Shown: piece after piece, positions 1-48,679 of the stretch | How positions within the stretch are numbered: position 1 is the stretch's first letter | How the letters are laid out: every line of letters begins with the position of its first letter | Source: Gammaproteobacteria bacterium | GTDB taxonomy: Bacteria > Pseudomonadota > Gammaproteobacteria > GCA-002705445 > GCA-002716945 | Assembly: GCA_029246085.1 (NCBI GenBank) | Contig: JAQWOB010000037.1 | Location: 1-48,679 of the forward strand | Direction: 5' to 3' | Length of the DNA: 48,679 nucleotides | Notes under the pieces: model-generated | Database searches by the model: none | Seen by the model: the letters and a program-made list of their open reading frames with translations, nothing else | What the model was told of the DNA's origin: nothing | Position numbers and translations under genes: made by a program

Positions 1-525
1 AAAGTCTCCTCTAATCCATAATGCTAAGGATTCTCCAACATATGGAATGGCACCAAATAAAGATATAATTACTTGAGCTCCCCAATATGACATTTGACCC
101 CATGGCAATAAATAGCCCATAAAAGCTTCTGCCATTAAAAGCACAAAAATAAGCATTCCAAAGAGCCATAAAAGCTCTCTAGGATTTTTATAAGAACCGT
201 ATAGCATAGCTCTAAACATGTGCAAGTAAATGACAACAAAAAAGAAAGATGCACCAGTTGAATGCATATATCTAATTAACCAGCCCCACTCCACATCTCT
301 CATTATATATTCAACAGATGCAAAAGCTTGAGCTGCATCTGGTTTATAATTTATTGTTAAGAAAATCCCAGTTACAATTTGTAATACAAATATAAATATA
401 GCTAAAGCACCAAAATAATAAAAGAAATTAAAGTTTTTTGGAGCATAATATTGTGATAAATGATTTTTAACAAAATTACTTACAGGCAGCCTTTCATCAA
501 TCCATGCCATCAACTTATTACTCAT
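1..525 (-). CDS. petB: Cytochrome b of the bc1 complex, partial (N-terminal 175 residues)
   Basis: The reading frame opens at ATG 525 and runs off the left edge without a stop, so the C-terminal part is missing and the ORF track does not list it. The translation begins MSNKLMAWIDERLPVSNFVK and contains the helix B histidine pair (YMHSTG...YLHMFR) that ligates the b hemes, followed by the GYLLPWGQMSYWG segment typical of cytochrome b; the second histidine pair lies outside the window. This is the membrane quinol-oxidising subunit of ubiquinol:cytochrome c reductase. Its start overlaps the Rieske stop as TAATG, so the two are translated as one operon. A cytochrome c1 gene would be expected next, beyond the edge. 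Confidence 0.95.
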   Translation of the reverse strand, partial: MSNKLMAWIDERLPVSNFVKNHLSQYYAPKNFNFFYYFGALAIFIFVLQIVTGIFLTINYKPDAAQAFASVEYIMRDVEWGWLIRYMHSTGASFFFVVIYLHMFRAMLYGSYKNPRELLWLFGMLIFVLLMAEAFMGYLLPWGQMSYWGAQVIISLFGAIPYVGESLALWIRGDF

Positions 526-1118
526 TAGCTTTTTTCTCCATCTTCGCCAACAATTATTTTATTATCTGATGCAAAATAATATGGAGGTACTTCTAAATTC
601 GAAGGTGCTGGCATAGATTTATGAACTCTACCAGATAAATCAAATTTCGAACCATGACAAGGACAAAAGAAACCTCCGTTCCAATCCAAACCTAACTCTG
701 CAGATTTAGCATTTGGTTTATATAAAGGGGAGCAACCTAGATGAGTGCATACACCTACCAAAACCAAAAATTCTGGATTGATAGATCTATACTTATTTTT
801 CGTGTAAATTGGCTGATGTTCTTCAAGAGATTTCGGATCACTTAAAACTTTATCATCTTCAAGGGTATTTTTAATCATTTCTTCAGTTCTTCTTACAACC
901 CATACTGGCTTACCTCTCCATTCAACAACTTTATAAGATCCAGGTCTTAATACTGATACATCTATTTCGATCGGAGCACCTGCAGCCTTTGCTTTTTCGC
1001 TTGGCGACATTGAAGATAAGAATGGGATGACAGCGAATATTCCACCTACCCCACCCATTACCTGGGTTAAGTTAGTCAGAAATTTTCTTCTGTTTGATGG
1101 TTTATTTGAGTCGCTCAT
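525..1118 (-). CDS. petA: Ubiquinol-cytochrome c reductase Rieske iron-sulfur subunit
   Basis: This 197-residue protein is the [2Fe-2S] subunit of the bc1 complex and passes electrons from quinol to cytochrome c1 on the periplasmic side. The two cluster boxes are intact: CTHLGC (C124, H126, with C129 for the disulfide) and CPCHGS (C152, H155, with C154). The N-terminus has a Tat-like NRRKFL motif followed by a hydrophobic anchor of about 20 residues, as usual for bacterial Rieske proteins. It precedes petB with a one-base overlap. The length fits the family. A 131-bp divergent spacer separates it from degS on the other strand and must hold both promoters. Confidence 0.97.
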   Translation of the reverse strand: MSDSNKPSNRRKFLTNLTQVMGGVGGIFAVIPFLSSMSPSEKAKAAGAPIEIDVSVLRPGSYKVVEWRGKPVWVVRRTEEMIKNTLEDDKVLSDPKSLEEHQPIYTKNKYRSINPEFLVLVGVCTHLGCSPLYKPNAKSAELGLDWNGGFFCPCHGSKFDLSGRVHKSMPAPSNLEVPPYYFASDNKIIVGEDGEKS

Positions 1119-1249
1119 CTATATCACAAAAAAGTTGGTATTTCTTAATCGCGTATATCGTATCATATATTTTATGAAGTGTCTTATAGTAATATATAAT
1201 ATACTTATTAATTATTTAATATATTGTTTTTTTAGGGGTAAATTAGCAG

Positions 1250-2317
1250 ATGAAAGAAATGCTTAGATATATGATTGTAGGAATAATAACTGCAGTAATA
1301 ATATATGTGCTTGCCCCCTATATATTTGGGAATCATATTGAAATAATAGAATCAAATAGCTATCCAATACAAAATAAAAATAATGGTTATGCTGGAGTAT
1401 TTCAAAAAGTTAATAAGTCTGTAGTCTCTATTTATACAAGGAAGTCTACAGTCAGAAATAATATATATTTTATAGATCCTAGAGAAAAGGCACTTATTAA
1501 AAAAGATTATTCTCCTTCCGGCCAAGGTTCTGGAGTTATTATTAGTAGCCAAGGCCATATAATTACTAACTTTCACGTAATTGCAGGCTCAAATGAAATC
1601 TTAATCAAAGACTATAATGGAGATGAATATGGTGCTGCTGTAATAGGGGTAGACCCACTGACAGACTTAGCAATATTAAAAATTGATAAAAATACTTCTC
1701 CAATCATGCTAGGTCAAATTAAAAATATTAATATTGGAGATATTGCTTTAGCAATAGGAAATCCATTAGGTGTTGGGCAAACTATAACCCTAGGTATTAT
1801 ATCTGCAACTGATAAAGAAGTTTCTCCTAATGCATATTCCTATCAAAGGTATGTTCAAACTGATGCTGCTATTAATCCCGGTAATTCTGGTGGGGCACTA
1901 GTAAACTCAAGTGGTGAATTAATTGGAATAAATACTGCAATAATTTCTATTTCTGGTGGTGCCGATGGTATTGGTTTTGCTATCCCAATTGACATTGTAA
2001 AATATGTTTTGAAAGAAATAATTGAAAATGGAGAAGTTATTCGAGGTTATGTCGGTATATCAGCTGAAATAAATTATAAAGGTATAGGCGTATTAGTTAA
2101 GGGTGTTCAACGAAATAGCCCAGCCTACCAAGGTGGCGTCAAAGAATATGATATTATTAAAAAAATAAATGGTAAAATTATTACTGAGATTAAAGAGGTT
2201 CAAAAAATAATTGGGATGCTTAAACCTGGGCAAAATTTATCAATGGAAGTCAAAAGAAACAAAAGTATAGTGAAAATAAATATTTTAGTTTCAAAAATGA
2301 ATTATAAAATAAGATAG
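1250..2317 (+). CDS. degS: DegS/AlgW-type periplasmic serine protease
   Basis: This is a 355-residue HtrA-family protease with one N-terminal membrane anchor (about residues 8-27), a trypsin-like domain and a single C-terminal PDZ domain (about 265-350). The catalytic triad is visible as H109 in TNFHVIAG, D139 in DPLTDLAIL and S213 in GNSGGAL. A single PDZ and a retained anchor point to DegS/AlgW, the protease that starts cleavage of the anti-sigma factor RseA when misfolded outer-membrane proteins appear, rather than to DegP. An AGGGG ribosome site lies about 10 bases before the ATG. It converges on hisD with one base between the stops; the same neighbourhood (algW beside his genes and murA) is known in Pseudomonas. 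Confidence 0.9.
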   Translation: MKEMLRYMIVGIITAVIIYVLAPYIFGNHIEIIESNSYPIQNKNNGYAGVFQKVNKSVVSIYTRKSTVRNNIYFIDPREKALIKKDYSPSGQGSGVIISSQGHIITNFHVIAGSNEILIKDYNGDEYGAAVIGVDPLTDLAILKIDKNTSPIMLGQIKNINIGDIALAIGNPLGVGQTITLGIISATDKEVSPNAYSYQRYVQTDAAINPGNSGGALVNSSGELIGINTAIISISGGADGIGFAIPIDIVKYVLKEIIENGEVIRGYVGISAEINYKGIGVLVKGVQRNSPAYQGGVKEYDIIKKINGKIITEIKEVQKIIGMLKPGQNLSMEVKRNKSIVKINILVSKMNYKIR

Positions 2318-2318
2318 T

Positions 2319-3617
2319 CTACTTATCTCTATATTTAGCAGAAAGCGCGTGTCCCTGTAAACCCTCGGATAAAGCCATAGATACAGATATTTTACTTAAC
2401 TCTATTGCTGTTTTTTTAGAAAGACTAATTAAGCTAGATCTCTTTTGAAAATCATAGACACCTAAAGGAGATGCAAATCTTGCTGAGCCAGAAGTTGGCA
2501 AAACATGATTAGGTCCTGCACAGTAATCTCCGAACACCTCAGGAGTATATTCCCCTAAAAATATTGCTCCTGCATTAGTAATTAATTTTAATAAATCTTT
2601 ATAATTTTTAGACATTATTTCTAAATGTTCTGGTGCAATATTATTTACAATAATCCCAATTTCTTTAATACTTTTAGTTTTAATATACATCCCTCTAGCA
2701 TTGAAGGATTTTGTAATAATATTTTTTCTAAGCATCGAGGGTAGAAGCTTTTCTACAGAATTATGAACATCATTAATTAATTTCATACTTGAGCTGATTA
2801 GAATGGGTTGAGCTAATTCATCATGTTCGGCTTGTGAGAATAAATCCATAGCAATCCAGTCTGGGTTATTTGATGAGTCGGCAATTATTACCACTTCCGA
2901 AGGGCCTGCAATATTATCAATGCCTACATCACCAAAAACGGCTTTCTTAGCTAAAGTTACATATATATTTCCTGGTCCAACAATTTTATCAACTTTGCCG
3001 ATAGATTTTGTTCCATATGCTAATGCTGCAATAGCATGGGCTCCTCCCATTCTCAGTATTGTATCAACACCACATAAATCAGCCGCAACAATTGCAAGAG
3101 CATGATCATCAATATTAGATATGGGACAAGCCATTATTATATTCTTAACACCTGCTATTTTAGCAGGGATTGTATTCATTAAAACAGTTGACGGGTACGA
3201 GGCTTTTCCGGCAGGAACATAGATTCCAACAGTTTCAATCGGAGTAACCTTTTCTCCTAAAATAGAGCCATCTTTTTTACTCATCCAGCTTGAAGATTTT
3301 TGTTTTTTAGAAAAATCACGAATTCTTTTTATAGATTTCTTTAAGCTAGTAAGTTGTAATTTGTCTATGCACTTATACGCTTTCTTAATCTCATTAGGAG
3401 TGATTACAATTTTTTTAATATTTTTAATGTTATAATCATCAAATTTTCTGATGAAACGAACTAGTGAATTATCACCATTTTCTCTTATATCGGATATTAT
3501 TTCGTCAACATTATTCTGAACTTTTTTGTTTATATTATTATTAATCCTAATTCTTTTTAAAATTTTTTTTTCAAAATATTTATCGGATGTATCGACTCTT
3601 AGTGGATTAATTTTCAT
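2319..3617 (-). CDS. hisD: Histidinol dehydrogenase
   Basis: HisD catalyses the last two oxidations of histidine synthesis, L-histidinol to L-histidine with NAD+. The 432-residue length is typical. Family signatures are present: the IAGPSEVV segment, the zinc-site region [11 protein letters not shown], the catalytic Glu-His in APEHLE, and the C-terminal [12 protein letters not shown] motif. Its ATG overlaps the aroG stop as ATGA, so it is the last gene of the murA-hisG-aroG-hisD transcription unit. No hisC follows as it does in Pseudomonas; the next gene is convergent. Confidence 0.97.
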
Positions 3618-4675
3618 GATAAATTTCTTTTACTAATAGCGCTATCTAGCACTTCAATTAACTCTTCAGTTTCACCCCATCCTATGCATGCATCCGTGAT
3701 ACTTTGACCATACACCAAGTTATCTTTCTTCCCAATATCCTGTCTACCTTCAACTAAATTACTCTCAAGCATAATTCCACATATTGAATCATTGCCTTGT
3801 GAAATTTGACCAGCTATATCTTTAATAACTATTTTCTGCTTAGTATGGTCTTTTTGACTATTAGCATGACTTGCATCAATCATAATATTATTTGGGAGTT
3901 CATTCTTTACTAATAAACTAGAAACATCTGAAACATCTTCCTGTTGATAATTAATTTTTTTACCGCCACGCAATATTATATGACAATCCTTGTTTCCTGT
4001 TGTTGAGAAAATTGCTGACTTGCCCTCTTTGGTAACAGATAAGAAATTATGTGCTTTACTAGCAGCTTTAATTGCATCAATTGCTATTTGAATACTACCA
4101 TTAGTACCATTTTTAAAACCCACAGGACAAGATAAGCCTGATGCTAATTCTCGATGACTCTGACTTTCTGTTGTTCTTGCACCTATTGCACCCCAACAGA
4201 TGACATCAGAAATATATTGCGGGCTAACAAGATCTAGGTATTCATGCCCAGCAGGTATTCCTGATTCTGCTAAATCAATTAATAATTTTCTGGCAATTTG
4301 AATACCTTTATTTATATCAAAGCTATTATCAAGATCTGGATCATTAATCAAACCCTTCCATCCGATAACTGTTCTAGGTTTTTCAAAATATACTCTCATG
4401 ATAATAAGAATATTTTTTTCTACCTTTTTTTTAATATCTAATAATTTTTTAGCATATTCATGGGCAGAGTTAACATCATGAATTGAACATGGTCCGACAA
4501 TTAAAAGCAATCTTTTATCTTTCCCATTAAGTATATTTATGATGTCCGACCTCGTCTTCACAACTGTGCTAATAGCACCTTCTGTCATTGGCAGTTGTTC
4601 TATTAATTTACTAGGTGATATCAATTCCTTCATCGAAGAAATCTTTAAATCATCTGTTAACTTACTTATAGTCAT
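3614..4675 (-). CDS. aroG: 3-deoxy-7-phosphoheptulonate (DAHP) synthase, class I
   Basis: This enzyme condenses phosphoenolpyruvate with erythrose 4-phosphate, the first step of the shikimate pathway. The 353-residue sequence follows the E. coli AroF/G/H pattern throughout: GPCSIHD, RVYFEKPRT, GWKGLINDP, IGARTTESQ(S)HR, GFKNGT and DASHANS. I cannot tell which amino acid inhibits it. It is sandwiched between hisG and hisD with ATGA overlaps on both sides, which makes it a bona fide operon member translated by coupling. The aroG symbol is generic; aroF or aroH are equally possible names. Confidence 0.95.
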   Translation of the reverse strand: MTISKLTDDLKISSMKELISPSKLIEQLPMTEGAISTVVKTRSDIINILNGKDKRLLLIVGPCSIHDVNSAHEYAKKLLDIKKKVEKNILIIMRVYFEKPRTVIGWKGLINDPDLDNSFDINKGIQIARKLLIDLAESGIPAGHEYLDLVSPQYISDVICWGAIGARTTESQSHRELASGLSCPVGFKNGTNGSIQIAIDAIKAASKAHNFLSVTKEGKSAIFSTTGNKDCHIILRGGKKINYQQEDVSDVSSLLVKNELPNNIMIDASHANSQKDHTKQKIVIKDIAGQISQGNDSICGIMLESNLVEGRQDIGKKDNLVYGQSITDACIGWGETEELIEVLDSAISKRNLS

Positions 4676-5295
4676 TCTTGGCCCAGGTTTAGTGTTTTAA
4701 AAAACTGATTAATTTGTTCCCTATTAACTTTATATGAAGTTTTGTTTACAATTAATACAGATGAAATATTCTCAATAGTCTCTATCTCAACAAGACCATT
4801 TTGCTTTAATGTTTGCCCTGATTCAACAAGATCAACTATTACATCAGACATACCAAGCACAGAAGCTAATTCTATTGACCCATAAAGCTTTAGTACAGAA
4901 CATGGAAAACCTTTGCTTTGGAAATATTTTTTTGTGATTGATGGGTACTTTGTTGCAACCTTCATGTTATTCATTATCTTGGCACCTTTTTTCCCAGCAA
5001 CTACAAGCCTGCAGGCAGCAATATTCAAATCCTTAACTCTCAAATGATTACTTAAATCAGTTTCTAATAGCGTATCTTTCCCAACAACCCCAAAATCAAC
5101 CTTCCCTGATTCAATATAAATAGGAACATCACTTGCTCTAACAATTATAATACTTAAGTTCTTATAATTAGTTTCAAAAATAAGTTTTCTAGACTTGAAT
5201 GGAGACTCTTTGCACTCTATTCCTGATAACTTTAAAATTTTTAGAGCTTCCTCTAGAATCCTTCCCTTTGATATTGCTAATAATAATTTCTTCAT
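4672..5295 (-). CDS. hisG: ATP phosphoribosyltransferase, short form
   Basis: HisG joins ATP and PRPP in the first committed step of histidine synthesis. The protein starts MKKLLLAISKGRILEEAL and contains the PRPP-binding region (VIVDLVESGQTLKQNGL). I prefer the ATG at 5295 (207 residues) to the GTG at 5307 in the ORF track, because GAGTGGA sits at a workable distance upstream of the ATG and the family starts at this point. At this length it is the short form, which in known organisms needs the HisZ regulatory subunit; no hisZ is in the window. It overlaps aroG by ATGA. Confidence 0.93.
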   Translation of the reverse strand: MKKLLLAISKGRILEEALKILKLSGIECKESPFKSRKLIFETNYKNLSIIIVRASDVPIYIESGKVDFGVVGKDTLLETDLSNHLRVKDLNIAACRLVVAGKKGAKIMNNMKVATKYPSITKKYFQSKGFPCSVLKLYGSIELASVLGMSDVIVDLVESGQTLKQNGLVEIETIENISSVLIVNKTSYKVNREQINQFFKTLNLGQE

Positions 5296-5314
5296 TTTAA
5301 TATCCACTCATCAT

Positions 5315-6577
5315 TTACATAGGGACTCTATGTATATCAGCCCCAAGTTGTCGTAATTTCTCTTCTATACAGTCATATCCTCTATCTATATGATATATTC
5401 TTTCAATCTCTGTCGTACCTGTAGCTGCTAATCCAGCCAATATTAAACTTGCAGAAGCTCTGAGGTCGGTAGCCATTACTGAAGCACCAACAAGTTCTTC
5501 TTTACCTGATATTATTGCACAATTTTGCTCTAATCTAATATCTGCACCCATTCTAGTCATTTCTTGTACATGCATAAAGCGATTTTCAAAGATATTTTCT
5601 TTAATAATACTGATGCCTTTTGCAACTGTGTTTAAAGCTGTCAACTGAGCTTGCATATCGGTAGGGAAAAGTGGGTAAGCTCCAGTTTCAATATCTACTG
5701 ATACTGGTCTTTTCCCTTTCATGTCTAAGGTTACAGAAGTTTCCGTTGTAGTGACATGCGCACCAGAATCTCTAAGCTTTTCTATAATTGTGTTTACATG
5801 AGCAGAGATTGTATTTTTGACAGTAACATGCCCTCCGGTTATAGCAGCTGCAACTAGAAACGTTCCTGTTTCGATTCTGTCTGGTAATGCTGTATAAGAT
5901 ACTCCTCTCAACTCTTCAACTCCATTAATCTCAATTACATCTGTGCCTTGGCCAGTAATTGATGCTCCCATCTTATTTAAAAAATTCGCGAGATCAACAA
6001 CTTCAGGCTCTCTTGCTGCATTGGAAATAATTGTTTTGCCTTCAGCGAGCGTTGATGCCATTAATATATTTTCTGTTCCGGTTACGGTTATTTTTGGGAA
6101 CCTTATGTCTGTTCCAATTAATTTTTTGCTCGATGCAGATATATATCCATTATCTATATTTATAGAAGCTCCCATTTGACTTAAAGCATCAAGATGCATC
6201 TCTACTGGTCTTGTGCCAATTGCGCAACCTCCAGGTAATGAAACTTTTGCAGACCCAAATTTTGATAATAATGGACCCAGAACTAAAATTGATGACCGCA
6301 TAGTTTTCACTAAATTATATGGCGCATAAAAGTTATCAATTGTAGAAGGATCTAATTGAATATCCATATTATCATCTAAGGTGACACTTACACCCATTTG
6401 ACGTAATAATCTTACAGTTGTGGTGACATCATGAAGATGGGGGATATTTTTTAGAGTCACACTGCTATTTGAAGCCATAACAGATGCGCATAACATTGGT
6501 AGCACAGCATTTTTGGCTCCTGAAACAGATACTTCACCATTTAATACTACTCTGCCCTTTATAATTAATTTATCCAT
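5315..6577 (-). CDS. murA: UDP-N-acetylglucosamine 1-carboxyvinyltransferase
   Basis: MurA adds enolpyruvate from PEP to UDP-GlcNAc, the first committed step of peptidoglycan synthesis, in the cytoplasm. The 420-residue length is standard. The active-site cysteine is present in [10 protein letters not shown] (C118), so the enzyme should be fosfomycin-sensitive by the usual criterion, and the substrate lysine lies in SGAKNAVLP. It is the first gene of the minus-strand unit with hisG, aroG and hisD, an extension of the murA-hisG-hisD order known in gammaproteobacteria. A 60-bp divergent spacer separates it from the RND exporter. Confidence 0.97.
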
Positions 6578-6637
6578 AATTTATCTTTTAAAAAGTTCTA
6601 TGATTCGATATTCTAAAATCATATAAAGAATAATGCC

Positions 6638-9097
6638 ATGATTAAGAATATTTCACACATATATTTACATTTGATCTTAACAAATCCTAAAAGAGTGCTT
6701 CTCGTAATGCTTCTAGTGTTAATGAGTATGTTGTCATTTTCTGCAAATTTTAAACTTGATGCCTCTGCTGACTCGTTAATACTTGAAAATGATAAAGATC
6801 TTCTAACCTATAAGGATATAGTTGAAAGATATTCAACTCAAGAATTTATCATAATGACATATACGCCGAAGCAAGGAAAAATCTTTGATGTAAATAACTT
6901 ATTGTTAATTAAAAATTTGAAAGAAAAACTTTTATCTATAAAAAACATATCATCAGTTATATCAATAATTGATATTCCTCTCGTAAAAAGCTCTGAGATG
7001 CCTTTAATAGAAATGGCTAATAATGTTCCAACTATATTTTCTGATGGAATTGATATCATTAAAGCAGAAGATGAAATACTTAATAGTCCGATATATAAAG
7101 ATCTAATTATTAGTGATGACGGGGAAACAACCGCTATACAGATAAACTTAAATAAAAATGATGCTCTAGTATCCTTGAATAATCAAAAAAGAGAATTAAC
7201 TGAAAAAAGAAAATATCATGACATATCATCGAAAGAATTAATCAAGCTTGAGGAAATAACTAAGAGTTATATAGAAATAAAAGAAACTCATGGGCAAGAA
7301 ATACATAACTTGCTTAAGTCAGTACGATTAATTCAAAATCAATTTTCAGAAAAGCATAATGTTGAGTTAAGAATCGGAGGAATACCAATGATTGCTGATG
7401 ATATGATTATATATGTTAAAAATGATTTAATTAATTTTGGTATTGGTGTCTTCTTTTTTATAGTAGTAACTTTAATAATTATTTTTAGAGAATTTAGATG
7501 GGTTATGTTACCAATAGCAAGTTGTATCTATGCTGTTTTATTTATGATTGGTTTGCTTGGTTTATTAAACTGGCAAGTAACTGTAATTTCTTCAAATTTT
7601 ATTTCTCTCATGTTAATTCTAACTTTATCAATGAATATTCATTTAATAGTTAGATATAAACAACTGAGTTCATCTTGTATAAATCAATATGATGCTATTA
7701 GCATGACAACATGTCAGATGGTAAGACCATGCTTATATACAGCTTTAACTACGATAGTAGCATTTGCTTCCCTGATCTTTAGTGATATCAAGCCTGTAAT
7801 TGATTTTGGTTATATGATGACATTTGGTTTAGTAGTCACATTCATAACATCATTTATTCTGCTACCATCGATATTGCTACTATTAAAAAAAGTTGAAATG
7901 CATCAACATAATAATAGTCAGTTTTGGTTTACAAAATTCCTCGCTAATTTAACACTCAATAAAGGGAAATATATTCTATTTATTACGTTTACTATTTTAC
8001 TATCAACAATCTATGGTGTTTCTCAATTACGCGTTGAAAACAGCTTTATTAATTATTTTAAATCTAATACAGAGATTTACAAAGGAATGAAGCAGATAGA
8101 TGAAAAATTAGGTGGAACTACTCCGCTTGATATAATTATTAAATTTGAGGATTCAGTGCAAGCTTCCAGCGATGATGAATTTGGAGATGGTTTGCTAGAT
8201 GATGATTCGGATCCAGAGTCCCAATGGTTCACAGTTAAAAAAATAAATAAAATAAAGAAGGTTCATGATTATTTAGATTCACTTCCAGAAATAGGGAAGG
8301 TATTATCACTTGCATCAACCATTAGAGTAGCTGAACAATTAAATAGAAATGAAGAATTAAATAGCATGGAGATGGCATTACTCTATAAAAGAGTTCCCGC
8401 AGAAGTTAAAAGCATGGCTATCAGTCCATACATCTCAATAGAAGACAATGAAGCTAGGATCAGCGCAAGAATATTGGACTCGCAAGATGATCTTAGACGA
8501 AATGATTTAATTAATAAAATTAAATATGACATGGAAGAGAAATTAAATTTTAAAAAAGAATCTTATTTCTTAACTGGTATACTCATATTATATAATAATA
8601 TGCTGCAAAGCTTATTCGATTCACAAATATTGTCCTTAGGGTTTGTCATGGCAGGTATTTTTCTTATGTTTATGGTTTTATTCAAGTCTGTGATGCTATC
8701 TATTATAGGTATAATACCAAATCTATTAGCGGCAACCTTTGTATTGGGTTTAATGGGATTAATTAATCTTCCATTGGACATGATGACCATCACTATAGCG
8801 GCTATCGCAATTGGTATTGCAGTAGATAATAGCATTCACTATATATATAGATTTAGAGAAGAATACGAGTCTACAAAAGATTATAAATTATCGCTATATA
8901 AATCACATAACAGCATAGGTAGGGCAATTTTTTTCACAAGCATTACAATAATATTTGGCTTTTCTATACTAGTTCTATCTAATTTTGTTCCCACAATAAT
9001 ATTTGGATTATTAACAGGGTTGGCAATGCTAGTTGCCTTATTGGCTGTTTTAACACTTTTGCCAAAATTGATTATATCGTTTAAACCATTTAAGTAA
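6638..9097 (+). CDS. RND/MMPL-family exporter, probable lipid transporter
   Basis: This 819-residue protein has the RND layout: a first membrane helix (about 18-35), a large periplasmic loop, five or six helices (about 265-430), a second helix and loop, and a final helix bundle (about 665-815). The conserved GIAVDNSIHYIYRF segment near the C-terminus is characteristic of the MMPL/HpnN branch. The second loop carries an acid-rich stretch (DDEFGDGLLDDDSDPE). It lies next to mlaC and mlaA, and in other bacteria such RND proteins with MlaC-like partners move hopanoids or other lipids to the outer membrane. A lipid substrate is inference from context. Confidence 0.85.
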   Translation: MIKNISHIYLHLILTNPKRVLLVMLLVLMSMLSFSANFKLDASADSLILENDKDLLTYKDIVERYSTQEFIIMTYTPKQGKIFDVNNLLLIKNLKEKLLSIKNISSVISIIDIPLVKSSEMPLIEMANNVPTIFSDGIDIIKAEDEILNSPIYKDLIISDDGETTAIQINLNKNDALVSLNNQKRELTEKRKYHDISSKELIKLEEITKSYIEIKETHGQEIHNLLKSVRLIQNQFSEKHNVELRIGGIPMIADDMIIYVKNDLINFGIGVFFFIVVTLIIIFREFRWVMLPIASCIYAVLFMIGLLGLLNWQVTVISSNFISLMLILTLSMNIHLIVRYKQLSSSCINQYDAISMTTCQMVRPCLYTALTTIVAFASLIFSDIKPVIDFGYMMTFGLVVTFITSFILLPSILLLLKKVEMHQHNNSQFWFTKFLANLTLNKGKYILFITFTILLSTIYGVSQLRVENSFINYFKSNTEIYKGMKQIDEKLGGTTPLDIIIKFEDSVQASSDDEFGDGLLDDDSDPESQWFTVKKINKIKKVHDYLDSLPEIGKVLSLASTIRVAEQLNRNEELNSMEMALLYKRVPAEVKSMAISPYISIEDNEARISARILDSQDDLRRNDLINKIKYDMEEKLNFKKESYFLTGILILYNNMLQSLFDSQILSLGFVMAGIFLMFMVLFKSVMLSIIGIIPNLLAATFVLGLMGLINLPLDMMTITIAAIAIGIAVDNSIHYIYRFREEYESTKDYKLSLYKSHNSIGRAIFFTSITIIFGFSILVLSNFVPTIIFGLLTGLAMLVALLAVLTLLPKLIISFKPFK

Positions 9098-9110
9098 AAA
9101 AACAAGAAAC

Positions 9111-9701
9111 TCAACCTTTCTCTTCAAGGCTATCTATTAATGAGGTGATTCCGTGAACATCTACATGATTTTGGAAATCAGACCGATAGTTTCTCAACAA
9201 ACTTATACCATCTATTGAAATATCAAAAACTTTCCATTCATTGGATTTATTCAGTTTAAGCCTATAATTTACTGCAATCTGCCCTTCTGATAATAAGTAA
9301 ATTGATTTAACTTTAGCTATATCAGGCCTTTCCCCTTCAATATAAGGTATGAATTTAATCTTCTCCCCATCAAATGCTGTAAATGACTTCATATAGGTTT
9401 TAACCATTAGTCCTCTAAAAGCAAGGATGAATTTATTCTTCTGATAGCTATTTATTGAAAGCCAGATTTTCTTACCTAGTACTATTTTTGACATTAACTG
9501 TATATCAAGTTTTGGGACAATTAGCTCATCTACTTTAGCCTGCAGAAAATTCTCGTCATTTTCCAAAGTTTCTTTATTTTCTGAAATAAATAATGCTACC
9601 TCTCTAACACTTTTCTTTAAAAAAAAATCTGGAGTATCTCCAGCATAAGCTGCAATAGAAAAAAACAAGGAAATTGTAATTATGTATTTAATAATTTTCA
9701 T
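9111..9701 (-). CDS. mlaC: MlaC-type periplasmic phospholipid-binding protein
   Basis: MlaC (Ttg2D/Tgt2 family) carries phospholipid across the periplasm between the outer-membrane MlaA complex and an inner-membrane transporter. The 197-residue sequence MKIIKYIITISLFFSIAAYA is a clear signal peptide, followed by a family-like body (AKVDELIVPKLDIQLMSKIVLGKKIW). I start it at ATG 9701, not the ORF-track start at 9773, because the signal peptide begins there and the longer version would overlap mlaA's leader. It is divergent from mlaA with a 60-bp spacer and convergent with the RND gene. The mlaFED(B) genes are not in the window. Confidence 0.88.
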   Translation of the reverse strand: MKIIKYIITISLFFSIAAYAGDTPDFFLKKSVREVALFISENKETLENDENFLQAKVDELIVPKLDIQLMSKIVLGKKIWLSINSYQKNKFILAFRGLMVKTYMKSFTAFDGEKIKFIPYIEGERPDIAKVKSIYLLSEGQIAVNYRLKLNKSNEWKVFDISIDGISLLRNYRSDFQNHVDVHGITSLIDSLEEKG

Positions 9702-9761
9702 AGATATATGTATACTGTACATATTATATAAAATTATTAAATACATGACAAAGCAAATATT

Positions 9762-10505
9762 ATGAAATACCAAAGCTTCTCACCTAGTAAACTAAGTATG
9801 ACATTGCCATTAGTCATATTTTTCCTAATATTTATATCCGGGTGTAGTACTACGAATACTTCAAAAAATGATCCTTTAGAGCCTATGAATCGAGCTATAT
9901 TTGGTTTTAATGAAATTGTAGATGATAATATACTAAAGCCTGTAGCAAAAACCTATAAATACATCACGCCTGATCCCATTGAAACAGGTGTATCTAATTT
10001 TTTTAGTAATGTTGGTGAAGTTAGCACAATAACTAACGATGTATTGCAACTAAAATTTAGTCAAGCTGCTTATGATCTTGCAAGGTTTTCAATAAATACC
10101 ACTATTGGTATCCTGGGAATATTTGATGTGGCAAGCTCTATGGGATTCAAAAAAAATAAGGAAGATTTTGGGCAAACTCTAGGATATTGGGGTCTACCTC
10201 AAGGACCATATCTGGTAATTCCATTCTTTGGACCAAGCAGCATTAGAGATGCCCCAGGGCTATATGCAGATATGCAGATTTCACCTGCTGAACAACTACA
10301 TAATAAGGAAGAGCTGGCTTTCACTACACTTAAAATTGTTGATATCCGAGCAAGACTTTTAAGAGCTACCAAAATTCTTGATACAGCTGCGAAGGATAAG
10401 TATATATTTATTAGAGAATCATACTTACAGCAGAGAGAAATGCTAGTTAATGATGGAAAAAATACAGAAGAATTTGAAATTGATGTTGATGGGGTTGACT
10501 ACTAA
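9762..10505 (+). CDS. mlaA: MlaA (VacJ) outer-membrane lipoprotein
   Basis: MlaA removes mislocalised phospholipid from the outer leaflet of the outer membrane. The 247-residue protein has a lipoprotein signal with lipobox ISGC at about residue 28 and the family hallmarks DPLEPMNRAIFGFNE, NTTIGILGIFDVAS and FGQTLGYWGLPQGPYLVIPFFGPS. The gene is followed 20 bp later by yrbG, so it may start the long plus-strand envelope run. With mlaC divergent and an RND exporter beside it, the three form a lipid-transport cluster. Confidence 0.95.
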   Translation: MKYQSFSPSKLSMTLPLVIFFLIFISGCSTTNTSKNDPLEPMNRAIFGFNEIVDDNILKPVAKTYKYITPDPIETGVSNFFSNVGEVSTITNDVLQLKFSQAAYDLARFSINTTIGILGIFDVASSMGFKKNKEDFGQTLGYWGLPQGPYLVIPFFGPSSIRDAPGLYADMQISPAEQLHNKEELAFTTLKIVDIRARLLRATKILDTAAKDKYIFIRESYLQQREMLVNDGKNTEEFEIDVDGVDY

Positions 10506-10525
10506 ACTTAAAACAAGTTTTCCCT

Positions 10526-11491
10526 ATGTCTAACTTAGTTTATCTCTACTTAATCATCGGCTTAGCATTAGTAAGCTATGGCGCAAACCTACTAGTATCA
10601 TCCACAGATAGTATTTCTAAAAAATATAATATATCTGGGTTTATATCGAGTTTCATCTTTATTGGAATAGCAACCTCATCTCCAGAAATATTAATTTCTA
10701 TACTATCCAGCCTGGAAGGCAGAAGTAATATAGCAATTGGTAATGCTCTTGGATCTAACATAGCCAACATAGCTCTTGTTTTCGCATTAACTATTTTACT
10801 ATTTAGCTCTGTCAATTCTGAAAAAAATAAAATTTTATCCAAAGAAGAGACTGGTTTTTTTAGTATCTTGATAGTATTATTTTTACTAATATATTTTTTC
10901 CTTATCGATGGAATTGTCACAATCAAAGAATCATTTATGCTTCTATCTGTTTTTGGGATATCACTTTATATTTATAAAAAATACTTTTACTCGGATAAGG
11001 GTATAGTTATGAACCAAACATATATAAGTGGTCTTCGTATTTTTAGTCTCTTAACCTTTGGACTTGTCTTCCTTTTACTTGGAACTAAAATATTTCTAGA
11101 TAGCAGTATAAATATTGCAAAATCATTTGGGATACCTGATTATGTTATTGGATTATCAATAACAGCAATTGGCTCTAGTTTGCCTGAATTAGCATCAAGC
11201 ATAGAATCGGCTAGAAAAAAACATTTTGATTTCATCATCGGAAATATCTTAGGGTCCAATATATTTAATATTGCGATTGTGATTAGTATTGCAGGAATAC
11301 TGGATAATAACCTTTCTGAAGCCTTATCCATAGCATATATTAATAGAGATATGATTATGATGTTAATTACAATGCTTGGGTTTTATATTATAATTAAAAA
11401 CTACAATCAATATATAACCAAAATTTTATGCTTGGTACTACTACTTTCTTTTACGTTCTACCAGCTTGATTTATATGGAATAAGCATATGA
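10526..11491 (+). CDS. yrbG: Calcium/sodium antiporter, YrbG family
   Basis: This 321-residue inner-membrane protein belongs to the Ca2+:cation antiporter superfamily. The two inverted alpha-repeats are visible: SSPEILISI with GNALGSNIANIAL in the first half, and GSSLPELASSIESA with GNILGSNIFNIAI in the second, in a hydrophobic protein of about ten helices. The acidic residues in these repeats bind the cation. It sits directly before kdsD and overlaps it by ATGA, the same position as yrbG in E. coli, which supports the name. The transported ion has not been shown by sequence alone. Confidence 0.92.
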   Translation: MSNLVYLYLIIGLALVSYGANLLVSSTDSISKKYNISGFISSFIFIGIATSSPEILISILSSLEGRSNIAIGNALGSNIANIALVFALTILLFSSVNSEKNKILSKEETGFFSILIVLFLLIYFFLIDGIVTIKESFMLLSVFGISLYIYKKYFYSDKGIVMNQTYISGLRIFSLLTFGLVFLLLGTKIFLDSSINIAKSFGIPDYVIGLSITAIGSSLPELASSIESARKKHFDFIIGNILGSNIFNIAIVISIAGILDNNLSEALSIAYINRDMIMMLITMLGFYIIIKNYNQYITKILCLVLLLSFTFYQLDLYGISI

Positions 11492-12456
11492 AAATAATTA
11501 ATAAAATATCTGTAGCTAAAAAAGTAATTCTTTCTGAGGCAGTGGCTCTGAAAAATGTAGCTAATAAACTTGATCATAATTTTGATCTAGCATGCGGAGC
11601 TATATTAGCTTGTAAAGGTAAAGTTGTAACAATTGGGCTTGGTAAGTCAGGTCATATTGCAGCTAAATCTGCAGCAACATTATCAAGCACCGGAACTCCG
11701 TCAGTATTTTTACATGCAGCTGAGGCATTGCATGGGGATATAGGTTTAATTGGTAAACTAGATTTAGTAGTCTGTTATTCAAATTCCGGTGAAACTAAAG
11801 AGTTACTACTTTTGCTTCCCTTGCTGAAAATATTAAAAATCACATTGATTACAGTAACTGGAAATAAGAAATCAATGCTAGCAAAGTCATCGAATATAGT
11901 TTTAGACTCAAGTGTTCAATCTGAAGCCTGTCCTTTAAATTTAACTCCTACATCGAGCGTAATAAGTGCCATTGGTTTATCAGATGCATTAGCTATAACA
12001 CTGCTTAAATGCAGGGGCTTTACGTCCAAAGATTTTGCAAAATCACATCCTCAGGGTGAACTAGGGAAAAGATTATTAAAGAAAACAGAAGATATCATGA
12101 TAATAAAACGTCTTCCTTATACCTATACAGATATGAAGTTAATAAAAGCCATAGATATTATTACAAAATTTAATTATGGTATTATCATCTCATTATCAAA
12201 AGAGAAAAAGTTATTAGGTGTATTCACAGATGGAGACTTAAGAAGAACTCTGAGAAACCATAACGACATATCATCTCTCCAGTTATATAAAGCTATGACA
12301 AAAAAACCTATTGTAGTGTCAAAAAATATAATGGCAGCTGAAGCATTAAATATTATGGAACATAAGCAAATCACTTCCCTGGTTGTGATTAATGATGATA
12401 AAACAGTTGTAGGTTTATTAACTCTCAATCAATTACTTAAGTCAGGTATTGAATAA
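11488..12456 (+). CDS. kdsD: Arabinose-5-phosphate isomerase
   Basis: KdsD interconverts ribulose 5-phosphate and arabinose 5-phosphate, the precursor of KDO in lipopolysaccharide. The 322-residue protein has an N-terminal SIS domain (GKSGHIAAKSAATLSSTGTPS and the HGDIG loop) and two C-terminal CBS domains (from about residue 205 to the end). It overlaps yrbG by ATGA and kdsC by a TAATG junction, giving tightly coupled translation with the later KDO enzyme. Confidence 0.97.
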   Translation: MKIINKISVAKKVILSEAVALKNVANKLDHNFDLACGAILACKGKVVTIGLGKSGHIAAKSAATLSSTGTPSVFLHAAEALHGDIGLIGKLDLVVCYSNSGETKELLLLLPLLKILKITLITVTGNKKSMLAKSSNIVLDSSVQSEACPLNLTPTSSVISAIGLSDALAITLLKCRGFTSKDFAKSHPQGELGKRLLKKTEDIMIIKRLPYTYTDMKLIKAIDIITKFNYGIIISLSKEKKLLGVFTDGDLRRTLRNHNDISSLQLYKAMTKKPIVVSKNIMAAEALNIMEHKQITSLVVINDDKTVVGLLTLNQLLKSGIE

Positions 12457-13004
12457 TGGATTATAAAAAATATTCTGACTATATGAATAACATTGATCAA
12501 ACCATAATTAATAAGGCTAAAAATATTGAATTATTAATCTTAGATGTAGATGGTGTAATGACTGATGGGGGTATAATTATCTCTGAGACTAATTCTGAGT
12601 CAAAGAAATTTTTTGCACAAGATGGTCATGGCATTATGATTATCAGAGAATTGGGTATTGAGGTCGCAATTATTAGCGGCCGTTATTCAAAAGCTGTAGA
12701 GCACAGAGGCAAAGAGCTTGGGTTTACCGCAATAATACAAAGCTCAAGAAATAAGCTTTTAGATTATGAAAAAAATTTTTCTGAAAAGCATGCTTTAAAA
12801 AACGTCTGTTTTGTCGGGGATGATGTTGTGGATATTAGTTTACTAAAAAGCGTAGGCCTATCCATTACAGTTCCAAACGCAAACTATAATGGTTTATCGA
12901 AGTATTCTGATTGGATGACACCTAGAAAGGGTGGTAATGGTGCTGTCAGAGATGTATGTGATTTAATATATTTGGCGCAAAATAAAAATGAAACAAGCCA
13001 ATAA
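12456..13004 (+). CDS. kdsC: 3-deoxy-D-manno-octulosonate 8-phosphate phosphatase
   Basis: KdsC removes phosphate from KDO 8-phosphate. It is a capless HAD-family phosphatase of 182 residues, with the nucleophile motif LDVDGVMTDGG, the second motif IISGR and the third FVGDDVVD. It follows kdsD by a one-base overlap and overlaps lptC by 17 bases. Length and motifs are normal for the family. Confidence 0.97.
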   Translation: MDYKKYSDYMNNIDQTIINKAKNIELLILDVDGVMTDGGIIISETNSESKKFFAQDGHGIMIIRELGIEVAIISGRYSKAVEHRGKELGFTAIIQSSRNKLLDYEKNFSEKHALKNVCFVGDDVVDISLLKSVGLSITVPNANYNGLSKYSDWMTPRKGGNGAVRDVCDLIYLAQNKNETSQ

Positions 13005-13767
13005 TATTCTTAAAAATATTTCTCAAGAAAATATAATTATTTTTTTTAAAAAATTTTCAAAAAAGAATATTATTATTCTCTCTATATTATTGATATCTAT
13101 CTTATGGATCAACTATACATTGTCTAATGCATTAAATTCCAACGGCTTAGAATTAGATTCAAAAATTACCAATCATTTTCTGAATAAATTTAAAATGGTT
13201 AAGACTAGTTCGGGTGGGAATATTGACTGGACAATGTGGGGAGATAGATTAGAAAAATTTCCGAATAGTCCTAGATCAGAAGTAATTAATCCAGTAATGC
13301 ACATTAATTCTACAGAAATTGAAACATGGGTCATAAAGGCTAAGCATGCTCTTGACCCTGATTCTCTTTTTAACTCAATCTATCTTACTGAAGATGTGGA
13401 ATTCAATAAATACGATAATGATAATAATAATGAAATTAATGTAACAACAACAGAGGCAGTGGTTTATCCTGATACTGAGATCATTGAGACAACAGAATTT
13501 GCTACTATTACGACTCCAGACTCAACGACTACAGGGAATGGAATTATAGCTAATATGAAAAGCGGCCAAATAAAGATATTATCTAATGCCAAACGATTAT
13601 CTTATACAGATAAACAGTCTCAAGAACTAGAAGGCGGAAGAATGTTATATGATTTGACCAAAAAAACATGGGTTTTACTCAAAAAAGAAAATCAAGATGA
13701 TAAGATGAAAATTCAGGAAAGAACTAAAACAATCCTAAAAACAAGAAAAAATAGAGAAGTAAAATAA
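12988..13767 (+). CDS. lptC: LptC-like lipopolysaccharide export protein
   Basis: LptC is the bitopic inner-membrane protein that takes LPS from LptB2FG and hands it to LptA. The protein has an N-terminal cytoplasmic stretch of about 27 residues, one membrane helix (IIILSILLISILWINYTL) and a periplasmic beta-rich domain ending in the LptC-like TGNGIIANMKSGQIKILSNAK segment. At 259 residues it is longer than E. coli LptC (about 190), with extra N-terminal residues, a Thr/Asn-rich section and a basic 25-residue tail. The position after kdsC supports the call. The gene normally next, lptA, is absent: lptB follows after one base. Confidence 0.82.
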   Translation: MKQANNILKNISQENIIIFFKKFSKKNIIILSILLISILWINYTLSNALNSNGLELDSKITNHFLNKFKMVKTSSGGNIDWTMWGDRLEKFPNSPRSEVINPVMHINSTEIETWVIKAKHALDPDSLFNSIYLTEDVEFNKYDNDNNNEINVTTTEAVVYPDTEIIETTEFATITTPDSTTTGNGIIANMKSGQIKILSNAKRLSYTDKQSQELEGGRMLYDLTKKTWVLLKKENQDDKMKIQERTKTILKTRKNREVK

Positions 13768-13768
13768 T

Positions 13769-14494
13769 ATGGCCAAGCTAGACTGCATAAATCTTAGTAA
13801 AAATTATGATAGCAAAACTGTAGTCCATGATATTAGTATTAGTTTACAAGAAAATAGTGTGATAGGGCTTCTAGGTCCTAATGGAGCTGGTAAAACAACA
13901 ACCTTTTATATGATTGTTGGGTTGATAAAATCTAATAGTGGAATAATAAAAATTGATGATCATGATATAACATCTCTACCTATGCATATGAGGTCAGACT
14001 TAGGTATCAGTTATTTGCCACAAGAAGCATCAATATTTAGAAATTTATCCGTCAAAGATAATATATTAGCAATTCTGGAAACAAGAAAAAATCTTACGCC
14101 TAAAAAACTTAATGATAAATTTGAATTCTTGGTAAATACTCTAAAAATAGAACATATTCTACCCAATAAAGGGCTGAGTCTTTCTGGTGGAGAAAGAAGA
14201 AGAGTTGAAATTGCTAGATCACTGGCAATAGATCCAAAATTTCTTTTATTAGACGAACCATTTGCAGGCATAGATCCTCTTTCAGTCATAGAAATTCAGA
14301 CAATTATCAAAGATCTGATAAAATCAAATATAGGAGTTCTTATAACAGACCACAATGTTAGAGAAACTCTAAAAATATGTAATCAAGCATATATTATTAG
14401 TGATGGGAAAGTTATTGCTAATGGAAAACCCTCAAAAATTATAAAAGATAAAATTGTCCAAGATGTTTATCTTGGTGATAACTTTAAATTATGA
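13769..14494 (+). CDS. lptB: LPS export ABC transporter ATPase LptB
   Basis: LptB energises extraction of LPS from the inner membrane together with LptF and LptG. The 241-residue ATPase has Walker A GPNGAGKTT (about 36-44), the signature LSGGERRRVEIARSLA, Walker B FLLLDEPFAGIDP and the switch histidine in LITDHNVRET. The YLPQEASIF Q-loop is typical of LptB. It overlaps rpoN by ATGA, the conserved lptB-rpoN junction of proteobacteria. Confidence 0.97.
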   Translation: MAKLDCINLSKNYDSKTVVHDISISLQENSVIGLLGPNGAGKTTTFYMIVGLIKSNSGIIKIDDHDITSLPMHMRSDLGISYLPQEASIFRNLSVKDNILAILETRKNLTPKKLNDKFEFLVNTLKIEHILPNKGLSLSGGERRRVEIARSLAIDPKFLLLDEPFAGIDPLSVIEIQTIIKDLIKSNIGVLITDHNVRETLKICNQAYIISDGKVIANGKPSKIIKDKIVQDVYLGDNFKL

Positions 14495-15861
14495 ATACCA
14501 AGGGAAAGCAAAGTTTATCCTTAAATAATAAGCTTACAATGACTCTACAGATTCAATTAGCTATTAAATTATTACAGCTAAACTCATTAGACTTACAGAA
14601 AGAGATAGATGAAAAAATATTAGAGAATCCTTTCTTGGAAAATGAAAATTCTTCAGAATCAATTGAAGTTACATCAGAAATACCTATAATCTCATCAAAT
14701 TATTCTGAGAGTAATCATGATGGTATAGGTTATGACGCATATGAACAATTATCAAACTCTCATCAATCTTTACGAGAATATTTAATGTGGCAAATAGGAT
14801 TATCCCCAATAAGTGAGAATGATCAATTTATAGCATATAATATAATTGACTATATTAATGATGATGGTTTTTTAACAGAGAGCGTAGAAGATTTATATGT
14901 ACTATTAAAAAAAAATATTGAAATCACTTTCCAAGAAATATTTGCAGTACTCCATAAAATTCAATATTTAGACCCAATTGGAATTGGGGCTACTTCACTT
15001 AAAAATTGTTTATCTATCCAGCTCCATCATTATCATAAAGATCATGCTCATTATGATTTAGCAAATATCATAATTAACAAGCTTGAGGATGATATTAATC
15101 CATCGACCATAAGCTTTGATGCTTTTACTTCTGAGTTTGAAAAAGATGATGATAGATATATAGCAGCAACAGAACTTGTGAAATCCTTAAATCCAAGGCC
15201 TGGTAATATAATTTCTAGAGCATTACAGCAAGAGCATATTACACCAGATATCATTATATCGAAGAAAAATGGTAAATGGCTTACAGAGCTAAACCCTGCT
15301 ATTAACCCTAAAATTAGAATTAATAAGGCATATGAAAGTTTGATGAAAGATATATCTAAAAAAGAAGATAAAGAATATGTAAAAACTAACTTACAGAGTG
15401 CTAAATTTTTTCTTAAAGCATTACAAAACCGTAATCTCACTATACTTAAAGTTGCTAAAATTATATTTCAAAAACAAATAAATTTTTTAAATCAAGGTGA
15501 TATTGGAATGAAGCCTCTTGGTCTAAAAGATATTGCTATGGAAGTCGACATGCATGAATCTACTATATCTAGATGTACAAATAATAAATATGCCCAAACA
15601 CCCCGTGGCGTCTATGAAATGAAATATTTTTTTTCATCAGAAATAAATACAGATTATGGTAAAATGATTTCATCAACAGCTATTAAATCAATGTTGGAAA
15701 AAATAATATCCAAGGAAGATAAAAGTTCTCCTTTAAGTGACTCTGAAATAGCTGATAATTTTAATAAGAATGGGATAAGGGTAGCAAGGCGAACGGTTGC
15801 TAAATATCGAGAGACATTAGCGATACCACCATCAAAGAATAGGAAGAAAAGAGGTGTGTAA
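14491..15861 (+). CDS. rpoN: RNA polymerase sigma-54 factor
   Basis: RpoN directs polymerase to -24/-12 promoters that need an AAA+ activator. The 456-residue protein has the Gln/Leu-rich activator-response region at the N-terminus (LTMTLQIQLAIKLLQLNS), an acidic linker, the core-binding region, the helix-turn-helix region (AMEVDMHESTISRCTNNK) and the diagnostic RpoN box ARRTVAKYRE near the C-terminus. It is followed immediately by ptsN (TAA then ATG). The small hpf gene often found between rpoN and ptsN is missing. Confidence 0.97.
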   Translation: MNTKGKQSLSLNNKLTMTLQIQLAIKLLQLNSLDLQKEIDEKILENPFLENENSSESIEVTSEIPIISSNYSESNHDGIGYDAYEQLSNSHQSLREYLMWQIGLSPISENDQFIAYNIIDYINDDGFLTESVEDLYVLLKKNIEITFQEIFAVLHKIQYLDPIGIGATSLKNCLSIQLHHYHKDHAHYDLANIIINKLEDDINPSTISFDAFTSEFEKDDDRYIAATELVKSLNPRPGNIISRALQQEHITPDIIISKKNGKWLTELNPAINPKIRINKAYESLMKDISKKEDKEYVKTNLQSAKFFLKALQNRNLTILKVAKIIFQKQINFLNQGDIGMKPLGLKDIAMEVDMHESTISRCTNNKYAQTPRGVYEMKYFFSSEINTDYGKMISSTAIKSMLEKIISKEDKSSPLSDSEIADNFNKNGIRVARRTVAKYRETLAIPPSKNRKKRGV

Positions 15862-16311
15862 ATGGATTTGAATAATTTTTTTTCAGAAGAAAGTATAATT
15901 ATGAATTGCCAATCTAAAAGCAAAAAGAATGTTTTAGAACTAATCAGCAAGATAGCCTCTAGTGTGAGCGCGACTAATCAAGATATTATTTTTGAAAAAC
16001 TGTATGAAAGAGAAAAACTAGGAACTACTGCTTTCGGAAATGGAATTGCTATCCCTCATGCCAGAATAGATAATTTATCAGAAGCTAAAATTATAATACT
16101 TAAATTAGAAACAGCGATTGATTTTAATTCTAGCGATGGTGAAAAAGTTGATTTGATAGTCTCATTATTAGCTCCAAATAATGAAAATGAGATACATATA
16201 AAGATACTATCTAAAATTGCAGAAATGTTGGATGACAAATCTTTTAGAGAAAAAATAAGAAGTTGCTCAAATAAGCTAGAGATTAAATCGATAATAAATA
16301 GTTACCAATAA
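15862..16311 (+). CDS. ptsN: Nitrogen-regulatory PTS EIIA component
   Basis: PtsN (EIIA-Ntr) is the output protein of the nitrogen PTS, controlling targets such as potassium transport and kinases in other bacteria according to its phosphorylation state. The 149-residue protein has the phosphorylated histidine in GNGIAIPHAR (H66). It starts directly after the rpoN stop, and rapZ follows after 15 bases. The hprK gene that lies here in many beta- and some gammaproteobacteria is not present. Confidence 0.95.
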   Translation: MDLNNFFSEESIIMNCQSKSKKNVLELISKIASSVSATNQDIIFEKLYEREKLGTTAFGNGIAIPHARIDNLSEAKIIILKLETAIDFNSSDGEKVDLIVSLLAPNNENEIHIKILSKIAEMLDDKSFREKIRSCSNKLEIKSIINSYQ

Positions 16312-16326
16312 TCAAGAGGTTAGATT

Positions 16327-17208
16327 TTGAAATCCTTAAAACCAAGATTAGTAATCATAACTGGATTATCAGGATCTGGTAAATCCATTGCTTTGCAAGC
16401 TCTAGAAGATCTAGATTATTTTTGCATTGACAACCTTTCACCGAAAATGATAATTCAAATGCTTGGAGTCATCCAGGGTTCACATCAAAAAATATATGAA
16501 AAAGTAGCTATAAGTATTGATATAAGATCGATTAAAATGGATGATGACTATCAAAAATCTATTTCTACCTTATATTCAAAGTTATTAAAATTAGGTTTTA
16601 AAAATACTACTATATTTCTACATTCATCTGATGAAATATTATTATCAAGATTCAATGCCACGAGAAGACTCCACCCTTTAACAAATAATCAGGTAGATCT
16701 AAGAACCGCTATATCAAAAGAAGCAGAAATAATGCAAAAATTAAAAGAAAATTCAAATTTAATTATTGATACAGATAAATTACTACCTATAGATCTAAAA
16801 AAAGAAATTTCATCAAAAATTTCAATTATAAAAGATAATAAAGATATGCTTATTCAGCTTCAATCATTTGGATATAAAAACAGTATTCCTAATGAGAGTG
16901 ATTTTGTCTTTGACGTAAGATGTTTAAAAAATCCATTTTGGGATAAGTCACTCAGAAAACTATCTGGAAAAGATAAAAAAGTAGTATCTTTTATAGAATC
17001 AGATAAAACTTCAAAAGAGATGCTAGCTAGTATTATTAGATTTTTAAATAAATGGATACCTAGTTTTGGCAAGAGTGACCGAAATTATCTCACCATCTCA
17101 ATAGGATGTACCGGTGGTCAACATAGATCAGTGTATGTAACAGAAATGGTTTCTAGACATTTTGCTAGCAAATATAATATCCTAGTCAAACATAGAGATA
17201 TAAAATGA
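16327..17208 (+). CDS. rapZ: RNase adapter RapZ
   Basis: RapZ is a P-loop protein that binds small RNAs or metabolites and, in enterobacteria, targets GlmZ to RNase E to control glucosamine-6-phosphate synthesis. Walker A is GLSGSGKS (13-20), and the C-terminal domain has the conserved GCTGGQHRSVY and VKHRD motifs. The start is a TTG at 16327, supported by AAGAGG about nine bases upstream; no ATG is nearby. Length 293 is slightly above the usual 284. It overlaps the following IIA gene by ATGA. Confidence 0.95.
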   Translation: MKSLKPRLVIITGLSGSGKSIALQALEDLDYFCIDNLSPKMIIQMLGVIQGSHQKIYEKVAISIDIRSIKMDDDYQKSISTLYSKLLKLGFKNTTIFLHSSDEILLSRFNATRRLHPLTNNQVDLRTAISKEAEIMQKLKENSNLIIDTDKLLPIDLKKEISSKISIIKDNKDMLIQLQSFGYKNSIPNESDFVFDVRCLKNPFWDKSLRKLSGKDKKVVSFIESDKTSKEMLASIIRFLNKWIPSFGKSDRNYLTISIGCTGGQHRSVYVTEMVSRHFASKYNILVKHRDIK

Positions 17209-17618
17209 CAATTGGTATACTACTTTTGACACATAATGATATTGGAGCTCAGTTACTATTAGCTGCAAAGTCTACTTATGGGTCTATACCAATAAGAACT
17301 GAAGTTCTATCTATTGATCATTATGATAAGCCATCAGATTTAATTAATCTTACAAAACAATATGTAAAATTATTAGATAAAGACACTGGCGTTTTAATAT
17401 TAACTGATATGTTTGGCTCTACACCAAGTAATATTGCTAAAGAATTTTCGCATTTAAAAATGATTAATATTGTATCAGGAGTTAATCTGTCAATGTTACT
17501 TCATATATTTAATTACCCAAATCTTACCTTGAAGGATTTAACAGTGAAAGCTATTGAGGGGGGTAAAGACGGCGTCATACAAATTAAAAATGAAAGAAAA
17601 AAAAATAATAATACCTAA
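17205..17618 (+). CDS. PTS EIIA component, mannose family
   Basis: This 137-residue protein is a stand-alone IIA domain of the mannose PTS family (fructose/mannose IIA fold), beginning MTIGILLLTHNDIG with the phosphorylated histidine at H10, and holding the TDMFGSTPSNIA motif. No IIB, IIC or IID permease genes are near, so it cannot transport sugar by itself here. It sits between rapZ and HPr and overlaps both, as in the ptsL/ptsM-ptsH-ptsI arrangement of Neisseria and relatives. Regulatory role is inference. Confidence 0.92.
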   Translation: MTIGILLLTHNDIGAQLLLAAKSTYGSIPIRTEVLSIDHYDKPSDLINLTKQYVKLLDKDTGVLILTDMFGSTPSNIAKEFSHLKMINIVSGVNLSMLLHIFNYPNLTLKDLTVKAIEGGKDGVIQIKNERKKNNNT

Positions 17619-17859
17619 TAAATTAGGCTTGCATGCCAGAGCTGCTGCAAAAATAGTAACACTCACTAATAAGTTTAAATCTATTATAGAGATAACTAAT
17701 GGTGATAAAAAAGCAGATGCGAAAAGCATTATGAAAATATTGATGCTAGCGGCTCCTCAAGGCACAGAGATAAAGATAACTGCATCAGGAAAAGATGAGT
17801 CTGCAGCAATAAAAAGCTTAGAAAATCTAATTAAGGCTAAATTTAATGAAGAATCCTAA
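17590..17859 (+). CDS. ptsH: Phosphocarrier protein HPr
   Basis: HPr relays phosphate from EI to EIIA proteins. I start it at ATG 17590 (89 residues, MKEKKIIIPNKLGLHARAA), not at 17554, because the family begins there and His15 then falls at the canonical position. Ser46 is also conserved (AKSIMKILML), the residue phosphorylated by HPr kinase where that enzyme exists. The start lies 29 bases inside the IIA gene with no good ribosome site, so translational coupling is likely. It overlaps EI by 14 bases. It could equally be named npr/ptsO. Confidence 0.95.
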   Translation: MKEKKIIIPNKLGLHARAAAKIVTLTNKFKSIIEITNGDKKADAKSIMKILMLAAPQGTEIKITASGKDESAAIKSLENLIKAKFNEES

Positions 17860-19594
17860 TCCAATTATTTTAAAAGGCCTCCCAGTATCAAAAGGGATAG
17901 CGATAGGAGTTGCCCATGTAATAGAACATGGAAATAACATTATAAAAGAAAAATATATTGAAAAAAAATTAGTACTTAAAGAAGTCAAGCGTCTAAAAAC
18001 AACTTTTAAAAAAACACTAACTGAACTAGATATAATTAAAAGCAAAATAAGTCCTTCTATTAAAAAAAATATAGGTTTATTCTTAGACACACATATACTT
18101 CTTGTCAGTGATAAAACATTTTTAGATAGTATAAAGTCACGAATAATAAAAAATCTTAATTCATCTGAATGGGCTATTCATACTGAATATTTAAATATTA
18201 AAGAATCATTTGAGAACATAGAAGATTTATATATCAAACAAAGAATAGATGATGTCAGTCATGTTGTCAAAATGTTGTTAAGCAATCTTATTATAAAAAA
18301 AAATAAAATAAATATTATCTCTAAAAGTTTTAATAACGTTATAGTAGTTACAGATGACTTAAGTCCAGCAGATGTGATAATCACTCATGAATCTAAAGGG
18401 TTAGGTTTAATATCTGAATATGGAGGAAGGTCATCACATAGCTCAATTTTAACTAGAAGTTTGGAACTGCCCTCTATAGTTGGAGTTAAAAATGCTCTCA
18501 AGATTATTAAAAATGATGACTACTTAATTATAGATGGTAATGAAGGCTTAATTTTTATTAACCCTGAAAAAGATTTAGTAAAGCATTATCAAAATTTAAA
18601 AAAGAGCTCACTTAAAAAGAAAAGAGTTCTATCTACTGTTCTATCTAAAAAGAATATCTCTCTTGATAAAGAGAAGCTAGAGATCATGGCTAACTTAGAA
18701 CTTCCTCAAGAATTAAAAATTATAAGTGAAAAGAATATTGATGGTATTGGGCTCTTTAGAACAGAATATCTATATGCAGACAGAAATGATTTTCCTACTG
18801 AAAATGAACAATTTCTCGCATATAAACAGATAGTTAAAAAAATGAAAAATAATCCAGTAATTTTTAGAACGCTAGATACAGGGGCAGATAAAGAGATACC
18901 CGATAATGTTAAAACAGGATCTATAGCTCGTAATCCAGCATTAGGCCTACGTGGCATCAGGTATAGTTTAAGCAATCAATCAGTTTTTATTAATCAAATC
19001 AAAGCTATCCTCAGAGCAGGATATTATGGAACTGTAAAAATAATGCTTCCAATGATTACTAACTTTTCAGAAATATCAGATGCTAAAAAATTAATTAATA
19101 TTGCCAAAAATGATCTTAAAAATGAAAAAAAGAGGTTCGGTAATAATGTTAAGGTGGGAATAATGGTTGAGGTTCCATCATGTGCAGTCCTTGCAAATAG
19201 ATTTGCAAAGCAAGTTGATTTCTTTTCAATTGGTACAAATGATTTAGTGCAGTATACCTTAGCTATAGATAGAGTTGATGATGAAGTTAATTATCTATAT
19301 GATCCAATTAATTCAGCAGTCTTAAGCCTTATTAAAATAGTTATTGATGCTGGCGCTAAAAATAAAATACCAGTTTCTTTATGCGGTGAAATGGCTGGTG
19401 ATTCTAATTATACCAGACTATTGCTAGGGTTGGGCTTAAAATCATTCAGTATGCATCCAAGCGCAATACCAGAAATAAAAAATATTATAATAAGCTCAGA
19501 TATAAGTAAGCTTAAAAGGCTTTCTAAAGAGATTATTAATTGCGACTGTCTTGTTAAAAAAAATGAATTGCTCGCTAAAATAAATAATATCTAA
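17846..19594 (+). CDS. ptsI: Phosphoenolpyruvate-protein phosphotransferase (EI)
   Basis: EI takes phosphate from PEP and passes it to HPr, starting the PTS chain. The 582-residue protein has the N-terminal HPr-binding and phosphohistidine domains (H198 in GGRSSHSSI) and the C-terminal PEP-binding barrel (LFRTEYLY, GLRGIRYSL, FFSIGTNDLVQYTLA, and the catalytic Cys in SLCGEMAGD). There is no N-terminal GAF domain, so it is the PtsI form rather than PtsP. It is the last gene of the yrbG-to-ptsI run and meets argF tail to tail with no bases between. Confidence 0.97.
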   Translation: MKNPNPIILKGLPVSKGIAIGVAHVIEHGNNIIKEKYIEKKLVLKEVKRLKTTFKKTLTELDIIKSKISPSIKKNIGLFLDTHILLVSDKTFLDSIKSRIIKNLNSSEWAIHTEYLNIKESFENIEDLYIKQRIDDVSHVVKMLLSNLIIKKNKINIISKSFNNVIVVTDDLSPADVIITHESKGLGLISEYGGRSSHSSILTRSLELPSIVGVKNALKIIKNDDYLIIDGNEGLIFINPEKDLVKHYQNLKKSSLKKKRVLSTVLSKKNISLDKEKLEIMANLELPQELKIISEKNIDGIGLFRTEYLYADRNDFPTENEQFLAYKQIVKKMKNNPVIFRTLDTGADKEIPDNVKTGSIARNPALGLRGIRYSLSNQSVFINQIKAILRAGYYGTVKIMLPMITNFSEISDAKKLINIAKNDLKNEKKRFGNNVKVGIMVEVPSCAVLANRFAKQVDFFSIGTNDLVQYTLAIDRVDDEVNYLYDPINSAVLSLIKIVIDAGAKNKIPVSLCGEMAGDSNYTRLLLGLGLKSFSMHPSAIPEIKNIIISSDISKLKRLSKEIINCDCLVKKNELLAKINNI

Positions 19595-20509
19595 TTACTT
19601 AGATTCATTTAATAAAAATTCAATTAATGCTTTGCTGGTAAATAGCCTATTATGCGCTTGTTGCCATACTCTACTTCTTGGGCCATCAATTACATCTGCA
19701 TCTACCTCTTCACCTCTATGAGCAGGCAAGCAATGCAAGAAAATTGCATCTGCCTTAGCTTTATCAAATAAATTTTGATTTATCTGGTAACCTTTAAACA
19801 ATTGTTTTCTTTTCTCAGATTCACTTTCATCGCCCATACTAGTCCAAACATCAGTTGTAACTAAATCAGAATCTTCAACGGCCTGTCCTGGAAGATCACA
19901 TAGTTCAACATTGTCCTTTGCCAACATTAATGTTTTGTTATCAGGTTCAAATCCTGATGGTGTTGCAATTTTAAGTTTAAAATTTAGAATCTTTGCTGCA
20001 TTAATGTATGAATTACACATATTACATCCGTCACCTATCCAAGCTACTGTTTTACCTTCAATTGAACCTCTTTCCTCATAATAAGTTTGCATATCAGCTA
20101 ATAATTGACAAGGGTGATATTTTTCAGTTAACCCATTAATTATGGGCACTGAAGAGTTACTAGCTAATTCCTCTACCTCGCTATGGTTGTGCGTCCTAAT
20201 CATAACTATATCAACCATTCCAGATAAAACTTTTGCCGTATCAGCTAAATCTTCACCTCTAGTCATTTGTGTTGTATCAGACGATAAAAATATAGCATGT
20301 CCGCCTAGTGTCGCCATTGCTGTTTCAAAAGCAACTCTAGTTCTAGTTGAGTTTTTTTTAAAAATCATGGCCATTGTTTTATTTTGAAGAGAATTATTAA
20401 GGATATTTTTTTGAGACTCCTTTTTAAATTCAATAGACCTTTCTATTATTCTAATAAATTCACTTTTATTTATATCTAATAGAGATTTAAAATGCCTTAC
20501 TTTATTCAT
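19595..20509 (-). CDS. argF: Ornithine carbamoyltransferase
   Basis: ArgF makes citrulline from ornithine and carbamoyl phosphate in arginine synthesis. The 304-residue protein carries the carbamoyl-phosphate motif STRTR (54-58), the HPCQLLADMQT segment (with the H-P-C-Q motif), and the C-terminal HCLPAHRGEEV loop with the catalytic cysteine. It overlaps the upstream argD by eight bases, an argD-argF operon. Confidence 0.97.
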   Translation of the reverse strand: MNKVRHFKSLLDINKSEFIRIIERSIEFKKESQKNILNNSLQNKTMAMIFKKNSTRTRVAFETAMATLGGHAIFLSSDTTQMTRGEDLADTAKVLSGMVDIVMIRTHNHSEVEELASNSSVPIINGLTEKYHPCQLLADMQTYYEERGSIEGKTVAWIGDGCNMCNSYINAAKILNFKLKIATPSGFEPDNKTLMLAKDNVELCDLPGQAVEDSDLVTTDVWTSMGDESESEKRKQLFKGYQINQNLFDKAKADAIFLHCLPAHRGEEVDADVIDGPRSRVWQQAHNRLFTSKALIEFLLNESK

Positions 20510-21686
20510 ATTTAATACTGCCTATAATTTTCTGTAAGGTAGCTGTAATTACATCTACCTGAGATCTGTTAATAATTAATGGTGGTAACATTCTAATAGT
20601 ATTCTCTTTTGTTACGTTAATTACCAGTTTCCTTTTCAATGCATCCTGGACTAAATGCATGCAATTTATTCTTAACTCTATACCTATCATTAAACCCTTG
20701 CACCTTATCTCTTTGATAATCTTAAAATGCGATAGCTTTTTCTTTAGTTCTGATTCTAAATATAATCCAATATCTCTAGCATTTTTACATAGATTTTTTT
20801 TCCTCATTATATCTAATACTGCTAAACCAACTGATGTGGATAAAAAATTACCACCAAATGTTGACCCATGGCTTCCTGGAACAAGAACTTCTGCTGCTGC
20901 GTTACTAGCAAGACAAGCTCCAATAGGTACGCCATTACCTAAAGCTTTTGCGACAGATATTACATCTGGAATTATTTTGCTATGCTGAAACCCAAACCAT
21001 TTTCCAGTCCTACAAAATCCTGACTGAACTTCATCTATCATAAGTAGCCATTTAAATTTATCACAAATATTTCTTAGTTCACTTAAATAATTTTTATCAG
21101 GTATAACAATACCTCCTTCACCTTGAATAGGTTCAAGTAGTATAGCTACAATATCATTATGTTTTTCTGAAAGCTTCTTTATAGCTTCCATATCATTGTA
21201 GGGAACTCTAAGTAAGCCATCTAATAAAGGATAAAACCCTGCATGTGCTTTTTCACCTCCAGTTGCTGACAACGCAGCCATTGTTCTTCCATGAAAACTA
21301 TTTTCCATAACTATAATTTTTGGATTATTTATTTTTTTATCATTTCCATACTTCCTGGCAATCTTAATTGATGCTTCTACTGCCTCTGCGCCAGAATTAC
21401 AAAAAAAAGCTGACTTCATTCCAGATAATTTGCATAATCTTTCGCCTAACTGCTCTTGCTGCTTAATCATAAAAGCATTAGATGTATGAATTAACATTTT
21501 AGATTGCTTGGCTATTGTATCTGCAATATCAGGATCTGAATGCCCTAAGCTTGTAACGGCTAAGCCGCAAAGTGCATCTAGATATTTATTATTATCTGTA
21601 TCCCATAAATACACTCCTTTGCCTTTAACAAAGGATATATTCTTACGGTTATAGGTGTTCATTAAGTAATTCTTCATAAATATCAT
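20502..21686 (-). CDS. argD: Acetylornithine aminotransferase
   Basis: ArgD is a class III PLP aminotransferase that makes N-acetylornithine from N-acetylglutamate semialdehyde (and may act in lysine synthesis). The 394-residue protein has the NSGAEAVEASIKIARKYG cofactor loop, SFHGRT, LLEPIQGEGG, the MIDEVQSGFCRTGKWF segment and the PLP lysine in VAKALGNGVP. The track start MIFMKNYLM has no obvious ribosome site; ATG at the fourth or eighth residue is equally possible. It is followed by argF. Confidence 0.95.
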   Translation of the reverse strand: MIFMKNYLMNTYNRKNISFVKGKGVYLWDTDNNKYLDALCGLAVTSLGHSDPDIADTIAKQSKMLIHTSNAFMIKQQEQLGERLCKLSGMKSAFFCNSGAEAVEASIKIARKYGNDKKINNPKIIVMENSFHGRTMAALSATGGEKAHAGFYPLLDGLLRVPYNDMEAIKKLSEKHNDIVAILLEPIQGEGGIVIPDKNYLSELRNICDKFKWLLMIDEVQSGFCRTGKWFGFQHSKIIPDVISVAKALGNGVPIGACLASNAAAEVLVPGSHGSTFGGNFLSTSVGLAVLDIMRKKNLCKNARDIGLYLESELKKKLSHFKIIKEIRCKGLMIGIELRINCMHLVQDALKRKLVINVTKENTIRMLPPLIINRSQVDVITATLQKIIGSIKYE

Positions 21687-21891
21687 TCAATAAAAAAATA
21701 AAGACGTATTCTAATACAATAACAGTATAAAACACAACAGCCTTTAAGTTTATTATGCTATGCACTATTTTAATACATTACTATATAAGATAAACATGAT
21801 ATACATTACTAAATTAAGCAAAAATCCTTGTGTTAACCGAATTTTCTGTCAAAATACTTGGTAATAGACAATAAAATAAACCGGGGAGATT

Positions 21892-22971
21892 ATGAATAAG
21901 TTATTTACCGCAGTCATTTTCATGGCCGCTTCCTCTACTCTAGCATTTGCTGGTGGACACAGTGGGTCTAACAACTCATCAAGTGCTTCTGCTGCACATT
22001 CTGGACATGGAGTACAATTTTTTGGCCGTTTATACGTGGGGTATGAAAACAAATCTTCTGCTTCAGCAAACTCTGTTGACAGCATTAGAGATAATGGTGG
22101 AAAAAGTAGATTAGGAATTAAATTTAAAGAAAACTTAGGCTCAATGAGCTTAATTGGACATGCTGAATGGAAATTTGACATTGCCGATGGTACTTCAAGT
22201 CGGGATTCTGGTACTGCATGTACTGGTGCTAGAGATTGTCGTACAATTGACTTACATATTGGAAACCTTGGTTTCTTAACAGGATTGGGTTATATCGGAA
22301 TAGGTTCATTTGAATCTCCATACAAAACAATGGGTATGTATGACTCAAATATGGATACTGGCCTTGCTCTTAATGCGCATGGTGGTACAAGTAATGGTTC
22401 GTTTGGTCAAGCTGGTACATGGGAATCATCTCTTTCTTATCATGCTGCAATGGGTCCAATTGAAATTGCTTATATGCGTGGTATGGCTGAAGCAGATACT
22501 GAAGCTAATGTTTCAAAAAGTGATTATGCGTTTGGTCTAAAAGTTAAACATATCATGCCAGGCCTAGAGTTTGGTTATGCTAGAACACATGATAAAAGTT
22601 TGGATAGTAATCGTGGTCTGAGTAATGATAAAATCTTTGGTTCGTATAAAGTAATGCCTAACCTAGGTGTTTTCTATACTAATGAAGAAGTAGAAATTGC
22701 TACAACAGTTGCGAATGCTGGAACAGTTCAAGCTGCTGGTGATATTGTAACTATGGGTATTCACTACACTATGGGCAATAACATGATTCAACTTGTTACA
22801 GCAAGTGGAAACATGGATGCTGCAACTACAGATTATGATGTTATTAGTATTTCTAATCAGATGAGCTTAAGTAAGTCTACTGATCTGACATTTGGTGTCA
22901 CTAGAAAAGGTAACGAAGGTACTGACGCATCAGTTCGTACATATGGCCTCGGTTTAACACATAAATTCTAA
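21892..22971 (+). CDS. Outer-membrane porin
   Basis: This 359-residue protein has a signal peptide (MNKLFTAVIFMAASSTLAFA) and then a beta-barrel pattern of alternating hydrophobic residues, ending in the aromatic C-terminal signature LGLTHKF used by the BAM complex. The N-terminus after the signal is unusual, rich in His, Ser and Gly (GGHSGSNNSSSASAAHSGHG). A strong ribosome site GGGGAG precedes the ATG, and a terminator follows, so it is a single-gene unit as expected for an abundant porin. Substrate is unknown. Codon use looks more GC-rich at third positions than its neighbours, in line with high expression. Confidence 0.88.
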   Translation: MNKLFTAVIFMAASSTLAFAGGHSGSNNSSSASAAHSGHGVQFFGRLYVGYENKSSASANSVDSIRDNGGKSRLGIKFKENLGSMSLIGHAEWKFDIADGTSSRDSGTACTGARDCRTIDLHIGNLGFLTGLGYIGIGSFESPYKTMGMYDSNMDTGLALNAHGGTSNGSFGQAGTWESSLSYHAAMGPIEIAYMRGMAEADTEANVSKSDYAFGLKVKHIMPGLEFGYARTHDKSLDSNRGLSNDKIFGSYKVMPNLGVFYTNEEVEIATTVANAGTVQAAGDIVTMGIHYTMGNNMIQLVTASGNMDAATTDYDVISISNQMSLSKSTDLTFGVTRKGNEGTDASVRTYGLGLTHKF

Positions 22972-22992
22972 AGTTTAGTAACTAAAGATATT

Positions 22993-23023
22993 AAAACCCA
23001 TTTCATGTGAGATGGGTTTTTTT
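22993..23023. terminator. Bidirectional terminator between porin and asnB
   Basis: A 12-bp stem (AAAACCCATTTC pairing with GAGATGGGTTTT, one wobble) with a four-base ATGT loop is followed by a T run on the plus strand, and the A run on the left serves the minus strand. It lies 21 bases after the porin stop and just at the end of asnB, so it can end both convergent transcripts. Confidence 0.85.
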
Positions 23024-24794
23024 ATGCATCTATGTTTAACTGAAACCATCTTTCAAGTAAAGCTAAATGCCAGAGTTTATTACCGTTTAATTTAGTAAAA
23101 TGTGAATTAGGATTAAGCAATAAAGCATTAATATTATCTTGATTATAAAGCGCTCTATTAGAACAATTCTTCGAAAGCAAAATTGATCTTACATAATCTA
23201 GAAATTTACCCTCGAGTACCTTTAGTGGAGGTACTGGAAAATAAAATTTATCTCTATAAATTAGGTCTTTACTTAAATACTTCTCTGCTAATTTTTTTAA
23301 ATAATATTTTCCATCATTTTTAATTTTTTGAGTAGATGGAATTGAGGATAAAAACTCTACCAAATTAATATCTAAAAAAGGAACTCTAGTCTCTAAACCA
23401 TGAGACATAGTCATGCTATCAATTCTCTTAACTGGATCATCGATTACCATTGTTGACAAATCTATTCTTAAAACTTTATCAAGATAACCAATATCATCTC
23501 TTTGTTTTCTAAAGAGTGACTCAATCAGTTCTTCACTATAATTATTTGATACATATTTTTCTTTTATAGTTTTAGAATAATCTTCATGACCTCTATCAAA
23601 GTAATGTTCGATAAATCTTTCTGAATCACTACCCTTCATTTCATTCATTTTTTTATACCAAAAATATCCGCCAAATAACTCATCAGCACCTTGTCCGCTC
23701 AAAACTACCTTTTGGTTTTTTGATACTTCTTGAGCTAAAAGATAGAAAGCCGAAGAATCTTGGCTAAACATTGGCTCAGGCATCTCTCGGATAACATCAT
23801 CAAGGGACTCCATCAGATGATCTTGATTAATATTATACTTATAATGATTGGTATTAAATTGTTTAGAAACCATATCTGAATAATAAAATTCATCTCCAAC
23901 CTCATCCTTAATTGTTGGAAAGCCAATAGAAAAAGTATTAATTTTAGATAATTTACTTTTGGCAGCCATTGCAACTATCAAACTAGAATCTAACCCTCCT
24001 GAAAGTAAAACACCTACATCTACATCAGCAGTATAAAATCTTTTTTCAATTGCATTCATTAGTAGTCTTTCAGATTCTTCTATAATTTCATTTTCCTCTA
24101 TATTGTGATTAATCTTAATGTCATCAAGAGCATAATATTTATTTTTTAAAATCTTGCCATCAGATGTAACTGTTGCAGAATGTCCTGGCTCTAACTTATA
24201 TATATTTTTAAGAATTGTATTTGGCGCAGGAATAACTGAATGAAGAGTAAATTGATGATGAAGACTTTTATGATTAATTTCGTTATCATTTCTACCAATA
24301 AGTGCTTTGGTATTAGATGCAAAAGCAAAGTATTTACTTTCTAACTTGTAATATAAAGGTTTTATTCCAAGTCTGTCTCGTGCTAAAAAAATTTTATTTG
24401 CATCTGGGTCATAAATGCAAAATGAAAATACACCATCAAGATATTTAACGCAATCTTCGCCATAGTGGTCATAACTTTTTAAAATTACCTCTGTATCTCC
24501 ATCTGATGAAAAACTATAGCCTTTATTTATAAGTAATTCTCTTATCTCTTTATAGTTATAAATCACTCCATTAAAAACAATAACTTTGTTTGACTTCTCA
24601 TCTATCATCGGTTGATGTGACTTACTGGATATATCTATTACTGATAATCTACGATGTCCTAGATATACATTGTTATGCTGATATTCATCACTATGATCTG
24701 GACCTCTTTTTATAATACTCTGCATCATATGACGCATTTTTGACTCATCTACACGAGTATTATTAAACCTTATTTCACCACAAATTCCACACAT
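23022..24794 (-). CDS. Glutamine-dependent asparagine synthase family amidotransferase (AsnB/AsnO-like)
   Basis: The protein has an N-terminal class II glutaminase domain starting MCGICGEIRF, where the Cys after Met is the nucleophile, and a C-terminal synthetase domain with PP-loop LLSGGLDSSLI. I start it at ATG 24794 (590 residues) because the Cys must be residue 2 and AAGGAA lies about nine bases upstream; the track start adds six residues. It could simply be asparagine synthetase, but the C-terminal half (DDPVKRIDSMTMSHGLETR, YFPVPPLKVLEG) resembles, from memory, AsnO of N-acetylglutaminylglutamine amide synthesis. No ngg partner gene is beside it. Confidence 0.85.
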   Translation of the reverse strand: MCGICGEIRFNNTRVDESKMRHMMQSIIKRGPDHSDEYQHNNVYLGHRRLSVIDISSKSHQPMIDEKSNKVIVFNGVIYNYKEIRELLINKGYSFSSDGDTEVILKSYDHYGEDCVKYLDGVFSFCIYDPDANKIFLARDRLGIKPLYYKLESKYFAFASNTKALIGRNDNEINHKSLHHQFTLHSVIPAPNTILKNIYKLEPGHSATVTSDGKILKNKYYALDDIKINHNIEENEIIEESERLLMNAIEKRFYTADVDVGVLLSGGLDSSLIVAMAAKSKLSKINTFSIGFPTIKDEVGDEFYYSDMVSKQFNTNHYKYNINQDHLMESLDDVIREMPEPMFSQDSSAFYLLAQEVSKNQKVVLSGQGADELFGGYFWYKKMNEMKGSDSERFIEHYFDRGHEDYSKTIKEKYVSNNYSEELIESLFRKQRDDIGYLDKVLRIDLSTMVIDDPVKRIDSMTMSHGLETRVPFLDINLVEFLSSIPSTQKIKNDGKYYLKKLAEKYLSKDLIYRDKFYFPVPPLKVLEGKFLDYVRSILLSKNCSNRALYNQDNINALLLNPNSHFTKLNGNKLWHLALLERWFQLNIDA

Positions 24795-24901
24795 ATATTG
24801 TTGTTCCTTCAAAAGATCTAAATTTATTAAACTTACTGATAGATAAAATAGCTTACATCATTTATTATATCATCCATATTATAATTATTTTTGAGGCGTG
24901 T

Positions 24902-25480
24902 ATGAACCCACTATTATCAATAAAAGGAACAATTATTTCAGGATTTATATTATCAGCAGTGCTGGTGCTAGCTATTGGTGGAAAATTAGTTGAAATTGAG
25001 CATTACATCAGATGGCTACATTACCTGTCAGGTATAACTTGGATTGGTTTACTCTACTATTTTAATTTTGTACAAGTCCCGGCTATGGCTACTGCAATTG
25101 CAGATAAAGAGCCTGGTCCAGCAGCTATTGGCAAATATGTTGCTCCTTTAGCACTAGTTTGGTTTAGGTGGGGAGCGGTTGTAACATGGGTTACAGGTGC
25201 TTGGTACTTACAAGACCATGGCATGTTACATGCTGCATTTACCCTCTCTGATGGAGCTGCAGGAATAGGAATAGGCGCTTGGTTAGGAACTATAATGTTA
25301 TTTAACGTATGGGTTTTAATTTGGCCAAATCAAAAGAAAATCCTTGGTATGGTGTCTGCGACTCCAGAAGAAATAGCTAAAGCTAAAAAAGTTGCATTAC
25401 TAGCATCAAGAACTAACACATTGCTTAGTATCCCAATGTTATTGTTTATGGGTTATAGCCATAATGGATTAGGAATGTAA
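24902..25480 (+). CDS. Urate-hydroxylase (PuuD) N-terminal-like membrane protein
   Basis: This 192-residue inner-membrane protein has about five helices and the conserved IRWLHYLSGITWIGLLYYFNFVQ opening of the Urate_ox_N family, with further LVWFRWGAVVTW and LFNVWVLIWPNQKKI segments. In PuuD this membrane domain is fused to a cytochrome c and oxidises urate. Here the cytochrome domain is absent and no purine-catabolism genes are near, so its role is open; many marine bacteria carry such solitary versions. A GAGG ribosome site precedes the ATG. It is divergent from the amidotransferase. Confidence 0.75.
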   Translation: MNPLLSIKGTIISGFILSAVLVLAIGGKLVEIEHYIRWLHYLSGITWIGLLYYFNFVQVPAMATAIADKEPGPAAIGKYVAPLALVWFRWGAVVTWVTGAWYLQDHGMLHAAFTLSDGAAGIGIGAWLGTIMLFNVWVLIWPNQKKILGMVSATPEEIAKAKKVALLASRTNTLLSIPMLLFMGYSHNGLGM

Positions 25481-25510
25481 TTAGCTCTGTTTAGATACAT
25501 ATCTGGCTTA

Positions 25511-25540
25511 TTGACCAGGCATAATTAAATAATCTATATA
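25511..25540 (+). promoter_or_regulatory. Candidate sigma-70 promoter of grxD
   Basis: TTGACC at 25511-25516 and TATATA at 25535-25540 are separated by 18 bases, and lie about 20 bases before an AAGGAG ribosome site and the glutaredoxin start. A TATAAT two bases further on is an alternative -10 with 20-base spacing. The match is by eye only. Confidence 0.4.
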
Positions 25541-25561
25541 ATAAATTATAAGGAGAGAAAA

Positions 25562-25870
25562 ATGTCAGCATTAGAAAGAATTAAAAAACAAGTTACTGAA
25601 AATCCAGTCATGTTATATATGAAAGGAACACCGGAAATGCCAATGTGTGGTTTTTCATCTAGAACAGTAGAAGCTTTGAAACAATGTGGTAAAGAATTTG
25701 GGTATTGCAATGTAATTCTTGATCAAGAGGTTATGCGAGATCTACCGAGCTTTAAAGATTGGCCTACTTTCCCTCAACTTTACATTAAAGGTGAATTAGT
25801 TGGTGGGTGCGATATAACTTTAGAACTTTTCGAATCAGGTGAATTAAAAAAAATGATTGATGGGGCTTAA
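25562..25870 (+). CDS. grxD: Monothiol glutaredoxin, Grx4/GrxD type
   Basis: This 102-residue protein is a CGFS-type monothiol glutaredoxin (MKGTPEMPMCGFSSRTV), with the WPTFPQLYIKGELVGGCDI segment that binds glutathione. Such proteins carry [2Fe-2S] clusters between assembly and target proteins, often with BolA. A strong AAGGAGAG ribosome site precedes the start. It is a single-gene unit, convergent with the methyltransferase. Length is slightly short of E. coli GrxD (115). Confidence 0.95.
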   Translation: MSALERIKKQVTENPVMLYMKGTPEMPMCGFSSRTVEALKQCGKEFGYCNVILDQEVMRDLPSFKDWPTFPQLYIKGELVGGCDITLELFESGELKKMIDGA

Positions 25871-25884
25871 TAGGCTAGATAACG

Positions 25885-26508
25885 CTATTTATTGTTAGTT
25901 GCGTGGATTATATTCCAGTAATCAAATATATTCACTTTAGACATCTCTTGCACGTTTAGATTTGCATATTTATTGAACTCGGCAAACGGAAAATATGGTT
26001 TCCACCCTAATAATTTACTAAGAGGCATTAAACCTTTTTCAAAAATCTTGACTAAGCCGTTATCTGACTCATTACTAAAATGATTAACTATATAAATATC
26101 ACCATCATTTTTACAAACTCTTTTCATTTCCTCTATTAATTTTTTAGGGTCTTGGGTCACAGAAACAACATACATTCCAACTACTTTATCAAAAGTATTA
26201 TCAGCAAAAGTTAGCTCCTCACCATTCATTAATAAAATATGCTTATTTTGAGCTTGATCTTCAATAATTCTTTTTTTCGCTACATCTAACATATCAGGAG
26301 ATATGTCAATACCAACTACTTTAGTCTCCTCGGGATAATATTGTAATGACGAACCTGTGCCAATGCCTATTTCTAATACACTGTCAGTGCTATTACAATC
26401 CATTTTTTTAATTATGGCTTTTTGACCAGGTCTAAAAACTTGGCCGAAAGTAGCATCATAAAATCCAGAGACTCTCTTGTAAGATTTGATTATAGAGTTT
26501 TCGTCCAA
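25885..26508 (-). CDS. SAM-dependent methyltransferase, PmtA-like
   Basis: This 207-residue class I methyltransferase begins with SYKRVSGFYDATFGQVFRPGQ, then motif I VLEIGIGTGSSL, the acidic GIDISPDML and the motif IV region DKVVGMYVVSVTQDP. The pattern YD-TFG-FRPG with LEIGIGTG is what I associate with the Rhodobacter-type phosphatidylethanolamine N-methyltransferase PmtA, which makes phosphatidylcholine precursors; a ubiquinone-type methyltransferase is the main alternative. It is transcribed alone and overlaps nothing of the downstream gene. Substrate call is tentative. Confidence 0.7.
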   Translation of the reverse strand: MDENSIIKSYKRVSGFYDATFGQVFRPGQKAIIKKMDCNSTDSVLEIGIGTGSSLQYYPEETKVVGIDISPDMLDVAKKRIIEDQAQNKHILLMNGEELTFADNTFDKVVGMYVVSVTQDPKKLIEEMKRVCKNDGDIYIVNHFSNESDNGLVKIFEKGLMPLSKLLGWKPYFPFAEFNKYANLNVQEMSKVNIFDYWNIIHATNNK

Positions 26509-26556
26509 TATGTTATCCTAGTTACTAGTTATGAAGGTATTAATTATAGCATTAAT

Positions 26557-27081
26557 ATGATATTAAATTTAAAGATTTTTCTAGATATTCTGATGTTTTC
26601 GCGTGGTCCCCAGGACCTCCCTTCTAGCTCTAACTTATTAAAAGCAATCATATTAATTAATATTATTATTGGCTTAATATCAGTTGATCCTAATACTGGT
26701 TATGCTTTAAGTATTTTCTTCGCAGCCATTTATATACTCGTAACACTTATATTTATAAAACTATGTCTCGGGATCAAAGATAATAATAATGGGACCTCAA
26801 ACTTATATGCCTCTAGGTACACTCAGGTTTCCTCGGGAACGCTAGGCGTTCATGCTCTTGTAGCTTTATTTGCAAGCATAGTTACCATGTATATTTTTAC
26901 AGATGAAAATTCTATAGTATTTATTTTTCTAGCAATTTCATTATATGCTTGGTTTGTAAATGGTCATATATTTAAAAATGCTTTAGATACTACAATGTCG
27001 ATTGGATTAGGAATTTCACTACTTCATAATATTGCATATATATTTATTATAATGGTTTTACTTCAAGTGCTACTCATATGA
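26557..27081 (+). CDS. Unknown membrane protein upstream of mpl
   Basis: The track ORF starts at 26422, inside the methyltransferase gene on the other strand; the ATG at 26557 gives a 174-residue protein MILNLKIFLDILMFSRGPQDLPSS that is more plausible. Five hydrophobic helices are visible (about 27-43, 50-72, 93-112, 118-135 and 150-174). The N-terminal motif with GPQDLPSS resembles small Yip1-like proteins by eye only, and I do not recognise the family. It overlaps mpl by ATGA, so it is translated with it. A role in the envelope is inference from this coupling. Confidence 0.75.
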   Translation: MILNLKIFLDILMFSRGPQDLPSSSNLLKAIILINIIIGLISVDPNTGYALSIFFAAIYILVTLIFIKLCLGIKDNNNGTSNLYASRYTQVSSGTLGVHALVALFASIVTMYIFTDENSIVFIFLAISLYAWFVNGHIFKNALDTTMSIGLGISLLHNIAYIFIIMVLLQVLLI

Positions 27082-28427
27082 AAATACACATTTTAGGAAT
27101 AGGAGGAACATTTATGGCTGGTATAGCAATAATTGCTAAGCAGCTTGGGCATGAAGTTACGGGCTCAGATAAAAATTTATATGATCCAATGAAGTCTGTT
27201 CTGGAAAAAGAAAATATTATTTTTACAGAGGGATATAATCCTAAAATCTTGGATAAAAAATTTGATCTAGTAATTGTTGGGAATGTAATGTCTCGTGGCA
27301 TGGGCATTATAGAGAAATTACTTGAAAAAAATATTAAATATATTTCTGGACCTCAATGGCTCTATGAAAACGTTTTATACAAAAAGAAAGTTATAGCAAT
27401 ATCAGGTACTCATGGTAAAACTACAACATCTTCACTTGTCACATGGATATTAAAGTATGCAAAACTAAATCCATCATATCTTATTGGTGGTCAGCCAATT
27501 AATTTAAATTCACCAGCAAAACTTACTAGTTCAAATTTTTTTATAATAGAAGCGGATGAGTATGATACCTCATTTTTTGATAAAAGATCAAAATATATAC
27601 ATTACCATCCAAATATATTGGTAATAAATAATATTGAGTTTGATCATGCAGATATATTTGAAAATATAGATTCCGTGGTTAAAAACTTCCATCACCTAGT
27701 AAGGATAGTTCCAAAAACTGGGAAAATTATTTATAACTATGATGATAAGAATATTAGAAAGTTAATTAAAAAAGGCATTTGGTCAAAAGAAATTTCTATG
27801 ACATCAAAAAATTATAAAAGTGCTAACTGGTCCCTTTCAAAAAAAGGAAATAGCTTCTTTCTTTCAAAGATAAAAGCAAAAACTTCGAGTTCAAAAATGA
27901 TTGAGTCTAGTCTGCTAGGGATACATAATTATAAAAATATTTCATTAGCAATTTTAGCTTCTATGCAGGCTGGAGTTTCATTCTCCATGTGTATTAATGC
28001 TATAAAAAAGTTTAAAGGTGTTAAAAGAAGAATGGAGAAAGTTGAGAATAAAGGCACGCTTCAAATATATGATGACTTTGCTCATCATCCAACAGAAATT
28101 GAGAGCTCTATTAAATCATTAAAAGAAAATTTTAGAGGGGAAAAAATATTATCAATATGTGAAATAAAATCTCATTCAATGATTTCTGGGACTCATAAAA
28201 AAGACCTTCCTATAGCATTGGGTCACTCACACTATAGTATAATAATTAAACCCCCATTACTGAAATGGACTCTTAGTAGTAAAGATAAAAATTTGTATGT
28301 TGTTGATTCATATGATAAAGCGATTGAGTTTATAAGCAAGATTAGAAATAAAATTGATATTATATTAATAATGAGCAATAAAAGCACAGTTAATCTTCGG
28401 AGTTATATTAAGAATGAAAAAAATTAA
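27078..28427 (+). CDS. mpl: UDP-MurNAc:L-Ala-gamma-D-Glu-meso-DAP ligase
   Basis: Mpl reattaches the tripeptide released during cell-wall turnover to UDP-MurNAc, the recycling shortcut of peptidoglycan synthesis. The 449-residue Mur ligase has the N-terminal GIGGTFMAGIA and TGSDKNLYDPM motifs, the ATP loop SGTHGKTTT, IIEADEYDTSFFD, NNIEFDHADIF and YDDFAHHPTEI, all typical of Mpl. It works together with ampD, found 4 kb away. It overlaps the preceding membrane protein by four bases and msrB by 14. Confidence 0.96.
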   Translation: MKIHILGIGGTFMAGIAIIAKQLGHEVTGSDKNLYDPMKSVLEKENIIFTEGYNPKILDKKFDLVIVGNVMSRGMGIIEKLLEKNIKYISGPQWLYENVLYKKKVIAISGTHGKTTTSSLVTWILKYAKLNPSYLIGGQPINLNSPAKLTSSNFFIIEADEYDTSFFDKRSKYIHYHPNILVINNIEFDHADIFENIDSVVKNFHHLVRIVPKTGKIIYNYDDKNIRKLIKKGIWSKEISMTSKNYKSANWSLSKKGNSFFLSKIKAKTSSSKMIESSLLGIHNYKNISLAILASMQAGVSFSMCINAIKKFKGVKRRMEKVENKGTLQIYDDFAHHPTEIESSIKSLKENFRGEKILSICEIKSHSMISGTHKKDLPIALGHSHYSIIIKPPLLKWTLSSKDKNLYVVDSYDKAIEFISKIRNKIDIILIMSNKSTVNLRSYIKNEKN

Positions 28428-28809
28428 TAAATCAGAATCAGAATGGAAAGAACTTCTTTCTACTAGAGCTTATAATATTACAAGAAAAAAGGGTACAGAA
28501 GCTCCATTTAGTGGCGACCTCTATCTAAATAAAGACAATGGATCTTATCATTGTATTTGTTGTGATAATATTTTATTCCAGTCTAATGAAAAATTTGATT
28601 CCGGAACAGGCTGGCCAAGCTTCTATGATGTGGCCTCTAATATGTCTGTTCATACCAAAACGGATAAATCACTAGGGATGTCTAGGATTGAGGCGCTATG
28701 TATGAATTGTGATGCGCATCTTGGACATGTTTTTGAAGATGGCCCCAAGCCTACTGGAAAAAGATATTGCATTAACTCAGCTTCTCTAAAATTTAATAAT
28801 GAAAAATAA
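28414..28809 (+). CDS. msrB: Peptide-methionine (R)-S-oxide reductase
   Basis: MsrB repairs R-methionine sulfoxide in oxidised proteins. The 131-residue protein has the two zinc-binding Cys pairs (CICCDN and CMNCDAHLGH), the GTGWPSFYD motif and the catalytic cysteine in RYCINSASL. It overlaps mpl by 14 bases and the LON-domain gene by 11 bases, so the three form one operon. Confidence 0.96.
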   Translation: MKKINKSESEWKELLSTRAYNITRKKGTEAPFSGDLYLNKDNGSYHCICCDNILFQSNEKFDSGTGWPSFYDVASNMSVHTKTDKSLGMSRIEALCMNCDAHLGHVFEDGPKPTGKRYCINSASLKFNNEK

Positions 28810-29416
28810 CTTAACACCATTCTTCCCGCTTCAAAGCATAGTTTTGCCAGGTGGTTTATTTCCTTTAAGAATATTTGAAAGAAGATATTTGGATATGGTT
28901 AGAGATTGTATAAAAAATGATACCGGATTTTGTATTACACTAATTAGAAATAATTCTCAAAAGGATTATGTAACAGATATATATAATTATGGGTGTTATG
29001 TAAAAATTGCAGATTGGAATCAGCTAGATGATGGCTTACTAGGTATAACGGTCGAAGGACTAAATAAGATTAAAGTACTAAGTTGTGACTTAGATAGAAC
29101 TAATTTACTTGCTGGGAAAATAGAGAGTCTAGAGCTTGAGAAAGAATATATGATTCCTCAAAAACACTTATTATTATCTAGGTTTTATAAAAAAATATAT
29201 CCGGGAATTAAACATGTTATTAGTTTTAAAAAAGAAAGATATGCCGATGCATCTTGGGTAGGTTTTAGACTAATAGAGTGTTTACCGCTCGACTCTTCTA
29301 CTAAAAATAAATTAATATCTATGGATCATGCTATTGAGAGATTAGATATGCTAAATATGATAATTCAAAAGATATATAAGGCTGAAGTAAAGGAACTAAT
29401 GTCTAGTCAACAGTAA
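28799..29416 (+). CDS. LON substrate-binding domain protein
   Basis: This 205-residue protein has only the N-terminal LON domain (FPLQSIVLPGGLFPLRIFERRYLDMV), without the AAA+ and protease parts of Lon. Such short proteins are common in gammaproteobacteria and their function is not established. It ends the mpl-msrB operon and overlaps the ilvD 3' end on the opposite strand by 14 bases. Confidence 0.88.
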   Translation: MKNNLTPFFPLQSIVLPGGLFPLRIFERRYLDMVRDCIKNDTGFCITLIRNNSQKDYVTDIYNYGCYVKIADWNQLDDGLLGITVEGLNKIKVLSCDLDRTNLLAGKIESLELEKEYMIPQKHLLLSRFYKKIYPGIKHVISFKKERYADASWVGFRLIECLPLDSSTKNKLISMDHAIERLDMLNMIIQKIYKAEVKELMSSQQ

Positions 29417-31070
29417 TGGCTCCCTTATCCGCCTGACTTACTAGCTTCGCATATTTAGATAAAACTCCTGGTATAGTTTTATTACGAGGCTTCTTCCAAT
29501 TACCTGTTCTTTTTTTAATTTCAGCATTAGTAATTTTAATAGATAATTTTTGAGTAATTGAATTAATTTCAATCATATCTCCATTTTTAACAATTGCTAA
29601 AGGGCCTCCAATATATGCTTCTGGGGAAATATGGCCAACTACAAAACCATGGCTTCCTCCAGAAAATCTTCCATCTGTTATTAGCGCAACATCTTTGCCT
29701 AGACCTTTGCCCATTACTGCTGATGTAGGTGATAACATTTCCCTCATTCCAGGACCTCCAACAGGACCTTCATATCTTATGACAATAACAGTACCTTTTT
29801 TAACTTTATCGTTAAGAATATCTTTTAGAGCTTGTTCTTCTGAATTATATACTTTTGCTTTTCCAACGAAGCTGGTTCCCTCTTTCCCAGATATTTTTGC
29901 AACAGAACCTAATGGCGATAAATTACCTTTAAGAATAATCAGGTGTCCATTATCTTTGACTGGAGAATCAAATGGCATTATAATTTTTTGGTTTTTATTA
30001 TAGTGTTTTATATTCTTTAAATTTTGTTTTAGTGTCTTGCCTGTAACAGTTAAGCAGTCACCATGAAGAAGTCCTTTCTCAAGAAGCATTTTCATTAATG
30101 GAGCAACACCACCAATTTCAACCAATTCAGACATTGAATATTTTCCACTTGGCTTAAGATCAGCTAGAACAGGTGTTCTCTTTCCAACAACGTCAAAGTC
30201 ACTTAAATTAATATTAACTCCTGCAGAATTTGCTATAGCTAATAAATGTAGAACAGCATTAGTTGACCCACCTAAAGCCATAACAATGGTTATAGCATTC
30301 TCAAGTGATTTTTTGTTTATAATATCCCTTGGTTTAATATCTTTCTCAACACAAACCATTAAAGCTTTAGCTGAATCTTTGCAATCAGTTTTTTTAGCAT
30401 TAGATATTGCGACCTGCGCAGAACTATTTGTTAAACTCATTCCCAGGGCCTCAATTGCACATGCCATAGTATTCGCAGTATACATGCCTCCACATGATCC
30501 TGGTCCTGGTATTGCTTTTTTTTCGATTGCATTTAATTCTGAATTAGACATCTCCTTATTCGCATTTTTTCCTACAGCTTCAAATACGGAAACAATATCA
30601 ATATTTTTAGATTTATGACTTCCCGGCAAGATTGTTCCTCCGTATACAAAAATAGACGGCCTATTTAATCGGGCCATAGCCATTACACATGCCGGCATGT
30701 TTTTATCACATCCTCCAATTGCTACAAAACCATCAAAACCTTCGCAACCAACGACTGTTTCAATAGAGTCAGCTATAACTTCTCTAGAAACTAATGAGTA
30801 TTTCATTCCTTCGGTTCCCATGGATATGCCATCAGATATAGTTATTGTGTTGAAAATAACAGATTTGCCTCCGTTAGAATCAATTGACTTAGCAGTTACC
30901 GCCGCTAGATCATTTATGTGCATATTACAGGGTGTAACCATGCTCCAGGTTGAAGCAACACCTATCTGTGGTAGCTTAAAATCTTTATCCTTAAAACCCA
31001 CAGCTCTCAACATTGATCTACTTGGAGACCTATCTTTCCCATCTACTACTTTTGAAGAATATTTTCGCAT
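29403..31070 (-). CDS. ilvD: Dihydroxy-acid dehydratase
   Basis: IlvD dehydrates dihydroxy acids in valine, leucine and isoleucine synthesis and carries an Fe-S cluster. The 555-residue protein shows the cluster cysteines in TPCNMH, GGCDKNMPA and GSCGGMYTANTM, and the C-terminal DGRFSGGSHGFVVGHISPEA motif. It lies three bases after rnd on the same strand. Length and motifs are normal. Confidence 0.97.
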   Translation of the reverse strand: MRKYSSKVVDGKDRSPSRSMLRAVGFKDKDFKLPQIGVASTWSMVTPCNMHINDLAAVTAKSIDSNGGKSVIFNTITISDGISMGTEGMKYSLVSREVIADSIETVVGCEGFDGFVAIGGCDKNMPACVMAMARLNRPSIFVYGGTILPGSHKSKNIDIVSVFEAVGKNANKEMSNSELNAIEKKAIPGPGSCGGMYTANTMACAIEALGMSLTNSSAQVAISNAKKTDCKDSAKALMVCVEKDIKPRDIINKKSLENAITIVMALGGSTNAVLHLLAIANSAGVNINLSDFDVVGKRTPVLADLKPSGKYSMSELVEIGGVAPLMKMLLEKGLLHGDCLTVTGKTLKQNLKNIKHYNKNQKIIMPFDSPVKDNGHLIILKGNLSPLGSVAKISGKEGTSFVGKAKVYNSEEQALKDILNDKVKKGTVIVIRYEGPVGGPGMREMLSPTSAVMGKGLGKDVALITDGRFSGGSHGFVVGHISPEAYIGGPLAIVKNGDMIEINSITQKLSIKITNAEIKKRTGNWKKPRNKTIPGVLSKYAKLVSQADKGAITVD

Positions 31071-31073
31071 TAT

Positions 31074-32138
31074 CTATTGTACCAACTTACCAAATATTTT
31101 AAATCTCCAACCTTGTAAAAACCTAATATCTTTCTTTCCTCTTGCAAATAAATCAATATCACGCTTATTTGCAATCAGTGTTGAGGATACCTTGTATTCA
31201 TCACATACAATTTCTAATGTTTGATGACATATATTAACTCTCTTATTATATGTTGATGGGTCAAAATTCTTAAACTCAACTGGAGCTTCATTATACTTTA
31301 ATTCTAAAATAGAAATAATATAATTGATATCTTCATTGCTAGGCTGGTGTTTTAGATTATTCAATATAGCAGTTAATTTATTTGGGCGGGACAAGATTAT
31401 CTTAATTAATTCGCTATCACTGAAAATCCACCTTTTCGGCATGTTATTTTTAATAGCCTTCTCTTCTCTCCATTTGGATAAAATTTTCAAATGATTTAAT
31501 TGTGTCTCAGTTATCTTTGAGGGTAAATTAATTTTTTTCCATGCCATATCTGGATCAGTAACTATATTTTTCTTTTCAAGCTCAAGTCCTTGTTCTTCAA
31601 TAAACCAATCATATCTTTTTAAATTGATTAATTCATTTTTCAATATTTTATATAAATCTATCAAATACTTTACATCATTTCCGGCATATTCAAGCTTGTC
31701 ATCTGAAATAGGTCTTTTCAACCAGTCAGTTCTCCATGACCCTTCTTTAAGTAAAACTGAAAAGTGTCTTTTAACAAGATTTGAATAACTAATACTTATT
31801 GCTGGGTTTAGGAAATTATCAGCTAATTGTGTATCAAATATGTTTTCTGGATAACAATTAAAATAATGATTTAAAACTTCAAGGTCCTGCTTAGAGGAAT
31901 GAATTATTTTTATGATATCTTTATCTCTTAACAAGTCTATAATTGGCTCTTTATCATTTAGCGCAAGAATATCTATACAATAAGTATGATTATTATCGCT
32001 TAATTGCAATAAAGCCAATACAGGATAATAAGTAGATTCTCTAATAAACTCAGTATCCAGGCCTATTGAACTTGAAGACTTCAGCTCTTTGATGATATTT
32101 TGTAGTTTTATATCTGTATTAATTAAAAAATTTGGCAT
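31074..32138 (-). CDS. rnd: Ribonuclease D
   Basis: RNase D is a 3'-5' exonuclease that trims tRNA 3' ends. The 354-residue protein has the DEDDy motifs GLDTEFIRE, HSSKQDLEVL and YAGNDVKYLIDLY, followed by a HRDC domain (LSKWREEKAIKNNMPKRWIF). It precedes ilvD with a three-base gap, and diverges from ampD with a 52-bp spacer. Confidence 0.96.
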   Translation of the reverse strand: MPNFLINTDIKLQNIIKELKSSSSIGLDTEFIRESTYYPVLALLQLSDNNHTYCIDILALNDKEPIIDLLRDKDIIKIIHSSKQDLEVLNHYFNCYPENIFDTQLADNFLNPAISISYSNLVKRHFSVLLKEGSWRTDWLKRPISDDKLEYAGNDVKYLIDLYKILKNELINLKRYDWFIEEQGLELEKKNIVTDPDMAWKKINLPSKITETQLNHLKILSKWREEKAIKNNMPKRWIFSDSELIKIILSRPNKLTAILNNLKHQPSNEDINYIISILELKYNEAPVEFKNFDPSTYNKRVNICHQTLEIVCDEYKVSSTLIANKRDIDLFARGKKDIRFLQGWRFKIFGKLVQ

Positions 32139-32190
32139 AATTAGGAATAGTTAACATGATATCAGCGAATGATGGGTTCTTGTATAAAAA

Positions 32191-32733
32191 ATGCTTAAAA
32201 TTAATATAAATTCACACTTAATCGAAGGTATAATCCATCTTCCCTCTGATAATTATGACCTTAGGCCAAATAATATAGATATTGACACGATAGTCATACA
32301 TTGTATAAGTTTACCAGAAGGCTCTTATGACAATGATAATGTTAGTGATCTATTTACAAACAAGTTAGATGCTACTAAAAACAAATCATTTTCTTCATTA
32401 GAGGGGCTTAGAGTATCATCACATATATTTATCAAGAGGAATGGAGAGATAATCCAGTTTGTTCCGTTTAATATGAGGGCTTGGCATGCAGGAGCATCAA
32501 AACATAAAGGCAGGGAAAATTGTAATGATTTTTCTATTGGGATTGAATTAGAAGGGACATCAAACTCAGTATTTGAAGATGAACAGTACAATAAATTAAA
32601 AGAAATACTTAAATTAATAAAGACTTGTTATCCTAAAATTGTAGAGGAGAATATAATAGGTCATAATAAGGTTGCACCAGGTAGAAAAGAAGATCCAGGG
32701 GTTTTCTTTGACTGGGATAAAATAAAAGGTTAG
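32191..32733 (+). CDS. ampD: 1,6-anhydro-N-acetylmuramyl-L-alanine amidase
   Basis: AmpD is the cytosolic zinc amidase that cleaves the peptide from anhydro-muropeptides during wall recycling. The 180-residue protein has the zinc histidine in TIVIHCIS, AWHAGASKHKGRENCNDFSIGIELEG, and the GHNKVAPGRKEDPG motif with the other ligands. It is followed by ampE after four bases, the usual ampDE pair. Its product peptides are used by Mpl. Confidence 0.96.
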   Translation: MLKININSHLIEGIIHLPSDNYDLRPNNIDIDTIVIHCISLPEGSYDNDNVSDLFTNKLDATKNKSFSSLEGLRVSSHIFIKRNGEIIQFVPFNMRAWHAGASKHKGRENCNDFSIGIELEGTSNSVFEDEQYNKLKEILKLIKTCYPKIVEENIIGHNKVAPGRKEDPGVFFDWDKIKG

Positions 32734-32737
32734 AAAA

Positions 32738-33577
32738 ATGATTACAACTCTACTGATATTCTTTGCTTTGGTTCTTGAATATATTTATGACCCAGTATCA
32801 AATATGAAAAATACTGCTGTCATTGATGCTGCCTTTGGTAGGTTTAGAAATCTTGTAAAAAATCATATCAATAGTAAATATTATATTTACTTATTATTTC
32901 CAATTTCCATAATCATAGTATATTCAATAATAATATATATTGTAGATAATTATTTACATGAGTTCTTTTCGTTTATTATAAATTTAATAGTGCTCGTCTA
33001 TTGTCTTAAACCAAGTGAATTCAATAGTAAAATAGAGGATCTCAAAATTTTACAAGACAGTAAAGAGGGAGATCAGAGGTTTGACTATGTTTTGCCAAGT
33101 TATAACAATAAAGACTTAGTTGACAATATATTTTATAATTCTACAAGAAGCATATTTACTGTATTTTTCTGCTTTCTTATTCTGGGCCCCTCAGGTTCTC
33201 TAGCTTTTATTATTCTCGATAACTATATTTATAGTAAAGAAATTAAAATTGACCAGAAGTCTAAAAAAGGGTTGAGAAATATTATATCTATCATTGAGTA
33301 TATTCCTATAAGACTATGCTCTTTTGCGTTCGCAGTAGTAGCAAATTTTGAACTATGTAGCAGAGCATGGAAGTCTTCAAAAAAACAAAGAAGCTTATAT
33401 GACTTAAATATTACCTTAATAAATACTGTTGGAATATCATCTTATGAGGAACCAGAAAATAACAGTGAAGGAATCCGGGAAGACAAAATAATATTTATCC
33501 AATCTATTATATATAGGACTTTCTTATCATGGTTGAGTTTGACAGGTTTTTTAATTATCAGTGGTGTCTTTCTCTGA
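32738..33577 (+). CDS. ampE: AmpE-like inner-membrane protein
   Basis: This 279-residue membrane protein follows ampD directly and has the AmpE organisation: an N-terminal helix, a second helix near residue 55-75, a region around 140-165 ([22 protein letters not shown]), the ILGPSG segment, and a terminal helix. AmpE is linked to beta-lactamase induction and recently to other envelope signalling roles, but its biochemistry is uncertain. It overlaps queH on the other strand by 27 bases at the 3' ends. Confidence 0.85.
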
Positions 33578-34222
33578 GTGTGAGTAGAATTTTTTCCCAA
33601 TCTCTATCGTTGGTCTTAAGTTTTTCTCTCTCCAAGTATTAGTATCCCTTAATGAATATACGCAACCACAATATTCTTGCATATAAAAACTTTCATCTTT
33701 TGAAACTTCAATCATGCGTTGCGAACCATTCTCTTTTCTCCAGTTATAAGTCCAGTATTCCATACCTTGGAACTTAGAAGCTGCATAAATACCTGATTGA
33801 TTAATTTGATTCATATCTTTCCATCTTGAAATCCCAAGCGTACTTGAGATTATATCAAAACCATTTTGAAACGCATACTCAGCGGTTTTAATAAATCTCA
33901 TATCAAAACATGTAGAGCACCTTTTCCCTCTCTCTGGCTCCATTTCCATCCCTTTTGTCATTTTAAACCAAGTTCTTGGGTTATAATCTGCATCAATAAA
34001 TGAAATATTATGTTTAATAGAAAAAGACATGTTCTCCTCTTTACGAAGAAGGTATTCTTCATGCGGGTGAATATTTGGATTATAAAAATAAACAGTATAG
34101 TTTATATTTGAATCCAGCAATCTTTTCATGATATCACCAGAGCATGGCGCGCAACATGAATGTAATAGTAATTTTTTTTTACCAACTGGTAATGACAAAT
34201 TTTTTAAAATATTTTTACTCAT
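33551..34222 (-). CDS. queH: Epoxyqueuosine reductase QueH
   Basis: QueH reduces epoxyqueuosine in tRNA to queuosine, replacing QueG in many bacteria. The 223-residue protein (DUF208) has the cysteine pairs [22 protein letters not shown] and EYCGCVYS that hold the iron-sulfur cluster and metal. It overlaps tatD by ATGA, and both trail the mcl-mtkAB genes, so it is probably carried along on that transcript without a clear functional link. Confidence 0.95.
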
Positions 34223-35010
34223 ATTGAAAAAAATCTTTTAGTGTTATTAATAGTAATCTCTTTTATATAATTTATATCTTTATTTAAACATTCAGAAATA
34301 CTTTGGGCAACATAATTTAAAAAAGAAGGCTCATTTATGCCATTATTTTTAAATGGAATATTCTTAGGTGTTAAATATGGCGCATCCGTCTCAATCATTA
34401 ATCTATCTTCAGGGATATACTTAATTAAGTCATGTAAGTGTTTCCCTCTATTAAGGTCAGAAATCCAACCTGTTATACCTATATAGCAACCCATATCCAA
34501 GTAAACCTTTAGTTCATTTTTTGTTCCTGTAAAACAATGTACAACGCTTTTTTCAATCTCAAAAATATATTTTTTAAGCATGGCCACAAAGTCATCATGG
34601 GCTTTTCTTTCATGTAAAAAAATAGGTAAACCTGCACTCTTTGCAATTTTCAATTGCTCTTCAAAGCAAAATAATTGCTCTTCTCGCGTCGAGTACTCTC
34701 TATAATAATCAAGACCGCACTCTCCTATCGCTAATACTTTTTTATTCTTACTATATTCTATAATAGAGTTTATATTTTCATGAATAAAGTCTTTTGCATT
34801 ATGTGGGTGAAAACCAACTGTAGTATAAAATATTTCTGGATATGTATTGATTATATCTAATGCTACCTTTGTATCTTTGAGATTAGAAGAAGTAATGATT
34901 GCTCTATGTATATTCTGAACTTTCATATTCTCAACTACTTTATCTATTTGATTATGTAGTTGAGGATGAGTTATGTTAGCTCCTATATCAATAAGGCCTA
35001 ACGTATCCAT
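34219..35010 (-). CDS. tatD: TatD family metal-dependent nuclease
   Basis: TatD proteins are metal-dependent DNases of the amidohydrolase fold. I start it at ATG 35010 (263 residues, [20 protein letters not shown]), four bases after the mtkB stop, rather than at 35049 inside mtkB. The DIGxN-T opening resembles true TatD more than TatD-like YcfH/YjjV. Metal-site motifs are present: [26 protein letters not shown] and [10 protein letters not shown]. Overlaps queH by ATGA. Confidence 0.9.
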
Positions 35011-35014
35011 ATAG

Positions 35015-35902
35015 TTACAGAGTTTTAAGAACCGCTGCCACTGTATCACCTATAACAGATGGATTCTTGGCAATAGTTATGCCTGCAGCTTCTAAAATTT
35101 CAACTTTATCTGCAGCAGATTCCCCTTTAGAACTAACGATTGCGCCAGCATGCCCCATTCTTTTCCCTTCAGGTGCTGTTAAACCAGCTATATAAGCTAT
35201 AACAGGTTTAGACACATGCTTTTTAGCATACTCAGCTGCCTCAGCTTCTTGTGGTCCACCAATTTCACCAATCATTAAAATAACCTTAGTATCATCATCT
35301 TGTTCAAATTTTGCCAAATGATCTTTGAAGGAACTTCCATTTATTGGATCTCCACCTATTCCAACACTGGTTGATATTCCTATACCAAGATTTTTCATTT
35401 GCTCAGCTGCCTCATAACCTAAAGTGCCTGATCTTCCGATAACCCCGATATTACCTTCTTTATAAATATGACCTGGCATAATGCCTAACATGCATTGTCC
35501 CGGACTTATTACGCCTGCACAATTTGGTCCAACCATAGTCATTCTTTCTTCATTTTTATAACGTCTCATATAACGTTTTACTTTGATCATGTCGTGGGCA
35601 GGTATTCCATCAGTAATTGCCACAAGTGTTTTAATTCCTGCATCAGCTGCTTCCATTGCTGAATCAGCAGCAAAAGCTGGAGGTACAAATAATATACTAC
35701 AATCTGCACCAGTCGCCTTAACAGCTTCTTTAACAGTATTAAAGACAGGTCTCTCAAGATGAGTTTGTCCACCTTTACCAGGTGTTACACCACCTACAAC
35801 ATTAGTTCCATATGCAATCATTTCTTCTGCATGAAAACTTCCTATCTTACCTGTAAATCCTTGTATGATTATTTTTGATTTTTTATTAATTAATATAGCC
35901 AT
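35015..35902 (-). CDS. mtkB: Malate-CoA ligase, alpha (SucD-like) subunit
   Basis: With MtkA this subunit makes malyl-CoA from malate, CoA and ATP. The 295-residue sequence has the SucD fold, GFTGKIGSFHAEEMIAYG, VGPNCAGVISPG, GVIGRSGTLGYEAAEQM and the phosphohistidine in KRMGHAGAIV. Malate thiokinase of Methylobacterium, recalled from memory, matches closely (VKRYMRRY, IGGDPINGSSF, MIGEIGGPQEAEA), which is better than to succinyl-CoA synthetase. Sitting behind mcl and mtkA confirms the assignment by context; succinyl-CoA synthetase remains the alternative. Confidence 0.88.
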   Translation of the reverse strand: MAILINKKSKIIIQGFTGKIGSFHAEEMIAYGTNVVGGVTPGKGGQTHLERPVFNTVKEAVKATGADCSILFVPPAFAADSAMEAADAGIKTLVAITDGIPAHDMIKVKRYMRRYKNEERMTMVGPNCAGVISPGQCMLGIMPGHIYKEGNIGVIGRSGTLGYEAAEQMKNLGIGISTSVGIGGDPINGSSFKDHLAKFEQDDDTKVILMIGEIGGPQEAEAAEYAKKHVSKPVIAYIAGLTAPEGKRMGHAGAIVSSKGESAADKVEILEAAGITIAKNPSVIGDTVAAVLKTL

Positions 35903-35904
35903 TA

Positions 35905-37080
35905 TTATTTATTCTCCAAATCTTTGAGTGCTTCCACAGCTTTATTAGCAGCTTCCTCTAGTGTTGATGCTTCGATATAATTAATTTTACTATCCTTTAG
36001 AATTTTCATACCTTCGTCAACATTTGTTCCTGCAAGTCTAATAACTAATGGTTGTTCAATAGTAATTTGACCCAGCGCATCAACGATACCTTGGGCAACC
36101 CAGTCACATCTATTGATTCCAGCGAAAATATTAATCAAGATGACTTTAACTTTGGGATCTCCAGATATAAGTTTAAATGCTTTGACAAATTTTTCTGGTG
36201 TTGCACCACCACCTACATCTAAGAAGTTTGCAGGCTTACCTCCAGCTAATTGAATCATGTCCATTGATGCCATTGCAAGTCCAGCACCGTTAATAATATT
36301 ACCGATATCACCATCTAGAGCTATGTAATTTAAACCTCTGTCATGAGCATAAGTTTCTTTAGAGTCCTCTTGTGTTTTATCTCTCAGTTCTGCAATATGC
36401 GGAATTCTATATAAAGCATTATCATCAAATGACATCTTACAATCTACTGCGAGAATATGATCATCTCCAGTAAGAACTAGTGGATTAATTTCTACCATTG
36501 TTGCATCTGAATTAGTGAATGCTTTATAGCATCCTAATATCGCTGCTGCACACCTCGATATTGCTTTAGCTTCTAGGCCTAGCGCAAATGCGATTTCTCT
36601 TGCCTGGAAACTCTGCATTCCAACTGCAGCTTCAATTTTTACTCTTATAATTGATTCTGGTTTGTCTTTCGCAATTTCTTCTATGCTCATTCCACCTTCT
36701 GATGAAGCCACAACCATAATGCTTTCTGTGCTTCTATCAAAAACTAGTCCGAGATAATATTCTTTTTTTATATCAGACGCTTCTTCGATATAAATTCTCT
36801 GAACTGTTAAACCTTCTGGTCCAGTTTGATTAGTAACTAAAGTTTTACCGAGTAATGTATTTGCAGCATCAGAAACTTCTTTATGGCTCTTGCAAACAAT
36901 AATTCCTCCGGCTTTGCCTCTAGCTCCAGAATGAATCTGGGCTTTTACTACCCACATATCACCACCAAGCTCTGTTGCTCTATCTTTAGCATTTTCTGGG
37001 CTATATGCTATTCCACCTTTTGGAGTTGCTACTCCAAATTTTGCCAATATTTCTTTTGCTTGATATTCATGTATATTCAT
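35905..37080 (-). CDS. mtkA: Malate-CoA ligase, beta (SucC-like) subunit
   Basis: This is the ATP-grasp subunit of malate thiokinase. The 391-residue protein begins [20 protein letters not shown] and has the nucleotide-binding GARGKAGGI region, [21 protein letters not shown] and [13 protein letters not shown]. The last motif, with INRCDWVA, matches MtkA rather than SucC as I remember them. Start overlaps the mcl stop as TAATG and mtkB follows after two bases, giving equal expression of the two subunits. Confidence 0.88.
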
Positions 37081-38021
37081 TATTTCTTCGACTGTATTAG
37101 ATTATTTATATTTATGATATTTTCAGCCATTTTTTCTGATGCTGCATCTATCATCCTTCCGTCTAGTTGAGCAGCGCCCTTGCCTTCAGCGGCAGCTTTC
37201 GCTAACTCTTCTATAATTCTATGAGCTTTTTCAACTTCCTTTACAGGAGGAGAAAATACTGTATTGGCATGCTCAATTTGAGAAGGGTGTATTGCCCATT
37301 TACCTTCTATACCAATAGCAGCCCCTCTTTTTGCTGCATCAATATAACCCTCGGGATCATTAAAATCACCAAATGGTCCATCAATTGGTCTTAAACCATA
37401 TGCACGACATGTAGCTACAAGTTTAGCTAATCCATGATGCCACTGATCTCCAGGATAATCTGGATTTAATCCACCAATTACTACAGTTCTAGCTCTTAAG
37501 CTAGCAGCATAATCAGCTACTCCAAAATGAAGTGCTTCTAATCTTTTAGATGATTGGGCTATTTCTTCAATATTCACCATTCCTAGAGCGGTTTCGATTA
37601 AACATTCCAGTCCAACTTTATTTTTTAATCCTCTTTCTTGTTCAATCTGGTTTACCATGCAGTCCACCATATAAACATCACCTTGAACGCCAACTTTGGG
37701 TATTAGTAAAGTATCAACAAATTCACCTGCCTGACACATTATCTCCACAACATCTCTATACATATAATGTGTGTCTAAGCCATTAATTCTGACAGATATA
37801 GTTTTGCCATTTCCTCTCCAATCCATTTCTTTAAGGGCCTTTATGACGTTCTCACGCGCTGTTACCTTGTCGTTAGGAGACACTGCGTCTTCTAAATCCA
37901 AGAAAATAAAATCAGCTGTAGAATTTAATGCTTTTTCAAACATTTTTGGCGAAGATCCAGGTACGGCTAGTTCGCTTCGTTGGACTCTTGCTCTTGCATT
38001 TTCATAAGATGTATGGCTCAT
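37080..38021 (-). CDS. mcl: L-malyl-CoA / beta-methylmalyl-CoA lyase
   Basis: Mcl cleaves malyl-CoA to acetyl-CoA and glyoxylate, the step that closes the serine cycle. The 313-residue CitE-like TIM-barrel protein has [36 protein letters not shown], the metal ligand region [12 protein letters not shown] and KWAIHPSQI. The long C-terminal tail ([19 protein letters not shown]) is a hallmark of the malyl-CoA lyase branch. It is the first gene of the mcl-mtkA-mtkB-tatD-queH operon and diverges from yadG. Confidence 0.93.
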
Positions 38022-38054
38022 ATTTTTATCTCCATATGTGATTTATCATTATAG

Positions 38055-38095
38055 ACTTGATAAGTATGTTGTTTATCTGTTATAACTCGATAAGT
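38055..38095. promoter_or_regulatory. Two ACTYGATAAGT repeats upstream of mcl (candidate operator)
   Basis: ACTTGATAAGT (38055-38065) and ACTCGATAAGT (38085-38095) begin exactly 30 bases apart, close to three helical turns, in the 138-bp divergent spacer between mcl and yadG. Each is a near-perfect palindrome of the form ACTT-N3-AAGT. This is typical of a pair of operator sites for a dimeric regulator. No regulator gene is in the neighbourhood, and which of the two operons is controlled is not clear. Confidence 0.45.
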
Positions 38096-38159
38096 TTACG
38101 GAAGTATAGAATATTGTCAATGGATTTAGGGAAAAAACCAGTATTTTTGGGTTATTAAT

Positions 38160-39083
38160 ATGGAAAAAGCATTAGAAATTATAGGGCTCAATAAAGTTTA
38201 CAGAAATAATATACGAGCTCTTGAAAATATAAATTTAACTGTAGAGAAAGGCGATCTATTTGCTTTTCTAGGGCCTAATGGAGCTGGAAAATCAACAGTC
38301 ATAGGAATCATCTCATCATTGGTTAGAATTACATCCGGTGATGTTTATGTTTTAGGTGAGAATATTAAAAAAAATCCAGATTTTGCAAAGAGAAATATTG
38401 GACTAGTTCCTCAAGAATATAATTTATGTCAGTTTATCCCGATTGAAGAAACGATGATAAGCGTCGCTGGCTATTTTGGGATTAATAGGAAAGATGCCGA
38501 AAAAAAAACATATACCCTTTTCAACCAATTGGGAATTTGGCATAAAAGAAAAAATACACCTAGAGAATTATCTGGTGGAATGAAAAGAAGACTTATGATT
38601 GCAAGAGCTCTTATACATAGTCCTAAAATATTAATTTTAGATGAGCCAACTGCTGGAGTAGATACAGAATTACGTCTTACTATGTGGGATTTTTTTCAAG
38701 AACTTAATAGACAAGGAGTTACAATCATATTAACAACCCATTACCTGGAAGAAGCCGAAAGATTGTGTAAGAACCTTGCAATTATTCATAAAGGAAAAAT
38801 TATACAAAGGTCAACAATGAGCGAAGTCTTTAGTATGAAAAAAAATCATACATATATAATTAAAACATCAGAGTTAATTATAGATAGCATTCAGCTCAAA
38901 GGATTATTGTTTAAAAAGATTGATCAAAATACTTGTGAAGTAATGGCAGATGAAAGCGTATCTGTTACATATATTATTAATGAACTAAAAAACTTTAATC
39001 TTAATGTTATAAATATAATAAGTAAAAGAAATAGACTTGAGGAATTATTTATGGATCTTACTAAAGAGGAAGTATCAGTATGA
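38160..39083 (+). CDS. yadG: ABC transporter ATPase, YadG type
   Basis: This 307-residue ABC-2 type ATPase has Walker A GPNGAGKST, the LVPQEYNL Q-loop, the signature LSGGMKRRLMIARAL, Walker B ILILDEPTAGVD and LTTHYLEEAERLC. The sequence resembles E. coli YadG almost end to end, including the length and the terminal RLEELFMDL segment. With YadH it forms an exporter of unknown substrate. It overlaps yadH by ATGA. Confidence 0.92.
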   Translation: MEKALEIIGLNKVYRNNIRALENINLTVEKGDLFAFLGPNGAGKSTVIGIISSLVRITSGDVYVLGENIKKNPDFAKRNIGLVPQEYNLCQFIPIEETMISVAGYFGINRKDAEKKTYTLFNQLGIWHKRKNTPRELSGGMKRRLMIARALIHSPKILILDEPTAGVDTELRLTMWDFFQELNRQGVTIILTTHYLEEAERLCKNLAIIHKGKIIQRSTMSEVFSMKKNHTYIIKTSELIIDSIQLKGLLFKKIDQNTCEVMADESVSVTYIINELKNFNLNVINIISKRNRLEELFMDLTKEEVSV

Positions 39084-39850
39084 ATAATGCAATCCTTATC
39101 GCATACCAAACAATTGTTAGAAAAGAATTTGTAAGATTTGCTCGCATTTGGATTCAAACAATCCTTCCGTCAGTTATAACTATTTTCTTATATATAACTA
39201 TATTTGGTAATTTTATCGGAGATAGAATAGGTAACGTGGATAGTTTTCACTATATAGATTATATTATACCCGGTTTGATAATAATGCCTATCATCTCAAA
39301 CTCCTACATGAACGTAGTTGGTTCATTTTATAGTTCCAGGTTTCAAAAGAGTCATGAGGAACTCTTTGTTTCTCCTGTACCAAATTGGATCATCCTACTA
39401 GGCTATGTTACAGGCGGGGTCATGAGAGCTTTCGTAGTAGGCTTTGCGGTATACATAGTTACTACCCTATTCACCAGCATACCGATAGCAAATGTTGCCT
39501 TAGTTATACTGCTAACTTTCCTGACAGCATTCTTATTTTCTATCGCCGGATTTATTAATGCAGTTTATGCTAAAAGTTTTGATGATATAAATATTGTTAC
39601 TACTTTTGTGTTAACACCTCTTACTTATCTTGGTGGAACTTTTTACTCCATTGCTTCCCTACCGCAAGTGTGGCAAGACATATCTGTTTTTAATCCTATT
39701 GTATATATAATTAGTTCATATAGATTAGCTTTTTTAGGCGTTGAGGAAACTAGTTTAGTATTATCTTTATCAGTAATCATTTCTTTAATAATAATTTTAT
39801 TTGTTACTGCGCTAATGTTATTATCTCGTGGAACAGGAATAAAAAATTAA
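39080..39850 (+). CDS. yadH: ABC-2 type permease, YadH type
   Basis: This 256-residue permease has six hydrophobic segments, with the ABC-2 motifs GLIIMPIISNSYMNV, FVSPVPNWIIL and VLTPLTYLGGTFY. Length and order of motifs match E. coli YadH. It is coupled to yadG. The next feature downstream is the cobalamin riboswitch that starts a new unit, with no clear terminator between them. Confidence 0.92.
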   Translation: MNNAILIAYQTIVRKEFVRFARIWIQTILPSVITIFLYITIFGNFIGDRIGNVDSFHYIDYIIPGLIIMPIISNSYMNVVGSFYSSRFQKSHEELFVSPVPNWIILLGYVTGGVMRAFVVGFAVYIVTTLFTSIPIANVALVILLTFLTAFLFSIAGFINAVYAKSFDDINIVTTFVLTPLTYLGGTFYSIASLPQVWQDISVFNPIVYIISSYRLAFLGVEETSLVLSLSVIISLIIILFVTALMLLSRGTGIKN

Positions 39851-39854
39851 CTAA

Positions 39855-40033
39855 CTCATGAAGTTGGGAAAGTCAGTAAATCAATTCTGACGCTGCCCCC
39901 GCAACGGTATAATAGCCCGAATGCCAACAAGATGAGATTAAAAACCCAAAAAGCGGCGGATGCTTTTACAGTGGGTATAATCACTATAATTTAGTGGTTT
40001 GCTTTGTATGTGTCCCCTTTTTATACAAGGAGT
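39855..40033 (+). ncRNA. Cobalamin (B12) riboswitch upstream of btuB
   Basis: The spacer before btuB holds the B12-box sequence GCTGCCCCCGCAACGGT, followed by AGCCCGAATGCC, the most conserved part of cobalamin riboswitches. Supporting pairings can be seen: CTCAT (39855) with ATGAG (39932), GTTGG (39863) with CCAAC (39924) and GTCAG (39872) with CTGAC (39887). A downstream hairpin AAAAGC-GGCGGAT-GCTTTT (39949-39967) presents GCGG that can kiss the CCGC of the core. CCTT (40016) can pair with the AAGG of the btuB ribosome site at 40027, suggesting translational repression by B12. The 5' arm is shorter than usual. Confidence 0.92.
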
Positions 40034-40036
40034 GAT

Positions 40037-41809
40037 ATGTTTACAATCAAGAAAATATTTATAATAATCATTCTATTATTTAGTAATATAATTTATGCGG
40101 AATCAAATCTTAATGAAATCTTAGTAAGTCCAGAGCAAAGAAGTGCAACAATTTTTGACTCTCTTAATTCTGTAGAAGTTATAACTTCAGAGGATATACA
40201 AGCATTAGGTTATTCAACTATTGATGAAATCTTAAGTCACTCAAGTTCTATAAGTATTGGAAGCAATGGTGGGCATGGTCAGACTAAATCAATATTTATG
40301 AGAGGAACTGAAAGTAATCATACTAAAGTTTTAATCAATGGAGTTGAATTAAATCCTGGAACACTTGGTGTGCCTTCAATTCAACACATTTCTGTAGAAA
40401 TGTTAGATAGAATAGAAATATCAAAAGGCAGTATGTCTACACTCTATGGGAAAAGTACCATTGGTGGCGTAATAAATATCATTACAAAAAAAGATATCGG
40501 TTCAAATGAAGGAAAAATATATATTGGAACTGGGCGAGATGAGACTAATAAGGTTGGATTTCAAAAGAGCTTTAGTCTTAATAATCATAATTTATCAATT
40601 AATTTCATGAATACTGAAACTGATGGATATAAAGCCCAAGTCGCCTCAACCAAGAATCATGGTTATGAAAATAAAAATATAGATATTTCTTATAACTTTA
40701 GTACTGGAAAGAATATTTTTGATTTTAATTTCTACCAAAGCGATGGTAATGTTGAATATGATAGCTTTGGAAGTAACTTAAACCAAGATTATAAAGATGC
40801 TCATTTAAGGCTGGCATGGAATAGAAAATATGATACGTCAGGATCTAAACTAGTTTTTATTCAAAAACAAAATAAAATTAATCAAAATTCATCTGGTGCA
40901 ACAGATTATACTCATACAGAAAATTATCAAATTAATTTTGAAAAAAATTATTATGATCTAAATGGAACCAATACGATATTAGGTGCAATGTACACGGGCG
41001 AAGCTTTATATGAATTATCATATGGGACAAAATTTAATAAAAGCAATACAATTATAGAATATTATGCTCAGTCAGAATACTACACAGGTAATACATTGCT
41101 CAACATTGGATCAAGATATATAAATCATAGTCTATATGGTGGTTTTTTAACCGGTAACCTCAATGCTGGATACAATCTAAGTAATAAGTCTAAAATAATT
41201 GCTGGTATAGGCAAATCCTTTAGGTCGCCAGATGGTACGGACTTATATGGTTATGGTGGAAACCCCAATTTAGAGCCTGAAGAATCTATTTCGAGAGAAA
41301 TTTCTTTTAAATATAAAATAAATAATGCTTCTGGTCTTATCTTTACTCTATTTAATAATAATATAACAAATCTTATTGAATCTGATGGATCAATAATGCA
41401 AAACATTAATAGAGCAAAAATTGAGGGATTAGAGTTTAGTATATATAACTCTTATAATAAATTTAATTACTCATTTGATTATAGTTATATTAAATCTAAA
41501 GATTTAACGAATAATGTCGATTTATCCAGAAGACCTAGTAATAAGTTAGTTAGCAGGATTAATTATAATCATGACCTAAACAATACATTTAGCTTATCAA
41601 CAATATCTGAGACAAGTAGTGATAACTCTATTTATGATACACATCAATTGGGTGGTTATACGAGATTTAATGCGACATTTTTAAGAAAAGTGAGTAACTA
41701 TAGCTTTCAATTTAAATTGAATAATATTTTTGACAAAAAATATAGGAAAGCTCACAATTACAATAGCGAAGGAAGATCCTATAGCGCAAGTATATCTAGG
41801 AGTTTTTAA
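40037..41809 (+). CDS. btuB: TonB-dependent cobalamin receptor BtuB
   Basis: This 590-residue outer-membrane receptor takes up vitamin B12. I start it at ATG 40037, after AAGGAG, because a signal peptide begins there (MFTIKKIFIIIILLFSNIIYA); the track start at 40004 lies in the riboswitch. A TonB-box-like LNEILVS follows, then the plug domain (IDEILSHSSSIS, IFMRGTESNHTKVLING, IEISKGSMSTLYGKSTIGGVINI) and the barrel with C-terminal ...SASISRSF. The upstream riboswitch makes B12 the likely ligand. The next gene, two bases away, is a probable inner-membrane partner. Confidence 0.93.
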   Translation: MFTIKKIFIIIILLFSNIIYAESNLNEILVSPEQRSATIFDSLNSVEVITSEDIQALGYSTIDEILSHSSSISIGSNGGHGQTKSIFMRGTESNHTKVLINGVELNPGTLGVPSIQHISVEMLDRIEISKGSMSTLYGKSTIGGVINIITKKDIGSNEGKIYIGTGRDETNKVGFQKSFSLNNHNLSINFMNTETDGYKAQVASTKNHGYENKNIDISYNFSTGKNIFDFNFYQSDGNVEYDSFGSNLNQDYKDAHLRLAWNRKYDTSGSKLVFIQKQNKINQNSSGATDYTHTENYQINFEKNYYDLNGTNTILGAMYTGEALYELSYGTKFNKSNTIIEYYAQSEYYTGNTLLNIGSRYINHSLYGGFLTGNLNAGYNLSNKSKIIAGIGKSFRSPDGTDLYGYGGNPNLEPEESISREISFKYKINNASGLIFTLFNNNITNLIESDGSIMQNINRAKIEGLEFSIYNSYNKFNYSFDYSYIKSKDLTNNVDLSRRPSNKLVSRINYNHDLNNTFSLSTISETSSDNSIYDTHQLGGYTRFNATFLRKVSNYSFQFKLNNIFDKKYRKAHNYNSEGRSYSASISRSF

Positions 41810-41811
41810 TA

Positions 41812-42327
41812 ATGAAGGTTAATTTAATAATACCAATAATTCTTTTTGTTTTACTTGTACTATCAAGGATGATTACTGATATTCCCAATTTCACAGCTAC
41901 AATAGCCCTAGTAATGTTTACCGGATATTTAATTCAGAATAGACTTTTAAGTATTTTGGTTATATTAATTTCCCAAATTGCCAGTGATTTATATCTAGGA
42001 ATTTATTCATCTATGATATTTGTATATGCTGCATATATTTCTATAGCACTACTGAGCCCTATCATGATGAAGAAAATGAATACTAAATCTATAGTCTTAT
42101 CGTCTATTATTTCGCCATCGATATTTTTCATTATAAGTAATTTTGGCGTATGGTTGATGGGTTCAACGTATACCTTTAACCTATCGGGTCTAATAGCATG
42201 TTATATAGCAGGTATTCCATTCTTTGACGAATCATTAATATCAACTATTTTATTTGCACTTACAATATTCTCGATAATGAAGTTCATACCGAAAGAAACA
42301 AAAGAGATTATTTTAATTAAAAAATAA
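41812..42327 (+). CDS. DUF6580-family membrane protein, candidate B12 uptake
   Basis: This 171-residue protein has about six helices and the pattern I associate with DUF6580: NFTA (26-29), SDLYLG (58-63), NFGVWLMG (110-117) and GLIACYIAGIPFF (126-138), including one conserved-looking cysteine (C130). Such proteins resemble ECF-type S components. It starts two bases after btuB and so shares the B12 riboswitch transcript; no btuC, btuD or btuF is in the window. I infer that it moves cobalamin or a precursor over the inner membrane, comparable in size and setting to solitary BtuM. Confidence 0.8.
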   Translation: MKVNLIIPIILFVLLVLSRMITDIPNFTATIALVMFTGYLIQNRLLSILVILISQIASDLYLGIYSSMIFVYAAYISIALLSPIMMKKMNTKSIVLSSIISPSIFFIISNFGVWLMGSTYTFNLSGLIACYIAGIPFFDESLISTILFALTIFSIMKFIPKETKEIILIKK

Positions 42328-42338
42328 TCTCTTTTTTT
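42301..42338. terminator. Terminator shared by the btuB operon and nrdB
   Basis: A perfect 14-bp stem, AAAGAGATTATTTT with AAAATAATCTCTTT, encloses a six-base AATTAA loop and is followed by a T run. It overlaps the last codons and stop of the DUF6580 gene and lies just past the nrdB stop on the other strand, so it can act in both directions. Confidence 0.88.
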
Positions 42339-42342
42339 GATA

Positions 42343-43503
42343 TTAAAATTTTAGCTGCCCACCAACTTTGTATTCTGTCACACGTGTCTCAAAAAAGTTT
42401 TTCTCTTTTTTAAGGTCCATTATTTCAGACATCCATTCAAATGGATTTTTAGCACCAGGATACTGTTCTGGTAAACCGACTTGTACAAACCTTCTGTTGG
42501 CAATAAACTTTATATATTCCTCGCAAAGAACTGCATTCATACCCAGGATAGGTTTTGGCATTGTATCGTAGGCATATCTTGTTTCAAGTTCTACTCCAGT
42601 CTTGATTAACTCTATCATTTCAGCTTGAAATTTTTCTGTCCATAACTCAGGATTTTCTAATTTTATTTGATTAATAACATCTATTCCAAAATTCATATGC
42701 ATGGACTCATCTCTGAGAATATACTGGAATTGTTGTGCCACACCAGTAAGTTTATTCCTTCTGCCCATCGATAATATTTGAGTAAAACCTACATAGAAAA
42801 ATATACCTTCAAAAACTACATAAAATGCGATTAAATCACGAAGTAGTCTTTGGTTATTTTCCAGTGTTCCAGTTTTAAAAAATGGATCACCAAGACTTTG
42901 GGTAAATGGTAATGCCCACTCTGCTTTTGTTGCAACAGCTGGCACCTCTCTATACATATTAAAAATTTTACTTTCATCTAAGCCAAGAGATTGCACACAA
43001 TACGTATACGCATGAGTATGTATAGCTTCCTCAAAAGCTTGTCTCAGCAAGTACTGTCTGCACTCAGGATTAGTGATATGTTTGTATACAGCTAACACAA
43101 GATTATTTGCCACTAATGAGTCGGCAGTTGAAAAAAATCCTAAATTAACTTCAACTATCTTTCTTTCATCTTCAGTAAGCCCTTTTGGATCTTGCCATAA
43201 TTTAATGTCATCGTGCATCGGGACCTCTTCAGGCATCCAATGATTTGCTGAGCCATCTAAATATTTCTGCCATGCCCAGTCATATTTGAATGGTACTAAC
43301 TGATTTAGATCAGCTCTACAATTAATAATAGCTTTATCATCAACTTCTATTCTTCCTGCGCCTATCTCGAGATCTTCTATGCCTGTGGCTCCCTCTTGGA
43401 CTATTTCATTATTCAGACTAGTATCTTCTTTTACTACAGGAGCTGCTTTAGCTACCTCTGGTTTGTTTAAAGCTTCATTTATTGGATCATCCCAGTTATA
43501 CAT
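42343..43503 (-). CDS. nrdB: Ribonucleoside-diphosphate reductase beta subunit, class Ia
   Basis: NrdB holds the di-iron tyrosyl radical cofactor used by NrdA. The 386-residue protein has the metal ligand pattern [10 protein letters not shown], in which E159, H162 and the radical tyrosine Y166 align with E. coli E115, H118 and Y122; D128 in STADSLV is the first ligand, and [10 protein letters not shown] and [10 protein letters not shown] give the others. An N-terminal extension of about 50 residues ([15 protein letters not shown]) is a feature of this NrdB group. Its start overlaps a small ORF by eight bases. Confidence 0.96.
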
Positions 43504-43663
43504 TTTTATTACCTCTAGTTTTCATTGAATATTCCCATATGCTCATGGGTCTTATATTTTTTTTAAATTCTAATTCTTCGATGTTACGTCTTCTGTTTGA
43601 AAAACTGTATACAGCAAGAAGTATTATGATTATCAGTGTTGAAGCAAGGTATATCATTGGCAT
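43496..43663 (-). CDS. Small membrane protein ORF between nrdA and nrdB
   Basis: This 55-codon frame is too short for the track. It reads [20 protein letters not shown] then a basic/polar tail [35 protein letters not shown]: one N-terminal membrane helix and a charged cytoplasmic part. It fills the nrdA-nrdB gap exactly. The second Met gives an ATGA overlap with the nrdA stop, and its own stop lies in ATGTATAA, overlapping the nrdB start by eight bases. Such double coupling suggests real translation. No function is known to me. Confidence 0.65.
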
Positions 43664-46506
43664 GCCTCGCAATCTGGCTCATCAATCAAACATTGCTTAA
43701 CTTCAGCTGAATTACTTACAGCATTTAATTTTGACCCAACATTATCAGACGTACTTTTCTCAACATGTGTTGCGCCCAAAGATCTTAAATAATAAGTTGT
43801 TTTCAAACCTCTAATCCATGCAAGTTTATAAGCACTATCAAGTTTTTTACCATCTGTATCAGGAATATATAAGTTTAGAGACTGCGATTGATCTATCCAT
43901 TTTTGTCTTCTAGCTGCGGCTTCCACCAACCATCGTGTATCTATTTCAAAACATGTTTGGTAAATTGATTTTAAATCATCTGGTACTCTACTAATTGAAG
44001 CAAGTTGCCCATCAAAGTATTTTAAATCTTTAATCATAACTTCATCCCAAATCTTTGCTTCTTTAAAATCTTTAATTAAATAAGGATTGATTACAGTAAA
44101 CTCTCCCGAAAGATTCGATTTAACATATAAATTTTGATAGGTTGGCTCAATTGATTGTGCTACCCCACATATGTTTGAAATTGTTGCAGTAGGAGCAATG
44201 GCCAAACTATTAGAATTTCTCATTCCATTAACTTTAATTTCTTCTCTTAAAGTATCCCAATCAAGCGTTTGATCCATATTAACATCTAGATATTTTCCAC
44301 GCACTTCTTTAAAATTTCTCAAACTATCTATGGGTAAGATTCCTTGACTCCATAGTGAGCCATCGAACGTTTGGTATGGTCCTCTTTCTTTTGCAAGCTC
44401 CATAGATGAGCGAAGTGCAAAGTAACTAATTTGTTCCATACTTTTATCGGCAAAATCTACAGCTTCTTCTGATGCATATGGGATTCTTAATTTATACAAC
44501 GCATCTTGGAAACCCATTAATCCTAAACCAACGGGCCTATGTTTCGCATTTGATGTTTTTGCTTTTTCTACACTATAATAATTATAATCAATTACGTTAT
44601 CTAGCATTCTCATTGCAGTCCGAATTGTTTTTTCAAGCTTCGTAACATTAAGCTTCTTATTTTCATCAATATGAGTTGCTAAATTAACAGAACCTAAATT
44701 ACACACAGCAATTTCATCCTTAGATGTATTTAAAGTAATCTCTGTGCAAAGATTAGATGAATGAACAACTCCGACATGTTGTTGGGGTGAACGCAAATTA
44801 CATGGGTCTTTAAATGTGATCCATGGATGGCCTGTTTCAAATAACATACTTAATATTTTACGCCATAAATCAACAGCTTTAAGTCTCTTAAAATTAGCTA
44901 TCTTTCCTTCATCTGCATGTCTTTCATATTCTTCATATTTCTTTTCAAACTCTAAACCAGTCAAGTCATGGAGTTCTGGACAGTCATGTGGAGAAAATAG
45001 GGTCCACTCTAAATCATTATGAAGCCTCTTCATAAATAAATCTGGTATCCAGTTTGCAGTATTCATGTCATGAGTTCTTCGTCTATCATCACCCGTATTT
45101 TTTCTTAATTCCATGAATTGCTCGATATCTAAATGCCATGTTTCAAGATAGGCACACATGGCTCCTTTTCTTTTCCCGCCTTGATTAACGGCAACAGCAG
45201 TATCATTTGCTACTTTTAAAAAAGGTATGACGCCTTGGCTCTGGCCATTCGTTCCTTTAATGTGTGATCCTAGTGCTCTAACTTGCGACCAATCATTACC
45301 TAAGCCGCCAGCAAATTTTGATAACATTGCATCGTCACTTATTCCTTCAAAAATTCCCTTAAGGTCATCTGGCAATGTTGATAGGTAACAAGACGATAAC
45401 TGAGGTCTTAAAGTTCCAGAGTTAAATAGTGTTGGCGTACTACACATAAAGTCAAAAGATGAAATTAAATTATAAAATTCAATAGTTCTCTCTTCTCTTT
45501 TTTCTTCATTAATAGCCAAGCCCATTGCTACTCTCATAAAGAAAGCCTGGGGTAATTCAAATCTCTTTTCTCTATGATGAATAAAGTATCTATCATATAA
45601 AGTTTGAAGCCCTAAATAAGTAAAAGCTAAATCTCTAGATGGGTTAATATGTTTGGTAATATACTCTAAGTCATAGTTTAATAATTCTTTATCAACCAAT
45701 TCAAGCTCAACAGCTCTTCCTAAATATGATTTAAAGTATTCAGGATAAGACTTGGACATTTCCTTAATAGTTGGAGTATTCTCATCAACATTTAAAAATG
45801 ATAAAGCTTCTTCATACAAATTACTTAAAAGTAATCTTGCGACCACATAAGAATAATTAGGATCTTTCTCTATTAGAGGTCGTATAGAAATTAATATTGA
45901 ACTTGATAAATCTTCTTTCTTGATTCCGTCATAAATATTTTTATCTATAAGATCGAATACGGTTTGAGCTGAAACATCTTTAACATCAGAACATGCTTCT
46001 TCAATAATTAATTTAAGTCTGTCAAGATCCAAGGTTTGAGTAGAGCCATCTTCATTTAACACACCTTTAGTTATGGGTAAGTCTTCTGCTTTTTCAACCT
46101 TATTTTGACTTCTAGCCTGACTTCTCTCTTCTCTATATAGCACATAAGCTCTTGCAACATCCTGATAACCTGCTCGCATGATAGCAAGCTCAACTTGATC
46201 TTGAATATCCTCTATATGTATGACGCCACCTTCAGGAAATCTTCTTTTTATTGCAGAATTAACTCTTTGCGCTAAAGACTCTACCTCATTATGTATCCTT
46301 GTTGATGCTGCTGCACTACTTCCTTCTACACTTAAAAAAGCTTTGGTCATCGCTATAGAAATTTTATCTAAATCAAAGGATGTTACCTTTCCATTTCTTC
46401 TCATCACTCTATACTTTCCAGGTATGGGAGATAAGCTCGATGCGTTTGTTATTGCTTCTTTTTCTGTAAGTCCGGAGAGGCTAGTATTCTGTAATTCTTC
46501 TTTCAT
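43654..46506 (-). CDS. nrdA: Ribonucleoside-diphosphate reductase alpha subunit, class I
   Basis: NrdA reduces ribonucleotides to deoxyribonucleotides using the radical from NrdB. It has two N-terminal ATP-cone domains (VMRRNGKVTSFDLDKI and a second near residue 155-250), like Pseudomonas NrdA, then the catalytic barrel with SSCYLSTLPDDL, SSNLCTEITLN, and the C-terminal thiol pair CEACQ. I prefer ATG 46506 (950 residues) over 46530: AAGGA lies 11 bases before it, while the first ATG has AGG only one base away. The start is uncertain by eight residues. NrdR and DnaA sites lie upstream. Confidence 0.95.
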   Translation of the reverse strand: MKEELQNTSLSGLTEKEAITNASSLSPIPGKYRVMRRNGKVTSFDLDKISIAMTKAFLSVEGSSAAASTRIHNEVESLAQRVNSAIKRRFPEGGVIHIEDIQDQVELAIMRAGYQDVARAYVLYREERSQARSQNKVEKAEDLPITKGVLNEDGSTQTLDLDRLKLIIEEACSDVKDVSAQTVFDLIDKNIYDGIKKEDLSSSILISIRPLIEKDPNYSYVVARLLLSNLYEEALSFLNVDENTPTIKEMSKSYPEYFKSYLGRAVELELVDKELLNYDLEYITKHINPSRDLAFTYLGLQTLYDRYFIHHREKRFELPQAFFMRVAMGLAINEEKREERTIEFYNLISSFDFMCSTPTLFNSGTLRPQLSSCYLSTLPDDLKGIFEGISDDAMLSKFAGGLGNDWSQVRALGSHIKGTNGQSQGVIPFLKVANDTAVAVNQGGKRKGAMCAYLETWHLDIEQFMELRKNTGDDRRRTHDMNTANWIPDLFMKRLHNDLEWTLFSPHDCPELHDLTGLEFEKKYEEYERHADEGKIANFKRLKAVDLWRKILSMLFETGHPWITFKDPCNLRSPQQHVGVVHSSNLCTEITLNTSKDEIAVCNLGSVNLATHIDENKKLNVTKLEKTIRTAMRMLDNVIDYNYYSVEKAKTSNAKHRPVGLGLMGFQDALYKLRIPYASEEAVDFADKSMEQISYFALRSSMELAKERGPYQTFDGSLWSQGILPIDSLRNFKEVRGKYLDVNMDQTLDWDTLREEIKVNGMRNSNSLAIAPTATISNICGVAQSIEPTYQNLYVKSNLSGEFTVINPYLIKDFKEAKIWDEVMIKDLKYFDGQLASISRVPDDLKSIYQTCFEIDTRWLVEAAARRQKWIDQSQSLNLYIPDTDGKKLDSAYKLAWIRGLKTTYYLRSLGATHVEKSTSDNVGSKLNAVSNSAEVKQCLIDEPDCEACQ

Positions 46507-46552
46507 TTTTATTATTTTCCTTAAATTCATCCTGTGTGGAGATTAAATTGTA

Positions 46553-46568
46553 ACACTAATTATTGTGG
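46553..46568. promoter_or_regulatory. NrdR box 1 (proximal)
   Basis: ACACTAATTATTGTGG matches the NrdR-box consensus ACACWATATWGTGT in both outer arms except for the last base. It lies 47 bases before the nrdA start and exactly 32 bases from the second box, the three-turn spacing usual for NrdR pairs. NrdR represses ribonucleotide reductase genes when dATP is high. Confidence 0.75.
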
Positions 46569-46573
46569 TTGTA

Positions 46574-46579
46574 ATTATA
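46574..46579 (-). promoter_or_regulatory. Candidate -10 of the nrdA promoter
   Basis: TATAAT on the minus strand lies between the two NrdR boxes, about 68 bases before the nrdA start. Its -35 is poor (AAACAC at 17-base spacing). An alternative, TTGTAA-17-TATTGT, lies slightly upstream and overlaps the distal NrdR box. Either would be blocked by bound NrdR. Confidence 0.45.
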
Positions 46580-46584
46580 TTGAA

Positions 46585-46600
46585 ACACAATATGTTGTGT
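46585..46600. promoter_or_regulatory. NrdR box 2 (distal)
   Basis: ACACAATATGTTGTGT is a near-perfect 16-bp palindrome and a close NrdR-box match. It is 32 bases from box 1, so both face the same side of the helix. Confidence 0.85.
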
Positions 46601-46617
46601 TTTTTTTGTTTACAAGC

Positions 46618-46626
46618 TGTGGATAA
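46618..46626 (+). promoter_or_regulatory. DnaA box upstream of nrdA
   Basis: TGTGGATAA is the exact complement of the consensus DnaA box TTATCCACA. It lies 112 bases upstream of nrdA and just upstream of the distal NrdR box. In E. coli, DnaA boxes in front of nrdAB tie dNTP supply to replication initiation, so this site may do the same. A single box only is seen. Confidence 0.7.
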
Positions 46627-46674
46627 GGTGTTAATTAAAACACATAAGATTTTAGCGATATACTAATATATGAG

Positions 46675-48042
46675 CTACATTATAAGCGTTGCAATGCCTA
46701 GCAAAGAAATGAACCCAACGATGTCGGTTATGGTTGTTAAAATGACACCGCCAGCTAAAGCAGGATCTATTTTAAGTTTAGATAAAATCAGTGGAAGACT
46801 AACTCCGCTTATAGCCCCTATAATTAAATTTATCATCAGGGCAGAAGCAATCACAATACCTAGAAAAATACTGTTAAACCAAAGATAAACTGCAAACGCA
46901 ACCACGGTTGACCATAAGATTCCATTTAATACACCTATCGAGGCCTCTTTAATAATTAATAACCGTGAATTTGAACTACCTATCTGATCAAGAGCTTGGG
47001 ATCGGATTACCAATGCCAGGCTCTGCATACCTGCAATGCCTCCCATGCTTGCAACAATTGGCATTAGTATGGCTAATGCTACTACTTTCTCAATAGTTGC
47101 CTCAAAAATTCCTATTGCAGCGGCAGCTAGAATTGCAGTTAATAAGTTTGCTCCTAACCATAAAGATCTTCTTTTTGTGCTTTGAAATATTGGTGCAAAA
47201 ATATCATCGTCTTTGTTTAAACCAGCCATATTTAAAACAGAATCATCAGCTTCTTCTCTGATGACATCAACTACATCATCAATTGTTATCCTTCCAAGCA
47301 ATATTCCATCACGGTCTACTACCGCTGCAGAAACTAAATCTGCAGTTTCAAATATTCTTGCAACCTCATGCTGATTTAGGTCAGGGTCAATAACGTTAAC
47401 ATCTTTAACCATAATATCAGATATGAGTGTTCCAGTGCTTGCAACCAATAAGTCTTGAATTGATACAAAACCAAAATACTTATTCATCATATCTGTAACA
47501 AAAACAATATCTGTTTGATCTGGTAATTTTTTAAGCGTTCTTAAATACTTAAGTAATACTTCTACCGTTACACTTGGTCTAATATTGATAGTATCGGTAT
47601 TCATAAGGCCACCCGCACTATCGTCAGGAAATGATAATACCTTTGATAATCTATCTTGATTTTGCTTATCTAAGCTTTTAATAGTTTTCTTGATTAAGTT
47701 TTTTGGAAGTGACTGTATAATATCGGCCAAATCATCAGTATCTAAATTCTGAGCAATCAATGCTAAAGCTTCTGGGCCATCTTGATCGATTAATTCATCT
47801 AAAAGATAGGTTCTAATTTCTTCAGTGAGCTCTGCTAACGTCTCGCCTTTATTCTCATTAGAAACAAGCTTCCAAATTAACTCACGTCGATTTCGAGGAG
47901 CACTTTCTATAACATCAGCAATCTCAGATGGATATAATGAATTTAAAAGATTTCGGGCTTTAGTAATTGCTCCACTGTCTAATACCTCGGTAAGCTCATC
48001 GAGTGTTATATGTTTATCAATTTTTTTATTCTCTGCATCCAT
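46675..48042 (-). CDS. mgtE: Magnesium transporter MgtE
   Basis: MgtE is a Mg2+ channel gated by cytoplasmic Mg2+. The 455-residue protein has the N-terminal MgtE domain (ITKARNLLNSLYPSEIADVIE), a CBS pair (about residues 140-265) and five C-terminal helices, with the pore motif PIVASMGGIAGMQSLALVIR. Length is standard. The upstream spacer of 172 bp holds an imperfect inverted repeat and a repeated 11-mer, and the next gene upstream is a porin on the same strand. Confidence 0.95.
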   Translation of the reverse strand: MDAENKKIDKHITLDELTEVLDSGAITKARNLLNSLYPSEIADVIESAPRNRRELIWKLVSNENKGETLAELTEEIRTYLLDELIDQDGPEALALIAQNLDTDDLADIIQSLPKNLIKKTIKSLDKQNQDRLSKVLSFPDDSAGGLMNTDTINIRPSVTVEVLLKYLRTLKKLPDQTDIVFVTDMMNKYFGFVSIQDLLVASTGTLISDIMVKDVNVIDPDLNQHEVARIFETADLVSAAVVDRDGILLGRITIDDVVDVIREEADDSVLNMAGLNKDDDIFAPIFQSTKRRSLWLGANLLTAILAAAAIGIFEATIEKVVALAILMPIVASMGGIAGMQSLALVIRSQALDQIGSSNSRLLIIKEASIGVLNGILWSTVVAFAVYLWFNSIFLGIVIASALMINLIIGAISGVSLPLILSKLKIDPALAGGVILTTITDIVGFISLLGIATLIM

Positions 48043-48136
48043 TCATACATTATCTACCGATTGATATGACATTCCAAATTTTATTTAGGTGATAAAGATC
48101 AATAGTCTAAAAAAATGTATGTTGGTGATTGATATG

Positions 48137-48198
48137 AGGTGGTTTTAAGTAAGAGGAAAATATTAAATAGATAATTAACTTTTACTTAAACCCCACCT
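48137..48198. repeat. Long interrupted inverted repeat between porin and mgtE
   Basis: AGGTGGTTTTAAGTAAGAG (48137-48155) pairs with CTTTTACTTAAACCCCACCT (48179-48198) with one mismatch, one bulge and one wobble, around a 23-base AT-rich loop. No T run follows on either strand, so it is not a classic terminator. It lies 16 bases beyond the porin stop and about 95 bases before mgtE on the minus strand; it could protect the porin mRNA 3' end or regulate mgtE. Confidence 0.6.
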
Positions 48199-48214
48199 TG
48201 CAGAGAGGTAATTT

Positions 48215-48679
48215 TTAGAAATCGTGTCTTAGTCCAATCATAGTTGAACTAATGTCACCATTGCTCCCATCACCAGATCCCGCATCACTTGATGAGTATC
48301 CTATATAAACCCTAGATGATTTTGATAACTTATACTGCATGCCAATATTATAACCATCTCTATCATACGTTGAACCTTCAGATGCATTACTTTCACCATA
48401 AGAATATTGAAGCGTCATTGGGCCTGATTTGTACTGAATACCATACCAGTCAATTTCACCATCAGCATTACCACCGGTAAATAATTTACTATCTAGGCCA
48501 ACATCTTCATTCATATACCAAACTTTTACTTTGCGTTTACCTTCGAGTTTGAAAGTTTTAGTTAAAGTAAATTTCTCATTATAGTTTTGATTACCAGCAC
48601 CAGTAACACTGTTATCTTTATTTCTTGCATAGACAACATCAAAGCCTGGGATAAAGAAGTTTTTATACTCTATGCCAAT
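48215..48679 (-). CDS. Outer-membrane porin, partial (C-terminal 154 residues)
   Basis: The frame is open to the right edge (codon boundary at 48679) and ends at the stop at 48215. The ORF track shows only the part after an internal Met. The visible sequence, IEYKNFFIPGFDVVYARNK...YGIQYKSGPMTLQYSYGES...SSTMIGLRHDF, alternates as a beta-barrel and ends in Phe, the usual BAM signal. It differs in sequence from the porin at 21.9 kb (no long shared stretches by eye). It is followed by the inverted repeat and mgtE. Confidence 0.8.
   Translation of the reverse strand: MGIEYKNFFIPGFDVVYARNKDNSVTGAGNQNYNEKFTLTKTFKLEGKRKVKVWYMNEDVGLDSKLFTGGNADGEIDWYGIQYKSGPMTLQYSYGESNASEGSTYDRDGYNIGMQYKLSKSSRVYIGYSSSDAGSGDGSNGDISSTMIGLRHDF

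Follow-up and report, generated by a model that had tools for sequence, protein, structure and literature searches.

A role in B12 import is inferred for DUF6580 (Pfam PF20221), a small membrane protein family without an assigned function: it is likely the missing inner-membrane B12 importer in the bacterium studied here and in many others, including ultra-small bacteria that lack an outer membrane, although both transport and cobalamin binding are inferred. The gene lies in the window (the whole stretch of DNA analyzed, 48,679 nucleotides), which is contig 7 of a 960-kb genome that is 91% complete, and it follows a btuB-like gene. We assign a probability of about 0.77 to the reading that the BtuB-like receptor and DUF6580 together make up a minimal but complete route of cobamide uptake, controlled by the B12 riboswitch, transport again being inferred. 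The sequence-only reading of this DNA had already suggested the missing transporter, and the suggestion is supported by riboswitch linkage, absence of known permeases, B12-related neighbors, and predicted fold. The operon, the riboswitch with its genome-wide uniqueness and conservation, the absence of known permeases, the fold, and the cross-phylum B12 neighborhood were all computed.

Operon Structure and Riboswitch

The features of the operon are as follows.

39852-39934, + strand: AdoCbl-II (cobalamin) riboswitch aptamer (Rfam RF01689)
40014-40032, + strand: probable expression platform, CCCCTT (40014-40019) against the Shine-Dalgarno sequence AAGGAG (40027-40032), as read from the sequence
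40037-41809, + strand: btuB-like gene for a TonB-dependent outer-membrane receptor (PF00593, PF07715)
41812-42327, + strand: gene for the DUF6580 protein (PF20221), 171 aa, with six transmembrane helices and a predicted S-component fold
42300-42335, both strands: two-way A/T-rich hairpin terminator, with a 15-bp stem and flanking T/A runs

The cobalamin riboswitch core that had been recognized by eye was identified by covariance-model search as a member of the AdoCbl-II class (49.2 bits against a gathering threshold of 36.5; E 5.2e-9). It is the only Rfam match within the window, as well as the only AdoCbl-II match in the genome, and it begins 1 base past the stop codon of the upstream nodJ-like gene. 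CCCCTT and AAGGAG are paired in the predicted fold, and masking of the Shine-Dalgarno sequence in this way would be consistent with control of translation, but the fold has only a slight advantage over shuffled sequence (z only -1.5).

The receptor has Plug and barrel domains (Pfam), and its start is likely the ATG at 40037, given the position of AAGGAG and the presence of a signal peptide, rather than the TTG at 40004 in the ORF list. Its earlier designation as btuB holds in part: the protein is a TonB receptor whose best NCBIfam model is TIGR01779 (TonB-B12; 249 bits, E 8e-74), but it falls short of the trusted cut-off of this BtuB equivalog model (599.7). The name therefore rests partly on the riboswitch and operon context, and we refer to the receptor as BtuB-like. 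The TAA of its gene ends at 41809 and the ATG of the DUF6580 gene follows at 41812, in agreement with the two-base spacing originally described. A single terminator does close the unit, overlapping the end of the DUF6580 gene and being shared with the convergent nrdB; its stem has z-scores of -4.7 (+ strand) and -6.3 (- strand), from which we infer that it is two-way. It was not detected by a G+C-based scanner.

Conservation and Absence of Known Permeases Within the Order

The operon was traced through 25 genomes of the order, all of about 1 Mb. DUF6580 was identified in 21 of them and an AdoCbl-II riboswitch in 20, exactly one each; both were present in all 11 of the more complete genomes. 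In every genome with both (19/19), the riboswitch is upstream of DUF6580 on the same strand, at about 2.0-3.6 kb, with btuB between the two in the order loci that were fetched. A riboswitch search with 1.5-kb flanks was empty, the aptamer being some 2 kb upstream, and was replaced by a genome-wide scan. The gene order across the order is malyl-CoA lyase-like, nodIJ-like ABC exporter, riboswitch, receptor, DUF6580, nrdB. The whole arrangement is kept, unrelated neighbors included, and conservation inside the order is therefore weak evidence when taken alone. As a separate observation, a gene for the beta subunit of malate-CoA ligase (above the cut-off of NF010647) adjoins a CitE/malyl-CoA-lyase-like gene at positions 35905-38021 of the window; malate-CoA ligase and CitE-like genes would represent a serine-cycle-type or glyoxylate-assimilation module in a genome of ~1 Mb.

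The window was said to lack btuCDF, which is correct, and the genome also lacks it at the level of FecCD. A genome-wide check for BtuCDF and ECF had been proposed: FecCD (BtuC-type) permeases were found in 0/25 genomes of the order, vs. 13/14 controls, and CbiQ/EcfT in 0/25, vs. 10/14 controls, such that no ECF partner was identified in the order.

DUF6580 in Other Pseudomonadota and Other Phyla

DUF6580 is rare in the phylum, matching in 6 of 399 genomes, with four matches above cut-off including that of the window. The three confident members outside the order (one from another family of the same class, and two from other families of the phylum) all have the arrangement riboswitch, TonB receptor, DUF6580, the riboswitches being RF00174 (117.5 and 98.3 bits) and RF01689 (71.9 bits).

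For the other phyla, 80 DUF6580 loci were fetched from among the matches listed, a sample biased toward members similar to the query. The loci represent Gammaproteobacteria, deltaproteobacteria, Bacteroidota, Balneolia, Planctomycetota, Acidobacteria, Neomarinimicrobiota, Omnitrophota, Elusimicrobia, Spirochaetota, and several CPR groups. A genome-wide search of 50 sampled genomes with DUF6580 gave 56 RF00174 matches. RF00174 alone misses AdoCbl-II riboswitches, and because the first cross-phylum count thereby missed CPR cases, RF01689 scans were added. A cobalamin riboswitch was found within about 4 kb of DUF6580 in about 23 of the 50 genomes (on the strand of DUF6580, 17 upstream and four just downstream; on the opposite strand, two), vs. 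a chance expectation of about 0.2 (Poisson chance < 1e-30). In roughly half of the sampled loci, there is no nearby riboswitch. The association with riboswitches, for which a survey of other genomes had been suggested, thus recurs with wide phylogenetic spread.

Known permeases are scarce in these genomes as well: strong FecCD matches occur in 8/50 and CbiQ in 8/50, with neither in 36/50. Partial and very weak FecCD matches (E 1e-4 to 1e-13) were excluded as BtuC. The scarcity of FecCD relative to the controls (13/14) has a p of about 2e-7, with the caveat that many of the genomes are incomplete and the controls few. A complete btuCDF, together with no riboswitch link of DUF6580 elsewhere, would have refuted the original proposal; both halves came out opposite.

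In the tally of adjacent same-strand genes (Pfam), TonB receptors are found upstream of DUF6580 in 8/51 cases and downstream in 4/51, cobalamin adenosyltransferase (PF01923) downstream in 6/51, CobO/BtuR in one case upstream and in one downstream, and DUF4430 upstream in four cases. Other neighborhoods were also observed. In five Neomarinimicrobiota/FCB loci (L083, L093, L100, L103, and L123), DUF6580 is preceded by an OB-fold/HD-domain protein and followed by a ~517-aa protein without Pfam domains, with no riboswitch found close upstream (Rfam). Diphthamide-synthase-like proteins (PF01902) adjoin DUF6580 in four loci (e.g., L102:5264-5962), and this subgroup may have a role related to B12.

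CPR Loci and B12 Use

The CPR loci place DUF6580 beside genes of B12 use. NrdJ, the AdoCbl-dependent RNR (called by TIGR02504 above cut-off), is encoded with a PduO-type adenosyltransferase, DUF4430, and DUF6580 in L101 (2697-6650); with a CobA-type adenosyltransferase, riboswitch, DUF4430, and DUF6580 in L110 (2131-6519); and with CobO and DUF6580 in L074 (111-4202). NrdJ is also upstream of DUF6580 in L069, L088, and L092, and riboswitches lie just upstream of DUF4430 and/or DUF6580 in L069, L071, L088, L092, and L110. DUF4430 is the C-terminal domain of the transcobalamin-family B12 carriers of animals (PMC4350170), and it may serve as a surface B12 catcher. These operons of NrdJ, adenosyltransferase, DUF4430, and DUF6580 resemble a complete unit for the uptake and use of B12. 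Because CPR or CPR-like cells have no outer membrane, they have no BtuB; that DUF6580 is nevertheless tied to coenzyme B12 use in these cells is an argument for the association with B12 being a property of DUF6580 itself.

Closer to the window, the purpose of B12 is less clear. In the sister genome G014 (99% complete, searched whole), there was no match to E. coli MetH, MetE, MetF, MetA, QueG, or BtuR, nor to E. coli CobT, CobS, CobU, BtuC, BtuF, or SbmA, nor to several PduO/CobO queries, while control genes were found. With no homologue of E. coli SbmA found, BacA/SbmA was rejected as an alternative importer in G014. Neither G000 nor G014 has a passing match to a B12-binding domain, and the only ribonucleotide reductase of G014 is a class I enzyme, as in the window. 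G014 retains the riboswitch, BtuB, and DUF6580 despite having no recognized B12-dependent enzyme; either it has an unrecognized cobamide enzyme, or its B12 need is a remnant. Its methionine supply is puzzling, with no MetH, MetE, MetF, or MetA recognized. Other genera carry B12-binding radical-SAM genes. In two genomes of a sister genus (L141, G020:C5; L139, G022:C4), btuB and DUF6580 are separated by an antisense gene for a radical-SAM protein of ~535 aa that contains a B12-binding domain, and a close relative of this protein (L142) is present on a small contig in a genome of the window's own genus.

B12 riboswitches also control transporters of cobalt and of precursors. Since the substrate of DUF6580 is inferred only, the protein could instead handle a different molecule related to B12 (for example, cobalt, dimethylbenzimidazole/alpha-ribazole, or an incomplete corrinoid) and not complete cobamides. 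We consider this unlikely: uptake of cobalt or of a lower ligand would be useless in G014, where no cobS, cobT, or cobU was found; the steady partner of DUF6580 is a TonB receptor, a receptor type used for large substrates; and the partners in CPR are an enzyme that uses finished coenzyme B12, an adenosyltransferase, and a transcobalamin-like protein.

Family, Fold, and Conserved Residues of DUF6580

The window protein is a clear member of DUF6580 (127.5 bits against a cut-off of 27). The family was named in no paper that we found in a literature search that excluded subscription literature and preprints; the name "BtuN" of annotation papers was considered, and could not be tied to the family.

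AlphaFold (AF2) models of the window protein (pLDDT 92) and of a canonical member, L051 (pLDDT 97), are six-helix bundles. When the two models were compared with the PDB (Foldseek), the leading matches were the ECF S-components FolT, ThiT, PanT, and RibU, with probabilities of up to 1.00, TM of about 0.6-0.66, and weak E-values (0.06-1); no competing fold was convincingly matched by either model in this search, and BtuM and CbrT were absent among the best 50 fold matches listed. DUF6580 is thus predicted to have the ECF S-component fold, meeting the membership test for this fold, albeit with weak E-values. At the sequence level, a narrow profile (the order plus the three outsiders) had a single PDB match, 6FNP (E 5.5e-5), which is ECF-CbrT, a B12-specific transporter (PMC5997447), and alignment of a wider DUF6580 alignment with the CbrT stretch (hhalign) gave P 2e-5 over 70 columns. 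The wider profile A4 had zero PDB sequence matches; the sequence kinship with CbrT is therefore weak, and is treated as a lead only.

Among 75 members, N26, D59, F105, and N110 are invariant, and R19, Y72, G112, W114, Y120, and P136 are nearly so. Positive charges are located at both termini and in loops 2 and 4, with almost none in loops 1, 3, and 5; by this positive-inside pattern, loops 1, 3, and 5, which hold the conserved motifs, are placed at the periplasmic face. Substrate binding by S-components occurs at that face. The suggestion that C130 is a cobalt ligand was not borne out. Cys is found at this position in only 55/75 members (otherwise S, A, T, or V), with Ala in one riboswitch-linked member, and C130 sits at the start of helix 6 in the AF2 model. 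In BtuM, the cobalt ligand Cys80 lies in loop 3 (PMC6072759); loop 3 of the window protein (residues 61-67) holds no Cys, and therefore no equivalent of Cys80. C130 was rejected as cobalt ligand on both grounds, being neither invariant nor in the region expected from BtuM.

The S-component fold also serves receptors (PMC11109136), CbrT requires its ECF module for transport (PMC5997447), and no energy source is apparent for DUF6580. It is accordingly conceivable, if quite unlikely, that DUF6580 is a non-transporting accessory with this fold, such as a cobamide receptor, sensor, or modifier (e.g., for decyanation). This would not account for the genomes (36/50 with DUF6580, and 25/25 of the order) that lack both known permease types, in which the cobamide must still get across by some means; moreover, BtuM and some BioY proteins demonstrate that lone S-components can transport (PMC6072759; PMC11109136). 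That DUF6580 is merely a bystander sharing the btuB operon of a streamlined genome, as the gene order conserved across the order with unrelated neighbors might suggest, is very improbable and already contradicted by the links to riboswitch, TonB receptor, adenosyltransferase, and NrdJ that recur independently in other classes and phyla.

Proposed Mechanism and Comparison With Known Systems

The best reading of DUF6580 is as a solitary cobamide importer of the S-component type, similar to BtuM in its working but of a different family, with transport inferred, as are the substrate, direction of transport, energy source, and mode of switching. By the proposed mechanism, the BtuB-like receptor would carry cobalamin or another cobamide across the outer membrane, and DUF6580 would capture it at the periplasmic face by way of loops 1, 3, and 5 (R..PHPPNFTP, SDLxLG, and NFGVW..Y, respectively). 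The cobamide would then cross the inner membrane through or with DUF6580, without an ATPase or ECF module, as proposed for BtuM; given that there is no ECF module in the order, DUF6580 would function by itself, like BtuM. In the presence of ample cobamide, the riboswitch would shut the operon, probably by occluding the ribosome-binding site of btuB. Trapping through adenosylation would be in keeping with the many loci that have a neighboring adenosyltransferase, an enzyme that G014 appears to lack.

BtuM of Thiobacillus denitrificans is a solitary S-component-like B12 transporter (PMC6072759). Like DUF6580, it is a small six-helix inner-membrane protein that has the S-component fold and is associated with btuB in genomes lacking both BtuCDF and an ECF module; the genomic setting of DUF6580 therefore fits BtuM-like solitary uptake, although uptake itself is inferred. 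Unlike DUF6580, BtuM has a solved structure, yet it was not retrieved from the PDB by DUF6580 profiles (A1 at E <= 1 and A4 at E <= 10), so that membership by sequence is not met, and DUF6580 is far more widely spread, CPR included. CbrT, the S-component of ECF-CbrT from Lactobacillus delbrueckii (PDB 6FNP; PMC5997447), resembles DUF6580 in fold class, size, and B12 role, and shares with it the motifs PN..P and S-(D/N)-x-x-LG in the sequence match. The sequence similarity is marginal, and CbrT needs an ECF module, whereas genomes with DUF6580 are mostly without one (42/50 lack CbiQ). BtuCDF, a FecCD-type ABC importer of B12, does the same job downstream of BtuB but is an unrelated type of protein.

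A lone S-component-like B12 importer is already known in BtuM; it is the DUF6580 family, its breadth, and the CPR setting that appear to be new. It is probable, if less secure than the reading of the operon itself, that DUF6580 proteins are unrecognized and widespread lone S-component-type cobamide importers that replace BtuCDF from Gammaproteobacteria to Bacteroidota-related lineages and CPR, working by an undescribed ATP-free mechanism, and that the CPR members feed a B12-dependent RNR with DUF4430 as surface catcher.

How B12 enters through the inner membrane of bacteria that have BtuB but no BtuCDF is an acknowledged gap (PMC6072759), much of which would be filled by a widespread, riboswitch-linked family. 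A DUF6580 importer would give CPR a route for the cofactor of DNA-precursor synthesis, and would provide a second family, besides BtuM, in which to study transport by a lone S-component without an ATP-driven module. DUF6580 would also be of use in predicting, among uncultured bacteria, those that rely on other organisms for B12.
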